This document shows positions 1 through 64,000 of a stretch of 64,000 nt of DNA, one piece after another (position 1 is the stretch's first letter; every line of letters begins with the position of its first letter). Source of the DNA: a virus; IMG/VR virus record IMGVR_UViG_3300034356_002642, positions 62,001 through 126,000 of that record; one strand, written 5' to 3'. The notes under the pieces are model-generated. The model searched no databases. It was not told the DNA's origin and saw nothing but the letters and a program-made list of their open reading frames with translations. The position numbers and the translations under genes are program-made.

Positions 1-190
1 CGACAATCCAATGAGTGTGGGATGGAGTTCTTAATCTCTTACCCTCCTCCTTGTATTTTACAATAAAATCAAGGTCCGGGTTCTCACCTCTAACACCTTG
101 ATAAATTGCAATTGTTGTTTTATCATCAGTTTGCCAGTAAAGGAGGGGAGTATGTGACTCCCCTTTTCTATTATATGTTAGTTGTTTCAT
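1..190 (-). CDS. Partial gene coupled to the restriction-modification enzyme (N-terminal 63 aa only)
   Basis: An open frame starts at ATG 190-188 and runs off the window edge without a stop. Its start overlaps the stop of the upstream methylase/nuclease gene as ATGA, so the two are probably translated together. The visible residues are polar and charged, begin MKQLTYNRKGESHTPL and include RTPSHTHWIV near the edge. I do not recognise a family. The coupling suggests a partner of the restriction-modification enzyme, such as a second nuclease or accessory subunit, but this is inference from position only. Confidence 0.75.
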   Translation of the reverse strand, partial: MKQLTYNRKGESHTPLLYWQTDDKTTIAIYQGVRGENPDLDFIVKYKEEGKRLRTPSHTHWIV

Positions 191-2490
191 CTTTTCCTAT
201 AATTTAAATTATTCATAAACTCATCAATAAATTCAAAATCGACATCTCCGTTAGTTGATGGAAGAAATATTTTACTTTTTTTCATTAACCCACTTGTCCA
301 TTTCCTACCATAGTTAAATCTAAACTTTTCATTTGTTATTATGGATGAAATAAAAATACCTCTTAGAGTATTTAATTCAAATTTTGAGTATAACACATTA
401 ACACTATCTAGTGCCCAAAAATTGAAAGGTTGGTAAAAAGACTCCGCAACTGAACCATCATAATTTACAGTCAAACAATTACCACTGAAAATTGGTTCTT
501 CAGAAATTTTACCTGTCAACCCATTGTTAAATTCCGAAGAACTTATAAAATAATTATTGCCAGGATTCATTTGAAATTTAGTTAACCTTTTTCCTTTATT
601 AATCTCAAATAAATCAGATAAATTAAATTCTTTCCAAGATTTTACTCCAGAAATACAAATTTCATCCAATTGTGAACTTATAGCAATATTGTCAAACAAA
701 TCAAAATGATTTTCTTTAATTAAAAAAGAAAGGTAATTGCGAAGTCTTTGACTAAAGATATTATTATTTAATTTAGAAATATCTGTAGGTAAGTGAGCTT
801 CAGCACACCAATCGTCATCAAACGAAATTTCTTTAAAAACAGATATACCTAACTTCTCTTCTCTATTTCTATAAGTACTAACCCAAAATTCTTTTATTTT
901 TTCCCATTTTTTATTAACATCAATCCTTCCTTTATTTTTTCTTTTTTCAAACCCATCATCTTTAAAATACCCAAAGAAAGTTTTGTAATTTTTTGGATGT
1001 GGAATGTGAGCCTGAAAAATCATAACACAAGTAACAACAGTTGCAGTTGTATTATAGAAAAGTTCATCCGGATTTGAAAAACAAGCCAACAGTTTATGTT
1101 TAGATAATAATCGTTTTTTTAACTCCGTAATTTTTCCATTTGGATTTAAAGCACTACTCATAGGTAAAACCGCAGCAACAACACCACCACTTCTCATTTC
1201 CTCTAATTGATTTATAACAAATTCTAATTCCTCTCTATCATTTTTTTTATCTGATTTATAAGGAGGATTAAGGAATCCAATGTCTGGTTTTATCTTTGAG
1301 ACTTTTTTTATGATTTCCTCATCGAAAGTATCTCCACTGTAAATATATGGTGATATAACCCCATGTAATATAAAATTAAACATAGATAAAGCCCATATAT
1401 GTGGTTGATACTCGATTCCAATAAAATTTTCACTAAATTCTTCAAGTGGTTTATTTGGATTTTGAGTCCTCATTTTTTTTAATCCACTAATTAAAAATCC
1501 TGCAGTTCCACAACATCCATCAAGTAATATTGAATTTTCATTAACATCAAGAATATCACATAAAAAATCAGTGTAATGATGAGGAGTTAAAACAATTCCA
1601 AGACCTTTTTCATTATTAGCATATTGTAGAGTTTGATTATGAAAGTCCATTAATATGTCATTATATTTATAAGTTTCAACATATCTTTTAATATTTTTTT
1701 CAACACCAATAATAATGTCTTTTAAGATTGAATAATTAAATAACCCATCATCTTTAATAAAATTAAGATGAGATATTAATTTTTGTTTTTGAAAATCATT
1801 AATCTTTAATTTACCTAATATTAAATCAACAGATTGAATTAAAAGGTCAGGAAGATTTTCGTTATAACATATAAAATTATCTCTAAATTCTTTATTGTCC
1901 AAAGCAATTAAAACGGCGGAAATTAAAAAACTTCTCTGCATTTCCATGATTTTCTTACCATGTAGTTGATTATTCAGTTCACCTAAATATTTTAATAACT
2001 TATCATAATCTTGAGATAGTTTATACTCACTTTTTTTATAATTTTGAATTAATTCTTCTATTGTTAATGGTACATTTGTTTCAATTTTTTCTATTTTACA
2101 ATTTTTAGGTTGAAAAAAATAACTTATCTTTAAATTACTTTCTTTATCTCCTGAAAACGCAATTGAGATTACATCGTATTCTTTAGAAACAAATGATGAA
2201 TAATGAATAACTCCGTCAACCGCGTATTCTACAGGGTAATTTAATTCATTACTTTCATGTTTTAAATTATTTTTTTTTCCTTCAGTAATAATTAATAAAT
2301 CGGGTGTTAGCTTATGTTGTATAATGTGTTCCGGTTTTCCGGTACCACCTTTATTTGTTTTTGACGCACCTTTTAGTAAATTTCTAATACTTTCATAATT
2401 TGATGTTTGATATTCAATAATCAAATCATCATTAGTTAAATTAATATCAACTATTCTTTCAAATATTCTTTCAGTTTTCGCTTCGCTCAT
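187..2490 (-). CDS. Type IIG-like restriction-modification enzyme (nuclease, N6-adenine methylase and specificity domain fused)
   Basis: Single-chain R-M-S architecture, about 767 aa. The first ~130 residues look like an HsdR_N-type PD-(D/E)XK nuclease: GTGKPEHII, then PDLLIITEGKK, giving the D and the ExK spacing. A helical part follows. The gamma-class N6-adenine methylase has the AdoMet motif LLDGCCGTAGF near residue 324 and the catalytic NPPY at about 408-411. The last ~150 residues resemble one HsdS target-recognition domain (WKEFNLSDLFEINKGKRL, then SSSEFNNGLTGK). I chose ATG 2490, giving MSEAKTER, because the 31 residues of the longer frame upstream are low-complexity and cover a promoter-like sequence. 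The enzyme would methylate and cut DNA at an unknown site. In a phage it could protect phage DNA or exclude competitors. A pure methyltransferase with a dead nuclease domain remains possible. Confidence 0.82.
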   Translation of the reverse strand: MSEAKTERIFERIVDINLTNDDLIIEYQTSNYESIRNLLKGASKTNKGGTGKPEHIIQHKLTPDLLIITEGKKNNLKHESNELNYPVEYAVDGVIHYSSFVSKEYDVISIAFSGDKESNLKISYFFQPKNCKIEKIETNVPLTIEELIQNYKKSEYKLSQDYDKLLKYLGELNNQLHGKKIMEMQRSFLISAVLIALDNKEFRDNFICYNENLPDLLIQSVDLILGKLKINDFQKQKLISHLNFIKDDGLFNYSILKDIIIGVEKNIKRYVETYKYNDILMDFHNQTLQYANNEKGLGIVLTPHHYTDFLCDILDVNENSILLDGCCGTAGFLISGLKKMRTQNPNKPLEEFSENFIGIEYQPHIWALSMFNFILHGVISPYIYSGDTFDEEIIKKVSKIKPDIGFLNPPYKSDKKNDREELEFVINQLEEMRSGGVVAAVLPMSSALNPNGKITELKKRLLSKHKLLACFSNPDELFYNTTATVVTCVMIFQAHIPHPKNYKTFFGYFKDDGFEKRKNKGRIDVNKKWEKIKEFWVSTYRNREEKLGISVFKEISFDDDWCAEAHLPTDISKLNNNIFSQRLRNYLSFLIKENHFDLFDNIAISSQLDEICISGVKSWKEFNLSDLFEINKGKRLTKFQMNPGNNYFISSSEFNNGLTGKISEEPIFSGNCLTVNYDGSVAESFYQPFNFWALDSVNVLYSKFELNTLRGIFISSIITNEKFRFNYGRKWTSGLMKKSKIFLPSTNGDVDFEFIDEFMNNLNYRKR

Positions 2491-2507
2491 AAATTTTAAT
2501 TTTATAC

Positions 2508-2515
2508 TATAAATA
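2508..2515 (-). promoter_or_regulatory. TATTTATA promoter-like element
   Basis: Sense-strand TATTTATA lies 17 bases before the methylase/nuclease ATG and just after the terminator of the gp46 operon. This placement suggests a promoter for the restriction-modification gene. Confidence 0.4.
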
Positions 2516-2604
2516 TAGTTATTATTCATGATAAATACAACTATATTTGTATTTTTATATGAATTATAAATACTAAAATACAAAAATATTTTGATAAAAC
2601 AAAA

Positions 2605-2632
2605 AAAAGTCCCCCATTATTGGGAGACTTTT
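2605..2632 (-). terminator. Intrinsic terminator of the gp46 operon
   Basis: On the sense strand a hairpin with arms AAAAGTCTCCC and GGGGGACTTTT, with a short A/T loop, is followed by a T run. The upstream arm contains the last codons and the stop of the gp46-like gene, so the terminator is partly coding. Confidence 0.8.
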
Positions 2633-4989
2633 GAAACATTTTCTGTTTTTGTAATCTTGACGACCGTATTGGCCCAATTTGATATCATTGGGTTATGTGA
2701 TATGACAAATATCTTTTCAAAGTAGGTTTTTAATTTATCAAAAAATTCCCCAACCATATCGAGATTATCATTCGCAACCTTACCCCAAACCTCATCGTAA
2801 ACCGATAATTGTGGTTTTGGTAAAGAACAGACTTTGGACAACACCGCCCGGATGGCCAACGCCCCCACCGTCTTCTCATAACCCGAACCTGATGTAATTG
2901 GTCGTTCAATTCCGGTAGAGTTATCAATCATAATAAAGTCCACCTCATTCTTATCGTTAATTCGAATCTCTAAGTTGAATAAACAAGAATCCTGAAGTAA
3001 CCTCTGAAGTTCAGCGTTAATCACTGGCATCATTGTCTTCATAATAATCTTACTTATACCATTCTTTCCAAAAATCTCATTATAGATTTTATAGATTTTT
3101 TCTTTTTCAAATTCTTCGGCAATCTTTAACACAAGACCATGGTTCTTTTCAATACGAGACAAGAGATTATCAATTTGATTTTGATTGGTACTTTGAATTT
3201 TCTCATACCCTCTCTTTTGACTAATCAACTCATCAATACGAAGGTTCGCCTTAATCAATTTGGAGTCAATATCGTTGTTCTGTTTAATCTTATCCTGAAC
3301 TTCTTCGTATCTTGTTAGTTTCAACCTTATCGCCTCTAATTTCAAGTTATTTGACTCCAAAGACACTTCATGTTTCTCTTTAATAAGTTTGTTTCTTTCA
3401 TACTCATCGAATTCTTTCTTAAGTTGGACATAAGTCTTTTCTTCTTTATCCAATTCTTCAATCAACCCATTAAGAATTTTAACTTCTTCTTTTCTTCCGT
3501 CAAGTTCCCCAATCTTCTTTTTGGTGATTTCAGCGTCCATCAATTTAATCCCACAATGCTCACATTGAATACCGTCACCAAACTTTTTAACAAGGTCTTC
3601 AATTTCACCAACCTTATGTGTTGTATTTCCTAATTGAATCTTATGATTGGTTAATAATTCTTTAACCGCATCGTGTTTATCCTCATGGTAATACCCACTT
3701 GGTTCAACAACCTTAATATTATCAATTTGTAGTTGGATGGTTTTACTATTTGAAACATAAGTGGTAATCTCTGTCTGTAGTTTAACCGGGTCCAAAATAA
3801 TAAGTTCCTGACTCAAATCAGCATGTTTTGAATTCAATAATCCATCTTTATAATCTTGACCTTTTTTCAATGAATTATCTACTTCACCAATACTTTCGGT
3901 TGCTGTTGTAATCTCACCCTTTAATCTTTCGATTTCAGTCGTTGATGTCTCATTATCTTGTTTCAGGGTCTCCGTGTTATATACATTGGAAATCATCCCT
4001 TTCGAGAACTCTGAATAGATTTCTTTTCCGGTTTCTTCTTTCTTTTTCAAGAACTCAAGTCCCAGGAATCTTGATAATACCTGACCTCTCGCAGTTGGTT
4101 TTGACTCCAATAAGTCCTCCAAGTTAGATGCCGTGGTTAGAATGGTCATTAAGAAATCGTCCATTGTCCCAATAGACCTTTTCATAAACGCTTCCGTCTC
4201 TCTCCTTTGCTCACCAGTGAAATTTTGTAATTGACCATCAGATAGTTTTTTAAAGAACTCTAACTCCGTCTTTACATTCCATTCGCCAGCCTTGGACATC
4301 TTTCTTTCAATTTGACGAGCAATGATATACTCCTCACCATCGATAAGAATATCCCCACGAACACTAACTTTGTTCTTGTCGGTAAACCTGTTGAAGATTT
4401 CTTCGGCTTTCTGTGTCTTAGTTGTTGTGTTAAAGAATAAGAACAATAGTAAATCCACAGTTAGAACCGTTTTACCACCAAAGTTTGGGGGGTCGGATTC
4501 CACCACCGTAATTCCCTCACACTTATCAAAATCAATAACTTGATTATCTCCATAAGATAAGAAATTACTAAACTCAATTTTCTTGATGTACCATTTTTTA
4601 AATGGTGTCACCTCAACTTCGTTGGCTGCCATTCGGTTTTCAACCATACTATCAATACTCATTACTTGGTCCAAGTATTGTTCTTGACCCTTACTTTCAA
4701 GTAATGATTTGATAAGTTCCTTTTGATAGTTCTTATCCAGGATATTTACAGACACATCAATCGTTTGTTGAGTGTCCTCGGTCGTTTTAACCTTCGTAAT
4801 TACATTCACATTGGTTGAGTTATACTTTTTGGTAAAGTATTGTTTTGTCGACTTAATTCTCTCTTGAGTGAAGTTTTCCGGTGTATCTTCCCAAACAACC
4901 TGAATGTATGGATTATCTAATGTATCCACATCTAAATTGTGTTGCATTTCTTTTAAATTAAAAATTGGTGGTGGATTGAATAAATCCAT
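2617..4989 (-). CDS. 46: gp46/SbcC/Rad50-like recombination nuclease ATPase subunit
   Basis: ABC/SMC-type ATPase subunit of the gp46-gp47 (SbcCD, Rad50-Mre11) complex that resects DNA ends for recombination-dependent replication. The N-terminal ATPase segment begins near residue 134 (KKIEFSNFLSYGDNQVIDF), with a degenerate P-loop PPNFGGKT at about 167-174. A long coiled coil is interrupted by the zinc hook CEHC (C476, C479). The C-terminal half has the signature SGSGYE (700-705), Walker B LSVYDE (D732, E733) and the H-loop ISHNP (H765). The unusual part is about 130 extra residues before the ATPase domain, not present in T4 gp46. The partner gp47 gene lies 2.2 kb upstream in the same transcription unit. 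Confidence 0.93.
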   Translation of the reverse strand: MDLFNPPPIFNLKEMQHNLDVDTLDNPYIQVVWEDTPENFTQERIKSTKQYFTKKYNSTNVNVITKVKTTEDTQQTIDVSVNILDKNYQKELIKSLLESKGQEQYLDQVMSIDSMVENRMAANEVEVTPFKKWYIKKIEFSNFLSYGDNQVIDFDKCEGITVVESDPPNFGGKTVLTVDLLLFLFFNTTTKTQKAEEIFNRFTDKNKVSVRGDILIDGEEYIIARQIERKMSKAGEWNVKTELEFFKKLSDGQLQNFTGEQRRETEAFMKRSIGTMDDFLMTILTTASNLEDLLESKPTARGQVLSRFLGLEFLKKKEETGKEIYSEFSKGMISNVYNTETLKQDNETSTTEIERLKGEITTATESIGEVDNSLKKGQDYKDGLLNSKHADLSQELIILDPVKLQTEITTYVSNSKTIQLQIDNIKVVEPSGYYHEDKHDAVKELLTNHKIQLGNTTHKVGEIEDLVKKFGDGIQCEHCGIKLMDAEITKKKIGELDGRKEEVKILNGLIEELDKEEKTYVQLKKEFDEYERNKLIKEKHEVSLESNNLKLEAIRLKLTRYEEVQDKIKQNNDIDSKLIKANLRIDELISQKRGYEKIQSTNQNQIDNLLSRIEKNHGLVLKIAEEFEKEKIYKIYNEIFGKNGISKIIMKTMMPVINAELQRLLQDSCLFNLEIRINDKNEVDFIMIDNSTGIERPITSGSGYEKTVGALAIRAVLSKVCSLPKPQLSVYDEVWGKVANDNLDMVGEFFDKLKTYFEKIFVISHNPMISNWANTVVKITKTENVSKVSQ

Positions 4990-4995
4990 AGTTTA

Positions 4996-5190
4996 TTATT
5001 GTGATACTAACTCAACATTTTGAGTGTTTCCACTTTGGGCTTGAGCTTCAGCATATTTCTTCTTCAACTCTTCCATTTGTTGATTCATGATTGTTTGAAA
5101 TGCTTTTGATTCCCCTTTAAGTCTATTATTTCTCTCTTGAACTTTCTTTGCGTGAGCCCTTACTCCACCTCTTTTTTTCGATACTCCCAT
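4996..5190 (-). CDS. Small basic protein of unknown function (64 aa)
   Basis: Lysine/arginine-rich N-terminus (MGVSKKRGGVRAHAKK) followed by a predicted helix rich in Q, E and K and an uncharged tail. No family is recognised. It sits 6 bases before the gp46 start in the same transcription unit, and its ATG is preceded by the A-rich leader AATAAAAACAATT seen before several other genes. The basic N-terminus could bind nucleic acid. Confidence 0.7.
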   Translation of the reverse strand: MGVSKKRGGVRAHAKKVQERNNRLKGESKAFQTIMNQQMEELKKKYAEAQAQSGNTQNVELVSQ

Positions 5191-5226
5191 AATTGTTTTT
5201 ATTTATTAATGTTTATTTTTTCTAAG

Positions 5227-5754
5227 TTAAAATCCTTCACCGGTTATATCACCTGTGTTAATTTCATTATCAATTTCTCGTTGTAAATCCTCTAAAGTTA
5301 TTCCCGGTTCATTCTCAACTTGGTCTCGAAGTCTTTGAGTTAACATATCAGTAATTCTTTGATACTGATTATTATCCTCGTTAATTGTTGCCTTTTTATT
5401 AGGGTCCTCTTCATCATCCATGTAATTATTTAACCATGTCGGTCTTTCCGGGACTTTAATTGAATCTATTTTTTCAATCATCAGTTGGACTTCTGTTTTA
5501 CTTCCTCTTAACATTCGACCCATCTTAACTTTATTCTCAAGTCGAACAAAATCTTTGTAAAATTGGTCACCACCTATAAAATTAATATCAATTTCATTAT
5601 TCTCCAAATACTCGATAATGTCAATCATAAGTTCATCATCATCAAGAATTCCCATGTTATTACATAAAGCAAACAAATCGGTTGCTTTAATAATCCATCT
5701 TTGGACTTTACTATCGCTAAGTTGTTTTATAATAAATTCATTTAGTTTTTCCAT
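5227..5754 (-). CDS. Unknown acidic protein (175 aa)
   Basis: I chose ATG 5754 (MEKLNEFIIKQL), one base after the stop of the upstream membrane-protein gene. A longer reading needs a TTG at 5778 and overlaps that gene by 23 bases. The sequence is helical and acidic, with ILDDDELMIDIIEYL near the N-terminus and a C-terminus rich in E, D, N and Q. I recognise no domain. It is flanked by gp46 and gp47 and is co-transcribed with them. Confidence 0.75.
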   Translation of the reverse strand: MEKLNEFIIKQLSDSKVQRWIIKATDLFALCNNMGILDDDELMIDIIEYLENNEIDINFIGGDQFYKDFVRLENKVKMGRMLRGSKTEVQLMIEKIDSIKVPERPTWLNNYMDDEEDPNKKATINEDNNQYQRITDMLTQRLRDQVENEPGITLEDLQREIDNEINTGDITGEGF

Positions 5755-5755
5755 C

Positions 5756-6100
5756 TTATTTTGGTCGGTTCTCTTCAAACCATTCTACTATTGCGTTTAT
5801 CACCCATACCGCACCTGATGATAGAATCCCGTCAAAAAACCAACCAATCCATAGTGGAGTTCCAAACAATACAGATGTTGGTGAGAATACGGTTAATGAT
5901 AGGAACCAACCTCCGTGAAAAGAAAAGCACATTGGACAGGTTAATATACCTGAGATGAAGTGTCCTAATCCATTGAGTGGTGTGTATATATTATCACCCC
6001 ATTTTTTAAAGAAGTCCCTAACCCCTTGAAAGATTGACCCGTATACCATAATATTCATAAGCCCGTAACTTAAAATGAACCAAGTTAAAATGTTAGTCAT
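5756..6100 (-). CDS. Small integral membrane protein with CPMC motif (DUF1360-like)
   Basis: 114 aa with about three hydrophobic segments: the N-terminus (ILTWFILSYGLMNIMVYGSIF), a centre around FISGILTCPMCFSFHGGWF, and a C-terminal stretch ending in WVINAIVEWF. The CPMC-x3-H-x-G-W motif resembles small DUF1360-type membrane proteins found in many T4-like phages. Function is unknown; the CxxC could bind metal or be redox-active. Its stop lies one base before the start of the next gene. Confidence 0.75.
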   Translation of the reverse strand: MTNILTWFILSYGLMNIMVYGSIFQGVRDFFKKWGDNIYTPLNGLGHFISGILTCPMCFSFHGGWFLSLTVFSPTSVLFGTPLWIGWFFDGILSSGAVWVINAIVEWFEENRPK

Positions 6101-6116
6101 ATTTTCTATTTTTTTT

Positions 6117-6635
6117 TTAAATTTTATTATCTAAATTTGAACCTTTCAAATACATCGCTTTGGTTCCTTCATTATATTTTTGAATATCTTGAATTGTTTT
6201 CTCATATTCTTTTATTGTTCGGTCCTTCTCAATATTATCAAGTTTTAATTTTTCAACTGTGTTTTGGAGAGCATCTAATTTAAGTTTTAATTTATTGTCG
6301 GATGTCTCTTTTTCAACAATAACTTCTTTATTTACCTCAACTATCTTTTCTATCGGAACCTCTTTTATCACTTCAACAAGTTTCTCAATCTCAACATATT
6401 CAATCTTGACAACTTCTTTTTCTTCAACCACAGGAACCTCAACATACTTGATAACTTCTTTGATAACTTCTTTTTCAAAAACATTCCCCGAACCTGACAA
6501 TAGTCCGTACTTCTCAATTGAAAATCCTTCTGAATAACATTTCTTAATAATCTCTTCAGGGTTAAACTTATTAAGTTTACAATAACTTAATAAGTCCTTG
6601 TGTTCTCCGGAGGTTAGTTCAAGATTGATATTCAT
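6117..6635 (-). CDS. Coiled-coil protein with Val/Glu/Lys repeats
   Basis: 172 aa. The first ~45 residues are a small globular part. Residues ~60-115 are a low-complexity run of imperfect VEV-x-KEV-type repeats (VEVPVVEEKEVVKIEYVEIE and so on). The rest is a heptad-like helix (LDALQNTVEKLKLDNIEKDR). No function is recognised; a structural or scaffolding role is plausible. Its ATG overlaps the stop of the upstream gene (ATGA), indicating translational coupling. Confidence 0.75.
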   Translation of the reverse strand: MNINLELTSGEHKDLLSYCKLNKFNPEEIIKKCYSEGFSIEKYGLLSGSGNVFEKEVIKEVIKYVEVPVVEEKEVVKIEYVEIEKLVEVIKEVPIEKIVEVNKEVIVEKETSDNKLKLKLDALQNTVEKLKLDNIEKDRTIKEYEKTIQDIQKYNEGTKAMYLKGSNLDNKI

Positions 6636-7186
6636 TTTAATTTTCTTTTAGGTGTTGGCTCATAATAATCATTATCCCAATCAGGTTCGATAGTTGGTGT
6701 ATATTGCATCCCAGTTTGATAGTTATTACCAAACCATTTCCTATATCTTTCTTCGTAAGTCAATTCCTCACAACAATTCCCACCCCACTTTTGGTAGAAG
6801 TCATCGTCAAATAATAATTTATCAATAAATTGCCATTTATCCCAAATTAAATCGGGGTCAGCATCCGGGTCAGGAGTATCCAAAAATGTGTGAAATAACC
6901 TATCTGTTGTATTCATCGGAATAATATCCGGATTCGGTTCACCACCTCGTAATTGATTTAGAATCTCTTGGTCAATTTCTTTTTGAACTTCTTTGAATAT
7001 CTCAGAAGTTAATTCATCGTGTTCTTTTTGTTTTTTAATTTCTCTTTCAAAAGTTTCCGGAGTTAATTGATGTAAACTATCAATATGAAACCATTGAGTT
7101 GGAATTGTAAAAACCTTATACCCATCAGTTGGATTACCACCAATTGTAATACCATTTCTTATGTATTCGTAAATCTTGTTATCCAT
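6632..7186 (-). CDS. Unknown acidic protein (184 aa)
   Basis: Rich in D, E, W and P, with a middle segment DTPDPDADPDLIWDKW and a tyrosine-rich end. No family is recognised and no membrane segment is seen. It overlaps the end of the gp47 gene by 8 bases and the start of the coiled-coil gene by 4, so it belongs to the gp47-gp46 operon. Confidence 0.75.
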   Translation of the reverse strand: MDNKIYEYIRNGITIGGNPTDGYKVFTIPTQWFHIDSLHQLTPETFEREIKKQKEHDELTSEIFKEVQKEIDQEILNQLRGGEPNPDIIPMNTTDRLFHTFLDTPDPDADPDLIWDKWQFIDKLLFDDDFYQKWGGNCCEELTYEERYRKWFGNNYQTGMQYTPTIEPDWDNDYYEPTPKRKLK

Positions 7187-7964
7187 TATTCATAAGTTTT
7201 TCAGTTCCTTTTTCAATACAGTCAAACGAGTCTATCGAAAATTTAAGATATGGTTTTGAGTTAGGTAAATCAACAAAAGAGTACTTATCAGTATCAATGT
7301 CGTAAACTCCGTATCCATGTTTACCAACACTCTCACCAAAATTTTGTTGTATTGTTGACCCAATCATAACACCTCTTTTCCCATTTGGGATATTAAAGGT
7401 CGCACGTTTGTGAATATCTCCACATAGAATAAGGTCTAGCCCATTAAATTTTTCAATATCGTATGCATGAGAACCAAAGTCAAACCCTAAATCCGTAGTT
7501 AATCCTACAACCGGGTCATGAAATAACCCTATTTTAAATCCAGTCGCAGTATCAATTTCCGGAGGAATGTTTCCTTGGAATTGTGAATATACACACCAAG
7601 ACACATTCTCATCTTCATAAATCCCCCTATCTTTATAATAAACAATATTAGGGTTATTTAAGTTAGAAATAATCGGGGTTAAACTATCCAATCTATCATT
7701 ATTATTAATAAGAGCATCATGATTACCCGCAATCAATACAGTTTTCGCAATCTTAGCACATTCGGTCAATAACCAAGACGCAACCTCAATTACTTCAGGC
7801 GTTAGTTGATTTTTTGAGTGTAGTAAATCTCCGGTGAAGGTAATTCTGTCCGGTTGTAATGTTTTCCACTCGTTCAGTGCTAATTGAAGAATTTCACGGT
7901 ATAAATCGTGGTCTTTAAATAGTTTGAGGTGTAAATCAGAGAAATGTATAATTCTGTTTATCAT
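7179..7964 (-). CDS. 47: gp47/SbcD/Mre11-like nuclease subunit
   Basis: Calcineurin-type metallophosphoesterase, the nuclease partner of the gp46-like ATPase. All metal-binding motifs are visible: HFSDLH (D10, H12), FTGDLLH (D46), IAGNHD (N81, H82, D83), GLFHD (H149) and LCGDIHK (D183, H185). At 261 aa it is short, close to the catalytic core, and lacks most of the C-terminal capping region of cellular SbcD. Its start overlaps the stop of the zinc-ribbon gene (TAATG). Expected role: processing double-strand ends so that UvsX can load. Confidence 0.93.
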   Translation of the reverse strand: MINRIIHFSDLHLKLFKDHDLYREILQLALNEWKTLQPDRITFTGDLLHSKNQLTPEVIEVASWLLTECAKIAKTVLIAGNHDALINNNDRLDSLTPIISNLNNPNIVYYKDRGIYEDENVSWCVYSQFQGNIPPEIDTATGFKIGLFHDPVVGLTTDLGFDFGSHAYDIEKFNGLDLILCGDIHKRATFNIPNGKRGVMIGSTIQQNFGESVGKHGYGVYDIDTDKYSFVDLPNSKPYLKFSIDSFDCIEKGTEKLMNNG

Positions 7965-8200
7965 TATTCTTTAATTAAAATTTTTTCTTCTTCCTCAAAT
8001 GGATTAAACCCTTTGTTTATATGTCCACAAGAATCACATTTGTAAATTGGGAACGGTACTGTAGTGTCTTCCGTTGAACCTGTCATTAGTTTTGGGACTC
8101 TCTTTAGGAAGATTACCTCTCTAAAGTAAATTCCATCACAAGACTCACATTTTATCGTTGGACACTCTTTTAAATTAATTTTCGGTTGTTGTAATTCCAT
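7964..8200 (-). CDS. Small zinc-ribbon protein
   Basis: 79 aa with two CxxC pairs (CESCDG and CDSCGH) about 40 residues apart, which should bind one zinc. I chose ATG at about 8200 (MELQQPKINL); upstream codons belong to the overlapping 295-aa gene. The function is unknown. The stop is shared with the gp47 start (TAATG). Confidence 0.75.
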   Translation of the reverse strand: MELQQPKINLKECPTIKCESCDGIYFREVIFLKRVPKLMTGSTEDTTVPFPIYKCDSCGHINKGFNPFEEEEKILIKE

Positions 8201-9062
8201 ATTGTTTTGTATTAAGTTTTTTAAGAAAACCATCAATGTTTTCCTTTAGATTAGAAATATACGAAGGTTCTACCGATTCTTCAAGTTTTTCCAAACTATC
8301 TTTTAACAAATCGAAATTTAAATTCTTCAATGTACGACTAAACGCATTAATAGCGTCAACAGAATCTTTAATTTTCTTATAAGTTATAAATCTAACTCGA
8401 TAAATTGTCATCAATTTAAAAAGTAATTCTTCATCCCAACCATATCTAATTATTGATTTATCATCAATAGTATTGTCACTAGCATTGTAAATAACGACAG
8501 GACTGTTAATTCCTGTCTCTGACCATTTCATATAAAAAGCAATCTTTCTATACGATATTGTTTTATCATCAGTTTTATCAATCAAATAAGCGAGTAAAGC
8601 ATTTTTTGAGTAGTTATTGAATGTTGATATGTCATTTTTTGATGCAGTGCACCATCTAGTTCCCGCACCATATTTTAATGAACCTTTATGTGTTTTTGGA
8701 ATAATAAAAAGAACTTTATCGTCTTCATATAAAACTTCAGCATGTTCTTCCCGACAGAACCCTTTTAATTCTTTATCAGTTTCTGCTTTATCCACAATTT
8801 CTTTTAAAGTAGGAATATGACCATATTTTTTATCGTAGATGTCTTTGTCTTGAATATAAGGTAATACCTCATCAAATCGATTAACCAAATCAATTAACAT
8901 ATCAATTGTTCTAACACACCCGTTACTATTTCGGTGAGTCCAAGATTTTAATAAAAATTCGGTATATTTTCTTGTTGGTGTTTTATCACCATTAACTAAT
9001 CTATTGAAAGTTTCTATCTTTAACGACCAATACTTAACTTTTAATTCATCTATTTTTGACAT
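8175..9062 (-). CDS. Conserved phage protein with GTRWCTASKN motif (unknown function)
   Basis: 295 aa. Residues 132-150 read GAGTRWCTASKND followed by FNNY, a signature I associate with uncharacterised proteins in T4-like and huge phages ('WCTA' proteins). The flanking sequence is alpha/beta with a basic, helical C-terminus. No catalytic role is established in what I know. Its 3' end overlaps the zinc-ribbon gene by 26 bases. Confidence 0.75.
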   Translation of the reverse strand: MSKIDELKVKYWSLKIETFNRLVNGDKTPTRKYTEFLLKSWTHRNSNGCVRTIDMLIDLVNRFDEVLPYIQDKDIYDKKYGHIPTLKEIVDKAETDKELKGFCREEHAEVLYEDDKVLFIIPKTHKGSLKYGAGTRWCTASKNDISTFNNYSKNALLAYLIDKTDDKTISYRKIAFYMKWSETGINSPVVIYNASDNTIDDKSIIRYGWDEELLFKLMTIYRVRFITYKKIKDSVDAINAFSRTLKNLNFDLLKDSLEKLEESVEPSYISNLKENIDGFLKKLNTKQYGITTTEN

Positions 9063-9100
9063 GTTTATTTATTTAGTGGAGATAAAGGTAAATAAGTTTT

Positions 9101-9946
9101 TTACTTACCCAAATATTTGTTTGTATCCATCTCCAAAGTTGTTGTAATAACTTCTTTCGGAACCCGATATTCGTCAAATTCCGCATCTTCTTTTAAGTGA
9201 GTTACAATACACCCATATAACTTAATATTTTCGTATTTAGTACCTTCCAACATTTTGATTAGTAATTTACCATATAATGGTAATTGGACAAAGTAGTGCC
9301 CCAACGCATTGTCAGGTTGTTTTTGATATGGTTCCAACATTCTTTTTGTGTATCTTGTCTCAAGGAAGTTTTTTGGTTTGTTAGTCTTGTAGTCAGTAAT
9401 AACTAAACCAAATTCATTTTGATGAATATTCATAATTAACCACGCTTTATCAGGCTGACCTACGTACCCCAATTCCGGGTCACCCAATATCATCTCAGTA
9501 TCAAGTAAGACAGCACCACGTTCTTCCATCAAATCAAGAAACTTTTTTCCCGCAACAATCATATTATCACTTTTAAATAATTGGACATTGTCACATTCAA
9601 AAATTGGTTGTCGGACTTCTTTATACGAGCCATTTCTATTGATGAGCTCTTTTTCAAGTTCATAATGAACTCTACTACCCATATTGGTCGAATAGAGTCC
9701 CGCTGCTGCCCACTCCTCAAGTAATTCTTTTTGTTTTTGTGGGTCGCCCTTGGCTTTAGTGTAGGACGCCTCCTCAACAGGAAACTCAGTATAAAACTTC
9801 TTTAACACTTTTGACACCGAAGGGTAATCAGTTTTACCATTCATTGTATAAATGTGCTCTTCCTCCTCAAACGTCAATCCCAATGATTTTTGTCTTTGAG
9901 CGACTAATTCTCTTATTTCTTGTGCAATAGTTTTTAATTCTATCAT
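9101..9946 (-). CDS. RecB/Cas4-like PD-(D/E)XK nuclease
   Basis: The 281-aa sequence shows a RecB-family nuclease core. It has GSRVHYELE (H94, E97), then G-YVGQPDKA (D166), the catalytic DYKTNK (D185, K187) and FVQLPLY (Q221, Y225, the QxxxY motif). A Cas4-type cysteine cluster is not seen, so it is more like phage RecB-like exonucleases. It probably degrades or trims DNA during replication or recombination. It lies between the WCTA gene and a small conserved gene, in the primase-gp47 segment. Confidence 0.88.
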   Translation of the reverse strand: MIELKTIAQEIRELVAQRQKSLGLTFEEEEHIYTMNGKTDYPSVSKVLKKFYTEFPVEEASYTKAKGDPQKQKELLEEWAAAGLYSTNMGSRVHYELEKELINRNGSYKEVRQPIFECDNVQLFKSDNMIVAGKKFLDLMEERGAVLLDTEMILGDPELGYVGQPDKAWLIMNIHQNEFGLVITDYKTNKPKNFLETRYTKRMLEPYQKQPDNALGHYFVQLPLYGKLLIKMLEGTKYENIKLYGCIVTHLKEDAEFDEYRVPKEVITTTLEMDTNKYLGK

Positions 9947-9952
9947 ATTTTT

Positions 9953-10117
9953 TTATTTAAACATTGGTGTAAAATACTCAATTAGATATTTTGCGTAGTT
10001 AGTTAATAATTCGTGACCATCAAACATGAAAGTATCTTTTGAAGTATTAACGGCGTTTTGATACTCGTTTTTTAATCTTGAAAATGTTGATTTATCAACT
10101 GAAAGTGTATTTGACAT
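9953..10117 (-). CDS. Conserved small phage protein (54 aa)
   Basis: A short gene from ATG 10117 to TAA 9953. It encodes MSNTLSVDKSTFSRLKNEYQ, then DTFMFDGHELLTNYAKYLIEY near the end. The pattern of helix plus DGHELLTNYAKYLIEY resembles small uncharacterised proteins common in T4-like cyanophages. It is preceded by an A-rich leader (AATAATAAAAATAACT) and ends 7 bases before the RecB-like gene. Function unknown. Confidence 0.75.
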   Translation of the reverse strand: MSNTLSVDKSTFSRLKNEYQNAVNTSKDTFMFDGHELLTNYAKYLIEYFTPMFK

Positions 10118-10178
10118 AGTTATTTTTATTATTTATGGTACAAATTAACAACATTTTTTTTATACTTCCAAATATTTC

Positions 10179-11075
10179 TTATAATATTTCAAAATAATAT
10201 TCATCAATTTGACCTCTTAAGTCCGCAACATCCATATCTTTAGGTGGTTTAATTATTTTTATTTTATTATACAATCGACCGCCATTGAGTTCGTGATATA
10301 ATTTTAATCCATCTTGAAAAGCGTCTTCATCAAGACAAATAATAATTTTACCCAATGCCTTCTCATATAAAGTTTCAAATAATAAATCACTCATTTGCTT
10401 ACCTAACATCACTATTGAATTATCCAAGAAAAATCCATCAAAAGCTCCCTCAACCAGATAAACATCTTTAAACCAATCAATACGATTTTCATTAAAAATT
10501 ATTTGATTTTTTTCAGCCGTTGGATTTTTATATTTCATTCTACCATTAACCCACGAACGAGCAACAAAATAATTTAACTTATTATTTTTATCAAATGATG
10601 GCACGATAACTCTATACGCAAATTCACCACTCACTGTATAACCTATTTGATATTTCTCAATTATTTCATCCGTAATCCCTCGAGAAGTTAAATATCTATA
10701 AGCCTCCGCGTGTGGAATGAATCTTGGGTTGGAATCTTTGAATTGGGTGTACCCCTCAGGAAGTTTTAATTGAGTTTTTTTGGATTCTTTAATTTTTAAT
10801 TCCTCGGGTTTTACTAAGTTATAAATCTTTTTTTGTTCTTTAGTTCCATATCTATCAAATAATCTACCCAGAGGTCCGTGCATATTATTTTCATCATCAC
10901 AAGACCAACAATGAAATAAATGTTTTTCTAATGAAATTTCCAAATTACCTTTTTTTTGACCAACCCCACATTCAGGACAATTATACCCATATTGTAATTT
11001 TGAATCATACGTCTTTTCAGGGTCTCCCAAAATTTCACATAAAATATCTAAAAGTATGTCTTTATCATCTACCAT
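10179..11075 (-). CDS. 61: DNA primase (gp61/DnaG-like, Toprim)
   Basis: Synthesises RNA primers with the gp41-like helicase. The N-terminal zinc-binding motif reads CPEC then CWSC. The Toprim domain begins VYLVEGAFDGFF (catalytic E near 190) and continues to IICLDEDAF (acidic DxD-type pair). At 298 aa it is compact, close to T4 gp61 in length. ATG 11075 (MVDDKDILLDIL) is preferred; the slightly longer reading starts at GTG. It is followed by small genes and preceded by an HNH gene, a typical homing location. Confidence 0.88.
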   Translation of the reverse strand: MVDDKDILLDILCEILGDPEKTYDSKLQYGYNCPECGVGQKKGNLEISLEKHLFHCWSCDDENNMHGPLGRLFDRYGTKEQKKIYNLVKPEELKIKESKKTQLKLPEGYTQFKDSNPRFIPHAEAYRYLTSRGITDEIIEKYQIGYTVSGEFAYRVIVPSFDKNNKLNYFVARSWVNGRMKYKNPTAEKNQIIFNENRIDWFKDVYLVEGAFDGFFLDNSIVMLGKQMSDLLFETLYEKALGKIIICLDEDAFQDGLKLYHELNGGRLYNKIKIIKPPKDMDVADLRGQIDEYYFEIL

Positions 11076-11116
11076 AAACACAATTATAAGAATAAAACAC
11101 CATTATCCAAATTAAT

Positions 11117-11806
11117 TTAATCATTACCTTTACGTATATTATCTGTAGCCCATAAAGGTTGTAAATTATTTAACGAATTCACAATTTTAGGGTCAGAACC
11201 TTTTTCAAACTTACTAACAGGGATTATATGGTCAATATGCCACTTACCCCAATTATCCCAAGACATTCCTTCAGTAAATAAATTTTCCAGATGATTTTTT
11301 AATTCTACCGCTGAATATCCTAAAATATCGTAGGTAGATGACTCTTTTTTACTGCCAAGTCGTCTAATAACCGAACCTAACATACTTCTCCAAGCATATA
11401 TGTGAGGGTACCTAATATATCTTTTTTTGTAGTATTCGTTAAGTTTTTCATGATTATTTTTCGAATAGTTTTTAACTCTTTTTTTATGTGTCTCAGAAAA
11501 CCCTGAAAAATTATTATAATTATATTTAAATTTATCACTACGACATTTTTTACAGACAGACCTATAACCATCTTTACTACTAATATGTTTATGAAATTCA
11601 CCAACACCTTTTTCAATTAAACAAATAGAACAAGTTTTACTATTTATAACAATCTTTTTATTTTTCCTATTTGTATGATATTCCTTCTTACTAATAATTT
11701 TACGACATTCTTTGCATTGATAATATCGTCCATCTTTCTCCCTAATATGATAATGAAATTCACAAACATCTTTTTCAATTAAACATTTACTACATATTTT
11801 TCTCAT
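11117..11806 (-). CDS. Free-standing HNH homing endonuclease with two zinc ribbons
   Basis: 229 aa. Two tandem CxxC...CxxC modules occupy residues ~4-35 (CSKCLIEK to CKECRK) and ~60-90 (CSICLIEK to CKKCRS). A basic linker follows, then a C-terminal HNH domain with WHIDHIIPVS and LNNLQPLWATDN. The other three HNH genes here have one ribbon, so this copy has an internal duplication. It sits beside the primase gene, and its start overlaps the end of a ribbon-helix-helix gene by 17 bases. Confidence 0.9.
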   Translation of the reverse strand: MRKICSKCLIEKDVCEFHYHIREKDGRYYQCKECRKIISKKEYHTNRKNKKIVINSKTCSICLIEKGVGEFHKHISSKDGYRSVCKKCRSDKFKYNYNNFSGFSETHKKRVKNYSKNNHEKLNEYYKKRYIRYPHIYAWRSMLGSVIRRLGSKKESSTYDILGYSAVELKNHLENLFTEGMSWDNWGKWHIDHIIPVSKFEKGSDPKIVNSLNNLQPLWATDNIRKGND

Positions 11807-11948
11807 TACTAAAATACTTTATTAATAATTTATTAACCAATGACGACAAATTAATAGATTTATCTCTAACAATTTTTTCAATATTAGGGTCTATAGTGAT
11901 AGACATCCTAATTTTCTTTTCTTCTAACTTTATTTGTTTACGTCCCAT
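11790..11948 (-). CDS. Ribbon-helix-helix protein paired with HNH endonuclease (copy 1)
   Basis: 52 aa, ATG 11948 to TAG 11790. A lysine-rich start (MGRKQIKLEEKK) is followed by a strand (IRMSITIDP) and a helix-turn-helix segment (DKSINLSSLVNKLLIKYF), the layout of an Arc/CopG-type DNA-binding fold. It overlaps the HNH start in another frame, so translation is probably coupled. A second copy at 58771-58923 has the same arrangement and shares DKSINLSSLVNKLL exactly. It could repress its own operon, but that is inference. Confidence 0.8.
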   Translation of the reverse strand: MGRKQIKLEEKKIRMSITIDPNIEKIVRDKSINLSSLVNKLLIKYFSNEKNM

Positions 11949-12018
11949 TTCAATAAATATATTACTTTTTGTTAAAGTATCATTTTTTTTATAATAAAAT
12001 TAATTTAATTTACCCTAA

Positions 12019-12165
12019 TTATGGTTCCAAATCTACAATGTGTTTCTTCCACCATTTTTTTAAACGACTATTGTCATTAAGTTTTTCAATCCGTTTGTCT
12101 ATTGGAAAAATTAATAACCATGACAACGCAATTACACACCAAATTATAAAAAATACTATTTCCAT
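12019..12165 (-). CDS. Small single-span membrane protein (48 aa)
   Basis: ATG 12165 to TAA 12019. An N-terminal hydrophobic span (IVFFIIWCVIALSWLLIF) is followed by a basic cytoplasmic-type tail (LKKWWKKH). The leader AATAAAAACAAT precedes the ATG, and the start overlaps the stop of the 129-aa gene upstream. Function is unknown. Confidence 0.65.
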   Translation of the reverse strand: MEIVFFIIWCVIALSWLLIFPIDKRIEKLNDNSRLKKWWKKHIVDLEP

Positions 12166-12542
12166 TTTATTGTTTTTATTTTCCAATTATTATCAATACT
12201 TACCGCAAAATAAGCCAGATGTTGATTAATGTCCGTTAATAAACTATTTCTCAAAAAGATACCAAGTTTAATCGGTGAAACCTTATGAGATTTATCTGTT
12301 TTTATATCCGACCTATACCATTTACTTTGATTTGCAGAAGTTACAACCACCACATTTAATTCACCATCAAACACTACATCAATTTCATTATAACAAGAAT
12401 TAGGTGTTGTATCATAAACCCTATATCCCGTAATGGAAAAGACACCCCTATATCGTTTTCCAACAACAGGGATGTCTTTCGAATATTTTAAAATTGTTTT
12501 TCTAAGATTTTTGGTTTCAGTATCTCTTCGAATTGTATTCAT
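12156..12542 (-). CDS. Unknown protein (129 aa)
   Basis: I prefer ATG 12542 (MNTIRRDTETKN); a GTG six codons upstream at 12560 is the alternative. The sequence looks alpha/beta with strands (VVGKRYRGVFSITGYRVY, LNVVVVTS). No family is recognised. It lies between the RuvC-like nuclease and the small membrane protein. Confidence 0.65.
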   Translation of the reverse strand: MNTIRRDTETKNLRKTILKYSKDIPVVGKRYRGVFSITGYRVYDTTPNSCYNEIDVVFDGELNVVVVTSANQSKWYRSDIKTDKSHKVSPIKLGIFLRNSLLTDINQHLAYFAVSIDNNWKIKTIKWK

Positions 12543-12603
12543 TCTGTCAAAATCATTCACTTCACATTAATTTGTTCGGCAAAGATATAACATTTTTTTC
12601 AAT

Positions 12604-13206
12604 CTACCAAATTCCCATCATTTTCATATAACCTAACGCACAAGTGTAACTATCTGTCATATCAAAATTTTCTTTTTTGAGAGTACTATTTCTAGTATAT
12701 ATCCAATTAATTTGAGGTTCTTTTTTAGCAACTAAGTCCCATATAATTTGTTTCTTGTCAATAGTTTTTGGTAATCCACCGAAAAGAACAAACTTATTTT
12801 TATCATTCTCTTGAACTAATTCCGGGAATGCAAATTTTCTTGAATTATATGTTGAGATAAATTGAGGTACGACACCTAAAATATCGTAAACTTCTTTACA
12901 TACTAAGGTATTAAATCTCAATAAAGTTCCAACAGTATACACATTATTTGAGTTCAATAAAGGTTCCTCAATAACAACATATTTAATACCCATCCCAACA
13001 TAACTCTCCAATTTTTGTTTGAAGATATCACTTTTAAGCATTAACTCTTCAATCTTGTTTTCAACTTTTGGTTTTGGGACCGGTGAAACATGAGTTAATT
13101 CTAATAATTCTTGACTTTGAATATCAAATAACGCAACTCCAACTGTTTTGGTTGACACATCTAATCCAAGGACTTTTGGGGAATCTTTCTTAATGTTTTT
13201 TGTCAT
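12604..13206 (-). CDS. RuvC-like Holliday-junction resolvase (RNase H fold)
   Basis: 200 aa. The RNase H-fold acidic residues are at D16 (VLGLDVSTKTVG), E80 (YVVIEEPLL) and D182/D185 (DMTDSYTCALGY), the RuvC-type order. It would cut branched recombination intermediates before packaging, a task done by gp49 (endonuclease VII) in T4. It sits between HNH copy 2 and small unknown genes. A different structure-specific nuclease of the same fold cannot be excluded. Confidence 0.82.
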   Translation of the reverse strand: MTKNIKKDSPKVLGLDVSTKTVGVALFDIQSQELLELTHVSPVPKPKVENKIEELMLKSDIFKQKLESYVGMGIKYVVIEEPLLNSNNVYTVGTLLRFNTLVCKEVYDILGVVPQFISTYNSRKFAFPELVQENDKNKFVLFGGLPKTIDKKQIIWDLVAKKEPQINWIYTRNSTLKKENFDMTDSYTCALGYMKMMGIW

Positions 13207-13207
13207 A

Positions 13208-14008
13208 TTAAATAATTTTACTACCTTTTTTTATATTGTCGATAGCCCACATTGGTTGTAAGTTAGTAAAATGACAGAGATTGTAAAGTTCTTCCTCAGT
13301 TTTGGCACTTGATAATGGTATTTTGTGGTCAATATGCCATCCATAATATCCGTAATTATCCCATGACATTCCTTCATTAAATTTTTGTTCTAAATGTTCT
13401 TTCAAAAATTCAGGAGAACAACCTATAATGTTAAAACTTTTATTATTTTTTCTTACATCTTTTAATTTAACATAAAAAAGTAACCTATTTCTAAGATTAT
13501 GTTTTAATCTTTCGATTGGACATTTTTTTCGTTTATTTAACGAATTTGTAACCGACTTATTAATTAAATCTTTTTTATTTTTATCGTAATATTCTTTCCA
13601 TCTTTTTGTTTCTTTTTCAATATTATTTTTTCTATAATTTTTATTATATTCACCCCTTTTTTCTTTATTATTCGTATTTCTTTGTCTTGACTTCTCAATA
13701 AGAATTTCCCTATTTTTAGTATAATACTCTTTCCTTTTTATTAAAAGAATTTCCTTATTTTTTTCTATATATTCTTTCCTACCCTCTAAATTATTAACAT
13801 AATAATCTTTAAAATATAACTTAGTAACATCTTTTTTACTTTCTCGATATTTTTTTATTTTTTCAATATTTTTGTCATAATATTTTTTACTAACATTTTT
13901 TCTACATTCTTTACAAATATTATTATACCCATCTTCCATACGACTATTCTTAAAAAAATATTCAACATTTTTTTCAAAGGCGCATTTATTACATTTTTTT
14001 GTATCCAT
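13208..14008 (-). CDS. Free-standing HNH homing endonuclease
   Basis: 266 aa. A single zinc ribbon (CNKCAFEKN to CKECRKN) is followed by a long, very basic Lys/Asn/Arg/Tyr-rich linker with repeated YYxKN-type units, and a C-terminal HNH domain (WHIDHKIPLSSAKTEEELY, then NLQPMWAIDN). It is inserted between the last tail gene and the RuvC-like gene, 6 bases after the tail gene stop. It has no ribbon-helix-helix partner. Confidence 0.9.
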   Translation of the reverse strand: MDTKKCNKCAFEKNVEYFFKNSRMEDGYNNICKECRKNVSKKYYDKNIEKIKKYRESKKDVTKLYFKDYYVNNLEGRKEYIEKNKEILLIKRKEYYTKNREILIEKSRQRNTNNKEKRGEYNKNYRKNNIEKETKRWKEYYDKNKKDLINKSVTNSLNKRKKCPIERLKHNLRNRLLFYVKLKDVRKNNKSFNIIGCSPEFLKEHLEQKFNEGMSWDNYGYYGWHIDHKIPLSSAKTEEELYNLCHFTNLQPMWAIDNIKKGSKII

Positions 14009-14014
14009 AATAAA

Positions 14015-16243
14015 TTAAAAATCAAGTTTTATCACATAAGATTGGATTCCTTGTCGTAATTCAGGTGATTGCAATTTAGATACAACCATAAGGTCTTTTT
14101 GTGAATTATATAACCCAATCTCCGTTACATATGAAGTTGTACCTGACATCCAAGTTGGATTCGATGTATTAGAAAACTGATTCCTACCTAAATTTACAAG
14201 ATATTTCATTTCATATATGGTCGCAGATATATCGGTTTCAAGATTCGCATACAGATAATACTCATCGCCAAAATTTAAATTATTTGATTGCCCATTCTGT
14301 GGAAGGTCAATATAATTAGCCAAATTATAGATAGGTGCCGAATCATACATAACCCGGTCAATTTGGAAAGTAGTATTTGTAATACCACTCATAGTAATAT
14401 ACCCATTAATTGAACTACCTGTTAAATCAGATGTCACATCAATTTCTCTCCAAGCGGTTGTTAATGGTCTAGTGTCACCTGTTGTCACTTGAACTAATAA
14501 TTTCATTGAATTAGCCGAATATCCACTCAAATCAGCACTTGTATATGTATTCAAAGGTTGATTTAAAAATTTAAATTCTGAACCAAATCTAACTGCAACA
14601 TTTTTAGGGTCAGTAGTTACGGTATTATCCGCCCTTATATTAGAATAATAATTACAATGTAATGAATCTGTAAACCCTGTTGAATCGAATCGATATGTCA
14701 CCCAAACATTTTGAGTAATGTTCGTTACTAAAGGTTGAGTAGGGGTGTCACCAGGTGAACATATATTTGGTGTTAATAATGATAATTTTGGTGCCGGTAA
14801 AGTCCAATTTCTATTTGACTTGTACGACATTGCAGCAATAATTTCTTCGTCGTCAATAACAATAATTTCTTGGTCAGGAAAAACTTTACCAACCCGATTT
14901 AATTTACCATTCGTATTTGGATTGTTATCCCATAATTGATAATATCTAATTCCCGGGTCATTCATATCGAGATTTTTAGTCGATTTGATATATTGAGGGA
15001 CACATAAATCATAATTACCTGGTGGGTCAATCCAAAATGTTTGCCCTATTGAACTACCCGAGGATTTATGCCACATTAGAGTAGGGATAGTTAATTTAAA
15101 GTGTCTTGCCAACCCTGTATTATCTGTTGGGTTTTGAGGGTCGTATGGTGTTGTTGCAAATTTTTCACCGTACACATTGTCAATATCTTGATTTGTATAA
15201 TGGATGATAGCAATTGCCTTTTGATTTGATGGTGGAACAATTATTGGTTCTTGATATGAATTATAGTAACCTACGAAACTCGTATCAGTTTGCCCACTAG
15301 CATTATTATACCCTAAGTATTCTTTAGTACCAATGTAGCTGACAGAACCATATTGAGTGTAATTTTCATAAATATTACTAAATAACCCAGCAGGACTTTC
15401 AGTCCATGGAATATTCATATTCCAAATCGGAGTATTTTCCCTTTGTGATACATCACAAGGACTTTCAAAATTAAATGCGTCTGTTTCCCAATAAGGTGCC
15501 GGAGTTATTGTATCATAAATTACTGTCATCCCCGATGGGTAAACTAAAACACGAGCCATTTCACCACCTAAAACTTTTCCTGTATAATCAGGAACTGACC
15601 TATCTAAAGTCAATGTCCAAGTCGTAGTACCCGTAGTCCCCGTTGTAGGGCTCAAATCTTGTATTTTATAAGTTAAAACAGGAAATGTTCCAACATTAGT
15701 ACAACCACCATTACCATCGTAAATAATTGTAATGATATCATTAATTGATGGTGTTCCTGTAGTTGGTGAACAAATTAATGTATCTAAAGTAATGTCAATC
15801 ACTGTTTGACCAACTAAAGTAGTCATATCAACTTGATAGTTTGATGTCATAGTATACGCAGAACTTATTTGAACATTCCAATTTCCGGGAGTTCCTCCTG
15901 TCATAAAAAACCCTTTGTTACCCGCAGAATTATAAATTGGTTGAACTACACTGTCCATGTATGGAATACCATAGGTGCCTCCATTACTACCTTGAACATA
16001 ATATGGATACTTGACATTCTGTTTGTTTGATTGAGGGGAACCCGTATCATTTTGAGCATTAAATGCCGGCATTAAAATGTTATTATTTGTTTGGTTATAG
16101 TTTGGAACCGCAGTATAACTTACCTCACTATCACCAATTTGAAAGTAAGCAATATCAAAATTCCCTTGTGATAGATATCTTCTACCCACATCAGTTAATC
16201 TTGTGTTAATCAATCCCGCAGTATTTTTAATTATATATGACAT
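14015..16243 (-). CDS. Tail-associated structural protein
   Basis: 742 aa. The N-terminus (LINTRLTDVGRRYLSQG, then FQIGDSEVSY) is of a type I associate with large tail or baseplate-attached proteins of T4-like marine phages. The rest is beta-rich, low in Cys and Lys, with Asn/Thr/Tyr-rich loops, as in virion proteins. It is the last gene of the tail/fibre module. No enzymatic motif is seen. Confidence 0.75.
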   Translation of the reverse strand: MSYIIKNTAGLINTRLTDVGRRYLSQGNFDIAYFQIGDSEVSYTAVPNYNQTNNNILMPAFNAQNDTGSPQSNKQNVKYPYYVQGSNGGTYGIPYMDSVVQPIYNSAGNKGFFMTGGTPGNWNVQISSAYTMTSNYQVDMTTLVGQTVIDITLDTLICSPTTGTPSINDIITIIYDGNGGCTNVGTFPVLTYKIQDLSPTTGTTGTTTWTLTLDRSVPDYTGKVLGGEMARVLVYPSGMTVIYDTITPAPYWETDAFNFESPCDVSQRENTPIWNMNIPWTESPAGLFSNIYENYTQYGSVSYIGTKEYLGYNNASGQTDTSFVGYYNSYQEPIIVPPSNQKAIAIIHYTNQDIDNVYGEKFATTPYDPQNPTDNTGLARHFKLTIPTLMWHKSSGSSIGQTFWIDPPGNYDLCVPQYIKSTKNLDMNDPGIRYYQLWDNNPNTNGKLNRVGKVFPDQEIIVIDDEEIIAAMSYKSNRNWTLPAPKLSLLTPNICSPGDTPTQPLVTNITQNVWVTYRFDSTGFTDSLHCNYYSNIRADNTVTTDPKNVAVRFGSEFKFLNQPLNTYTSADLSGYSANSMKLLVQVTTGDTRPLTTAWREIDVTSDLTGSSINGYITMSGITNTTFQIDRVMYDSAPIYNLANYIDLPQNGQSNNLNFGDEYYLYANLETDISATIYEMKYLVNLGRNQFSNTSNPTWMSGTTSYVTEIGLYNSQKDLMVVSKLQSPELRQGIQSYVIKLDF

Positions 16244-16247
16244 TATC

Positions 16248-16255
16248 TATAAATA
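16248..16255 (-). promoter_or_regulatory. TATTTATA promoter-like element, 4 bases before ATG
   Basis: Sense TATTTATAGATA directly abuts the ATG of the 742-aa tail gene. If used as a -10 element, the mRNA would be leaderless or nearly so. Confidence 0.35.
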
Positions 16256-16374
16256 TTTTTTTTTATTTTCTTATTAAGTTATTAAAATAGGTTTTTATTA
16301 TTTGTGGTAATCCCAACCTCTATTCTAATTAAGTACACCCTATTGGAGTACCGAGATTACGACCATTCCAATAT

Positions 16375-18693
16375 CTAACAAGAACCTATAACATTCATTA
16401 TTTCGGTACTACTAACAATACTTCTTGCACATACATTATATGTACATATAGTGCTTAAGCAATACTCTGTGTCTGTTTGTTGAACTCCATCACAATCTAT
16501 ATATGTTATTTCAAAAAACTCGTCATAAGGTGCACTTTGATAACTTGAACATACAGGTATCGTACTTGTCGGTACATAAATAAAATCATTTGTTTGAACT
16601 TGTCTTGAGATTCCAATAACAGAACTACAATTATCCCCAATAATTGTTGGTGTTGATATCACTGAAGAAACTTGAGTTATAATATTTGTCGTACAGTTTG
16701 ATTGAGATGCAACTTGCCCATCAGTAATTGTGTCCACAGTCGTTGAATTTATTTGTATTATATCTCCATTGGTTATTGTTATTGAATTACTATATTGAAT
16801 TGAAGTAATAATTTGGGTATTTGGAGAACAAAACGGCCTTGTCCCTTGAGATACCGGAGTTGTTGGACCAACGGTTGTGGTTATAGGTAATCCATTTTTG
16901 GTCACATTAAATACCACAGATGAATTACCACTACCCGGACCGTTTACCGTTATTAATGCGGTAGATATTAAATTAAAAGTCACACTAACACCAACCGGTA
17001 AAGGTGGATTAGATACTAAAGTCATCAATTGAGTAACTGTTTGAGAAACATTTGGAACTGAAGTTGTTGTTGCAACACCAACATTCGCCAATGACAATTG
17101 ATAAGTTACAGGTATCGAATCATACCCAATTGTCACTGTAGTTGTTTGTGAATTATTTTCTGAATCATAAACAACTACGGTATATGTGTTTGGACATAAA
17201 TTGGTAAAAGTATTATTTGAATTAGATGTTATCCCTCCATTAATACTATATGAATAAGGTGAAGTTCCATTCTGAGCAAATATTGATATACTACCATTAC
17301 AATTTATGGTTCCTTGACAAGAACTGTTTGTTTTACTAACACTAACTTGTAATGGAATTACCGGAGGACATCCCCCTTTACTCATTGTTATGGAATATTG
17401 TTCATCCCCTCCTAATACGACCCAAGCAGAATCAGGTATTACATCAACAGTAGTGCTAATAACTACACCACCGCCCAAGGTTAATGGATTGTTTGTACCA
17501 ATAATGTAGATTTCCCATCTATTATTATTAATACTCCAAACAATATCGTACCCAACGCTTGACCATTTAAATCGACCATTTTGAGTTCCATTACAAACAA
17601 ATTGTATTGGACCGAAATTTGGAACGCCAGTTCCAATTGCTATTAAACATAAATCAACACATTGAACTGGTGATGTTGGAGTCGGTGATGGTGTCATTGT
17701 TGGAGTTAATGAAGGAATTGGTCCGAGTAATTCACAAATTGTTGTTGCGGTATAATCAGGACTACCGTCAGGCCAATCATAATCTGTAACGACAACTTCA
17801 TAAGTACCAGCCGGAACCCCAAATAAAGTTTGACTTCGTTGACCTCCTTCCCAAAAGAAAGAATATGGTGCCGTACCACCTGTAACATTTATTGATAAAA
17901 TCCCCCCTAACGGATTGCTATTTGTTGGCGATTGTATTATATTACAACTAATACCCATATCAAATAAAGTGATAACGTCACATTCATTCTTCAATCTTAT
18001 TACCGGAGTATTTGATGGCGTTGGGGTAGAGGTATTAGTTGGTGTTGGTGTTACAGTATTTGTCGTCGTAATTGTTGGTGTTACAGTATTTGTTGGTGTA
18101 ATTGTTGGAGTTGGGGTTGGGGTCGGGGTTGAACAAATGACCGTTGTTCTCGTATTTAATTTCGTTACTCCTCCAAATGGTTTAGTATAATTAAACGATA
18201 CTTCAAGACCAATTTGGATTCCTTGAACAAAGATACCACAACAATCCGTATAATAATACGTTCCCGTTGTTATCCCTAACCCGCAAATAATTGGGGGACT
18301 TGAAGGTGTTTGCGTGTTTGTTGGTGTATTAGTTGGTGTTGGTGTATTAGTTGGTGTTTGTGTGTTTGTTGTCGTATTAGTTGGTGTTTGTGTCGAGGTA
18401 TTAGTTGGTGTCGGAGTTACCCCAATAGAGCAAGGGTTTGTCATCTCCACAGTACTATTTGTGGTAAAAGACGCTGAATTATTTTTGTAATAAAAAATTA
18501 CAGGAGTTTGTACATCACTAACACATATACTATTTGGGTAATACCCACTATCAGTATATGGGTCATCCTGATTAATATCAACACAATCAAAATAATTAAC
18601 AAATACAACTCCATTAAGTAATGGGTCAGAATTGCCCGTCGCGTCTGCCAAATCAATAGCACTTATCGTTATGTCATAAAAACTACAAGCCAT
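16375..18693 (-). CDS. Fibre protein with Pro/Thr linkers and SprB-like repeats
   Basis: 772 aa. The N-terminal ~90 residues (MACSFYDITISAIDLADATG) are nearly the same as those of the 822-aa fibre downstream of the sugar-transferase locus, so they probably share an attachment domain. Two PT-rich linkers (TPTNTPTPTNT type, around residues 95-130 and 190-230) separate globular parts. Two SprB-like repeats are visible: GGTAPYSFFWEGGQ and NGTSPYSYSINGG. Cysteines are frequent. The likely role is host-surface binding. PT linkers are candidate O-glycosylation sites. Confidence 0.8.
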   Translation of the reverse strand: MACSFYDITISAIDLADATGNSDPLLNGVVFVNYFDCVDINQDDPYTDSGYYPNSICVSDVQTPVIFYYKNNSASFTTNSTVEMTNPCSIGVTPTPTNTSTQTPTNTTTNTQTPTNTPTPTNTPTNTQTPSSPPIICGLGITTGTYYYTDCCGIFVQGIQIGLEVSFNYTKPFGGVTKLNTRTTVICSTPTPTPTPTITPTNTVTPTITTTNTVTPTPTNTSTPTPSNTPVIRLKNECDVITLFDMGISCNIIQSPTNSNPLGGILSINVTGGTAPYSFFWEGGQRSQTLFGVPAGTYEVVVTDYDWPDGSPDYTATTICELLGPIPSLTPTMTPSPTPTSPVQCVDLCLIAIGTGVPNFGPIQFVCNGTQNGRFKWSSVGYDIVWSINNNRWEIYIIGTNNPLTLGGGVVISTTVDVIPDSAWVVLGGDEQYSITMSKGGCPPVIPLQVSVSKTNSSCQGTINCNGSISIFAQNGTSPYSYSINGGITSNSNNTFTNLCPNTYTVVVYDSENNSQTTTVTIGYDSIPVTYQLSLANVGVATTTSVPNVSQTVTQLMTLVSNPPLPVGVSVTFNLISTALITVNGPGSGNSSVVFNVTKNGLPITTTVGPTTPVSQGTRPFCSPNTQIITSIQYSNSITITNGDIIQINSTTVDTITDGQVASQSNCTTNIITQVSSVISTPTIIGDNCSSVIGISRQVQTNDFIYVPTSTIPVCSSYQSAPYDEFFEITYIDCDGVQQTDTEYCLSTICTYNVCARSIVSSTEIMNVIGSC

Positions 18694-18795
18694 TATATTT
18701 TATTCATTTTATTCATCTTATTTTATAATTATAACTTTATTTTTTTTTTATGATAATATAATAACCCAAGTATAGTATTATTACTACTAATTGAC

Positions 18796-19014
18796 TTATA
18801 TTACACTTTCAATTCCGCTTATTGTACAGTTATTTGCATCCACCACCTTCAACATATAAGATGATGATGTATCATATGGTGATGGTATATTAAACACATA
18901 CGGCGTTGTGGTTATTGTTGTCACATAGAAACAACCACTCCCATTACTTTGACATATGTAAAGGTTATAGGGTGATTGTCCTGTTATACTATTAATTGTT
19001 ACTTGTATTGCCAT
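18796..19014 (-). CDS. Small beta-rich protein coupled to a fibre gene (72 aa)
   Basis: MAIQVTINSITGQSPYNLYI, then YMLKVVDANNC: a single SprB-like beta domain without linker. The start is shared with the stop of the 822-aa fibre gene (TAATG), so the two are translationally coupled. A similar small gene follows the SprB protein at 32.7 kb. It could be a fibre tip, a chaperone or a spare binding module. Confidence 0.7.
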   Translation of the reverse strand: MAIQVTINSITGQSPYNLYICQSNGSGCFYVTTITTTPYVFNIPSPYDTSSSYMLKVVDANNCTISGIESVI

Positions 19015-21482
19015 TATTTATTTTTTCTTCTTTTTTTCTTAGATGTGATAAATTCATAAACCATAAGTGAGAATTTATTACCAAAATAATGTATTACTTT
19101 TCCAAGTTTATTATCCTCAGGTAATACACCCATCATATATGCCATGTGTTCAGACCAAGGTTTTGTTATTAAATAGAAATATTTCGAATATTGTGGGTTC
19201 TTAGTTAAGAAATTAACCACGGGTTTAGCCCAAGTCAAATATCCAAACATTCCTTTTTTATTTGTTTTTAACATCAATCTACCAAACTTCTCATCCGCTT
19301 CCCAAATTTCTTTAGGTAAGTATCCTTGGTGATATAACAAATCACATATGATTTTTTGTTGTGTACCTCCTCCCGGACCAGGGTCTATTGGACCAACATA
19401 AAAACAGGTACTACAATCAGGATATATGGTAGTATCAGATACACCAATTGAACTTGCAAAATAATCTCCGGTTTGAACAATAGGGACAAAATTACCCGGA
19501 ATAGTATAAGTTTCAGGTACTTCCCCTAAATATGTAAAACAATTCCCAAAAATCTCAGGGCTTTTAATTACCTGCCCAATTGTTGTTATTCCAGGGTGTT
19601 GTACTGTTTGAACTACTTGAGTCTTATAAACATTTCCTGAAATAACATAACAACTTTCATATAAAAACTTATTAGTTGAAGGTATAATAACCGGAACTCC
19701 ACAAGAGGTACAGTCACTAAATTTAGTCGTTATTGAACTAAAATTATCCCCTTGGAATGTAATTGAAATTACATTTGTAGGTGGAATATATCCTGTATTA
19801 TATCTACCAAGATAAGTCCAACAAGAACCAAGAATATCTTTAATTGTTTCACCAACAATTAATGAACCGTGAGGTAATGTTTGTATTACCATTGAATTCT
19901 GTGTTTGGAAAAATACCGGTTGACAAGTTTGAAATACATATACCCAATTTGGTGTTGGTGTTGGGGTTTTTGTTGGTGTTGACGTTATTGTTGGAGTAGG
20001 GGGAGGTGTCGTACCAAAAGTTGAGCTAGGGGTGGGTGTTTGAGTAGGGGTGGGAGTATTTGTAGGTGTTTGAGTATTAGTATTTGTTGGGGTTGGAGTT
20101 GGAGTTGGTAATATTGAACAATTACTACAATTACCATAAACATTGTAAATATCTCCAACAGTAGTATTTGATGAGTAGTCGAAATCATCTCTAATATATG
20201 TTATACATTTTTGTTCTCCGTTCACCATCGCCAACATTGTAGTACCTACACTAATTGGGAGTCCCATATAAACTAAACTATCTGAGGTATATACCTCAAC
20301 CCCTGTTTCACAAATGATTAATACCTTAACGGACACACAACTGAAGACACTTTCTAACATATTAAAAGTTACTTGACCTCCAACAGGAATGTTAGGTGTC
20401 GGCATGACAGTAGGTGTAACTGTCACAGTAGGACTTACCGGAGTATACCCACTTAAACTAAACGATACTGCGGTACCTAAACAAGGATTACTTGTTGGTG
20501 TTGGAGTGTTAGTTGGAGTGTTAGTTGGAGTGTTAGTTGGAGTAATGGTTAATGTTGGTGTTGGTTCCCAACCACAATCAAAATAAGCTTCAAAATCAAA
20601 TGTCGTACAATCGATTGGTAATGGAGTTGGAGGTGGGCACTCTCCTACATTGAAATCCGTTGCTGAAATGTCGGGACATATTGATTTACAGGGTGTCGCA
20701 CCTTGTAAAATACAATCGCCACCTAAACTATCACTTAAACACCAATATATTCCTGTGTAATAAATAAATGATGTTGTAATTGAATCTCCCGAGTAATATT
20801 GTTTATCATTATAGTATCCCGTCTCAGTATAATTTCCACTGTAACCCGTTAAAGCGGGTAATGTTGTGTTAAAACAATATATACTATTAGGACAAGGTAA
20901 ATCGGGTGTTGTTGGACAAGCAATATCCTCACAACCTGAAGAAACTTGTACAAAACTAACTCCCGTCCCATTATATATTGGACCCGAACCATCATAAGTT
21001 ATAACAGTTGCACATTCATTAAATAAAGTATCTGTAATTAAATAAGTGGTACCAATAACAAGAATTGAGGGTAAATCGACAAACCTAAATTTAATTAACG
21101 GATTACTACAACTTTGAAATTGAACAATATTACCACTTGTTGGGGTTGGAGTATTTGTTGGGGTTGGAGTATTTGTTGGTGTAGTCGTTGTGGTTGGTGT
21201 GGGTGTCACTTCAATGTCACAAGGACCTTGTATGTCCGTAGTACTATTCGTTGCAATTAAACCTAAATTATCTTTATAATAATAAATTACCGGAGTTTGA
21301 ACATCACTAGCACATATACTATTTAAATAAACCCCCGCCTCGGAATATGAACCATTCTGATTAATATTATCACAATTAAAATAATCAACAAATACAACAC
21401 CATTAAGTAATGGGTCGGAATTTCCTGTCGCGTCCGCTAAATCAAGGGCACCTATCGTTATGTCATAAAAATTACAAGCCAT
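19014..21482 (-). CDS. Fibre protein with several Pro/Thr linkers and a basic C-terminal domain
   Basis: 822 aa. The N-terminal domain is shared with the 772-aa fibre (MACNFYDITIGALDLADATG). Three PT linkers lie near residues 92-118, 305-335 and 455-510. The last ~120 residues form a distinct helical, basic module starting QQKIICDLLYHQGYLPKEIW and ending in a Lys/Arg run. I compare it with the cysteine-initiated helical C-terminal domains (often CFLTTA...) of other phage fibres. It is the first minus-strand gene after the divergent promoter region, so it may begin a transcription unit. Confidence 0.8.
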   Translation of the reverse strand: MACNFYDITIGALDLADATGNSDPLLNGVVFVDYFNCDNINQNGSYSEAGVYLNSICASDVQTPVIYYYKDNLGLIATNSTTDIQGPCDIEVTPTPTTTTTPTNTPTPTNTPTPTSGNIVQFQSCSNPLIKFRFVDLPSILVIGTTYLITDTLFNECATVITYDGSGPIYNGTGVSFVQVSSGCEDIACPTTPDLPCPNSIYCFNTTLPALTGYSGNYTETGYYNDKQYYSGDSITTSFIYYTGIYWCLSDSLGGDCILQGATPCKSICPDISATDFNVGECPPPTPLPIDCTTFDFEAYFDCGWEPTPTLTITPTNTPTNTPTNTPTPTSNPCLGTAVSFSLSGYTPVSPTVTVTPTVMPTPNIPVGGQVTFNMLESVFSCVSVKVLIICETGVEVYTSDSLVYMGLPISVGTTMLAMVNGEQKCITYIRDDFDYSSNTTVGDIYNVYGNCSNCSILPTPTPTPTNTNTQTPTNTPTPTQTPTPSSTFGTTPPPTPTITSTPTKTPTPTPNWVYVFQTCQPVFFQTQNSMVIQTLPHGSLIVGETIKDILGSCWTYLGRYNTGYIPPTNVISITFQGDNFSSITTKFSDCTSCGVPVIIPSTNKFLYESCYVISGNVYKTQVVQTVQHPGITTIGQVIKSPEIFGNCFTYLGEVPETYTIPGNFVPIVQTGDYFASSIGVSDTTIYPDCSTCFYVGPIDPGPGGGTQQKIICDLLYHQGYLPKEIWEADEKFGRLMLKTNKKGMFGYLTWAKPVVNFLTKNPQYSKYFYLITKPWSEHMAYMMGVLPEDNKLGKVIHYFGNKFSLMVYEFITSKKKRRKNK

Positions 21483-21497
21483 TCAAATTTGTTTTAC

Positions 21498-21505
21498 TAT
21501 AAATA
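21498..21505 (-). promoter_or_regulatory. TATTTATA promoter-like element (minus-strand side of divergent region)
   Basis: Sense GGGTTATTTATAGTAAAAC lies 15 bases before the ATG of the 822-aa fibre gene. It is one half of the only divergent intergenic region in the window. Confidence 0.4.
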
Positions 21506-21575
21506 ACCCAATAGTGAGTTTTATACAAAAGAAATATAGTTTTATTGAAAAACAAATAAAGACAGGGTTAGGGAA

Positions 21576-21583
21576 TATTTATA
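21576..21583 (+). promoter_or_regulatory. TATTTATA promoter-like element (plus-strand side)
   Basis: The same octamer occurs on the plus strand 4 bases before the ATG of the only plus-strand gene. Having it in sense orientation on both sides of the divergent region supports a directional regulatory element. Confidence 0.4.
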
Positions 21584-21587
21584 TTAT

Positions 21588-21773
21588 ATGAAACTTCTTT
21601 CCACGATACAGAAAATTATTCAAGAATCTGAAGAAAATTATAACAATGCTTGTGAGGGCGTTACGTCAATTGACGAATTAGATAGACTTGAGAAACAATA
21701 TATTGATTCATTAAAACTTTTAAAATTTTATAAAGTTAATGAAAATCGAAAACCTCTTAAAGAGGACATTTAG
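21588..21773 (+). CDS. Lone plus-strand gene, small helical protein (61 aa)
   Basis: MKLLSTIQKIIQESEENYNN, then DELDRLEKQYIDSLKLLKFY: an amphipathic, probably all-helical protein. No family is recognised. It has its own promoter-like element and is followed 30 bases later by an intrinsic terminator, so it looks like an autonomous moron-type cassette inserted between fibre and sugar-transferase genes. The direction, the compact terminator and normal codon use favour a real gene over a shadow; no minus-strand gene overlaps it. Confidence 0.75.
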   Translation: MKLLSTIQKIIQESEENYNNACEGVTSIDELDRLEKQYIDSLKLLKFYKVNENRKPLKEDI

Positions 21774-21800
21774 GACCGTTATCAGTAATGGTAACAAAAT

Positions 21801-21832
21801 AAAGGGGGAAGCTCGCTACTACCCCTTTTTTA
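21801..21832 (+). terminator. Intrinsic terminator, probably bidirectional
   Basis: AAAGGGG and CCCCTTTT arms around a ~14-base loop, followed by T runs on the plus strand. On the minus strand the arm is followed by CTTTATTTTG, so it may also stop transcription coming from the glycosyltransferase gene. Confidence 0.75.
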
Positions 21833-21885
21833 TTTTTTCATTGATGTACTAACTTCACCCTTAAAATCTTTAAAAATTATATTGT

Positions 21886-22761
21886 TTACAAGGATTTTAT
21901 TGCGTTAATGATTATATCTATATCAAACATCTCATTCAAATCGTTATAAGGAATGGTCCCCAAATCTTCAAACAACAAATGTTTAGCATAATAATTATGT
22001 TCTAAATTTATTTCTCTTGTGGGAGCATTTGCAACAATATTTTGGTTATTTTCATATCCAAATATTTTTGGATTAGTTCCTACCCACATAACTACAGATG
22101 AAAGTCCAAGAGCCTGAGCCATATGCATCGCACTTGAATCTATTAATAACCTTTTTTCAGATAAGGTTAAAAGAATTGCAATACTTCTAAAAGAATCTAA
22201 CGCTTGTAAAGTATCCGGATAAGATAATTGGTCTTCTCGTTTAATATGAAGAATTGTGTATTTGTCTTTGAATTGACTAATAATTTCTTCAACAACTGTT
22301 TGTGGAATATCTCGAGTCCAACTATATTGTAATGGTTGACCTACTCCACCGCCATTAGTTTGAATAGCGAAAATTGGTTTGTCCGTCTTATAAAAATTTT
22401 CAAAATATTGTCTTTCCGATTTTGAGATGAACAGTTCGGGTTGTTCTCCGTTATAAGTAATACCAAACATCTCACACCAAATTTCAATTAAGTGTTTGGA
22501 TTCTGTAATGTAATCACTAGTATTGTAGGGGTCAGAAACAAACACCTTACAATCTTTATTCATTATGTATTTTTTATATATCCCGTTGGTTTGTGTATGA
22601 TTTAACACTTTATTTACATTTGGATTTGCAATAAAAACATCCGGATATCCAGTAATAACAATAATATAGGCATTAGAGTATTGTTTTTTTATTGCGCTTA
22701 AAACCGCTGTACTCATAATGGATTTTCCTAATCCACCATCGATAGTAAATATTATATTCAT
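21886..22761 (-). CDS. GT9 (heptosyltransferase-like) glycosyltransferase
   Basis: 291 aa with a GT-B fold. The N-terminus has FTIDGGLGKSIMSTAVLSAI, the acceptor-side loop of GT9 enzymes. The C-terminal nucleotide-sugar half has DSSAMHMAQALGLSSVVMWV, corresponding to the conserved D-S/G-x-x-H-x-A-x-A-x-G of ADP-heptose:LPS heptosyltransferases. No membrane span is seen. It sits with a sulfotransferase in the middle of the PT-linker fibre genes, suggesting modification of phage fibres or of host glycan. The donor sugar cannot be read from the sequence. Confidence 0.85.
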   Translation of the reverse strand: MNIIFTIDGGLGKSIMSTAVLSAIKKQYSNAYIIVITGYPDVFIANPNVNKVLNHTQTNGIYKKYIMNKDCKVFVSDPYNTSDYITESKHLIEIWCEMFGITYNGEQPELFISKSERQYFENFYKTDKPIFAIQTNGGGVGQPLQYSWTRDIPQTVVEEIISQFKDKYTILHIKREDQLSYPDTLQALDSFRSIAILLTLSEKRLLIDSSAMHMAQALGLSSVVMWVGTNPKIFGYENNQNIVANAPTREINLEHNYYAKHLLFEDLGTIPYNDLNEMFDIDIIINAIKSL

Positions 22762-22778
22762 TTCTTATTTTTTATTAA

Positions 22779-23600
22779 TTATACATAACCAAAATAGTTG
22801 TAAAACCATTGATAATGTCGTTTTATTCTTTCACAATTTTCATAACCTAAAATTTCATTAAAATCGTCCGGTTTTCTTTTAAATTCTGTTCGGAGTTTAT
22901 GGTCCCCATATATTCCATGTACCACATCATTTTCGTGAGTAATTTGTTCAATAGTTTGAAAATTATGACCTTCATAGTAAGGTAATTCAATGTAATTGTA
23001 AAACTTTCTAAGTTCCTCTTCAGGATTATCCATTAAGTCTTCATAACGGATAAATAAGATATTAGAATCCAATCCTTGTTGGATTATATCTTGGAGTCGG
23101 TCAACAGAGATACCGACCGGTGCTCCTCCACCCCAAATATCAATCCTTTTATTTAAGGTTGTCCCTATAAGTTCGTTAGGGTTTTGAACATGGTTTTCTT
23201 TGGTTGGGTTTTTTCTAAAGTTTTTTTCCATTGAAGAGTAGATACTTCTAATGTCTCTCACCATACACACAATTTTTGGTCTTTCTTGGAAAAGATTTAT
23301 TAATTGGTAATGTATTCCCCACCCTCGACTTTTATCTAAAACAAAAGGTTTGTCAGTTAATGGTTTAAAGAAACCTTGCATCCCATCACGACAAAAATTA
23401 ATAAACGCTTTATCCATTAAATCCGCATCTTGAGCTCTAATCTCTTGGGAATTGTTGTAATGATTTTTTGCTCCGAAAATTAATTCAATCAACCCTGAAG
23501 TAGGAGTAACATAAAATTCCGGATTTTGACCAATTAGGTTTTGGAATAATGTTGAACCCGCTCGTGGGAGTGATGAATTAAAAAAAATTGTTTTACCCAT
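22779..23600 (-). CDS. PAPS-dependent sulfotransferase-like protein
   Basis: About 273 aa from ATG 23600 (MGKTIFF); upstream codons of the longer frame are AT-rich non-coding. The 5'-phosphosulfate-binding loop is NSSLPRAGSTLFQNLI near residues 8-23, and the 3'-phosphate-binding motif is CMVRDIRSIYSSMEKNF around 110-125. Both are typical of the sulfotransferase superfamily. The end of the gene is 17 bases before the glycosyltransferase start, so the two are co-transcribed. It probably transfers sulfate to a carbohydrate or tyrosine/threonine side chain. PAPS would come from the host. Confidence 0.82.
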   Translation of the reverse strand: MGKTIFFNSSLPRAGSTLFQNLIGQNPEFYVTPTSGLIELIFGAKNHYNNSQEIRAQDADLMDKAFINFCRDGMQGFFKPLTDKPFVLDKSRGWGIHYQLINLFQERPKIVCMVRDIRSIYSSMEKNFRKNPTKENHVQNPNELIGTTLNKRIDIWGGGAPVGISVDRLQDIIQQGLDSNILFIRYEDLMDNPEEELRKFYNYIELPYYEGHNFQTIEQITHENDVVHGIYGDHKLRTEFKRKPDDFNEILGYENCERIKRHYQWFYNYFGYV

Positions 23601-23734
23601 TATCTTTTTGTTTAAAAATAAAAAGATAATGGATATTGTAAACAATTTTAAATAAATTAAGAATCAGTTTCTATTCTAATTAATATTAATTAATACGTAT
23701 GTTTTTTACACTCATAGTGATTACCATTTTATTA

Positions 23735-25252
23735 TTATAAACATGTTGACCCTTGAGGCTGAAGAGTTATTGTTATATCCGCATTTGTTGATAAATCTAC
23801 TCCTATAAATTCTACATAACCTGGAGTTAAAATACATTCATTGTACCCAGTATTTAATGAAAGATTTACGGGAGCATCTGTTGACACAGAAACAAATACC
23901 CCTACTGTAGAAAGTCCTGGTATTGCACCTCCATAATTCCCTATAGCATTTTCTCCTCCTAATACTGGAAATGTTCCTGAGGTTGTAATAATGGAAATTG
24001 AGTTTACTTGTACATCACCAATACTTCCAAAAGTGTCAACATTATTAATAAAAACTTGTCCTGTTGAAGTTATTGATGTAGTTGTAGGAGTTGGGGTCGT
24101 TGTTGGTGTTGGTGTTGGTGTTTGAGTTTGAGTTTGAGTTTGAGTAGGAGTTGGCGGGATAATACAAGGTTGAACTGTAAATACCCCTGTTAATAAATTA
24201 TACCCATATAAACCAACGCACTGGGTACCGGTACATGTATTATTAAAAAGTGTTATGTCTACATCAGGGAAATCATAATTACCCAATAAGATTCCTCCAA
24301 CATTATTAAATCCGTAATCACCATTACTAACCATTGTACCTCCCGAATAAGCAAACATTTGTAATCCAATCATACCATCACCTACTGTACTAAACCAATT
24401 AGCCTCGCAATTAATTTGAATACTATCAACAAGTCCGTTAATCCTTAAAGTTTCAACGTCAACATAAACACTTTCTGTCCCATATCCTCTATTATCTCCC
24501 CCCCACCATAAATTAGGGCCTACCCACACACCGGAATTTAAAACACCATTAACACAATAACCCACAGGATTACTATTATTTGAATATGGCGTCGTATTTC
24601 CATTTACATATAATGTTGTTAAAGTATCTAAATCCGTCCCTGATGTTATTTCAAAATTATATTTAAAAACAAGATAATCCACGTCATTTATTATTGGTAC
24701 ATTAGTTGGTGTTGGTGTTTGTGTTGGTGTTTGTGTTGGAGTTCCTGTTTGACTTGGGGTATTTGTTGGTGTTTGGGTAGGAGTCGCTGTTTGACTTGGA
24801 GTATTTGTCGGTGTTTGGGTTGGGGTTTGGGTTGGTGTTTGTGTTGGTGTATTTGTTGGCGTTTGACTTGAAGTATTTGTTGGTGTTTGTGTTGGTGTAT
24901 TTGTTGGTGTTTGACTTGAAGTATTTGTTGGTGTTTGTGTTTGTGTTGGTGTATTTGTTGGCGTTTGACTTGAAGTATTTGTTGGTGTTTGTGTTGGAGT
25001 TCCTGTTTGTGTTGGTGTATTTGTTGGTGTATTTGTTGGTGTTTGAGTATTTGTGGGTGTCGTTGTATTTGTTGGAGTATTTGTGGGTGTTTGTGTGTTA
25101 GTCGGTGTTTGTGTGTTAGTCGGTGTTGCCGTTGGTGTTGGAGCTGGTAATAAAACACCATTAATTCTAATGGTGTTCGATATAAGATTGTTGTTAACCC
25201 TTTTCATAGAGGTTAACAACACATCATCAAATTTTTTAAGTAATTGTGTCAT
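23735..25252 (-). CDS. Fibre protein with a ~155-residue Pro/Thr/Gln/Asn linker
   Basis: 505 aa. A short N-terminal anchor ([20 protein letters not shown]) is followed by a long PT linker over residues ~37-190, built of TPTQTPTNT and TPTNTSSQ units. A globular beta domain ([14 protein letters not shown] on) comes next, then a second short linker (~residues 375-400) and a final beta domain with [16 protein letters not shown]. It follows the GGG-repeat protein and precedes the sulfotransferase. The likely function is receptor binding. Confidence 0.8.
24690..25140 (-). repeat. Low-complexity tandem repeat encoding the Pro/Thr linker
   Basis: Plus-strand GGTGTTTGTGTTGGTGT-type units repeat for about 450 bases as imperfect 6-, 12- and 18-base periods, always in multiples of three, so length changes keep the frame. 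Longer blocks such as GTTTGACTTGAAGTATTTG recur at about 24865, 24911 and 24966, indicating recent internal duplication. Confidence 0.85.
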
Positions 25253-25262
25253 TTATTTAAAT

Positions 25263-28200
25263 TTACAGTACTTCAACCCAACTATTATCCGGACAGAAAT
25301 AGAGTATATCATTTATCGCGTCGGTACAATAACCAATGATTCTAACATTATTACCGGATGCCGGTGGAGATGTTGAGCTAAACCCTCCCGCAGTTGTTGA
25401 CACATATTGTATAGAACCTAAAGTCATACTAGTAAATGACGTTGTACTAAATTTAGCATAACCTCGTAGTAATATTCCATCAGCAACTGTAGTGCCTAAA
25501 GCAATACCTAATAATCCTGTCGACCCAGAAACAGTAGTTGCATTTGCTGCTGTCCAAATACCTCCTGAACTGTAATAATAAACCGAACCAGCAACTAATG
25601 TGCCAGAACCGAAGTAAATGACCTCTCCCGCACCACCATTAGTAGTTGGAACTGTAAATATTTTATTTTTATCAATATTAAGATTATTAACAAATGTTGT
25701 ACAACTTCTGTTTGCCGTAAGATTATTACCTATAATATGACTATTATTAAATGATGAAGGGATTGTATTGCACATACCTCCAAGTATTGATGAATTTGTT
25801 GAATAAATGTTATTTTGAAATCCACCTCCGATAGTCGAATAGCAGGAAATTATATCAATTTTGTTACCATATCCACCCCCAATTGTTGACCCATTACCAA
25901 AAGACCTGTTGATACTACCACCTCCAACAAATGATTGGCAACCGGAAGCGGTATTACATTTACCTCCACCAATTGTTGAGAAGTACCCTGTTGCACAGTT
26001 TCTAAATCCACCTCCAATTGTCGATAGTCTACCGGCATTACAACAAACAATTGCCCCTGATAATATACCTGTAGTTACATTAAATGTTCCACCCGAAGTA
26101 TTGTGTCCAATACCACCACCAATTGTTGCGCCTAATGAACAACATTCATTAGGCGTTGATTGAATTATATTTCTTTGTCCACCACCAATTTGTGAGAACC
26201 TTGCTCCCACACTATTACGACAACCACCGACAATAGTTGAGTAAACTCCTCGTGATGTGTTAAAACTACCTCCGCCAATAAAAGTATAACCAGCTGTTGC
26301 ACAGTTTCTAAATCCACCTCCAATTGTCGATAGTTTACCGGCGTTACAACAATTAATTGACCCAGTTAAATCTCCCGTAGTCGCATCAAATGTTCCACCT
26401 GAAGTATTATGTCCAATACCTCCACCAATTGTCGCCCCTAATGAACAACATTCATTAGGCGTTGATTGAATTATATTTCTTTGTCCACCACCAATTTGTG
26501 AGAATTTAGCGTTTGTAATATTACAATATCCGCCTCCGATAAACGATGTTAACCCTAATGATGAGTTACATCGACCACCACCAATGAATGAATTTTGTCC
26601 GGATGAAAGATTACAATAACCACCACCAATTGTTGATTGGTAACCTAATGATGAGTTACATTTACCTCCACCAATTGTTGAATAATACCCTGTTGTACCG
26701 TTTTCTCCACCACCACCAATTGTTGAGAAATCACCGAAAGTTTGATTACATCGTCCCCCACCAATGGTTGTGAAACCAATATTAGGGGTTGAAGTATTAC
26801 AGTAACCTCCAGATATTGTATTACCACCAGTACTTGCTGCGACACTATTATAAACATTAGTATTAATAGTATTCCTATTCCCACCATTAATAACATCACC
26901 TACTCTTGGGTAAGAGTAATTAAAATTTTGAGATGGAAAAATTCTGTTTGAATAACCACCACCGATAAATGATGTGGTACCTGATGATGAGTTACATCGA
27001 CCACCACTGATTGTTGAGGTAGACCCTGAAACAAGATTATTAAAACCTCCTCCGATTGTTGAACAAAATCCGTTAGAAATATTTTGACGACCACCACCAA
27101 CGGTTGAATGAGTACAACAAGCCTTGTTATAAAACCCTCCACTAACTGTTGAACGGATACCATAAGCGGTGTTTTCCTGGCCACCCCCAACTGTCGAATA
27201 ACAATTATTTGCAATATTATAATTACCTCCAGCAATTGTTGAATAAGTACCACAAGCAGTGTTACAAGAACCACCACCAATTGTTGAATAATTATTTGAA
27301 GAAGTATTACCACAACCGCCACCGATAAACGATGTTAACCCTGATGATGAGTTACATTGACCACCACCAATGAATGAATTTTGTCCGGATGAAAGATTAC
27401 AATAACCACCACCAATTGTTGATTGGTAACCTGATGATGAGTTACATTTACCTCCACCAATTGTTGAATAATTATTTGAAGAAGTATTATACGAACCACC
27501 ACCGATTGTAGAACTAAGTCCAGTAGCATCATTACTATATCCACCACTAATCGTAGAATTAAGATTTGACGCAATATTATTAAATCCCCCCCCAACTGTT
27601 GAATAAGTATTTGAAGCACAGTTTTGATAACCACCACCAATTGTTGACCAATTTCCAAGTGATGAATTACATCTTCCTCCACCAATTGTTGACGCACATC
27701 CAATAGTATTATTGAAAACCCCACCAGCAATTGTTGAACCATCACCAGACGCACCATTTGTTACACCCCCACCAATTGTTGAATATGCAGTTGATACGGT
27801 ATTATTTCGGCCACCTCCAATTGTTGAACAAGCTCCTGTTGCACAGTTTTGATAACCACCCCCAATTGTAGAATTAACCCCATAAGCAAGATTAGAACTA
27901 CCCCCACCAATTGTTGAGTAAGTACAAGAAGCGGTATTACCACGACCTCCACCAATTGTTGAAGTATAACCATACGCACAATTTGTTACACCCCCACCAA
28001 TTGTTGAATAATTATTTGAAGAAGTATTATACGAGCCACCACCAATTGTTGACCAATTCCCAAGTGATGAGTTACATTGACCACCACCAATGAATGAATT
28101 TTGTCCGGATGAAAGATTACAATAACCACCACCAATTGTTGATTGGTAACCTGATGATGAGTTACATTTACCTCCACCAATTGTTGAATAATTATTTGAA

Positions 28201-29642
28201 GAAGTATTATACGAACCACCACCGATTGTAGAACTAAGTCCAGTAGCATCATTACTATATCCACCACTAATCGTAGAATTAAGATTTGACGCAATATTAT
28301 TAAATCCCCCCCCAACTGTTGAATAAGTATTTGAAGCACAGTTTTGATAACCACCACCAATTGTTGATTGGTAACCTGATGATGAGTTACATTTACCTCC
28401 ACCAATTGTTGAACAAGCTCCTGTTGCACAGTTTCTAAATCCACCCCCAATAGTTGATAATCTACCAGCATCACAACAAGTAATTACACCAGTTAAATTT
28501 CCAGTAGTAGTATTAAATGTTCCTCCATTAGTATTATGACCAATACCGCCACCAATTGTTACCCCTAAAGAGCAATAAGGATTTGTAGGGGATTGAATTA
28601 TGTTTCTTTGTCCTCCAGCAATAACTGAAAATCTTGAATTTGTTATGTTGCAACAACCAGCTCCAATTGTTGAATAAGTAGCAGAAGCGGTATTATTTGT
28701 TCCCCCTCCAATTGTTGAAAAACCATCAGAAGTAAAATTACAAACACCACCTCCAACTGTTGAATTTGTTCCAGAAGCATAATTACATCTACCACCACCT
28801 ACTGTTGAATACGCACCAGTAGCATCATTGGAATAACCACCAGCAATTGTTGAACGACAACCAGAAGCAATATTTAATACACCACCACCAATTGATGAAT
28901 GGTTCGAAGTAGCGTTATTAGAACTACCACCTCCTATTGTTGCCTGACAACCAGAAGCAGTATTAAAAGAACCACCTCCAATTGTTGCATTACTTCCACT
29001 TGCAGAATTGTTATTACCACCTGATATTGTTGAAATATATCCTGTTGCACAGTTTCTTAAACCACCACTTATCGTTGATAATTTTCCAGCATTACAACAA
29101 GTAATTACTCCTGATAAAATACCTGTGGTCGCATTAAATGTTCCACCTGAAGTATTGTGTCCAATACCACCACCTATTGTCGTACCCAAAGAACAACATT
29201 CATTTATTGGTGATTGAATTACGTTTCTATTACCACCACCAATAAATGACATTCTAGCGTTTGTTGTGTTTCCACTTCCACCTAAAGACGCAGAATAAGC
29301 ACCTGACGCGATATTACTAACGCCACATCTAACTGATGAGTTAGTGCCAGTTCCTGATATAATAACCGCGGATGGACGGGTATCAGCACTAACTTTCATA
29401 ACTAAATCCGTATTTGTAATACCTGTATAATACCAATATTCTAATATTCCTGTATTAGAGGTTACATATCTACCTCCATTATATGTTGTTGTTCCGGTTA
29501 TAATACCAACAGATAAACCAATATACCTATTTGCAATAATAATACTATTATTAGCTTCAGTGGTACTAGTCCACGGTCCGTATCGAGTGTCTAATGATTT
29601 AGGTGAAAATGTTTCTAAATTGTCATTAATTATAATTGCCAT
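25263..29642 (-). CDS. Giant GGG-repeat (YadA-head-like beta-roll) tail fibre protein
   Basis: 1459 aa. After ~100 N-terminal residues (MAIIINDNLETFSPKSLD), dozens of ~16-residue repeats run to about residue 1330 with the pattern STIGGGxxNxASGxx. This spacing resembles the left-handed beta-roll of trimeric autotransporter adhesin heads. Four longer insert modules carry CSLG, GHNT and a CC pair. The C-terminal ~130 residues (FTVPTTNGGAGEVIYFGSG to SWVEVL) form a separate beta domain. Probably a trimeric fibre shaft or adhesin. The gene carries a perfect 303-base internal duplication. Confidence 0.85.
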   Translation of the reverse strand: MAIIINDNLETFSPKSLDTRYGPWTSTTEANNSIIIANRYIGLSVGIITGTTTYNGGRYVTSNTGILEYWYYTGITNTDLVMKVSADTRPSAVIISGTGTNSSVRCGVSNIASGAYSASLGGSGNTTNARMSFIGGGNRNVIQSPINECCSLGTTIGGGIGHNTSGGTFNATTGILSGVITCCNAGKLSTISGGLRNCATGYISTISGGNNNSASGSNATIGGGSFNTASGCQATIGGGSSNNATSNHSSIGGGVLNIASGCRSTIAGGYSNDATGAYSTVGGGRCNYASGTNSTVGGGVCNFTSDGFSTIGGGTNNTASATYSTIGAGCCNITNSRFSVIAGGQRNIIQSPTNPYCSLGVTIGGGIGHNTNGGTFNTTTGNLTGVITCCDAGRLSTIGGGFRNCATGACSTIGGGKCNSSSGYQSTIGGGYQNCASNTYSTVGGGFNNIASNLNSTISGGYSNDATGLSSTIGGGSYNTSSNNYSTIGGGKCNSSSGYQSTIGGGYCNLSSGQNSFIGGGQCNSSLGNWSTIGGGSYNTSSNNYSTIGGGVTNCAYGYTSTIGGGRGNTASCTYSTIGGGSSNLAYGVNSTIGGGYQNCATGACSTIGGGRNNTVSTAYSTIGGGVTNGASGDGSTIAGGVFNNTIGCASTIGGGRCNSSLGNWSTIGGGYQNCASNTYSTVGGGFNNIASNLNSTISGGYSNDATGLSSTIGGGSYNTSSNNYSTIGGGKCNSSSGYQSTIGGGYCNLSSGQNSFIGGGQCNSSSGLTSFIGGGCGNTSSNNYSTIGGGSCNTACGTYSTIAGGNYNIANNCYSTVGGGQENTAYGIRSTVSGGFYNKACCTHSTVGGGRQNISNGFCSTIGGGFNNLVSGSTSTISGGRCNSSSGTTSFIGGGYSNRIFPSQNFNYSYPRVGDVINGGNRNTINTNVYNSVAASTGGNTISGGYCNTSTPNIGFTTIGGGRCNQTFGDFSTIGGGGENGTTGYYSTIGGGKCNSSLGYQSTIGGGYCNLSSGQNSFIGGGRCNSSLGLTSFIGGGYCNITNAKFSQIGGGQRNIIQSTPNECCSLGATIGGGIGHNTSGGTFDATTGDLTGSINCCNAGKLSTIGGGFRNCATAGYTFIGGGSFNTSRGVYSTIVGGCRNSVGARFSQIGGGQRNIIQSTPNECCSLGATIGGGIGHNTSGGTFNVTTGILSGAIVCCNAGRLSTIGGGFRNCATGYFSTIGGGKCNTASGCQSFVGGGSINRSFGNGSTIGGGYGNKIDIISCYSTIGGGFQNNIYSTNSSILGGMCNTIPSSFNNSHIIGNNLTANRSCTTFVNNLNIDKNKIFTVPTTNGGAGEVIYFGSGTLVAGSVYYYSSGGIWTAANATTVSGSTGLLGIALGTTVADGILLRGYAKFSTTSFTSMTLGSIQYVSTTAGGFSSTSPPASGNNVRIIGYCTDAINDILYFCPDNSWVEVL
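27345..27647 (-). repeat. 303-bp perfect direct repeat, copy A
   Basis: Identical base for base to 28065-28367 at an offset of exactly 720 bases (240 codons, 15 repeat units), with divergence at both borders. This implies a recent in-frame duplication or gene conversion within the GGG-repeat gene. Confidence 0.93.
28065..28367 (-). repeat. 303-bp perfect direct repeat, copy B
   Basis: Second copy of the 303-base identical block. The flanking codons differ from copy A, although they use the same family of GGG units. Confidence 0.93.
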
Positions 29643-29646
29643 ATTA

Positions 29647-31317
29647 TTATAAGTTTCTTAATTGCATTGATGTGTTAGTTGTTTGATAATTACTAATATA
29701 TATATCAAAATTTATTCCTGACCAATACCCATCAGGACTATTTACTGATTGTAAAACCGGTGATTGAAATAAATTTGTTAACCCCCCTATATTCCCGTTA
29801 TTTAACGCATCTACATACCATTTAGTTTTATCCGGGTAATTATCAAATGTTGCAAACCACAAATATTTCGAAACCGCAGCAAATGGTATTATTATCGTTC
29901 CCGCAGCACTTAATAAAATTTTATTAGCACTCCCACTTGAAATAAGTGACGCAATACTTGAAGTTGTCGGTTGTGTTGTGGATACCCCCCAAAAAAATGG
30001 GTATATATTATTATAAGTAAATGTTGTACTATCGTAATTAGTTGATGCGGATTGTGGTGCATTAACACTTCTAACTTGTGAAGCTCTGACATCAGTTGAG
30101 CCTTTATTATTTTGTTTAGCCAATCCAGTAAAATAATTACCATCAGATTTATATACAGTTAAGGTTGTTGTATTTAATCCTGTAGGCGCCGGTAGTGTAT
30201 ACACTTCAGAATAAGGTGTTGGACTTATAGTATATGATATATTTGGATTATTGGGGTCTGTATATCCGAATTGACTAGGTATATTAGTTGTAAACCCACT
30301 AGTTAAAGTTGTGTCAGTGAAAATCGGATTACCGTCTCTTAATAATCGTAATTGAGTGTATCGTCCTGCATCATTTTTAACACCTGTTGCCGTCAATGAT
30401 AACGAGATAGTTGAACCCACCTCAGCAAGAGTATTAGAAACCCCCCCTATTGAAATTGTCGGTATTGTATATGTTGGTAGTACTGTTGGAAATAATAAGT
30501 CATTAAATAAACTGACAAAAGTATTCCCACTTAAACTACTAACTGTGGTTCCGGAGGGAATTCCCCCTACATCAGTTGGCATCACTAATGTTGGTGATAA
30601 TAAAGTATTATAGGTTGTATATAATATAGTTCCCTCACTAATACCTAACCCAGTATTTGCAGAAACACTTATCTCACCACTTGTAAATCCTGTAACAGGT
30701 ACTGTTCCTCCCGTAACATTATATAATTCTAATGTTGAGGTTGCGGAAAAATAAGTCGCACCTGAGACTTGAGCTCCTCCCGCATAAAATATTTTCCAAC
30801 GAGCATCATTTCTTGACACACCATTGACATTTTCAATTGTTGATGCGGTCCAAGCATTGACAAACGCAGTTCCTTCCGTGGTATTACTTCTAACAATAGT
30901 CGAATAATTTGATTCAGTTACTGTTACAGGTGTTTGTCCGCTAACCGCAGCCCATAAAGATTCATAATTCGGTATATTATATTGGTAAACAGTATTTGTT
31001 TCTTGAACAAACACTAACATACCAAGTCTTCTTCTTCCTGAGGAAATATTATCTGAGTTTAAAGTAATAAAATCAGGTGAGGATAAAGGGTTAGACCCTT
31101 TTGTGAAATTTATTGGAATTGTATTTGCAGATAATTGAATATTTGATGGATATGTCGATGCAGTTAATATTAAATTAAGGTCATTTAAATTGTAAACTTC
31201 CATATACCCCCCAGTACTTAATACTGAAAAATTTGTACCAAAAGTACTGGTTCTATCAGCACTTTGAGTACCGGATAATTGGGCTGAGGTTAAAGGGTTT
31301 TTATAAGGGAATGACAT
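29647..31317 (-). CDS. Tail structural protein (556 aa)
   Basis: Begins MSFPYKNPLTSAQLSGTQSA and is rich in Ser/Thr/Asn with beta-propensity throughout. It includes an Ig-like middle (PTISIGGVSNTLAEVGSTIS). It ends five bases before the GGG-repeat gene and may be its adaptor or base. No enzyme motif is seen and I do not recognise a named family. Confidence 0.75.
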   Translation of the reverse strand: MSFPYKNPLTSAQLSGTQSADRTSTFGTNFSVLSTGGYMEVYNLNDLNLILTASTYPSNIQLSANTIPINFTKGSNPLSSPDFITLNSDNISSGRRRLGMLVFVQETNTVYQYNIPNYESLWAAVSGQTPVTVTESNYSTIVRSNTTEGTAFVNAWTASTIENVNGVSRNDARWKIFYAGGAQVSGATYFSATSTLELYNVTGGTVPVTGFTSGEISVSANTGLGISEGTILYTTYNTLLSPTLVMPTDVGGIPSGTTVSSLSGNTFVSLFNDLLFPTVLPTYTIPTISIGGVSNTLAEVGSTISLSLTATGVKNDAGRYTQLRLLRDGNPIFTDTTLTSGFTTNIPSQFGYTDPNNPNISYTISPTPYSEVYTLPAPTGLNTTTLTVYKSDGNYFTGLAKQNNKGSTDVRASQVRSVNAPQSASTNYDSTTFTYNNIYPFFWGVSTTQPTTSSIASLISSGSANKILLSAAGTIIIPFAAVSKYLWFATFDNYPDKTKWYVDALNNGNIGGLTNLFQSPVLQSVNSPDGYWSGINFDIYISNYQTTNTSMQLRNL

Positions 31318-31340
31318 ATTTTTATTTTATTATTTAATTA

Positions 31341-32315
31341 TTATGATTTAATATCCCCTTTAATCCATAGGGTATTTGTTAATGGTGGCGACGATGGTTG
31401 TGAACATAATTCAATCATCCATAATATTCGATATACCCCTGAAGGAATAACACAACCTGACGGTACTATAACATTGACAGATGCATTTACCGCATCAGGA
31501 ATTCCGTCATTAATTATCGAAGTTGAACAAGCACTTCCAATACCAACATCTAAAGTCATATTATTAAGAGCACCACCAACTCCATTAAGCGGAATCCAAA
31601 CGGTATAGGTGTATTGTATTGACGAATTTATTTGTGATGGTAAAATTGGTACACTACCTAAAGTGTATTGATTTTGAGGACACCCGTATGAATCAGTTCC
31701 ACCTCCTGATGATTGCATAATAGTCCCCGAAAATGTGGATATATTTGTAACAAAATTACCCGATGAACCAGTCCATCCCGAATATTGTACGTATAAAGCC
31801 ATATCGTCAGCATAACTGGAACCTGCCGGTGTACCACTGTTACCCCACCCAAAGAATGCAGTTGCACCAGTATTGTACATGTATGACCCTAAATCATTCA
31901 ATGAAGTACTATCTTGTGGTTCAGGGAATATATAACCTAAAAACGCAGCCCCACTTGGTGTTGGTGTTTGAGTTGGAGTATTTGTTTGAGTTGGAGTATT
32001 TGTTTGAGTTGGAGTATTTGTCGGAGTATTTGTCGGAGTTTGAGTAGGGGTAGGAGTTTGAGTAGGGGTTTGAGTAGGAGTAGTTGTCGGAGTCACACAT
32101 TGAAGCTCAATAACTACTCCAATTAACATTTCTTCTAATGTTACACCGGAATAATAAAGTATATCATTAACGTAAATGTCAAAAGGGCCTAACGCCGGAG
32201 AATCCGGACTAACCTTAATAAGATAAGAAGAACATGAAGTTACTGCCAACGCTTGTACTATTTCATTATCACAACCGGACGCGGTATTAATTACGGTAAT
32301 TGAATATATGGCCAC
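31341..32315 (-). CDS. Fibre protein with Pro/Thr linker (324 aa, GTG start)
   Basis: Starts at GTG 32315 (reads MAIYSITVINTASG). The N-terminal beta domain (~75 aa) resembles the small SprB-like proteins. A PT linker ([13 protein letters not shown] type) spans residues ~76-118. The C-terminal ~200 aa form a beta domain with GYIFPEPQDSTSLND. A TATTTATT element lies at 32330-32337. Confidence 0.78.
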   Translation of the reverse strand: MAIYSITVINTASGCDNEIVQALAVTSCSSYLIKVSPDSPALGPFDIYVNDILYYSGVTLEEMLIGVVIELQCVTPTTTPTQTPTQTPTPTQTPTNTPTNTPTQTNTPTQTNTPTQTPTPSGAAFLGYIFPEPQDSTSLNDLGSYMYNTGATAFFGWGNSGTPAGSSYADDMALYVQYSGWTGSSGNFVTNISTFSGTIMQSSGGGTDSYGCPQNQYTLGSVPILPSQINSSIQYTYTVWIPLNGVGGALNNMTLDVGIGSACSTSIINDGIPDAVNASVNVIVPSGCVIPSGVYRILWMIELCSQPSSPPLTNTLWIKGDIKS

Positions 32316-32387
32316 TATTAATATTTTATAATAAATACCTCAAAAGTTTTAATTTAGCAACTAAAAATTGAATTTAAAAATTTAGTT

Positions 32388-32699
32388 TCACGGATTTAAC
32401 TTAGAGATAGTCACATTCATTTCACAATCCGCCAATATTATAGTAATTTCAAATGCACATCCCTCACTACAATTTAGAATTTTGAAAACTTCACATCCGA
32501 CAGAATCAACCATTAATAACATAACTTCGGGCGCCGTATCGAAAATAGAAGGAATCACAGTATTATAAGATACTGTCGGAGGGACTGGTCCTGAAAGAAT
32601 AGCACCAATTAAAGATTTATTATTACCATAAACATCCGCAATGAAAATGTCAACAGGATATGTACCCCCCGAAATTTCATTTATTCTTACTTGTGTCAT
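32388..32699 (-). CDS. Small beta protein coupled to the SprB-repeat gene (103 aa)
   Basis: ATG 32699 (MTQVRINEISGGTYPVDIFI) overlaps the stop of the SprB gene as ATGA, so I prefer it to a slightly longer start. A single beta domain with ISGGTYPVDIFIADVYG and a C-terminal Cys cluster (NCSEGCAFE). It is similar in plan and position to the 72-aa gene at 18.8-19.0 kb. Confidence 0.72.
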   Translation of the reverse strand: MTQVRINEISGGTYPVDIFIADVYGNNKSLIGAILSGPVPPTVSYNTVIPSIFDTAPEVMLLMVDSVGCEVFKILNCSEGCAFEITIILADCEMNVTISKLNP

Positions 32700-34831
32700 G
32701 TCAAACAAATTATATCATATTCAATTATCAAATCAATTACAATTTCTTGACCTTGCAATGTATTATCACCTCTTGTAGTCTCAATTGTAATTAAATTTTC
32801 AGTTGGGTTAGTTTCCACCTTTCCAACTCCGGGTATACTCAACAGTAATTGAGTTATCGTATCATAATAAAGGTTATCTTGAGGAGCGTCGATTAATGAC
32901 GTTGAAGTGTAAAATTCTTCACTTGTGGTTAAATTTAATGGTGTTACTGAGACTTTAGCAGTGAAAGTCGCCCCATTTAATTCACATCCAGTGTTATCCA
33001 ATGTTAAATCATAAAAACCTTCATTTAACATTTGTAATAAACCGAATTTAGTTGGTGATGTAATATTAAAAATTTCTGACCCCATAACATATGTTTGATA
33101 TGATGTTAAATTTTCATAACAACTAATTGTTGTTGTACGAGATAGTGAACACCCATTTCCACCGACAAGAATTAAACTATAAGTTCCCCCTGTTAATCCA
33201 GAAACTTGGATTTGTTGCGGGTTGCCAGGGACATTGTCTGACCAATCAAAATTAAATGGGGGAACACCTTGATTAATAAACGCAGTAATTTTACCTGAAC
33301 TCCCTGTTCCACAAGATGTGCTATAAAGTGAGAAATCTAATGGAACACTCCCATTTATTAAAACATTACTTGTTTGAATACAATTAGTTGCGTCAGAAAC
33401 AGTAACAACATGATTACCAGCAACTAAATTATTAAATGTCACTGATGTTAAACTAGTATCAATAATATCATATAAACCATTGTCAATTGAGTAATCAATT
33501 GGTAATGTAGCACCTGAAGTCGTACTTATAGTAATTGAGCCGTTCGATTGTCCACAAGTTGTTCCCGTAACTTGAGTTGAGATGGTGTATTTATTTTCCG
33601 CAATAATCGTTACTTCTTCAACATAAGAACACCCTAAACTATCACTAACTGCAACACTATAAGTTCCGGAAATTAAATTAGTATATATTTGAGTTGTTTG
33701 ATTAGTACTAACATTAATAGTACTTCCACCAGGATTAATTAAAGTATACGTAAATGGTGATGAACCTCCAACAACAGATACCGTAATTTGTCCATTACTA
33801 CTTGAACAAGTTGAATTAACCCCATTAATAGTAACTGATTGGATACCTGATGGAGACACTAATGTCGTTGTCGCAAAGGTCTGGCATAACCCTGCGTCGG
33901 TAACTTGAAATGAATAAGGTCCTGCAGATAAACCACTAATACTAAATGTGTTAGAATATGAAATTGATACATCCCCTGTCGATGCCGAATAATAATATGG
34001 TGAGGTTCCCCCTGTAATGGTTAAACTTAACACACCATCGCTAGAAAAACAACCCGGTGGGGTCGCAGTAAAAACACCAAACCCAATTGGGTTAATATTA
34101 GTTATCGTACCGTCTTTAGTCACCACACACCCATAGGAATCACTAACACTAACAGAGTAAATACCCTCCGTTAACCCTGTGATTGTTGACCCTGTTTGCC
34201 CGTTATTCCATAAATAACTATAAGGGGGAGAACCTGTTGTTCCTGTAATAGTTATTTTACCTATAGGTGTTCCACCACAGCTTGAATTTGGGACAACATA
34301 TAAACCATAATTTAAAGGTATTGACTCCTCAATTATAAAACTCGGACTTCTACCTAAACACCCTCCTAAATCCAATGAAGTTAAATAATAAGTGCCCGCA
34401 CTTAAGTTACCAAAAACAATGTTTGAAACATTTGTGTTGGCGGACATTACAAAAGTATCTGTTGACGTGTAAACACTAAATATAGTAGAAGAGAAGTTAG
34501 AAGTTGAAGTTCCCGTAACCATTCCATCATCTCCACTACAAGTAGTATTTTTAACCCCTAATATTGAACAACAAACCCCATTAGATATTGGTATATTGAT
34601 ATATTCTTGGTAATTTGAGGGGAGAGTACTATCGTTTACTAATAAAACATACGTTTCCGCGCTTAAGTTTGTTTGGATATATGAGTTATTAGTTAATACA
34701 GGTCCACTAACATATGGGCTAATAATTTGCACGGTATATGGAGGTGTAGCTCCAGATAAAGATAAATTAAACGACCCTGTTTGATTATTAGTGCAATCAC
34801 CCGTTACATTTATATTATAATTAAAATTCAT
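32696..34831 (-). CDS. SprB-repeat tail protein (seven repeats)
   Basis: 711 aa. Seven consecutive ~75-residue units match the SprB repeat plan of Bacteroidota adhesins: a Cys, then NGxIxI, GGTSPYxYxW, a Gly-rich turn, GTYSVxVSDxxGC. The clearest are residues ~185-250 (GSPPYSYLWNNGQTGS) and ~255-400. The last ~150 residues are a different domain (VMGSEIFNITSPTKFG to IICLT). The start is coupled by TAATG to the 995-aa baseplate gene. The likely role is a surface-exposed, host-binding appendage. Resemblance to host adhesins suggests domain capture. Confidence 0.82.
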   Translation of the reverse strand: MNFNYNINVTGDCTNNQTGSFNLSLSGATPPYTVQIISPYVSGPVLTNNSYIQTNLSAETYVLLVNDSTLPSNYQEYINIPISNGVCCSILGVKNTTCSGDDGMVTGTSTSNFSSTIFSVYTSTDTFVMSANTNVSNIVFGNLSAGTYYLTSLDLGGCLGRSPSFIIEESIPLNYGLYVVPNSSCGGTPIGKITITGTTGSPPYSYLWNNGQTGSTITGLTEGIYSVSVSDSYGCVVTKDGTITNINPIGFGVFTATPPGCFSSDGVLSLTITGGTSPYYYSASTGDVSISYSNTFSISGLSAGPYSFQVTDAGLCQTFATTTLVSPSGIQSVTINGVNSTCSSSNGQITVSVVGGSSPFTYTLINPGGSTINVSTNQTTQIYTNLISGTYSVAVSDSLGCSYVEEVTIIAENKYTISTQVTGTTCGQSNGSITISTTSGATLPIDYSIDNGLYDIIDTSLTSVTFNNLVAGNHVVTVSDATNCIQTSNVLINGSVPLDFSLYSTSCGTGSSGKITAFINQGVPPFNFDWSDNVPGNPQQIQVSGLTGGTYSLILVGGNGCSLSRTTTISCYENLTSYQTYVMGSEIFNITSPTKFGLLQMLNEGFYDLTLDNTGCELNGATFTAKVSVTPLNLTTSEEFYTSTSLIDAPQDNLYYDTITQLLLSIPGVGKVETNPTENLITIETTRGDNTLQGQEIVIDLIIEYDIICLT

Positions 34832-37818
34832 TAAATACTATCACAATTTATGTTTATTTGTATACCTACATTTAATGTAAGTATTTCATTAATATTTCTT
34901 TGAGTACAAGTTAGACTTGTGACAGTTAAAATGTTTCCATTTAAAAAATATGTAAACCCATAGTCGTATAACAATGGAAGATATTCAATTAAAGCATTTC
35001 TCCACATGATATTTGTTGGGGCATCAGTATATCCATACCCAACATAAAATGGCTCCTTAATTAACAAATCATCATTAATTCTTAAATCCACGTACCATTC
35101 AGTTTGAACCGAATTTTGAATACAATCGTTTAAAGTATACCCACTTTCAGCAATCATATTATTAACTCTATTCGCCAAAATACTATTAAAGTTTCCAACA
35201 TTAACATCCCCATTTGACCAAGCATATATATTATAATCAACATATTCTGTTGTACAAGTATAATCGAATATGTTTGAAATTATATAACAAGGGTCAACAG
35301 GAACCGGAATAAATTGACAACCTCGTTGTCTTCTATAAACAAATTTTTGTTTATGTAAGATAGAGTTCTCCATTTTAACACCTGAATTCCAAATTGTTGT
35401 GGCAGGAATCATTTGTTCCGCTAACTTCATCCAGTAAGGACCAATACCATTTACATAATCAATTAATTTTTGATAAGTATATTTGTTATTTGGTAATCCA
35501 ACAGTTTGTTCAGATTCTATGTATTTCCACCAAATTGATTGGAGTACCGGATATCCGCCTGTTTTACCGTCAGTAATATATTGTCGATTTCTAACATTAA
35601 TCATATTTTCCCAAAATGTTTGTGAGAATTCAAAGAATGTTTTCTTTTTTGGTTCAGGATTAATATATGTCCAATCCACTCCGCCAGGAACCGGATAACC
35701 AACAGTTAATCCCGATTCAGGAAACGGATAATCATATTCAACAGACTCTTTCCAAACATCGTATAATAAACCTTGTGATGGATTTAAAAATAAATCAACA
35801 TTCTTAACATTTAAGACTAATTTCTCATTATCAACATAATAATAAGCATTGTAATCACCATTAACTGAAACTCTTATTTTATTATCTTCTTCTAACCACG
35901 ACTTATTATTATCAATTACTTTTTGTAATTTAAAACCTTCTGTCATATATGGGAAATCCCTAAATCGGTCTAAGTAAGGTTGTCCGTAAGTGAATGGTTG
36001 TAATTGTGTTTGAATATTATAATTTTGACCGGTATAAACGGCGCCCGTAATAACCACCTCATCAGGACTTCTATGTTGTGGAGTTGATTCATACCAACCG
36101 GCACCAATTTGGAAGTAATAATTTTCAGTATTAACAGGGGCCTTTGGATATCCAAAAATATCAATAGGATAATCAGATAATCTAATTGAGACATCCTCAT
36201 ATGTCGCATTTGAGGTATAACCTGAATATATGTGACCACGAATTTTGTAAGTATCACCAGGTAAATAAGACGGAACTTTATTAACATAAGTCCCCCCCGA
36301 AATTGACGCCCACTGAGTCTCAAATTGCGTTAAATTAATTTTTTGGTCAGCCAAATAAATATGTTCATTAAATTCAATTAATGAATCAGGTGCACCAATT
36401 AATCTCAACATAAATTCAACAGACCTCCTAGTTCCTTTTGATTTAAAAAGATAAGAGGCATTAAGAATTAAATTACGATAAAACGAATAGTTTATCTCAG
36501 TTGGTGTAAGAGCCCTAGCGTAACCCGGATATGTTGGTGTTGCTGTATTCCCAAAAACAGAACTTAAGAAATCTTCATCTGTTATTGGAGAAAAATTAGA
36601 ACTCCACCCTAATGTTTGAGCCAAATTAACAAGTAATTGAGATGGTATATCATTGGATGGGTTATAATTAACCGAATTCATGTAAGCTAAAGCATCTATA
36701 AATTGTTTTATTTGGTCGAAACTTCTACCATAAATTTGAAATATTTTCTCAACTTTTTGACCCATAGTATCAAACTCTTTTAAAGAGTCCGTTACCAAAA
36801 ATCTTGAAATTAAATTTGTTTTGAATGAATCTAAATTAACCGCAATCTCATCAAGTTGGGTTAGATAATCGTCAAATAAAAATGAACGAATATCAAGATT
36901 CCACACACCGTCTTTAGGCCAAGTAACCTGTTGGTAATTCGTGTAAAATTCACCACTTTCTGTTTGAGCAGGTACTTGAAAAACCGCAGTATATTCAGGT
37001 CTAATTAAACGATTTAATAAGAATTTTTCAACTTCATCAAAACTTTCTGCAAAAATCTTATCAGCAATTAAATCATTTGGCCTAATTTGATAATCCTCAT
37101 TTATTGTTGTGGCCGTTATTCCAAAAGGAGCTCCTGAAACATAAAACGAAATATAACCATCACTTAATGTTTGAGACGGTTGGAATGACACAATTTTAAA
37201 AATATTGTCATTTATACTTACGCAATAATCTAAATAAGTATTGTATAAATTTCGATAAGGAGATGTTACTATTTCTCGTAAATTTAAATTTGTTGAGGCA
37301 CTAACCGAATAATCAATATCAAAAGGATTGTTAATTCTGTCGACATTAACTTCAAAATAAGTTTCATCATTAACTGAATCGTAAGATATGTTTATTGCGG
37401 TTGACCCTGTAACAAATTCCAAGTTACTAAACATAACATCTAACGATGCTGGAAAATAATGAATTACCTTAGTTGCAGATACTTGTAACCTTTTACGTAA
37501 TGAACCGTACATAGAAAAGTTAAGGACTTGTGAAACATCATAATTAGGATAAACCCTAAATTGTGTTGCCATAATCCTCCTACTCTCATTAACATCATCT
37601 ATATTTAACGATTGTAAACTTAAGGGTTCCGAAAATGCCCCTACATTAAAAGTTCTATTAACCTTCTCTGTAACCGAAGTAGTAAATTCAAAATTACCTT
37701 GCGTTAGACCTCCCCCTTCAACCGTTTGTAAACCTACAATGTTGTCGGAAAAAGTCGCAGCCCCACTTCCGGGTCTTGGCGGATAAAAATATTTTGTCGT
37801 ATTTACAGTTACTGCCAT
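34831..37818 (-). CDS. Baseplate wedge-type protein (gp7-like candidate, 995 aa)
   Basis: The N-terminal ~250 residues are beta-rich. The middle (residues ~300-500) is helical, with FLLNRLIRPEYTAVFQVP and the block SYLFKSKGTRRSVEFMLRLIGAPDSLIEF. I associate that block with phage tail P2 gpI-like/baseplate wedge proteins, where the 'KSKGT...R' segment is conserved. The length is close to T4 gp7 (about 1030 aa). Start and stop are both coupled to neighbours through TAATG. Which wedge subunit it is remains uncertain. Confidence 0.7.
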   Translation of the reverse strand: MAVTVNTTKYFYPPRPGSGAATFSDNIVGLQTVEGGGLTQGNFEFTTSVTEKVNRTFNVGAFSEPLSLQSLNIDDVNESRRIMATQFRVYPNYDVSQVLNFSMYGSLRKRLQVSATKVIHYFPASLDVMFSNLEFVTGSTAINISYDSVNDETYFEVNVDRINNPFDIDYSVSASTNLNLREIVTSPYRNLYNTYLDYCVSINDNIFKIVSFQPSQTLSDGYISFYVSGAPFGITATTINEDYQIRPNDLIADKIFAESFDEVEKFLLNRLIRPEYTAVFQVPAQTESGEFYTNYQQVTWPKDGVWNLDIRSFLFDDYLTQLDEIAVNLDSFKTNLISRFLVTDSLKEFDTMGQKVEKIFQIYGRSFDQIKQFIDALAYMNSVNYNPSNDIPSQLLVNLAQTLGWSSNFSPITDEDFLSSVFGNTATPTYPGYARALTPTEINYSFYRNLILNASYLFKSKGTRRSVEFMLRLIGAPDSLIEFNEHIYLADQKINLTQFETQWASISGGTYVNKVPSYLPGDTYKIRGHIYSGYTSNATYEDVSIRLSDYPIDIFGYPKAPVNTENYYFQIGAGWYESTPQHRSPDEVVITGAVYTGQNYNIQTQLQPFTYGQPYLDRFRDFPYMTEGFKLQKVIDNNKSWLEEDNKIRVSVNGDYNAYYYVDNEKLVLNVKNVDLFLNPSQGLLYDVWKESVEYDYPFPESGLTVGYPVPGGVDWTYINPEPKKKTFFEFSQTFWENMINVRNRQYITDGKTGGYPVLQSIWWKYIESEQTVGLPNNKYTYQKLIDYVNGIGPYWMKLAEQMIPATTIWNSGVKMENSILHKQKFVYRRQRGCQFIPVPVDPCYIISNIFDYTCTTEYVDYNIYAWSNGDVNVGNFNSILANRVNNMIAESGYTLNDCIQNSVQTEWYVDLRINDDLLIKEPFYVGYGYTDAPTNIMWRNALIEYLPLLYDYGFTYFLNGNILTVTSLTCTQRNINEILTLNVGIQININCDSI

Positions 37819-38726
37819 TAAGTTGTTATATTTGTGAAGTTTTTACTAAAATCAATATTATTATTTCTATTCTGTCTAACTTCATATAACAACGCATTAA
37901 ATTGGTCTCTAACCTCATATAAATTATATTGTCTAAAAATGTTATTTGCGGAATCATAGATTGTGTAAATCCCGTCGTCGATTGATTTACTTTGGTTTCC
38001 ATAAAGAGCAATCGCAAGAGATGAAATATCATATTCAACCATTTCTATTTCAACAGTAACCGGGTTAAAGAACGTATTAGTAATAATAATATCTTGACTT
38101 GGTTGTCCAATAAACGGTGTTGCGTTTGGTTTGTTAGTCGGTGATGATGATGGTGATAAAGTTAAAAACAATAAGTTTGAAGACCCGTCAACATATCTAT
38201 ATCTAATCGCCTTTTGTTGTGTATTAACTTCATTTGTTACGACAGGTTCACAATAAAAACTTGAGGTAATTACTCTAAAGAAATTTGGTATTTTTGAACC
38301 GTCCGGATTTAAATATTCAATACGAAATCCAACCAATCCTTGGGGTACAAATTTATTTTGATACTGAGTTGGGACATTAGCCAAATCAATAACTAAACCT
38401 TTGACGTTGGGTAACGAACTCAAAACACCGCAATCAGTAATTGTTGTTCTAATTTGTGCTGGTCTCAAATAAAGGGTGTAAAACCCTAAAGCGTTAAACT
38501 GACTTGCAGGTAAAGTTAAATTATATAACCCTCCTAAAACTTCAACACCGGCATTCCCACCCGTTTCTGAGTTTTCAAAGTAAGGTCGTAAAATAGTTTG
38601 AGCATCCAACTTCGTTAAAACGAATTGGTCTGTCACATCCCTACTTGGAGTGTAATTTAGTATAATTTCGACATCTGCAGGTGAGACATCGGAACCTCTG
38701 ACGGTCCCATACGACGATATTGCCAT
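37818..38726 (-). CDS. Baseplate/tail protein (302 aa)
   Basis: MAISSYGTVRGSDVSPADVE, a beta-rich protein of baseplate character. No catalytic motif or named family is recognised. Coupled by TAATG to the 995-aa gene after it; an HNH gene is inserted just upstream. Confidence 0.7.
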   Translation of the reverse strand: MAISSYGTVRGSDVSPADVEIILNYTPSRDVTDQFVLTKLDAQTILRPYFENSETGGNAGVEVLGGLYNLTLPASQFNALGFYTLYLRPAQIRTTITDCGVLSSLPNVKGLVIDLANVPTQYQNKFVPQGLVGFRIEYLNPDGSKIPNFFRVITSSFYCEPVVTNEVNTQQKAIRYRYVDGSSNLLFLTLSPSSSPTNKPNATPFIGQPSQDIIITNTFFNPVTVEIEMVEYDISSLAIALYGNQSKSIDDGIYTIYDSANNIFRQYNLYEVRDQFNALLYEVRQNRNNNIDFSKNFTNITT

Positions 38727-38729
38727 TTT

Positions 38730-39497
38730 TTATATTGTCTTTAATATTTTATTTCCTTTTTTTAAATTATCTTCAGCCCATAATGGTTGAAGATTCGTAT
38801 AGTAACTAAGTTGGTAAATTTCTTCTTCAGTTTTAGATGAAGATAATGGTATTATGTGGTCTATATGCCACCCATATAATCCATAATTTTCCCAAGACAT
38901 ACCCTCCTTAAATTGTTTTTCCAAATGTTCTTTAAGAAATTCCGGAGTACATCCTACAATTTCAAAGGTTTTATTTTTTTTAGTTATAATGTTAAGTTTC
39001 AAATATTGACTTAATCTTCGTCTAATATTACTTGACATTTTTCTTTTTGGTTTTTGATTACTTTTCTTAAGGGTTTCTTTTATTTTTTCAGGATTGTTTT
39101 CTCGATATTTTTTGTGAGATTCCATTATTTTTTCAATATTATTTTCTCTATATTGTTTACTATATTCCTTTATCTTTTCAATATTATTTTTTTTCCAAAT
39201 TGATGAATTTTCAATAGATTTTTTAGAATTATTTTCATACCATTTTTGACTATAATCTTTTACCTTATCAGGGTTATTTTTTTTCCATTCTCTACTTCTT
39301 TGGATTTCTTTTTCAGAGTTTATTTTATACCAATTTTGACTTGTCTCTTTTTTCTTCTCTGAATTAAGTTCCATCCATTTTGAAACACGTTTTATATTAC
39401 ACGTTTTACATTCACTCCTCCTATAAAGTTTTTTCTCTAAATAAAAATCATCCAATGATTTTTCAATTAAACATTTAGTACAAACTTTTGTTTCCAT
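38730..39497 (-). CDS. Free-standing HNH homing endonuclease
   Basis: About 255 aa from ATG 39497 (METKVCTKCLIEKSL), matching the start of the HNH gene at 58.8 kb; longer starts run into the upstream structural gene. One zinc ribbon (CTKC to CKTC) is followed by a Lys/Asn/Glu-rich linker with repeated xWKKNNxEKIKEY-type units, and the HNH domain WHIDHIIPLSSSKTEEEIY. It interrupts an otherwise continuous baseplate operon. It has no ribbon-helix-helix partner, but a TATTTATG element ends 3 bases before the ATG. Confidence 0.9.
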   Translation of the reverse strand: METKVCTKCLIEKSLDDFYLEKKLYRRSECKTCNIKRVSKWMELNSEKKKETSQNWYKINSEKEIQRSREWKKNNPDKVKDYSQKWYENNSKKSIENSSIWKKNNIEKIKEYSKQYRENNIEKIMESHKKYRENNPEKIKETLKKSNQKPKRKMSSNIRRRLSQYLKLNIITKKNKTFEIVGCTPEFLKEHLEKQFKEGMSWENYGLYGWHIDHIIPLSSSKTEEEIYQLSYYTNLQPLWAEDNLKKGNKILKTI

Positions 39498-39528
39498 ATT
39501 CATAAATACCTTATCTCTTTTTTTTCTG

Positions 39529-40620
39529 TTAATTTTCTTTATTAATGACATTGAAGAACCCAAACCCATAGTTAATCATGTCACCAAGGTTATCTACCTC
39601 ACCTAATCTTTGTATTCTCTCATACGCGGAGTTTTTACCTCTTTCAACAAAAACATTAGTTTGAACCTGTGCTTGGTCAATAACTTTGAGTAATACCTCA
39701 TCTTTAGTTATTGGAACCGCAGTTATATTATTTTCCGTAAGTCCTGATGATTGTACGAAATAAATTGTGGTACCATCAATGTAATCATAGTAATTAATTT
39801 CAGTAATTGTATAAGCAGTATAAATTGAAGTAACATCTGTTATTGCTCCCCATATTTGACCATTACTAATCACAGGAACCCCAATTCGTTCATTAATTGT
39901 TGGATTACCATACATTTTTAACTCATTAATTCTCGACTTAGTAATTCCTGATACGGTAAACGGTATTGAAACATAATTGTTAGAGGTTTGAGCAGATACT
40001 TCATTAATCGCATCCCCAGAAAATATATAATCATAAGATACCGAAGTCCCAACCCAATTCCCTGAAGAAGGAGCAAAAAATGCTTCACCCTGTGGGTTGT
40101 AAATTACAACATCACTAAATGGAACCGTTATTGTTTTTGAAACACTGGTAATGCCCCAAGGATTTGTTTGTTCTAATTTAATCGTATATTCTTTATTCTC
40201 AACAGGGTATGTGTGATTAATTGAATTAGGTGCGTAATTAGTGATAGTTTGTTTTGGGGAACCGTCACCCCAATCAATCTTATATGAAGATAAATCTAAA
40301 AATTTTTGGAACTCATCCGACGTATTATAAACATTGTAAAGGTAAGGGGATGATGTTGTTGAAGAAAATATAAAATTTGCAACAACATTTTTTTGTAATA
40401 CCGCACCATCAAATGGACTATAATACCCGGTATCAACCGCACTTTGTCTAATCAAAATAGGTATAGTCAATCCGGTTAATAAGGAACTACCATTAACACC
40501 CGAACTAACAACTTGGGTCATTGCAGAATAAACACCAACGGGTGTCCCTTCATAATCAACAACGAATAAATCCCCAAGAATCGTTTCCGGTGATATTTTA
40601 ATATTATAAAAATCTTCCAT
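39529..40620 (-). CDS. Baseplate/tail protein with PKD-like domain (363 aa)
   Basis: Residues ~100-170 form a PKD/Ig-like unit (YKIDWGDGSPKQTITN, then NHTYPVENKEYTIKLE), recognisable by WGDGS and the HTY turn. The flanks are beta-rich. TAATG coupling joins its start to the 276-aa gene upstream. It is a structural protein. Confidence 0.75.
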   Translation of the reverse strand: MEDFYNIKISPETILGDLFVVDYEGTPVGVYSAMTQVVSSGVNGSSLLTGLTIPILIRQSAVDTGYYSPFDGAVLQKNVVANFIFSSTTSSPYLYNVYNTSDEFQKFLDLSSYKIDWGDGSPKQTITNYAPNSINHTYPVENKEYTIKLEQTNPWGITSVSKTITVPFSDVVIYNPQGEAFFAPSSGNWVGTSVSYDYIFSGDAINEVSAQTSNNYVSIPFTVSGITKSRINELKMYGNPTINERIGVPVISNGQIWGAITDVTSIYTAYTITEINYYDYIDGTTIYFVQSSGLTENNITAVPITKDEVLLKVIDQAQVQTNVFVERGKNSAYERIQRLGEVDNLGDMINYGFGFFNVINKEN

Positions 40621-41450
40621 TATACAGGTGGGTTAATATATTCAAACCATTTTATGGGAATTGTTGTCCCGAGTCTTTGTCCATTAGTATTAACTACTTG
40701 ATATGTTTGATTTTTATAGTCTAAATTTACGGTATAGTAAAAAAATGTGTTATTATCAAAAAAATATGGATTAGCCCCTGTAGCAAAATTTGCTTGTGGA
40801 CCTTCAGTAGTGTCTAATGGGTCTGTACCATTACCTGTCATCATTTTAGTGAATTGTCCGGTTTTAGCATTATAAAATTTAGCGGACATATAAAATGTAT
40901 TAATATCTAAAAACTCTCTCTTTTTTAACCAATAAATAAAAAACCCTTCTTTATCTCCAACATAATCTAAAATAAATTTTGGTTTCCTAACATCTACCAC
41001 AGTCCTCTGCATTTGAGTGGACATTTTTAATCCTTGTTGTGTTGGTATAATGACGGTTAAATAATTTGTTTGTTTTTTCTCATCCGTATTATCGTAAAAA
41101 TCCAATTTAAAAAATGAATTTGTAAAATTATTAGTATAATAATATAAATCTTGGGGAGTAAATCCCTCACCTATATAATTTATTTTCCAATTATTAATAT
41201 TATTAATCGAACCTCCCGAATAAAAATAAAACTCATAATTAATTTCAGTGTTATTTGTTGTAGTATCAGGTGCATGACTAAATCGACTAATCTCAAAATC
41301 ACGACCTACTCCAATAACTTCAGTAATAACATCAGACTCATATTCATCAATTGCCATATCTAAACCCAAATAGTCCCAAGTTAGTCTAACCGGAATATTT
41401 ATTTGTTTATCAATACCATTTGGTACTATAGTGACTTTATTCACACTCAT
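40620..41450 (-). CDS. Baseplate/tail protein (276 aa)
   Basis: MSVNKVTIVPNGIDKQINIP, a beta-rich protein with several aromatic strands and a middle YVGDKEGFFIYWLKKREFLD. I do not recognise the family. It overlaps the 565-aa gene by 14 bases. Confidence 0.7.
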   Translation of the reverse strand: MSVNKVTIVPNGIDKQINIPVRLTWDYLGLDMAIDEYESDVITEVIGVGRDFEISRFSHAPDTTTNNTEINYEFYFYSGGSINNINNWKINYIGEGFTPQDLYYYTNNFTNSFFKLDFYDNTDEKKQTNYLTVIIPTQQGLKMSTQMQRTVVDVRKPKFILDYVGDKEGFFIYWLKKREFLDINTFYMSAKFYNAKTGQFTKMMTGNGTDPLDTTEGPQANFATGANPYFFDNNTFFYYTVNLDYKNQTYQVVNTNGQRLGTTIPIKWFEYINPPV

Positions 41451-43134
41451 CTATTAATGGTTTAATTGTAACATCGGAACCATATAGGCTTTCGTTGTAG
41501 TTTATTCCTTCGGGTATTAATCTAAAAGTAATATCAGTAAAAGGATAATGAGATGTATTTAAAAACGGGTAATCAACCCCTCTTTCTAAATTATCCGTAA
41601 AACCATAAGTATATATATCCCTCCATCTAAACTCTTGGTCGGCGCTTGAATAAAAAGAATAATTAGGGATTTGGTCAATAATATTAACATCTCCCGTTTC
41701 AACATAATCAGAAAAAACCCTTAATGTCATTTTATTATGTGGTTGATAATAATAACCTAATGAATTTGTGTCCGGTAAATTTGATGTTTGAAATATAGTT
41801 TGGTTATACTTTATTTTATGGTAATAAGGTGAAATTACTCTTTCAATTTGTTCATAATCATTCCACTCACAAAAATCACCGTCCATTACATCTCCTTTCA
41901 CTAAATTACTATTATAATAAAACGTCTTAGTCGCGCCACTAGTTTGAGTATATGAAGATAATGGAATTGTTGTGTTGGAGTCAGTATTAGTTAAATCCCA
42001 ATATTGATTTACTGTTTTGGTTAAGTTAAACCCCCAACCTTGTTTTAAACCGACCCCAGATGACGGCTCATTAAAATAACCTGAATATCCTTTATTAACA
42101 ATTGTTAAAAAAATCTCACTTAATGGTCGTTTTTGATTATCAATGTACCCCGCAAAATCTAAATCATACGCCGAAGTCATATTATATGCATTACTACTTG
42201 TTTTTTGAGAAATTCTTGAAATATGATTTGGTGTGATAGAACTGTATTCGAATTTCATAGTCTCTTTAAATACATTTTTTTCAAACCCAATTTTAGTAAC
42301 AATTAAATCATCTAAATTTGTAATCACTTTGTGTTCTCTCACATAATATTTTGATTTAGTCTCCGTTAAATTATCCGGGTTTATGACTCTTTTAAAAGTA
42401 CCATTCACATTATCACCAAATGTAGTTCCGGTATACCCAATATTTAAAACATTAAAAACATACTCTTCACTACCAAATAATCCATTACCTAATGAGTAAA
42501 CTTGGAAAATGTTTGAATTTCGATAAGTTAATGATAATTCAACATATTCATTTGTTGTTAACCCATGAGACCCAATACATTTAAAAGAAATTAATCCATT
42601 CCCATTAATTTCAATATTTTCAATACTAAAGGGAATACCTTGCTCCGCAACCCAATTAATAGTACCTAAAGTATCTGAATAGTAGTTTAATTTTTTTGTG
42701 TTATTATTTTCATGAGCATATGTTAAATAATACATCCAATTATAGGTATAAGCACTTTTGGATTTATAAACAAAGTGTTGATTATCAGTAATCGGTCTAA
42801 AAAAATCAAATTCATAAAACTGAGGGAATCCCTTCCAAGTACCACTATTAAATGATGTTTGAGGGTCAACATAATACAAATTATATTGAAATGGTAAGTA
42901 AGTAGTTGTGCCTGTATATGTGTTATCGTATAAATATTTAACTTTAAATGTTGGTCTAAAAATAGTACATAACTGTCTTTCGTCATCATAAACTTGAGCC
43001 AAACTTATAGTTGTACTTCTATCGTATTCCGTTATTTGTTGACTTGTTTGGTCTAATGAGATAGAAACATTTTCATTAACAGAAGGCGCCCCCTTATATT
43101 TAAGGTTACTTGGTATTATAGTGTAATTATTCAT
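41437..43134 (-). CDS. Baseplate/tail protein (565 aa)
   Basis: MNNYTIIPSNLKYKGAPSVN, Tyr/Asn/Thr-rich and beta-rich throughout. No known domain is recognised. Its start overlaps the end of the 1581-aa gene by 8 bases. A tail role is inferred from its place between clear baseplate genes. Confidence 0.7.
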   Translation of the reverse strand: MNNYTIIPSNLKYKGAPSVNENVSISLDQTSQQITEYDRSTTISLAQVYDDERQLCTIFRPTFKVKYLYDNTYTGTTTYLPFQYNLYYVDPQTSFNSGTWKGFPQFYEFDFFRPITDNQHFVYKSKSAYTYNWMYYLTYAHENNNTKKLNYYSDTLGTINWVAEQGIPFSIENIEINGNGLISFKCIGSHGLTTNEYVELSLTYRNSNIFQVYSLGNGLFGSEEYVFNVLNIGYTGTTFGDNVNGTFKRVINPDNLTETKSKYYVREHKVITNLDDLIVTKIGFEKNVFKETMKFEYSSITPNHISRISQKTSSNAYNMTSAYDLDFAGYIDNQKRPLSEIFLTIVNKGYSGYFNEPSSGVGLKQGWGFNLTKTVNQYWDLTNTDSNTTIPLSSYTQTSGATKTFYYNSNLVKGDVMDGDFCEWNDYEQIERVISPYYHKIKYNQTIFQTSNLPDTNSLGYYYQPHNKMTLRVFSDYVETGDVNIIDQIPNYSFYSSADQEFRWRDIYTYGFTDNLERGVDYPFLNTSHYPFTDITFRLIPEGINYNESLYGSDVTIKPLIDECE

Positions 43135-46100
43135 TTACTGAATATTTTGTTTTAAATTTATCTAAAGCACTCTCTCCTTTAACCGGACCAAAATAAAATT
43201 GATATGGCGCGCCGACTAAAAATTTAGGATTTCTAACTAATGAAGCATTACTTGAATAATTACCATTATCATCCATCCCAAAAATATATCCTCGAGCCAT
43301 TAAATCTTCACTACTAACGTCGACATTAGATGCCAAAAAATATTTAGTTGTTAAACTAGCTCTGTCTAATCCTTGGTAAGGGGTATTTTGGATTATGTCT
43401 TCGGTGTCTGTTGCCCAATTATTATATTGACCTCCAAATAAATTTGACGAGGAATTGTTGACAGGAATATCAAGTTCCCATTGATAAAATGGTACAACTT
43501 GGGATTTAATCCCATAAGGGTAGGGGTAAAACCCAATATTGTCGTTACCTCTAAAATTAATCCTACCGGGAGTTAAATAATCCTTAGTTTGTAAATTTTC
43601 AGTTGTTGATGAAAACCATACTGCAATTGTTGGATTTTCTGAATTACCCAATATTGTTGTTGGTGGACCTCCTGTCGTTTCATAATATTCAGGTGAAAAA
43701 TTAATATTACCAATTTCACAATTAATTGACATTAATTGAGCTAAATCCCCATCAATTCTACGGCGCCTACCTAAAATGTCATTGGTTTCATTACGAGAAA
43801 ATAACTGTTGTAATGAGTTATCTCCCAATGGTATTATTTGAGCCAAAAAACCTTCATCGGTAATCCGTGAAATAACAAATAAATTAATTAAATCAGAGGT
43901 ATCCCCATAACTAGTTGAATTAATATTAGGTAATATATACCCCTTAGTTGATGGGTCAAAAGTTATCTCAGAATAAAAATAATCTTTCATACCTAAATTA
44001 ATAATTGTTGTTGGGAACATTAAATTAACTACGTTAACTCCATAATCATTATTAGTCTTATTACCTACAAATCTATTACTAATGTAGTTGTATGGACTAC
44101 TTCTATAATAAAAATTATTAGTATCCTCATCAAAATAAGATAAATCCTTACAAAATTTTGGTGGTAAAGCTTTATTTTGACTATTATAAAAAGTGTCCAC
44201 TTGAATCGGAAATGCGTAAAGAGAACCATTAATCCAATTATTCATAAACGATTGTGATAACACTCCTCGACATATTCCATAGAAAAATCTAAAACGAAAC
44301 CCCCATTCAGCAAAACTTCCAATATCTTTTAACATATCAATTAAAGGTCGTCTCATAAACATATAACACCCATTTTCAACAGCATCATTATTTTCACAAG
44401 ATTCGTTAATATCAAAATCGTCACCAAATCCTTTATAACAATTTAAACTAACCATACCTTCACAATCAAAACTTCGTAAAACAGTACTGTCATTAGGTAA
44501 TCCTGTTAAATCCGCAGTTACTTGGTCGGCACCTGTTGTATTACTTTGTGATGAAATAACACCTGATTCGGTATTAATTGAATAGATTCCAAAATTATTA
44601 TTTTGTTGTAATAAAGAAGGGTTATTATCCCACGAACCACCATCTAAAAAGTCAGAACTAGGTAGCCTATCCGTCCTTAACACATTTTGTTGCGAAGAAT
44701 TAATAGTCATTATATTTGTTTGGGTAAAAGTTTTTGTATAGTAAAAATAATTAAAAGACCCATATGAAAAAGAAAGACTATTTCCTAATTGGTCATTATA
44801 ATCATTGGATGACATTGCGGCAACTCCAGATACATTTTCAGTATTATCATATTTTGAACTATCGGGTAGTGACAACCAAAACCCATTTGAGGTTGTTGAT
44901 ATCACTTTATTACCCGAAATTTGAAATTTTAATGGGGGTGTTAAGCTACTATCCAACGAACTATAATATCTTGTCGCTGTTGTTGTAAATCCCGAATATT
45001 TATTTCCCGGATTAAAAAAATATGATTGGTAAAACATACCGCTTTGGGTATAAGGTTGCACTGACAATGAAACATTGTCCAACTTTTGAATTGGAATATT
45101 AAGTCGTGTCGACGCAGTTACTGACCAATTTGAGTCATTTTCATTTGTCCCAAATAAACCTCCTAATTTGTATTCATTTAAATATAACGGGGAATAAGGG
45201 TCAACACCTCTTTGTAAAACTAAAATGTACTGAGATTCATAATCCTCCAAATAGTCAGTGGCGGTCATTGATACCACTGATTGAACCACACCAATGTTAC
45301 CAGAAACTTTTTTATATTCAGTAATAACTGTTGGTGTTGATAATATATTTGGAAAAGATTGTGTTGTACCTGAATTCCATATCAATATCGCCTGAGAAAC
45401 CGTAATTGCGGTTATAACTTGGTAATATTCAATATCAGAAGGAAATTTATAATTTGTTTCAGTTGAACCATAAGGTAAGATATAAGAGGTACTTAAATTA
45501 CTATTTTGGCTGCCGTCATTAGGGTTAGCATAAGATATGTTCACAATTGTTTGTCCACTACCATTATATGAACTACCACTAATCCCTGTAGTTATACCAG
45601 ATATAGTATTAGCAGTATATAAATAATTTTTATCCTCCGAATTACTAAAATTAACAAAACTTAATAAATCCCCGGGATTATATTGTTCTTGAGATAAAAC
45701 GGTAATTGAATTATCGTAATGATATTTTCCAACATTTTCATTCTTAGAAACAGTAACTTTAATCTTATTGACCCCCGTAAAATAATTTGACCTTTGATTA
45801 AACAAGTTAATCCTTTCTCCAATTGGTAAATTTTTACTTGCCAAAATACGCTCCCCATTAAGACTATACACGTTTGAAATTGGTAACTTATATCGTTGAT
45901 TATTTGAAACCGTACTAACACTACCATAACCCGCCAAAACTTGTGAATAAACATCACTTAATTGTTCCGCGGTATCAGTATCTCCCGAAAATCTAATAGA
46001 TTCCAACATCGCGGTATAGTTTTCTTGCAAAGACACATAAGTTAGAATTCCGGTACCATTTGGATTTCCTTCATTATACGTATTATTACTTTGAACTCCG

Positions 46101-47872
46101 GTCTCTTGTTTACAATCACAAGCCTGACAATCAGGGTATGTTATCATAGGTATCCTAAAAGTATAATCTCTTTTATCACATTTAATCCCTAAACTACGAC
46201 AAATCCAACTAAACCACCTTTTTCTAAATATTCGAATATTACAGATAGAACAAAGAGCACTAATCACTATATTATATAAAAATAAGACAATATGCATCGC
46301 AATTAAAATACCAATAAATGCCGGTTGTATTATTGTAAAAATAATTGAAAATAAGAAAAATAGTAAATCGAAATTTCTAAACCCGTCATTAACCGGAAAT
46401 TTATTAACACTATTAGCACAATCATTATTATCAATTTCCTTAATCCCAATAAATTGACCTTTATTTCCTTTTTTGTATTGGTCAATTAATGATGAAACCG
46501 TATAAACTTTATTGAATTGGAATTCATAAAATGTGTCCTCACAATTAATAGACTCATTAAGTTTGTCGATTTTTTCTTGAGAAGTGAAACCATTAGTGTA
46601 TCCACTCCAATCTAACCCAAAATAATATGAACTAGCCAGTTTTTCTCTATCAGCGGTTGTCCCCGAAAAATATGGGTCATTATTCTCGTTAATCCACCCA
46701 TATTCTTTAACATTCGGAACTAAATAATATGGTCGTCTTGTTTGTAATGTTAAATCATTTGGTTGTTGCCATTTAATTTTAAATCGATATTTCCCTTTAG
46801 TTGGAATACCTACGCTTGGGTCGTTGGATATAACTTTTTCCCCAAATTCATTAGTAATGAAATAATCCAAATTCATTGGCATTTCAGTTAACCACACCCC
46901 ATTACCGTCAATTATATTACCTGATTGTTCAAATTGATATTGTTCTAAAATAGGATTACCATCTGAATCTTGTTGTATTGTTTGTCTAATTCCTAAAATT
47001 TGCCCCGGGCCTGTAGTTAAATCACATAAGTTACCTAAATTATCTTTTGGTTTACAATTTTTCCTAACCCTAAAAGTATCAGGTGATGAAAACATAGAAC
47101 CCATAAAAACTGATGTCGGTTGTATATCAACATTTGCATCATTCCTAAGGTCAAAATCAACTCGATTAACTGCTATTTGACAAATATCAGGGTCACCCCA
47201 TAATGGAGCAACTGATAAAGTTTTAGTTAATGTTATTATTTGAGGTAATGATGATAAATCAGTTGAAGTTTTAAATCGATTACCAGAAACTTGTGATTCG
47301 GTTGCTAATCCAGTTCTAATTAAATCTTGAGGTGTTAATGAGAACTCCCCAATATCAGATAAATCAACATCCATTACTAAAGTTTGGGAACCTAATGGTA
47401 CTCCCATTATCATATAATCACCACTATCATTAGTTTTTGTGGTATACTTATAATATTTGTCGTAAATTTCAACAACAGTACTATCAATTAATACATCACT
47501 TCTTGTTGGTAAAGTACCTGTCGCTGCGTGAACAGAATATGATTTTTCGTAAGGTAATAAATTATATCGATACCCATCAGAATTTTTATCTGTTGGAGAT
47601 TTATAAGGATATATACTTGAAATGATTGGATTAGACTCATCAATTGGCTCAACGGGAAGAAACACAGACACACGAGCATTTGGAATACCAAATCCATTAT
47701 TTGCTGTGACTCTTCCAACAACAACACCGTATTCCGAACAACTCCTACTATAAACGTCAGTTTGTTGTATTTTTAACGATAAGATTTCTAAAAACTCAAA
47801 ATCTTGGTCTAACTGAACATTGATTGTTTTGTTTACTCCTAATTCGGTTCTAATTCTATATGACTGACCCAT
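43127..47872 (-). CDS. Large tail/baseplate protein with transthyretin-like domain and hydrophobic helices (1581 aa)
   Basis: Residues ~48-175 look like a carboxypeptidase-regulatory (transthyretin-like) beta-sandwich (VVVGRVTANNGFGIPNARVS, then TKTNDSGDYMIMGVPLG). Residues ~501-548 are strongly hydrophobic (FDLLFFLFSIIFTIIQPAFI on), followed by a Cys-rich basic segment to ~589 with CQACDC. This is unusual for a virion protein. The C-terminal ~900 residues are beta-rich and Tyr/Asn-rich. It is the first gene after gp6, so it is probably a baseplate or tail-tip component. The hydrophobic part could enter the host envelope. Confidence 0.75.
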   Translation of the reverse strand: MGQSYRIRTELGVNKTINVQLDQDFEFLEILSLKIQQTDVYSRSCSEYGVVVGRVTANNGFGIPNARVSVFLPVEPIDESNPIISSIYPYKSPTDKNSDGYRYNLLPYEKSYSVHAATGTLPTRSDVLIDSTVVEIYDKYYKYTTKTNDSGDYMIMGVPLGSQTLVMDVDLSDIGEFSLTPQDLIRTGLATESQVSGNRFKTSTDLSSLPQIITLTKTLSVAPLWGDPDICQIAVNRVDFDLRNDANVDIQPTSVFMGSMFSSPDTFRVRKNCKPKDNLGNLCDLTTGPGQILGIRQTIQQDSDGNPILEQYQFEQSGNIIDGNGVWLTEMPMNLDYFITNEFGEKVISNDPSVGIPTKGKYRFKIKWQQPNDLTLQTRRPYYLVPNVKEYGWINENNDPYFSGTTADREKLASSYYFGLDWSGYTNGFTSQEKIDKLNESINCEDTFYEFQFNKVYTVSSLIDQYKKGNKGQFIGIKEIDNNDCANSVNKFPVNDGFRNFDLLFFLFSIIFTIIQPAFIGILIAMHIVLFLYNIVISALCSICNIRIFRKRWFSWICRSLGIKCDKRDYTFRIPMITYPDCQACDCKQETGVQSNNTYNEGNPNGTGILTYVSLQENYTAMLESIRFSGDTDTAEQLSDVYSQVLAGYGSVSTVSNNQRYKLPISNVYSLNGERILASKNLPIGERINLFNQRSNYFTGVNKIKVTVSKNENVGKYHYDNSITVLSQEQYNPGDLLSFVNFSNSEDKNYLYTANTISGITTGISGSSYNGSGQTIVNISYANPNDGSQNSNLSTSYILPYGSTETNYKFPSDIEYYQVITAITVSQAILIWNSGTTQSFPNILSTPTVITEYKKVSGNIGVVQSVVSMTATDYLEDYESQYILVLQRGVDPYSPLYLNEYKLGGLFGTNENDSNWSVTASTRLNIPIQKLDNVSLSVQPYTQSGMFYQSYFFNPGNKYSGFTTTATRYYSSLDSSLTPPLKFQISGNKVISTTSNGFWLSLPDSSKYDNTENVSGVAAMSSNDYNDQLGNSLSFSYGSFNYFYYTKTFTQTNIMTINSSQQNVLRTDRLPSSDFLDGGSWDNNPSLLQQNNNFGIYSINTESGVISSQSNTTGADQVTADLTGLPNDSTVLRSFDCEGMVSLNCYKGFGDDFDINESCENNDAVENGCYMFMRRPLIDMLKDIGSFAEWGFRFRFFYGICRGVLSQSFMNNWINGSLYAFPIQVDTFYNSQNKALPPKFCKDLSYFDEDTNNFYYRSSPYNYISNRFVGNKTNNDYGVNVVNLMFPTTIINLGMKDYFYSEITFDPSTKGYILPNINSTSYGDTSDLINLFVISRITDEGFLAQIIPLGDNSLQQLFSRNETNDILGRRRRIDGDLAQLMSINCEIGNINFSPEYYETTGGPPTTILGNSENPTIAVWFSSTTENLQTKDYLTPGRINFRGNDNIGFYPYPYGIKSQVVPFYQWELDIPVNNSSSNLFGGQYNNWATDTEDIIQNTPYQGLDRASLTTKYFLASNVDVSSEDLMARGYIFGMDDNGNYSSNASLVRNPKFLVGAPYQFYFGPVKGESALDKFKTKYSVNE

Positions 47873-47887
47873 TCAATTCTTTTAATT

Positions 47888-47895
47888 TATAAATA
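47888..47895 (-). promoter_or_regulatory. TATTTATA promoter-like element
   Basis: Sense AAACTATTTATAAATT lies 15 bases before the ATG of the 1581-aa gene, in a 95-base gap after gp6. It could start an internal transcript of the tail operon. Confidence 0.4.
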
Positions 47896-47967
47896 GTTTA
47901 TGAGTGATTTTTCAAAGAAATACACACCATATTTAATTATAAACTAGTTGTCACAGAAATAAACCTG

Positions 47968-49806
47968 TTAAGAGAATGTAACTGATTGGAAATTTTTAAC
48001 GGACACTTTAATATCTTTATTAGGGTATCTAACTTGGTACACTTGTGATGGTTGAGCAAAAATAGTATCATCAACAGTTGAAATTTCTTTTGTCTCAGCG
48101 TCAACATATTCCATGGATGTTTCCGCGGAAGAATATTGACCCCCAACATTATTAAATACATTTACCCCAACTACTGTTAATACACCATTTTGATTTTGGA
48201 TAATACTTTTCAATTCAGATAAATAAACATTTTGACCTAATTCCCGTGTTTGAGGATTGAAATATGTTGAAATTCTATCAACGACATCCGCAATAACTTG
48301 ACCGGAATTTTGAGCAGAATCTAAAACAATTTGAACATTAATACTTAAATCAATAACCTGAGCAGTTAAAATTGAAATATAATCGTTTATCATTCTATAA
48401 TTCGACAAATAATTAGCAACATTTTGTCTTAATGTATCTGAAACAATACTTGTTAGTTTTCCTGAAGTATCGTAGGATAATAACTGAATCAATATCTTAT
48501 TGTTATTTTCAGTAATTGAAACTTTTGCAGGCGCCCCAAATTCTGCCGGCATATTTCGAATAATTGACTCGTAATCCTGTACTGTAACCGCTCTTTTTTG
48601 AGCCGAAAAGTTAAACGATACATAATTCCTAATTTCTTCTAATGATGGTACACCAGCACCTCCAATGGCTGCAGTAACATTGGTACATCTTAATGAATTC
48701 ACAACAGATGAGTTAGTTAATTCAGATGGTCCATTAACAAAGAAATTTACTGTACCAATTTGATTAATAACATTTGTTCCCAAGTTTGTCGCCAAACCAC
48801 CACCCACTCTATATTGAATGAACAAGGTCGAGTTTGGAGTTAAAGCAGAACCCAATGAAAAGTTATTTGAATATCTTTGTAAATCAATTGTTGCACCAAC
48901 CGTGGTAAATTGGTCTAAAGAATCTTGTGCTGTATTTGTACCACCACCAAATGTCATCTTTTTAAAACCTTCCGGAGTGTATTCCGTTATAAATCTATTA
49001 GATGTCTGAATATATTTTCCAACCTTAATACCCGGTTGGTCTGACACTTTTGTTGGGTCTTCAATGAATACTCGGTCTTCCGCAAGTGCATCGACTTCAT
49101 ACCATTTATTTGATACCCCCAAAAATTCAGCAGTTGATGGGACATTTGTATATTCAGTACCACTTTTTAATAATACATTAGTAATCCCTAATACATTTTT
49201 CTCAGGTAAGAATAATTCGAAGAATGGTTTAACATCATTTGGTGTGATGACTCTTTTAAACACTTTTGTTATACCATTAACAACTAATTCTCTTTTTGTA
49301 ATCGTATAATTAATTAAGACATTATTTGCATTAAAATTTGGTATTTTTAAACGATTTGGGAATCCTTGAGCATTATATGGTGAAGTAAAATCTACATCAT
49401 AGATGTTTTCAAAGACTATTCCGGCTCCGACAACTTGAGACCCTCTTGTTAATGTTCCTAAGTATCTTTCATCTTCTTTGTCCCCAAACGCAGGAACGGT
49501 TATTGAAAAATCAACTAAAGACACTGATGGTCTTTGTCCCGGTAATTTTAACCCATAGGTTCTAGCAATATTATAAATTGAAGACCTTTGTTGAGCATAC
49601 TGTAAAACAGTTTCCTGAATACTTCTATCAATATGATAATGTAAATTGTCCGCTACCGCAGCATTCAAATCTAAGAATACCGAGAATACAGAAGCATCAT
49701 TAAAGTCCTGTATTAATTCAGGGTAATAAGTCCTTACATAGTTTAATAATTCAGTTCTTATTCCTTGATAATCTCTGGTAGTATAAGATATATTACGATT
49801 TGCCAT
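47968..49806 (-). CDS. 6: Baseplate wedge protein gp6-like (baseplate J family)
   Basis: 612 aa. The N-terminus SYTTRDYQGIRTELLNYVRT, then DFNDASVFSVFLDLNAAVAD, is the characteristic start of gp6/baseplate J-like proteins. The later motif AVTVQDYESIIRNMP is also typical of this family. It forms the wedge that triggers sheath contraction. It directly follows gp25 (6-base gap), an order found in many T4-like phages. Confidence 0.9.
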   Translation of the reverse strand: MANRNISYTTRDYQGIRTELLNYVRTYYPELIQDFNDASVFSVFLDLNAAVADNLHYHIDRSIQETVLQYAQQRSSIYNIARTYGLKLPGQRPSVSLVDFSITVPAFGDKEDERYLGTLTRGSQVVGAGIVFENIYDVDFTSPYNAQGFPNRLKIPNFNANNVLINYTITKRELVVNGITKVFKRVITPNDVKPFFELFLPEKNVLGITNVLLKSGTEYTNVPSTAEFLGVSNKWYEVDALAEDRVFIEDPTKVSDQPGIKVGKYIQTSNRFITEYTPEGFKKMTFGGGTNTAQDSLDQFTTVGATIDLQRYSNNFSLGSALTPNSTLFIQYRVGGGLATNLGTNVINQIGTVNFFVNGPSELTNSSVVNSLRCTNVTAAIGGAGVPSLEEIRNYVSFNFSAQKRAVTVQDYESIIRNMPAEFGAPAKVSITENNNKILIQLLSYDTSGKLTSIVSDTLRQNVANYLSNYRMINDYISILTAQVIDLSINVQIVLDSAQNSGQVIADVVDRISTYFNPQTRELGQNVYLSELKSIIQNQNGVLTVVGVNVFNNVGGQYSSAETSMEYVDAETKEISTVDDTIFAQPSQVYQVRYPNKDIKVSVKNFQSVTFS

Positions 49807-49812
49807 ATGATA

Positions 49813-50283
49813 TTAAATATTAATTATAACAAAATCACTCGGACCAAAAGTTGTATTATTGGTCGAGTAATCTATTTTTATTTTTGCGGTATATTCTGAA
49901 GTTCCTTTACCGGGGAATCTATAAATTGACGATTCACTAGAACCAACAGTTGCAGTTCCTGTTGCTAAATCAACTTCTTCCATTGGGTCTGCGGGACTTA
50001 TAGTTATTTGGTTTAATAATAAATTAGGCATAAAAGTACCGACAGCATCTCGAATGTCTGATTCAATGGCGTCAAATGTTAATCCATCGAACGGTTCAAA
50101 TAAAAACTCATAGAGTCTTGTTCCAAAAGTTGGTAAATAATATCTTGACCCTTTACGGGTTAGAAGTAAGTGAATTAAATCGGCTTTAATTTCCTGCGAC
50201 TCATACTCAGTAAGTTGTAGATAATCCCCTTTTACAGAATCTCTGAAAGGAAAATTAATACCATATGTTGTTCCATCTGCCAT
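49813..50283 (-). CDS. 25: Baseplate wedge protein gp25-like
   Basis: 156 aa with the GPW/gp25 fold: INFPFRDSVKGDYLQLTEYE, then LLLTRKGSRYYLPTFGTRLY with the conserved R-K-G-S-R and F-G-T-R-L. gp25 initiates sheath assembly on the baseplate. It is the first gene of the tail module after the NrdA terminator and has an upstream TATTTATA element. Confidence 0.93.
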   Translation of the reverse strand: MADGTTYGINFPFRDSVKGDYLQLTEYESQEIKADLIHLLLTRKGSRYYLPTFGTRLYEFLFEPFDGLTFDAIESDIRDAVGTFMPNLLLNQITISPADPMEEVDLATGTATVGSSESSIYRFPGKGTSEYTAKIKIDYSTNNTTFGPSDFVIINI

Positions 50284-50313
50284 ATCTATAATTATAGTCT
50301 TGTGATTATTTCT

Positions 50314-50321
50314 TATAAATA
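50314..50321 (-). promoter_or_regulatory. TATTTATA promoter-like element of the tail module
   Basis: Sense AGGTATTTATAAG sits 31 bases before the gp25 ATG and just after the NrdA terminator. It is the best-placed candidate for the start of the tail/baseplate transcription unit. Confidence 0.5.
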
Positions 50322-50330
50322 CCTAAAAAT

Positions 50331-50355
50331 AAAAAATCCCGACATTGCCGGGATT
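50331..50355 (-). terminator. Intrinsic terminator after nrdA
   Basis: On the sense strand AATCCCG, a short loop, CGGGATT, then a T run. It lies 20 bases past the nrdA stop and separates replication/nucleotide genes from the tail module. Confidence 0.85.
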
Positions 50356-50374
50356 ATTATATGTATTCATTTTA

Positions 50375-52801
50375 TTATGAACCACAACCAAAACATTCAA
50401 ATTCAGAATCAGTTGGTTTAACAACTTCTTCAATTAAATTTATTTTTGGTTTATCGACTTTAACTATTGGTTGTTGTACTTTTGAAATATCAACCGCTAA
50501 GTGTTTAGCTCCGGTTGAAATTGCTTTAGTTCTAACATAATAACAAAGAGTTTTTAACCCTTTACCCCAAGAATGAAAATGGGATGATGAAATTTTTGAT
50601 AATGTTGGTTCAGACATGTAGATATTCATTGACTGTGATTGGTCTATAAATGGTGCTCGGTCAGCTGACATATCAATCAGTTCTCTTTGAGAGATTTCCC
50701 AAATTGTTTTATATTTTGGTATTAAATGTTCAATCCTTTTAACTTTTTTATTGTAATTCTTATCTTCATTATCTAAATAATGATTAAAGTTAATATTTTG
50801 AATCGAACCTTCATTCATAATAATTTCATTTTTTAAATCTTCACACCAAACACCTAATTTTTCAAAATCATTAATTAAATATTTATTAACAATTAAAATT
50901 TCCCCACCAACTACACGACGATTAAATAACGCTGAGTGAGCCGGTTCTGTCATTTCAAATGAACCTGTAATTTTAGCTGAAGACGCAACGGGCATTTGAG
51001 CGGTAAATAATGAATTACAAACACCATATTTTGAAACATTATCTTTCAATCCATTCCAATCCCAACGACCTGATAAATTATCTTCAGTCATTCCCCACAT
51101 ATTAAATTGGAATACTCCTTGAGACATCGGTGAACCTTCAAAAAACTTATATGGTTGGAATAAACCTTCTTGACATAGAAAACTACTTTCAGAGATTGCC
51201 GCGAAATAGATTGTTTCAAAAATATCTTTATTAAGTTTTTTCGCTTCTTCAGATGTAAAAATATAATCCATTAAAAAAAAGACATCTGCAAGACCTTGAG
51301 TTCCAATTGCTATTGCTCTTTGTTCTAACCCTCCTTTTCTTCCTTGTTCAGTTGAATAACTATTGATGTCCACAACTTTATTAAGTGCTCTAACAACCTT
51401 TCTAACCTCACTGTAAAGTAAGTTGAAGTCGAACTCACCTTTTATAATGAAGTTCTTCAACACCATAGATGATAATGTACAGATTGCGGTAGTGTTCTCA
51501 TCTGTATATTGGTAAATCTCATTACATAGGTTAGATTGTTTAATCACTCCAATGTTTTGATGGTTTGTCTTTCTGTTAGCACTATCTTTAGAACATAAGT
51601 AAGGAACCCCGGTTTCAACTTGAGATTCAATAATCTTATTCCAAATTGTCTGAGCTTTCACTTTCTTACCTAAACCAAGTTCAACCGCCTTATCGTAATT
51701 TGATTCATACTCATCACCATAAGCTTCCTGTAATGGTTTAATACCCGCTTTAATAATGTCGTTAGGACAGAATAAATACCAGTCATCGTTGTTCTTAACT
51801 GCGTTCATAAAATTGTCCGGTAACCAAATTGAGGTAAATAAATCTTTTGCTCTCAATTCCTCAGCACCTGTATTTTTTTTGATTTCAAGTAAGTCCATTA
51901 TGTCTTTATGCCAAGGTTCTATGTAGATAGCAGCACTACCCGGTCTTCTACCTTGTTGATTAAAGAATCTCAACCCTTCATTAACAATTTTCAAATATTT
52001 TAATAATCCACCCGCAAATCCTCCTGACGAATTAATACGACTTTCTTTACTACGAATGTTAGACATTGATAATCCAATTCCTGCTGCGTCTGACGAATAA
52101 GTCGAAATATCATTGAATGTTTGTAATAACCCTTCTCTTGAATCCCCATTATTATATTTCAACACGCAAGACGCCAATTGAGGTGTTTTAGTACCCGCAT
52201 TAATCATGATTGGAGTCGCAGGAGAAATAAGTTGGTTTGATAATGAATTGTAATATTCAACCGCCTCTTCAAAAGATTTAGTAACCCATAATGCGACCCT
52301 CATATACATATGTTGCGGTCTTTCAATTACAACACCTTTCGGAGTCTTCAACAAATACATTTCCTGTAATGATTTCCACGCAAAATAATCAAAATTATAA
52401 TCATTATCGTGATTTATTACAGAATCAATATCTCCCCACCCATATTCGTTAATTGTATCAATTAATATGTCATTAATAACACCATCCTCGTGTAAACGTT
52501 TCATAGTATTACAAAAACTACTATCAGTGTCTTTATGATATGCCGAAATAGCAACTGAAGAAGCCAATCTTGAGTAATCGTGATGACTACCAGTGTAAGC
52601 CGCCGCAATCTCATAAACCAATTTATCTAACTCTTTAGTCGTAATAAATCCTTCAGTCGGAACCGAGGTAATTACCTTAATAAAAATTTCATCTGAATTA
52701 ACATTTAAACCTTTTGCCGCTCGTTTAACCCTATTATAAATTTTTTGAGGGTTAAATGAAACTTCATCTCCCCCTCTTTTTTTAATCTTTAATGACATCA
52801 T
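50375..52801 (-). CDS. nrdA: Ribonucleoside-diphosphate reductase alpha subunit (class Ia)
   Basis: 808 aa. An ATP-cone region at the N-terminus (KIKKRGGDEVSFNPQKIYNR) is followed by the catalytic barrel. The active-site cysteine pair is C212 (LASCVLKYNNGDS) with C441 (TAICTLSSM). N424, C426 and E428 (QSNLCNEIY) match the radical-site residues of E. coli NrdA. The C-terminal CFGC (C803, C806) is the redox shuttle. It reduces NDPs with NrdB, encoded 13 bases upstream. ATG 52801 follows the leader AATAAAAACAAT. Confidence 0.95.
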   Translation of the reverse strand: MMSLKIKKRGGDEVSFNPQKIYNRVKRAAKGLNVNSDEIFIKVITSVPTEGFITTKELDKLVYEIAAAYTGSHHDYSRLASSVAISAYHKDTDSSFCNTMKRLHEDGVINDILIDTINEYGWGDIDSVINHDNDYNFDYFAWKSLQEMYLLKTPKGVVIERPQHMYMRVALWVTKSFEEAVEYYNSLSNQLISPATPIMINAGTKTPQLASCVLKYNNGDSREGLLQTFNDISTYSSDAAGIGLSMSNIRSKESRINSSGGFAGGLLKYLKIVNEGLRFFNQQGRRPGSAAIYIEPWHKDIMDLLEIKKNTGAEELRAKDLFTSIWLPDNFMNAVKNNDDWYLFCPNDIIKAGIKPLQEAYGDEYESNYDKAVELGLGKKVKAQTIWNKIIESQVETGVPYLCSKDSANRKTNHQNIGVIKQSNLCNEIYQYTDENTTAICTLSSMVLKNFIIKGEFDFNLLYSEVRKVVRALNKVVDINSYSTEQGRKGGLEQRAIAIGTQGLADVFFLMDYIFTSEEAKKLNKDIFETIYFAAISESSFLCQEGLFQPYKFFEGSPMSQGVFQFNMWGMTEDNLSGRWDWNGLKDNVSKYGVCNSLFTAQMPVASSAKITGSFEMTEPAHSALFNRRVVGGEILIVNKYLINDFEKLGVWCEDLKNEIIMNEGSIQNINFNHYLDNEDKNYNKKVKRIEHLIPKYKTIWEISQRELIDMSADRAPFIDQSQSMNIYMSEPTLSKISSSHFHSWGKGLKTLCYYVRTKAISTGAKHLAVDISKVQQPIVKVDKPKINLIEEVVKPTDSEFECFGCGS

Positions 52802-52813
52802 ATTGTTTTTATT

Positions 52814-53764
52814 TTAGAAATCCTCCGTAAATGTTAATGATTCCCCTAATTTAGCTTTTTGATATTCCATTGTTCTTGATTCAAAGAAATTACCTTTTGT
52901 TTCAACAGCAATTTGTTCCATAAATTTAAATGGTTGTTCAACATTAAAATGTTTTTTACATCCAAATTTAACTAACAATCCATCAGTAACAAATTCAAGG
53001 TATTGTTTCATTAAGTTCGAATTCATACCAATTAAAGATACTGGTAATGATTCAGTAATAAACTCTTTTTCAATTTCTAACGCAGATAATAAGATTTCTT
53101 TAATTCTTTTTTCAGTTGGTTTGTTCTCCACATGATTGTTAATTAAGTGAATCGCAAAATCACAATGTAAGTTCTCATCTTTAAAGATAAGACTATTAGC
53201 ATTACATAATCCCTGCATAATTCCTCTCGATTTCATCCAAAAGATAGAACAAAACGAACCGGAAAAGAATATACCCTCAACAGCCGCAAATGCAACTAAT
53301 CTTTCTTGGAATGAAGCATTCTCAATCCAATCAAGCGCCCATTTAGCTTTCTTTTGAACTGCCGGTAGTCTATCAATTGCATGGAAGCATTCATCTTTTT
53401 CTTTGTCGTCAGACACATAAGTATCTATCAATAAAGAATACATTAATGAGTGAATATTCTCCATCATAATTTGGAATCCGTAGAAGAATTTCGCCTCAGC
53501 ATATTGAACTTCTTTTAAGAAATTTTCTGCCAAGTTTTCATTTACGATACCATCAGAGGCAGCAAAGAACGCTAATATATTTTTAAGGAAATATCTTTCA
53601 TTATCCGATAGATTTTCCCAATCTCTAATATCGTTAGATAAATCCACTTCTTCTGCCGTCCAAAACGCGGCTTGGTGTTGTTTATAATATTCCCAAATAT
53701 CATTATGTTCTATTGGGAAAATGACAAATCGGTCATTATTTGGTTCTAATATTTTTTCTTTCAT
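52814..53764 (-). CDS. nrdB: Ribonucleoside-diphosphate reductase beta subunit (class I)
   Basis: 316 aa. All di-iron ligands are seen in the expected spacing: D71, E102, H105 (MENIHSLMY), E163 (AAVEGIFF), E197 and H200 (KDENLHCDF). The radical tyrosine is at Y109, four residues after H105. It makes the tyrosyl radical used by NrdA. Located between the helicase and nrdA. Confidence 0.95.
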
Positions 53765-53771
53765 TTTTTTT

Positions 53772-56210
53772 TTAATTTTGTTGTGATTCTCTTTGTTTTC
53801 TTTTTTCTAAAAGTTCTTTAACTCTATCTCTTTTTCTATCTTCTTGTTGTTCTTCAAACCCTAAGAAAGTGACTGAACTTTCTGTATCAATTTCAAGTAA
53901 TTCATTATTAAATTTACAATTTTCAAATACTACCCCATCTTTTCCAAGACGAGATTTAGTGATTGCAATTGTCGCTAAATTCATTTCTTTTTGTGTCAAT
54001 GTTTTTGCAACCGATATAATAACGTGTCCTACTTGAGCCTTTTTGATTGACCCCCCCATTTGGTCAGTTGTTACTACCTCAGCAGATATTGAAGACCTAT
54101 TACCTTGTGTTGCCGTCCACCCGACTAAATCAAGTTCGTGACACATCGCCTCAAATCCTCTCATTACTGAACCTTCCGCTTTCCACTCATCTTTACTACT
54201 TGATTCCGGTAAAATACAATCAATGTAATCCACTAAAACTAAATCAATTTTAATACCGTCAGCAATCATTTTTCTAACTTGAGTTTTGATTTGATTCATT
54301 GTCATAGTGTCTGAAGCCAATTTCTTCAATATTAAACGATTTTGCATCGTTTCTTTAATTTCAGTAATTTTAGACATTACATCTTCTTTATGTAATACTA
54401 AATTATCCGGTTCAATACCTGTCCACATCGTAAAATGTTTTCTTTGGATAATTTTTGGGTTATCCTCGAAGAATATTTGTAAAACATTGTAACCTAAATT
54501 AAAAGCAGTGTTTGCAATTTTTGATAAAATGGTTGTGTTATGTGTTAAAACATAATCTCTAGTCACGTATAACTCGTCCGGATTAGAAACTTTAATACAA
54601 GTCGCCTCCTCATCATGAGAATAAGTTATCGACTTGACATATTTCTGTTCAACATATTTCTCCCTCTTATAATATCTACCAACTTTTCTTAGTAATTTGA
54701 ACGGAACAACGTCATTTGCAAAAGACATTGTTATCGTGTAAGCCAACTGACCCTCTTTCTTCTCTCCGTCATAAGTATAAGTCGGTATTTTAGTGTTAAT
54801 TCGAACAGTTCCACCCAAAGATAAAACTAATTCCCTAACATTATTACACAATTGTTCCGATATCGTCGTAAATTGAACCGTCCCTTTTTTATCAACATGC
54901 CCATCAGTATCCATTAAACCTTGTAATAATGAAACTCTTACATCTAATGAATTATAAAGATAATCTTTTGGTATAAATTTATTGTTAGACTTTTTATTTA
55001 ACAAATCATAAACTTTTAGTCGTTCTTTTATTTTACCCTTTAAGTTTATTGATTTTATACTTTTAGTTTCAGTTCTATAATATTCATTAAACGATGAATG
55101 TTCACCAAGACATTCAATGGAATCAAATAACTCATCGTCCTTAGTACTTATACGGACACCACTATCACAAATACTACCATCTCCCAACAATAACCCAAGT
55201 AAATATGGGTCTATCAACACTTCTCTTTTTTCAAAATCGACCGGACTTACCACAGGTAATCTATAGTTATATCGACCTCTCTTCTTAATATCTTTCATCA
55301 TATCAGAGGTTTTAACAACCTTATACCCATAGTTCGGTTTATAAACACCCTTACCATTAACCCTTGTTTTAGCGGTTCTCATGTTCAATGTATTAACACT
55401 CCAAAGATGTTCTTCATCACAATTCACAAAAGTATCATCACTAAACTCTACTTTATAAATTGGTCTAACACCTTGTGGGTAAACACCTATCACATATTGT
55501 TCTTTCCCATCACTACCAATAACCTTATCCCCAAGTTTTACTTCACCCATTTTTACCCATCCTTGAGGTGTTAAAACCGGTTCAGAGTTTGGACAGCTCT
55601 TGCCAACACCTGTTGGTGCTAATATAACCCCAATTTCCCCTTTTGCTAAACCACCTTTCAATAATTTGTCAATTCCCGGAATACCCATTGGGATTGGGTG
55701 TCGGTAGTCTTCGTCTAAGACAGTATCTAAATTTTCAAATATATCTGTCTGACCTTTATCAACCTCTCCGACCTGCAATGCGTCTCTCATCAAACCTTCA
55801 ACTTTATCATATGATTCAAAGTCTCCTTGGGTAATAATTTTCTGAGCCTTATCCATCGCCTTCTGTAGTTCTTGTTGTTTACAAAATTTCAACGCCTTCT
55901 CTTGAACGAACATTGTTCCTTCAATTGGAGCGTCCTGAATTTGTTTGATTGTATCTAAAACAATCTTAGCGACCATTTCCTGTGAGATTTCGGACCTAAC
56001 AATTTGCCCTAAAGTATCAAAATTTGGTGTTGATTCATATTTTTTGTAGTACTCTTTTGTCATCTGTAAAATGATTTTAAAATACTTATTATCAAAATAC
56101 ACTGACTCAATAACATCCATTATAGATGATGAAAAATCTTTATCTACTATTATCTGATTTAGTAATTGTATTTGAAATGTGTTACCTAAGTAATCGAAAT
56201 TTTTATTCAT
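53772..56210 (-). CDS. 41: Replicative DNA helicase gp41-like (DnaB family) with intein
   Basis: 812 aa precursor; without the intein (353 aa) the helicase is 459 aa, close to T4 gp41. The N-terminal primase-interacting part (residues 1-170) is followed by RecA-like motifs. Walker A is LAPTGVGKS (to residue 205) and continues with T559 after splicing (TTILSKIAN). The Walker B-like [10 protein letters not shown] and WTATQGNRS are in the C-extein. It unwinds DNA at the fork with the gp61-like primase. Without splicing the P-loop is broken and the enzyme would be inactive. Confidence 0.93.
54537..55595 (-). other. LAGLIDADG intein inserted in the helicase P-loop
   Basis: Intein residues C206 to N558. 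Block A begins [13 protein letters not shown]. Block B is in [10 protein letters not shown]. The two LAGLIDADG-type motifs are [12 protein letters not shown] (337-347) and [12 protein letters not shown] (428-439). The end [11 protein letters not shown] has the His-Asn pair, followed by T559 as the +1 residue. The insertion lies between S205 and T559 of the Walker A motif, a highly conserved site common for inteins. It probably encodes a homing nuclease. Confidence 0.93.
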
Positions 56211-56246
56211 AATTTATTTTAAAGTTATCCTTGTATTATTAAATAC

Positions 56247-56699
56247 TTACCTAGCCAAGTCAAGTTCCAAATAATTGTAACTTAATTTTTTGTCTGAAAA
56301 AATGTCAGTCAATCCTCGAAGAGTTTCCTTCAAGAAAGGTCTTACATCGACAGTATACCTAACTTTCGGTGGATAAAATTTTCCATCAAAAACTCTATGA
56401 CAAATTGTCTGTTCACCTAATTTAATATAAATGTTAAACACTTCAGGGCCATCAGTAAACGATGTGTCCATAATTGTTGGGTCATTCATAATGGAATCTT
56501 GATTGTCCATCATATACGCCAATGTTTTCATTTTCAAATACTCTTGAAGTTCGTCCTTGAATTCCGCAATGAACTCATACAGCTCAATCGAGTTCTTCGC
56601 CTTTGGAATATACCCCCTTACATTAAAGAATCTTTGAACTACAATATTATCATTTAATGATAATAAGAACTCCATCTTGGTACTTTCTTGTTCTTTCAT
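56247..56699 (-). CDS. Conserved T4-like phage protein of unknown function (150 aa)
   Basis: The pattern LLSLNDNIVVQRFFNVRGY with a later FLKETLRGLTDIFSD resembles small proteins next to replication genes in T4-like cyanophages. Mostly helical, with no enzyme motif. Located between the Acb2-like gene and the helicase. Function is unknown. Confidence 0.7.
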   Translation of the reverse strand: MKEQESTKMEFLLSLNDNIVVQRFFNVRGYIPKAKNSIELYEFIAEFKDELQEYLKMKTLAYMMDNQDSIMNDPTIMDTSFTDGPEVFNIYIKLGEQTICHRVFDGKFYPPKVRYTVDVRPFLKETLRGLTDIFSDKKLSYNYLELDLAR

Positions 56700-56723
56700 A
56701 ATTTTAAGTTTGTTTGTTTTTAA

Positions 56724-57038
56724 TTATACTATTTGTTTTCCCTCAACATTTCTTTTTATTCTGTCGGAGGTTCTTTTGTTTAACCATAAAAGAGCTTCGT
56801 CTAATTTGGTAATAGCAATTGCGTTTTCGCGACAAGGGAATTTACTTTGTAAGTAATTCATTCTGTTTAACAACATTTCAATTAATTCCTCATTTGTTGT
56901 ACCATCGGCGATTGTCTTTAATTCTGTTGAACCTTCAGTTATTGGTTCTTTTTGAATAAATTGTAATGCCTGTCCTTGTTCCTCTTTGTTTTCAAAGTTT
57001 GATAACTCGTACTTGTGTCCTTCTACTAATACTTTCAT
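56724..57038 (-). CDS. Acb2/Tad1 hairpin-domain protein, candidate anti-CBASS cyclic-nucleotide sponge
   Basis: 104 aa from ATG 57038, which overlaps the RNase H stop as ATGA; the longer reading needs a non-ATG start inside that gene. Residues 50-100 match the Acb2/Tad1 hairpin pattern: TTNEELIEMLLNRMNYL, FPCRENAIAITKLDEALLWL and KRTSDRIKRNVEG. Members of this family bind cyclic di- and trinucleotides and blunt CBASS or Thoeris signalling. The N-terminal ~45 residues are less conserved. The fold assignment is by recognition of the pattern only, so the function is a hypothesis. Confidence 0.6.
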   Translation of the reverse strand: MKVLVEGHKYELSNFENKEEQGQALQFIQKEPITEGSTELKTIADGTTNEELIEMLLNRMNYLQSKFPCRENAIAITKLDEALLWLNKRTSDRIKRNVEGKQIV

Positions 57039-58033
57039 TTGTTTGTGTTTCGTTTTTCTTTTCTTGTTAATTTCATAAATGGTCTTAGGAAATTCACCCA
57101 AGCCTCATCGTTTTTTGGAAGATATTTAAAGAGACCATCTTCCATCATAAGTCTCATTAGATTTTTGTATCCCCTATCGGTGGGGTCAATCGTGTCAGTA
57201 ATAATTTGGTTTACTAATTCTTTCGCATTTTCTGTAATTAAGGGGTTAGATAAATCGACTATTTTTTTGTTTGTAGTGTAAAACTCTTCACCAAGTATAC
57301 CATTTTTTGTTTTACCAATCAAAATATTTTCCAATACTTTTGATTTTTTTTCTTGCACGATATTTCCTGCATTAACTCGTATTTCTTCCATAGTGCATGG
57401 TTTAACCTGCATATCAGGGAATAATTTAACTAAAGTTTTTTCACCTAAACCCTCAATACCATTAATATTATCAGAATTATCTCCTGTAAGAATTTTACAA
57501 GTTAAGACATTATAGTGGGGAATTTGAACTTTATTGATGGTAATCATATCACCCTGTTTAAAGTATTGTTTTGAGTTTGGTGAGTAAACGGATACTTTAT
57601 CCGAGATAAGCTGTGTAAGGTCCTTATCTGATGAAAATATGGTAATGTCTTCGTTGGTTGACATTTTACAATAATACGCAATAAGGTCGTCTCCTTCGTT
57701 ATGAGGCGTTTCAACTTGCCTAACAAAGACCTCCTCAAGATATTCTTTAATACGAGCGTTTTGAGTTAGATATGATTCAAGTTCATATTCATTAATATTT
57801 TGTTTTCTATTTGTCTTATATTGAGGATAAAGTTCTTTCCGAGTGGACGAACTATGTTCGGCATCCCACATAACAACTACCTTATCGTAATTATGTTCCT
57901 CAAGGAATTTTCTAATGGTGTTGATAAAGTGGTAGATAGCACCCGAATGATTTTTATCACTATAAAGTTCTTTAACTCCGTGATACCCAATCTTCATTAA
58001 GTTGGCACCGTCAATTAATAATGTTTTTTTCAA
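57035..58033 (-). CDS. rnh: RNase H / 5'-3' exonuclease (T4 Rnh-like, FEN family), TTG start
   Basis: 332 aa, about the length of T4 Rnh. Acidic metal sites: LLIDGAN (D8), VMWDAEHSSSTR, HNEGDDLIAYY, FSSDKDLTQL and LTGDNSDNINGIEGLG (helix-hairpin-helix-type region). It removes RNA primers during lagging-strand synthesis. The start is TTG at 58033; the next ATG is 12 codons in, after the essential LIDGAN, so the TTG is needed. The HNH gene ends 17 bases before it, and its insertion may have replaced the original leader. Confidence 0.9.
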   Translation of the reverse strand: MKKTLLIDGANLMKIGYHGVKELYSDKNHSGAIYHFINTIRKFLEEHNYDKVVVMWDAEHSSSTRKELYPQYKTNRKQNINEYELESYLTQNARIKEYLEEVFVRQVETPHNEGDDLIAYYCKMSTNEDITIFSSDKDLTQLISDKVSVYSPNSKQYFKQGDMITINKVQIPHYNVLTCKILTGDNSDNINGIEGLGEKTLVKLFPDMQVKPCTMEEIRVNAGNIVQEKKSKVLENILIGKTKNGILGEEFYTTNKKIVDLSNPLITENAKELVNQIITDTIDPTDRGYKNLMRLMMEDGLFKYLPKNDEAWVNFLRPFMKLTRKEKRNTNK

Positions 58034-58049
58034 TTAAACCTATTTAAGG

Positions 58050-58781
58050 TTATACAATAATTTTGTTACTCTTTTTTAAATTATCTTCAGCCCATAATGG
58101 TTGAAGATTTTCATAATGACATAACTTATAAAGTTCGTCTTCTGTTTTTGCCGATGATAATGGAATGATGTGGTCAATATGCCACTCACCCCTGTTATCC
58201 CAACTCATACCATCGCTAAATTGGGTTTCTAAATGTTCTTTAAGAAATTCCGGTGAACACCCTACAATATCGAAAGTTTTATTAGTTTTACTAATGTTTC
58301 GGGTTTTAAGAAATGATAAAAGTCTAGACCTCATAATACATTTTAATCGAAAAATAACATCATTTTTTAATCTTAAAGAATGATAAAGATTTCTTTTTAC
58401 TTTAACTTTTTCTTTATTTTTTTCTGACCACTCTTTTTTATAAGTTAAAATAGTTTCTTTATTATTTTCATAATATATTTTATACCGATTTGGGTCTTTT
58501 TGGTATCTTTTTTTTGACCTATCATTATCTTTTACCCTAATTACATCAATATTTTCTTCTCGGTAATTTTTAACTTTTAATAATATTTTTTCCCGGTTAT
58601 CAATGTATTCTTTTCTTTTTTGAGCCTTTATTTTTTCATCGTTATTATCCCTATATTTTTTCCAAACCATATAAGAACATTGTTTACATTCAGTTCTAAA
58701 CCCATCTTTAGAATCTTTTCTTTTTCTAAAATTAGGTAATTCTTTTTCAAGATTACACTTACTACAAACTTTAGTTTCCAT
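58050..58781 (-). CDS. Free-standing HNH homing endonuclease
   Basis: 243 aa. Zinc ribbon (CSKCNLEK to CKQC), basic linker, then HNH domain WHIDHIIPLSSAKTEDELY, NLQPLWAEDN. It sits between uvsX and rnh. Its start overlaps the end of a ribbon-helix-helix gene by 11 bases. Closest in-window relative: the HNH at 38.7 kb. Confidence 0.92.
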   Translation of the reverse strand: METKVCSKCNLEKELPNFRKRKDSKDGFRTECKQCSYMVWKKYRDNNDEKIKAQKRKEYIDNREKILLKVKNYREENIDVIRVKDNDRSKKRYQKDPNRYKIYYENNKETILTYKKEWSEKNKEKVKVKRNLYHSLRLKNDVIFRLKCIMRSRLLSFLKTRNISKTNKTFDIVGCSPEFLKEHLETQFSDGMSWDNRGEWHIDHIIPLSSAKTEDELYKLCHYENLQPLWAEDNLKKSNKIIV

Positions 58782-58923
58782 TTCTAATATATTCTTTTAA
58801 TAATTTATTAACAAGGGAAGATAAATTTATAGATTTATCCTTAAAGTACTGTGGAAGTTCTGGGTCTATTGAGACTCCAATCTTAACTTTCTTTTCAATT
58901 TCTTCTTTTTTCTTTCTTCCCAT
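58771..58923 (-). CDS. Ribbon-helix-helix protein paired with HNH endonuclease (copy 2)
   Basis: 50 aa, ATG 58923 to TAA 58771. MGRKKKEEIEKKVKIGVSID is followed by DKSINLSSLVNKLLKEYI. The last 14-residue core is the same as in copy 1, and the HNH-overlap layout is the same. A TATTTATT element ends 3 bases before the ATG. The predicted fold is Arc/CopG-like. Confidence 0.8.
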   Translation of the reverse strand: MGRKKKEEIEKKVKIGVSIDPELPQYFKDKSINLSSLVNKLLKEYIRNGN

Positions 58924-58974
58924 ATTAATAAATATCTACAAATGTAATAAAAGTAGAATAATTATAACTTTTTT

Positions 58975-59967
58975 TTATTCTTCTTCAAAACTTTCTTTTT
59001 CTGATTCATCAAGTATAATCTCCCCCGTACCACTAAGTATTGCGTTCCAATATCCAGAATATTCTTTTTTATATTTATCTAAAGACTCTTTTGTGTCCGC
59101 AATATATCCTTGAGGCACTACAATAATTTTACTATCCTTATATTGTATTCCATTCACGTGATTTTTTAATATAGAGATTTTTGTTCTAGTTGCGTAGGAA
59201 ATTGTTCTACCATTTTTAGTTGCCGTAATATGATTCACACCCGCCTTTTTTTGATTACCAAATAAAAATACCAAACTACTTGCTAACCATATCGCCTCAC
59301 CACCCTTACTCTTAATTTCCGCTTGGCCAAACGGGTTATCAGGAAGGAGTACCCATGGTTGATTTAAAAAAACCACGGTATTATAATATGGATAATCTTC
59401 TTTTTTAGATTTAGATATTCTTGAATGTATACCCATACCAACTTTATCAGCAAGTACTTTAGCGGTGTGCATTCCCCCACCTTTTCCGTCAAATGTCATT
59501 TGACAGGGAATTGACCCAATTGAGTCCCATAAAAATAATAGACTATAAGGTATTTCACCTCTTTCTTGAGCATCTAACACATCATTAATAAAATCAGTTG
59601 CTTGTTCAACAACGTCAAATGAATCGTTAAATATAAAATGACCGTCCCAAACACCATCCTCATTTTGTTCTGCCTGTAATCCAAGTTCTACCGAGTGTTC
59701 CCAAGACCATTTTTTTTCCGTAATAATAAACACCGGTAAATGTCCTTTTTTTTGGGCATCAACCGCTGCCAATATCATTGCTGTTGATTTTGATGTGTTT
59801 GAGTGACCCAAGAACATATTAATTCCTCCCATCACCGGACCTGGTAATCCAACCGTATCCATAAACGCCTCACCACAATTATAAAAACTCTCAGGTTTAT
59901 ATTTTGTTTTTGTTGAGAATTTACCTTTAATATCCTCTAATGAGAATGTTTTCTTCTTAATTGCCAT
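58975..59967 (-). CDS. uvsX: UvsX/RecA-like recombinase
   Basis: 330 aa. The P-loop is GHSNTSKST (54-62), lacking the usual second Gly; T4 UvsX also deviates here. Walker B is LLFLWDSIGS (D148). The L1/L2-type loop region contains VVFLNQPWVLLPDNPFG and KSKGGEAIWLASS. It pairs homologous DNA with help from the gp32-like SSB encoded upstream. The acidic C-terminus (DESEKESFEEE) is typical of RecA proteins. The start overlaps the 98-aa gene by 11 bases. Confidence 0.93.
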   Translation of the reverse strand: MAIKKKTFSLEDIKGKFSTKTKYKPESFYNCGEAFMDTVGLPGPVMGGINMFLGHSNTSKSTAMILAAVDAQKKGHLPVFIITEKKWSWEHSVELGLQAEQNEDGVWDGHFIFNDSFDVVEQATDFINDVLDAQERGEIPYSLLFLWDSIGSIPCQMTFDGKGGGMHTAKVLADKVGMGIHSRISKSKKEDYPYYNTVVFLNQPWVLLPDNPFGQAEIKSKGGEAIWLASSLVFLFGNQKKAGVNHITATKNGRTISYATRTKISILKNHVNGIQYKDSKIIVVPQGYIADTKESLDKYKKEYSGYWNAILSGTGEIILDESEKESFEEE

Positions 59968-60253
59968 TTTCTATTTTTTTAATGTGTGGTAATTTGTTTG
60001 TTTTATTTCTATTGTATTTTGAAGGGTCCTCTTCATATAGTACATCAACTTCTTCTTCATGAAAAGTGATTAATCGAATACTGTTCACACCTTCTTCATT
60101 AACCCCCTCATCTAACATCCCAAATAAAACGCTATCACCAATTTGTTTACTCCTACCTGAAAAGTAAGTTTTATCTTTTAGTTGACTTAAAATTTCATAA
60201 GACAACATTTTATTGTCCCTCAATTGTAAATCAATTTCTTCTTTAAATGTCAT
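59957..60253 (-). CDS. Unknown protein between SSB and UvsX (98 aa)
   Basis: MTFKEEIDLQLRDNKMLSYE, then ISLIRLITFHEEEVDVL-like strands. Alpha/beta, with no family recognised. Placed where T4 phages often have small recombination accessory genes, but no match to UvsY is evident. Confidence 0.7.
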   Translation of the reverse strand: MTFKEEIDLQLRDNKMLSYEILSQLKDKTYFSGRSKQIGDSVLFGMLDEGVNEEGVNSIRLITFHEEEVDVLYEEDPSKYNRNKTNKLPHIKKIENGN

Positions 60254-60270
60254 ATAATAATATCATTAAT

Positions 60271-60303
60271 ACTTGGACAATAAGTATGTCTTACGGTCCA
60301 AGT
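60271..60303 (-). other. Inverted repeat between the SSB gene and the 98-aa gene
   Basis: ACTTGGAC and GTCCAAGT form a perfect 8-bp stem with a 17-base loop that has an inner AAG/CTT. No T run follows on the sense strand, so it is not a normal terminator for this operon. It could slow RNA decay or be a binding site. Confidence 0.5.
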
Positions 60304-60317
60304 TTTATTATTTTATT

Positions 60318-61169
60318 TTAGAATGGAAGCTCTTCATCAGGTAAATCATTCATTTGTGGGTCAATAGGACTTTCATTTGATTTAGCACCACCAAAAGACT
60401 CTGTACCGACTGAATCACTTTCGTAAGAATATCCACCTTTATCTGAATCCCATCTTGGAGTTTCCCCACGAGCAATTGCTTCAAGATATTCAACCGGTTT
60501 TTTAGAATAAACATCTAACCAAGTTAACTCATCATTAATCCAAGCATCTGCCTGTGCTTGGTCTGTATGTACAGGACCTTTGTCTTCATACATAATTGTA
60601 GATACAGTCGTGTATTCTTTTCCTTTTGGTGTTTTAGCCTTAGATAATTCAATGATTAAATCTCTACCTTCTTGAGCGTTGGTAATATCACCTTTGTTTC
60701 TCCAAATTGGGATAATTTTATCTAAGATACCATCGTTTTTGTAGTTATGTTTGAATCTCCAAAATTTAGGTCCGTGGTCTTCATTATCTCTATCGATAAC
60801 TTTTACGATATAGAATTTACGAGAACGGTACTGAGTAGCTAATTGTTTGTCAGATTCTTTTCCGGTTGAAATTAACTCTTCGTAAACCTCATTTAAAGGT
60901 GAACGCTCGTTATCATTCTTTCCCGGGTCGTAGAATTTTTGCCATTGTCCCCCAACTTGAATCTCATGATACCAAGCCTCTTTGAATGGTGAAGAACCAT
61001 CACTCGTAGGTAGGATTCTAACTCTTCTTTGTCCTGATTGCTCCTTATCACCTAAGATAAGTGCAAAATATTTTTTCATTCTTTCGTCTTGCGACATTTT
61101 TCCTTGGGCCCCGCCCCCTGATTGTTTTGAATTTTCGTACTGTGCCAATACGGCGTCTAATGAACTCAT
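60318..61169 (-). CDS. 32: gp32-like single-stranded DNA-binding protein
   Basis: 283 aa. An N-terminal region with a Gly/Ser/Gln-rich segment (NSKQSGGGAQGKM) is followed by an OB-fold-type core with aromatic and basic residues (RRVRILPTSDGSSPF, then FWRFKHNYKNDGILDKI). The acidic C-terminal tail DLPDEELPF is the protein-interaction tail of SSBs and gp32. I see no gp32-type zinc motif. It coats single strands for UvsX and the replisome. First gene after a terminator. Confidence 0.85.
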   Translation of the reverse strand: MSSLDAVLAQYENSKQSGGGAQGKMSQDERMKKYFALILGDKEQSGQRRVRILPTSDGSSPFKEAWYHEIQVGGQWQKFYDPGKNDNERSPLNEVYEELISTGKESDKQLATQYRSRKFYIVKVIDRDNEDHGPKFWRFKHNYKNDGILDKIIPIWRNKGDITNAQEGRDLIIELSKAKTPKGKEYTTVSTIMYEDKGPVHTDQAQADAWINDELTWLDVYSKKPVEYLEAIARGETPRWDSDKGGYSYESDSVGTESFGGAKSNESPIDPQMNDLPDEELPF

Positions 61170-61234
61170 GTGTTAAATAATTAAATTGTTAAATTGTTAA
61201 ATAAACATAAGTGATAAATCGGGAAAAGTCAAAT

Positions 61235-61262
61235 TAAAAAAGGTGTCCGTTAAGACACCTTT
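61235..61262 (-). terminator. Intrinsic terminator upstream of the SSB gene
   Basis: Sense-strand stem AAAGGTGTC-TTAACG-GACACCTTT followed by T6. It ends the transcript of the 61.3-64 kb genes and separates it from the replication operon. Confidence 0.9.
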
Positions 61263-61272
61263 GAAGTTTTTA

Positions 61273-61974
61273 TTATCGTTTGAATGAGGGTTTGTAGTCG
61301 TCTCGTTGAGAACCTGGTTGGAAGGAATTTTTAATATCGCTTGAATTAATGTCTTCAACTTCATCGGAAGTTAAAACATATTCATTTTTTCCGGTCATTT
61401 CCATTTCGTCTTGTTTGTCATCAAAAAATTGAGATAATTTTTGATTGAAAGGGTATGAATCGTAACTTCTCAATTCTAATTTCTCTTGAGGTGTTTTTTC
61501 TCGATATTTTTCAATTTTACTTTCAAGTGAATTTAATTTGTTCATTACATTATCCATCTCTCCTAATTTGGATTCTAAGTTAGATAGTTGACTGAATAAG
61601 TTTTCAAAATACTCATCTTGTTTAGTTTCAATATTTTTTTGAGAATTAACCAAATCAGTAATTTCAAGTTCTTCACTTCCACTACCATCATCAGTTGATT
61701 CTTCAGAACTACCCTCATCATCGATTTTTTCTACATCAGGGTCAGTTGCAACATCAATTGCTTGTGGTATATCTCCAGGCGCCGGTGGTGGTACTGCCTC
61801 AGATGGTGCTGGAGCCGGTGGAGTTTCTTCTCCCGGTGGGGCCATTGGTGGTGTCAAAGCACCTAATTCATCTTCAATGGGTGTTTCAGGTTCAACCGCA
61901 GCTTGTTCCATAATATAATTGTTAATATTATGATACCTTGTAATTTCTTGTATTAATTTTCTATCTAATGCCAT
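61273..61974 (-). CDS. Pro/Glu-rich, coiled-coil protein, possibly virion-associated (233 aa)
   Basis: The N-terminus MALDRKLIQEITRYHNINNY is followed by a Pro/Ala/Glu-rich region (residues ~28-75), an acidic Ser/Asp-rich stretch, then a coiled coil (NLESKLGEMDNVMNKLNSLE) and a tail ending in RDDYKPSFKR. No domain is recognised. The composition suits a scaffold-like or head/neck protein, but that is inference only. Confidence 0.7.
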   Translation of the reverse strand: MALDRKLIQEITRYHNINNYIMEQAAVEPETPIEDELGALTPPMAPPGEETPPAPAPSEAVPPPAPGDIPQAIDVATDPDVEKIDDEGSSEESTDDGSGSEELEITDLVNSQKNIETKQDEYFENLFSQLSNLESKLGEMDNVMNKLNSLESKIEKYREKTPQEKLELRSYDSYPFNQKLSQFFDDKQDEMEMTGKNEYVLTSDEVEDINSSDIKNSFQPGSQRDDYKPSFKR

Positions 61975-61980
61975 TTTTAA

Positions 61981-62205
61981 TTATCCGTTTAATAATTGTT
62001 TAATTCCTCCTGCTGTCTCAACTCTAACTTTTCTGTTAATCGTTGTTTGATGTCCAGCTCTTTCAATAAGCCCATCTCTTTCTCTGATTGTATAACAATC
62101 ACCTGTATCTAAATCACAAACTTGTTGTGTTCCATCACCGTTATCTGTTTGAGAAACTCTTGTTGATTTTCCAAGATAGTTGTCTAATGCTGATTTTATG
62201 TTCAT
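61981..62205 (-). CDS. Unknown small protein (74 aa)
   Basis: MNIKSALDNYLGKSTRVSQT, then CDLDTGDCYTIRERDGLIER. Two cysteines seven residues apart sit in an acidic context. The leader AATAAAAACAATTTT precedes the ATG. No family is recognised. Ends 6 bases before the Pro/Glu-rich gene. Confidence 0.7.
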   Translation of the reverse strand: MNIKSALDNYLGKSTRVSQTDNGDGTQQVCDLDTGDCYTIRERDGLIERAGHQTTINRKVRVETAGGIKQLLNG

Positions 62206-62219
62206 AAAATTGTTTTTAT

Positions 62220-62227
62220 TATAAATA
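62220..62227 (-). promoter_or_regulatory. TATTTATA promoter-like element
   Basis: Sense GATATATTTATAATAAAAAC lies 14 bases before the ATG of the 74-aa gene and overlaps the A-rich leader. Confidence 0.35.
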
Positions 62228-62237
62228 TATCATTATG

Positions 62238-64000
62238 TTATAAAGTGAAAACATCACTTATTATTGTTTGTACCAATATTTCACCTCCAATTGGTGAGGT
62301 AGTCCCGTATGGTCGATATTCAACTTGTAATCTGAAAGACCCTAATTTGTTAAGGGTTATTTCATTTGTATAATTTGTTGTTATCCCCCCAATCCCACTA
62401 TAATTAACTATTTCATATGTGGTAGCGTTTAAAATTTTAGTACTAACGACATTTTGAGTAGTAAAAGGTTTTTCAGTAATAAAATTATATGTAATATAAC
62501 CACCCGCGGGTTTTTTAATATTATAGTAACTCCACCCTTCCCCTTGTAAATTTGGGGAATCAAAAAGTTTAATTAACGATAGTTTTTGTTGAGGAAACGT
62601 TGGTAAAGTTTGACTTGTTGGCACATTCTCAACCGGTACTTGGGTTTGCCCAGGAGCGGTATACCATACCTTAAATGGAAATTGTTGTACCACAGGTTGC
62701 TCTACCCCTTTATATGCTTTTAATATAAACACAAGGTCTATTTGCGTTTTACCTTCAATTTTTGGAATACTATCAATAAAGTAAGATTCTACTTCAGTTA
62801 ATGTCACATTAAATTCGTTATTTAAAACTTGTCCTCCAACACTTATTTCACTTTGTGAAATATATTTTCGACTAACTTTACCATTAACTTCTACCAACTC
62901 ATAAACAGTATACCTCATGTCAGGATTAGGAGATAAAACATATCCCGTTGATTGAGGATTTATCTTGACATTTAAAGATTGGGTTTTACTCTCATTTAAT
63001 TGTATCTCAGTACCAATCATAGTCAAAGGTCCGACAGTTTGAGGATTAGTATTTGATGATTGTAATTGTTCCGAAGTTGACGAATTTGTCGTTTGATTTT
63101 GAGGGTTTTGATAACCTCCCGGTGATGATGCAGATGATGCAACTATTGATGGGTCAAACGTATAGTCCCCAACACTTGTAAAGACCCCATTTGGTGTTGT
63201 AATAACAATCTTACCTTTACTAATAACCTTACCAGTTCCAATTATTGGAGTATTAAATCTTAAGGTAGTACCATTAAACACGGTAAATTCAGTAGATGGT
63301 ACATTAACCCCGTTAACCTTAATTGAACTTGTTCCATTAAAATCAGTACCATTAACTTGAACTATTGTACCTGTATTTCCAGATAGTGGTGAGAATGATG
63401 TTATTATTGGTGGTGGACAAGATAGTTGTGATACAACCGCAGTAGTTGTCGGCACCCCATTACTTGAACCCTTACTTTCAACTTCATTTATCGTGTTTTT
63501 TAAATCTTCAACAATCGCCTTTGTCGCTATTTTAACACCAAGTGCCGAAGTTAAGGCACGGTCAAAAGTATTTTTTAATGTCTCATAATCCTTAATATGT
63601 GTATCATAATATGATTCAGATAAAACTTTAACCGGCCAAAAACAAGCATAATATTTAACAAGTCCAAGATTCGATATTTGTGGAATTCTTTCTCGTATTC
63701 TTGCGGACATAAATGCAATAAAATTATCTATTGTACTAAAATTTGCAATAGGTAATGATTCTTTTGTTGCAGGGGTTTGATTAAGATTAAGGCAAGAATA
63801 AGTACTTAAAAATGTCCCGTCAATTTCCCCATAATCAATATCTAATGTCACAGTTGCAAAATTATGATTCCATCCGTTAAATTTACCTATTTTACTATTA
63901 CTCGCCTTTTGAAATGTTCTAACATATGAAATACAATAAATAATTGTTGCTAACTCAAGATTATTTGGCATGATTCTTTTAAGTGCCTCAGCAAATTGTG
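62238..64000 (-). CDS. Partial large protein with IPT/TIG domain
   Basis: The frame is open to the window edge: ten further in-frame residues (QFAEALKRIM...) lie before the first ATG at 63971, so the gene probably starts beyond 64000. The first ~190 visible residues are helical with SYVRTFQKASN and KYYACFWPVKVLSESYYD, possibly an enzymatic or virion-internal domain I cannot name. Residues ~190-275 form an IPT/TIG Ig-like unit (PPIITSFSPLSGNTGTIVQV, then VNGTDFNGTSSIKVNGV). A Ser/Gln/Asn linker and beta-rich C-terminus follow. Probably a virion protein. Confidence 0.7.
   Translation of the reverse strand, partial: QFAEALKRIMPNNLELATIIYCISYVRTFQKASNSKIGKFNGWNHNFATVTLDIDYGEIDGTFLSTYSCLNLNQTPATKESLPIANFSTIDNFIAFMSARIRERIPQISNLGLVKYYACFWPVKVLSESYYDTHIKDYETLKNTFDRALTSALGVKIATKAIVEDLKNTINEVESKGSSNGVPTTTAVVSQLSCPPPIITSFSPLSGNTGTIVQVNGTDFNGTSSIKVNGVNVPSTEFTVFNGTTLRFNTPIIGTGKVISKGKIVITTPNGVFTSVGDYTFDPSIVASSASSPGGYQNPQNQTTNSSTSEQLQSSNTNPQTVGPLTMIGTEIQLNESKTQSLNVKINPQSTGYVLSPNPDMRYTVYELVEVNGKVSRKYISQSEISVGGQVLNNEFNVTLTEVESYFIDSIPKIEGKTQIDLVFILKAYKGVEQPVVQQFPFKVWYTAPGQTQVPVENVPTSQTLPTFPQQKLSLIKLFDSPNLQGEGWSYYNIKKPAGGYITYNFITEKPFTTQNVVSTKILNATTYEIVNYSGIGGITTNYTNEITLNKLGSFRLQVEYRPYGTTSPIGGEILVQTIISDVFTL

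Follow-up and report, generated by a model that had tools for sequence, protein, structure and literature searches.

The stretch of viral DNA analyzed here (the window; 64,000 nt) covers positions 62001-126000 of a virus record of 159,920 bases and contains two loci on the minus strand at which a short ORF coding for a ribbon-helix-helix-type (RHH) protein precedes and overlaps an ORF for a homing-type endonuclease of the HNH class. In module 1, RHH1 (11790..11948, minus; 52 aa), the proposed autoregulator, overlaps HNH1 (11117..11806, minus; 229 aa) by 17 nt, and in module 2, RHH2 (58771..58923, minus; 50 aa) overlaps HNH2 (58050..58781, minus; 243 aa) by 11 nt. Each RHH gene is preceded by the promoter-like word TATTTAT (11953..11959 and 58928..58934, both minus) and, further upstream, by an operator-like element: the type-1 element ATGATACTTT (11974..11983, minus; the 26-nt model match ends at 11973) and the type-2 element AAAAAAGTTATAATTATTCTACTTTT (58949..58974, minus), which is the top match of the leave-out model described below. 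The ORFs confirm that both sites have the same layout of an RHH gene overlapping an HNH gene, as the first-pass annotation of this DNA had it, and the 14-residue core DKSINLSSLVNKLL, which it described as unchanged, is identical in RHH1 and RHH2. Its statement that the nucleases are the more divergent partners also holds, with the HNH proteins at ~32% identity as against 54% over 48 aa for the RHH pair. Two Cys-x2-Cys pair units are visible in the translation of HNH1, and we take these to be zinc ribbons. HNH1 and HNH2 both fall below the cut-off of the Pfam HNH family, and both match PHROG 1035, 'endonuclease VII' (E 6e-28 and 4e-25, respectively). The whole of cassette 2 (58050..58974, minus) lies between a RecA/UvsX-like recombinase gene (58975-59967), which has no Pfam match at E 0.001 and is named after an annotated Flavobacterium phage relative, and a gene for a 5'-3' exonuclease (ORF 57035-58033; Pfam).

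Describing these pairs as copies 1 and 2 of one arrangement was correct but understated the case, as they are two of five in the record: it contains five RHH-type genes that each overlap, by 11-29 nt, a gene for a homing-type nuclease, HNH in four cases and LAGLIDADG in one. The remaining three lie outside the window, namely module 3 (RHH3+HNH; L008:10136-10297 and 9556-10155, minus), module 4 (RHH4+HNH; L008:13615-13767 and 13748-14404, plus) and module 5 (RHH5+LAGLIDADG; L005:13232-13393 and 12469-13248, minus). The window additionally encodes two related nucleases without an RHH gene: HNH3 (13208..14008, minus), which starts 6 nt past the upstream ORF, and HNH4 (38730..39569, minus), whose ORF overlaps the upstream gene and whose similarity to HNH2 begins at 39497, 31 nt past that gene. 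Module 5 precedes a D12-class adenine methyltransferase gene (L005:11616-12467, minus; Pfam), similar-looking genes come after the RHH5 module at two other loci (L158 and L165), and this site is perhaps a second insertion hotspot. A DnaJ gene (L005:13634-14557, minus; Pfam) is located upstream of module 5. Elsewhere in the record, a GIY-YIG homing endonuclease gene (L005:7049-7717, minus) has TATTTAT upstream and no convincing RHH gene there.

RHH2 matches the Pfam CcdA profile above its cut-off (E 8e-5; profile positions 1-37 of 71), as does RHH3; the match of RHH1 (E 0.0013) is below the cut-off, and RHH4 and RHH5, which align to RHH2 at 32-46% identity, have no Pfam match, which makes the case for an RHH fold weak in these two types. 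In the three CcdA-matching proteins the match is confined to profile positions 1-39 of 71, i.e. the N-terminal DNA-binding half, and RHH1-RHH3 end 2-6 residues past it with no tail behind. An AlphaFold model of RHH2 (mean pLDDT 87) has helices at residues 22-29 and 34-47 after an N-terminal segment, with no strand assigned in the monomer; the strand of an RHH protein is expected to form only in the dimer. Foldseek searches with this monomer recovered CdbA as the best match at an E-value of only 5.7, and a PDB sequence search placed designed repeat proteins above CcdA (E 0.52). The RHH proteins are under purifying selection, with a dN/dS of 0.11 in the RHH2 clade (68 sequences, first 47 codons, 351 of 400 sampled pairs usable) and 0.06 for RHH5 (35 sequences, 36 codons, 345 usable pairs), at a median dS of about 1 for the coding pairs.

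To gauge the generality of the pairing we assembled a pool of contexts from this record, scans of IMG/VR with RHH2 (best 80 of 271 relatives), RHH1 (best 80 of 269), RHH5 (62) and RHH4 (32), and recombinase loci added later; after identical contexts were merged (134 rows into 81 unique at an earlier stage), it holds at least 146 unique contexts, each with 70 nt or more of upstream sequence. Among the matches listed, 136 of the 146 unique contexts are not cut off, the other 10 being cut by a contig end. A search for small RHH ORFs overlapping HNH genes in phages had been proposed as a check of the pairing, and the pairing was found in every one of these 136 assessable contexts among the matches listed: in 129 the RHH gene is followed by a nuclease-type ORF (minimum 120 aa), in five by a broken nuclease, each with a remnant visible by tblastn, and in two by a C5 methyltransferase that contains a LAGLIDADG intein (L046, and L100 as judged from its twin L098). 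Since the RHH contexts are related by descent, such counts do not represent independent events; that the pairing is not a chance one follows from the three additional pairs outside the window together with its recurrence across the assessable contexts. A later profile-based scan (best 80) added six unique contexts, all six with TATTTA, of which four have an HNH, one has an HNH-type start stopping at 46 aa and one is cut off. Profile searches of eight long records recovered 21 RHH genes in six of them (5, 5, 4, 3, 3 and 1) and none in the other two. Every one of the 21 has TATTTA within 60 nt upstream and overlaps an ORF (147-267 aa), which by pattern contains an HNH or LAGLIDADG motif in 19 cases. 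Two of the long records (G001 and G005) contain the same five modules as the record studied here and are therefore not independent. Searches of 50,697 GenBank phage records at E 0.01 yielded no match to RHH2 or RHH5, and a scan of bacterial genomes with RHH2 yielded one weak relative (39% over 38 residues). Relatives of HNH2 are present in 127 GenBank phage records, and at eight such places the RHH profile scored nothing better than E 0.29.

The nucleases behind the RHH genes belong to several families. By motif pattern, the 129 nucleases among the matches listed divide into 94 HNH, 30 LAGLIDADG, all behind RHH5, and five others, of which three (L047, L049 and L103) combine NUMOD3 with a TnsA-like nuclease (Pfam run on L047 and L103), one (L035) is a truncated HNH-type protein and one (L229) reads as an HNH missed by the pattern. 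The NUMOD3 plus TnsA-like proteins (298 aa; L047:3403-4299, L049, L103:2910-3806) constitute a third nuclease family behind the same RHH type. Membership in homing families is indicated by PHROG 1035 for the HNHs, LAGLIDADG_3/_1, and NUMOD3 plus TnsA-like matches. A set of 281-aa proteins (L161:3146-3991, also L159, L160 and L201) start like a zinc-ribbon HNH and contain a LAGLIDADG domain (Pfam on L161), in an apparent domain fusion. At two loci (L046:322-2460 and L098:5203-7284) an RHH gene stands before an intein-bearing C5 methyltransferase. Throughout, the RHH proteins are much more conserved than the nucleases paired with them, and the aligned contexts support the earlier notion of a variable nuclease behind a conserved RHH protein.

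TATTTA occurs within 45 nt upstream of the RHH start in all 146 contexts among the matches listed. In the record, TATTTAT lies within 60 nt before 36 of 195 ORFs (the five RHH genes included) vs. 3.7 expected. These include tail sheath and tail tube ORFs, assigned by Pfam matches below the curated cut-offs, and we call the word late-type as it also precedes ORFs matching these families. Among ten ORFs with TATTTAT ahead of them, PHROG identified one GIY-YIG homing endonuclease and no gene for a structural protein. Sheath and tube were also all that Pfam placed in the record: Terminase_6C had no match, nor did Gp23, for which the control genomes gave none either. The first-pass annotation had singled out TATTTATT as an upstream site related to the regulator: the word is indeed near the RHH genes, but it is found before many phage genes and is not RHH-specific, the specific site lying ~14 nt further upstream. 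A second upstream word, TATCTTTG, precedes 12 ORFs vs. 1.1 expected across the record, e.g. the ORF at window 12156-12542 (minus), and resembles the -7 box of Bacteroidota hosts.

The specific site is marked by ACTTT, which is found 13-14 nt above TATTTA in 127 of the 146 contexts, and at 13-16 nt in 130, among the matches listed, whereas of 50 TATTTA sites in front of genes other than RHH genes only one has ACTTT at a distance of 11-16 nt. The letters around ACTTT differ by RHH type: beside the type-1 form given above, they read ACGCACTTTT for RHH5, AAGTATnACTTTTCATACTT for RHH4 and TGTGAnnnnTCACA for RHH3. We built models of these elements from other phages only, with the record's own and near-identical copies removed, which left 3, 8, 1, 12 and 20 sequences for RHH1-RHH5, the RHH3 model thus being a single sequence. 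Scanned across both strands of the 159,920 bases, all five leave-out models ranked the cognate module first, with leads over the next site of 5.5, 4.7, 2.8, 7.7 and 13.4 bits for RHH1-RHH5. We also scanned with models of three RHH subtypes that have no member in this record: the first gave the RHH2 site its highest score, the second placed the RHH4 and RHH2 sites second and third, and the third had no RHH site among its four best, suggesting that close RHH subtypes need not be strictly insulated from each other. Dyad symmetry of the element exceeds that of shuffled sequences in three of six groups (RHH3, RHH4 and RHH2h) and not in RHH1, RHH2 and RHH5, and hence fails as a general proof of operators. 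A Mantel analysis covered 67 modules from a single clade, each with an HNH of 150 aa or more; in these, the upstream element covaries with the RHH strand (r 0.55, p 0.0005) more than with the nuclease (r 0.16, p 0.003), the correlation of RHH strand and nuclease being 0.10. In the same 67 modules the C-terminal part of the RHH protein also follows the element (partial r 0.32), as does the spacer the strand (0.49); linkage may therefore explain part of the covariation, and we rejected simple co-evolution as the explanation of the Mantel result, part of the signal being expected from physical linkage. The closer tie of the element to the RHH type than to the nuclease argues against the nuclease being its own repressor in the manner of I-TevI. 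The earlier suggestion that the RHH protein controls nuclease expression would fit well with a conserved, type-specific upstream element of this kind.

Taken together, these features lead to the proposal, which we consider fairly probable, that each pair is a self-regulated homing cassette whose RHH protein autoregulates, most likely represses, its own late-type promoter. Under this proposal, a single promoter at TATTTAT would transcribe the RHH gene and then the predicted homing nuclease; the RHH protein, being made first, would dimerize and bind a private operator just upstream of the promoter, most likely repressing it and keeping output low, such that the nuclease appears late and in small amounts only. 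The nuclease itself would be translated by coupling through the 11-29-nt gene overlap. Promoter, operator and RHH gene would accordingly form a detachable module behind which different nuclease families can stand, and a nuclease without the module would ride on the transcript of the neighboring gene. Repression is favored as the sign of control since TATTTAT also precedes 31 other ORFs, most of which have no such element. The best-surviving alternative is that the RHH protein, bound ~14 nt above TATTTAT, serves as an activator or timing factor that recruits the phage late transcription machinery to the cassette promoter. The near-constant 13-14-nt spacing, preserved across six diverged RHH types, is what one would expect of such a factor, but those 31 ORFs and the rarity of ACTTT at non-RHH sites suggest that the word works alone, and such RHH genes are mostly known to encode repressors; we accordingly regard activation as unlikely.

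The mobility of the cassette can be followed at the 3' end of the recombinase gene. Starting from the best 80 of 593 recombinase relatives, we examined 81 slots including that of the window, of which 73 are assessable, eight without an exonuclease gene having been set aside. Within this set, the slot holds RHH+HNH in 34 cases (27 unique), is empty in 33 (16 unique) and has other contents in six: one HNH alone, four C5 methyltransferases (two with an intein) and one D12-class adenine methyltransferase; an RHH gene without a nuclease occurs in none of the 73. The C5 cytosine methyltransferases in the slot, with or without a LAGLIDADG intein, are at L280:2089-4149, L295:2224-4287, L273:4009-5016 and L289. 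Flavobacterium phage immuto is the only named recombinase relative in GenBank phages (four records, 37% identity); its recombinase and exonuclease genes overlap by 8 nt, i.e. the slot is empty. An empty (L272) and a filled (L301) allele are flanked by 300-nt stretches that are 97.7% identical on one side and 99.7% on the other, which supports the earlier view of the pair as a two-gene mobile unit. A second candidate for such an empty/filled comparison (L276/L277) was rejected, as its flanks are only 89.7% and 76.3% identical.

The control module in turn comes and goes separately from the nuclease, as seen from a locus with an HNH and no RHH gene (L430) vs. one with both (L033): with recombinase genes 96.0% (401 nt) and nucleases 92.9% (706 nt) identical, the latter has ~190 nt extra (184 nt separate the two matches, whose ends share 6 nt in L430) containing the promoter-like word, the element and the RHH gene. 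Thus, the slot exists in three allelic states: empty, nuclease alone, and RHH module plus nuclease. The question can also be approached from the nuclease side, where 9 of 109 loci were set aside for having under 250 nt of upstream sequence. Relatives of HNH2 then fall into 25 unique loci with an RHH gene and 15 without, of which six are remote (28-38% identity) and nine belong to this phage group. These nine RHH-less HNHs of the recombinase slot start 2-11 nt past the recombinase stop, eight being open over 190-257 aa and one ending at 51 aa. Relatives of one LAGLIDADG type have an RHH gene at all 20 unique loci, two of them partial matches.

These alleles bear on a further alternative, namely that the RHH protein binds and inhibits the nuclease protein. 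In the type II toxin-antitoxin systems CcdAB and BrnTA, a small RHH gene likewise comes first, overlaps the gene for the harmful protein and has an operator at its own promoter, and the RHH cassettes share this RHH-first overlapping gene order along with CcdA/BrnA-like sequence; such genes are called antitoxins in the accessible portion of PMC12619734. However, the RHH proteins here lack the C-terminal partner-binding tail, with no toxin-binding region past the core in the three CcdA-matching ones, and their partners are homing nucleases of unrelated families, one RHH type serving HNH, NUMOD3/TnsA-like and methyltransferase partners. Moreover, closely similar nucleases are kept without RHH, as in the nine unique slot nucleases. 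An antitoxin-like role thus appears very improbable. We give an equally slim chance to the idea that the small ORF acts only in translational coupling or as recombination homology and that its protein is inert: the overlaps, and RHH proteins far more conserved than the nucleases, would suit such a role, but the strong purifying selection at those dS values and the matching upstream element of each RHH type speak against it. The faintest prospect is that of a targeting subunit bringing the nuclease to its cut site, an option consistent with the DNA binding of RHH proteins in general and with both proteins being encoded on what would be one message, as the same slot holds different RHH types as well as RHH-less nucleases, and the earlier idea of an RHH protein choosing the nuclease target finds no support, given these RHH-less nucleases, which are 90-95% identical to the best RHH-linked ones in seven of nine cases (85% and 88% in the others).

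Small DNA-binding proteins whose genes overlap and time a nuclease gene are also familiar from restriction-modification systems, where the C proteins are of the helix-turn-helix type. The cassettes resemble these in their gene overlap and differ in having an RHH protein; the closest parallel that we saw is in Rhizobium phage 16-3, where a helix-turn-helix gene (p099; L314:1293-1502) overlaps an endonuclease VII gene (p100; L314:1456-2253) by 47 nt, which is the same layout with an unrelated DNA-binding fold. The pairing itself has a precedent, contrary to the first-pass annotation, which knew of no described system: the accessible portion of PMC12619734 (November 2025) describes, in moraphages (aquatic jumbo phages mostly of Bacteroidota), CcdA/HicB-like antitoxins next to PacI-like homing endonucleases, with several copies in certain genomes, and suggests regulation by analogy with I-TevI. 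This is the same kind of pairing, with multiple copies per genome in some cases, and the DnaJ gene beside module 5 also fits the moraphage lineage, DnaJ being named as common there in that portion of the text. Relative to it, the putative operators and promoters, the cassette boundaries, the other nuclease families and the RHH-less alleles are described only here. In phage T4, according to the accessible part of PMC2988022, I-TevI represses itself via an operator at its own late promoter; the cassettes would likewise limit homing endonuclease expression via an operator at their own late promoter, except that in T4 the nuclease itself is the repressor, whereas a separate RHH protein is proposed here. 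The same part describes seven of the free-standing T4 homing endonucleases (seg, mob) as promoter-less cassettes that use upstream promoters; inserted between genes, they are comparable to HNH3, HNH4 and the RHH-less nucleases, and unlike the RHH cassettes with their own promoter-like word, element and putative regulator. The accessible portion of PMC10448857, on nucleases at phage exchange boundaries, makes no mention of antitoxin, ribbon or CcdA. A search by title and abstract start, with subscription papers and preprints outside its scope, found, among the matches listed, no other description of an RHH-homing endonuclease pairing and no printed report of the operators or the detachable module. 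In outline, then, the pairing is known; added here are the upstream elements, the module that can be gained or lost, the range of nuclease families and the series of alleles.

These observations touch on the old question of how selfish nucleases spare their carrier phage. To our knowledge, it has been answered in detail only for I-TevI; in the cassettes described here, the task appears to fall to a separate repressor that can be exchanged and brings an operator of its own. As the three allelic states are found in near-identical phages, the cost and benefit of regulation become directly comparable. Further, the up to five RHH-operator pairs per genome in the records examined offer a natural set for studying how small DNA-binding proteins acquire new specificities that do not interfere with each other. 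More tentatively, and with the balance of likelihood just short of even, we propose that the RHH repressor, its operator and the late-type promoter travel as one unit in an exchangeable pool of control cassettes, available to any nuclease family, with RHH-operator specificity letting several coexist. If this is true, the insulation of RHH-operator specificities would set how many selfish nucleases one phage carries.
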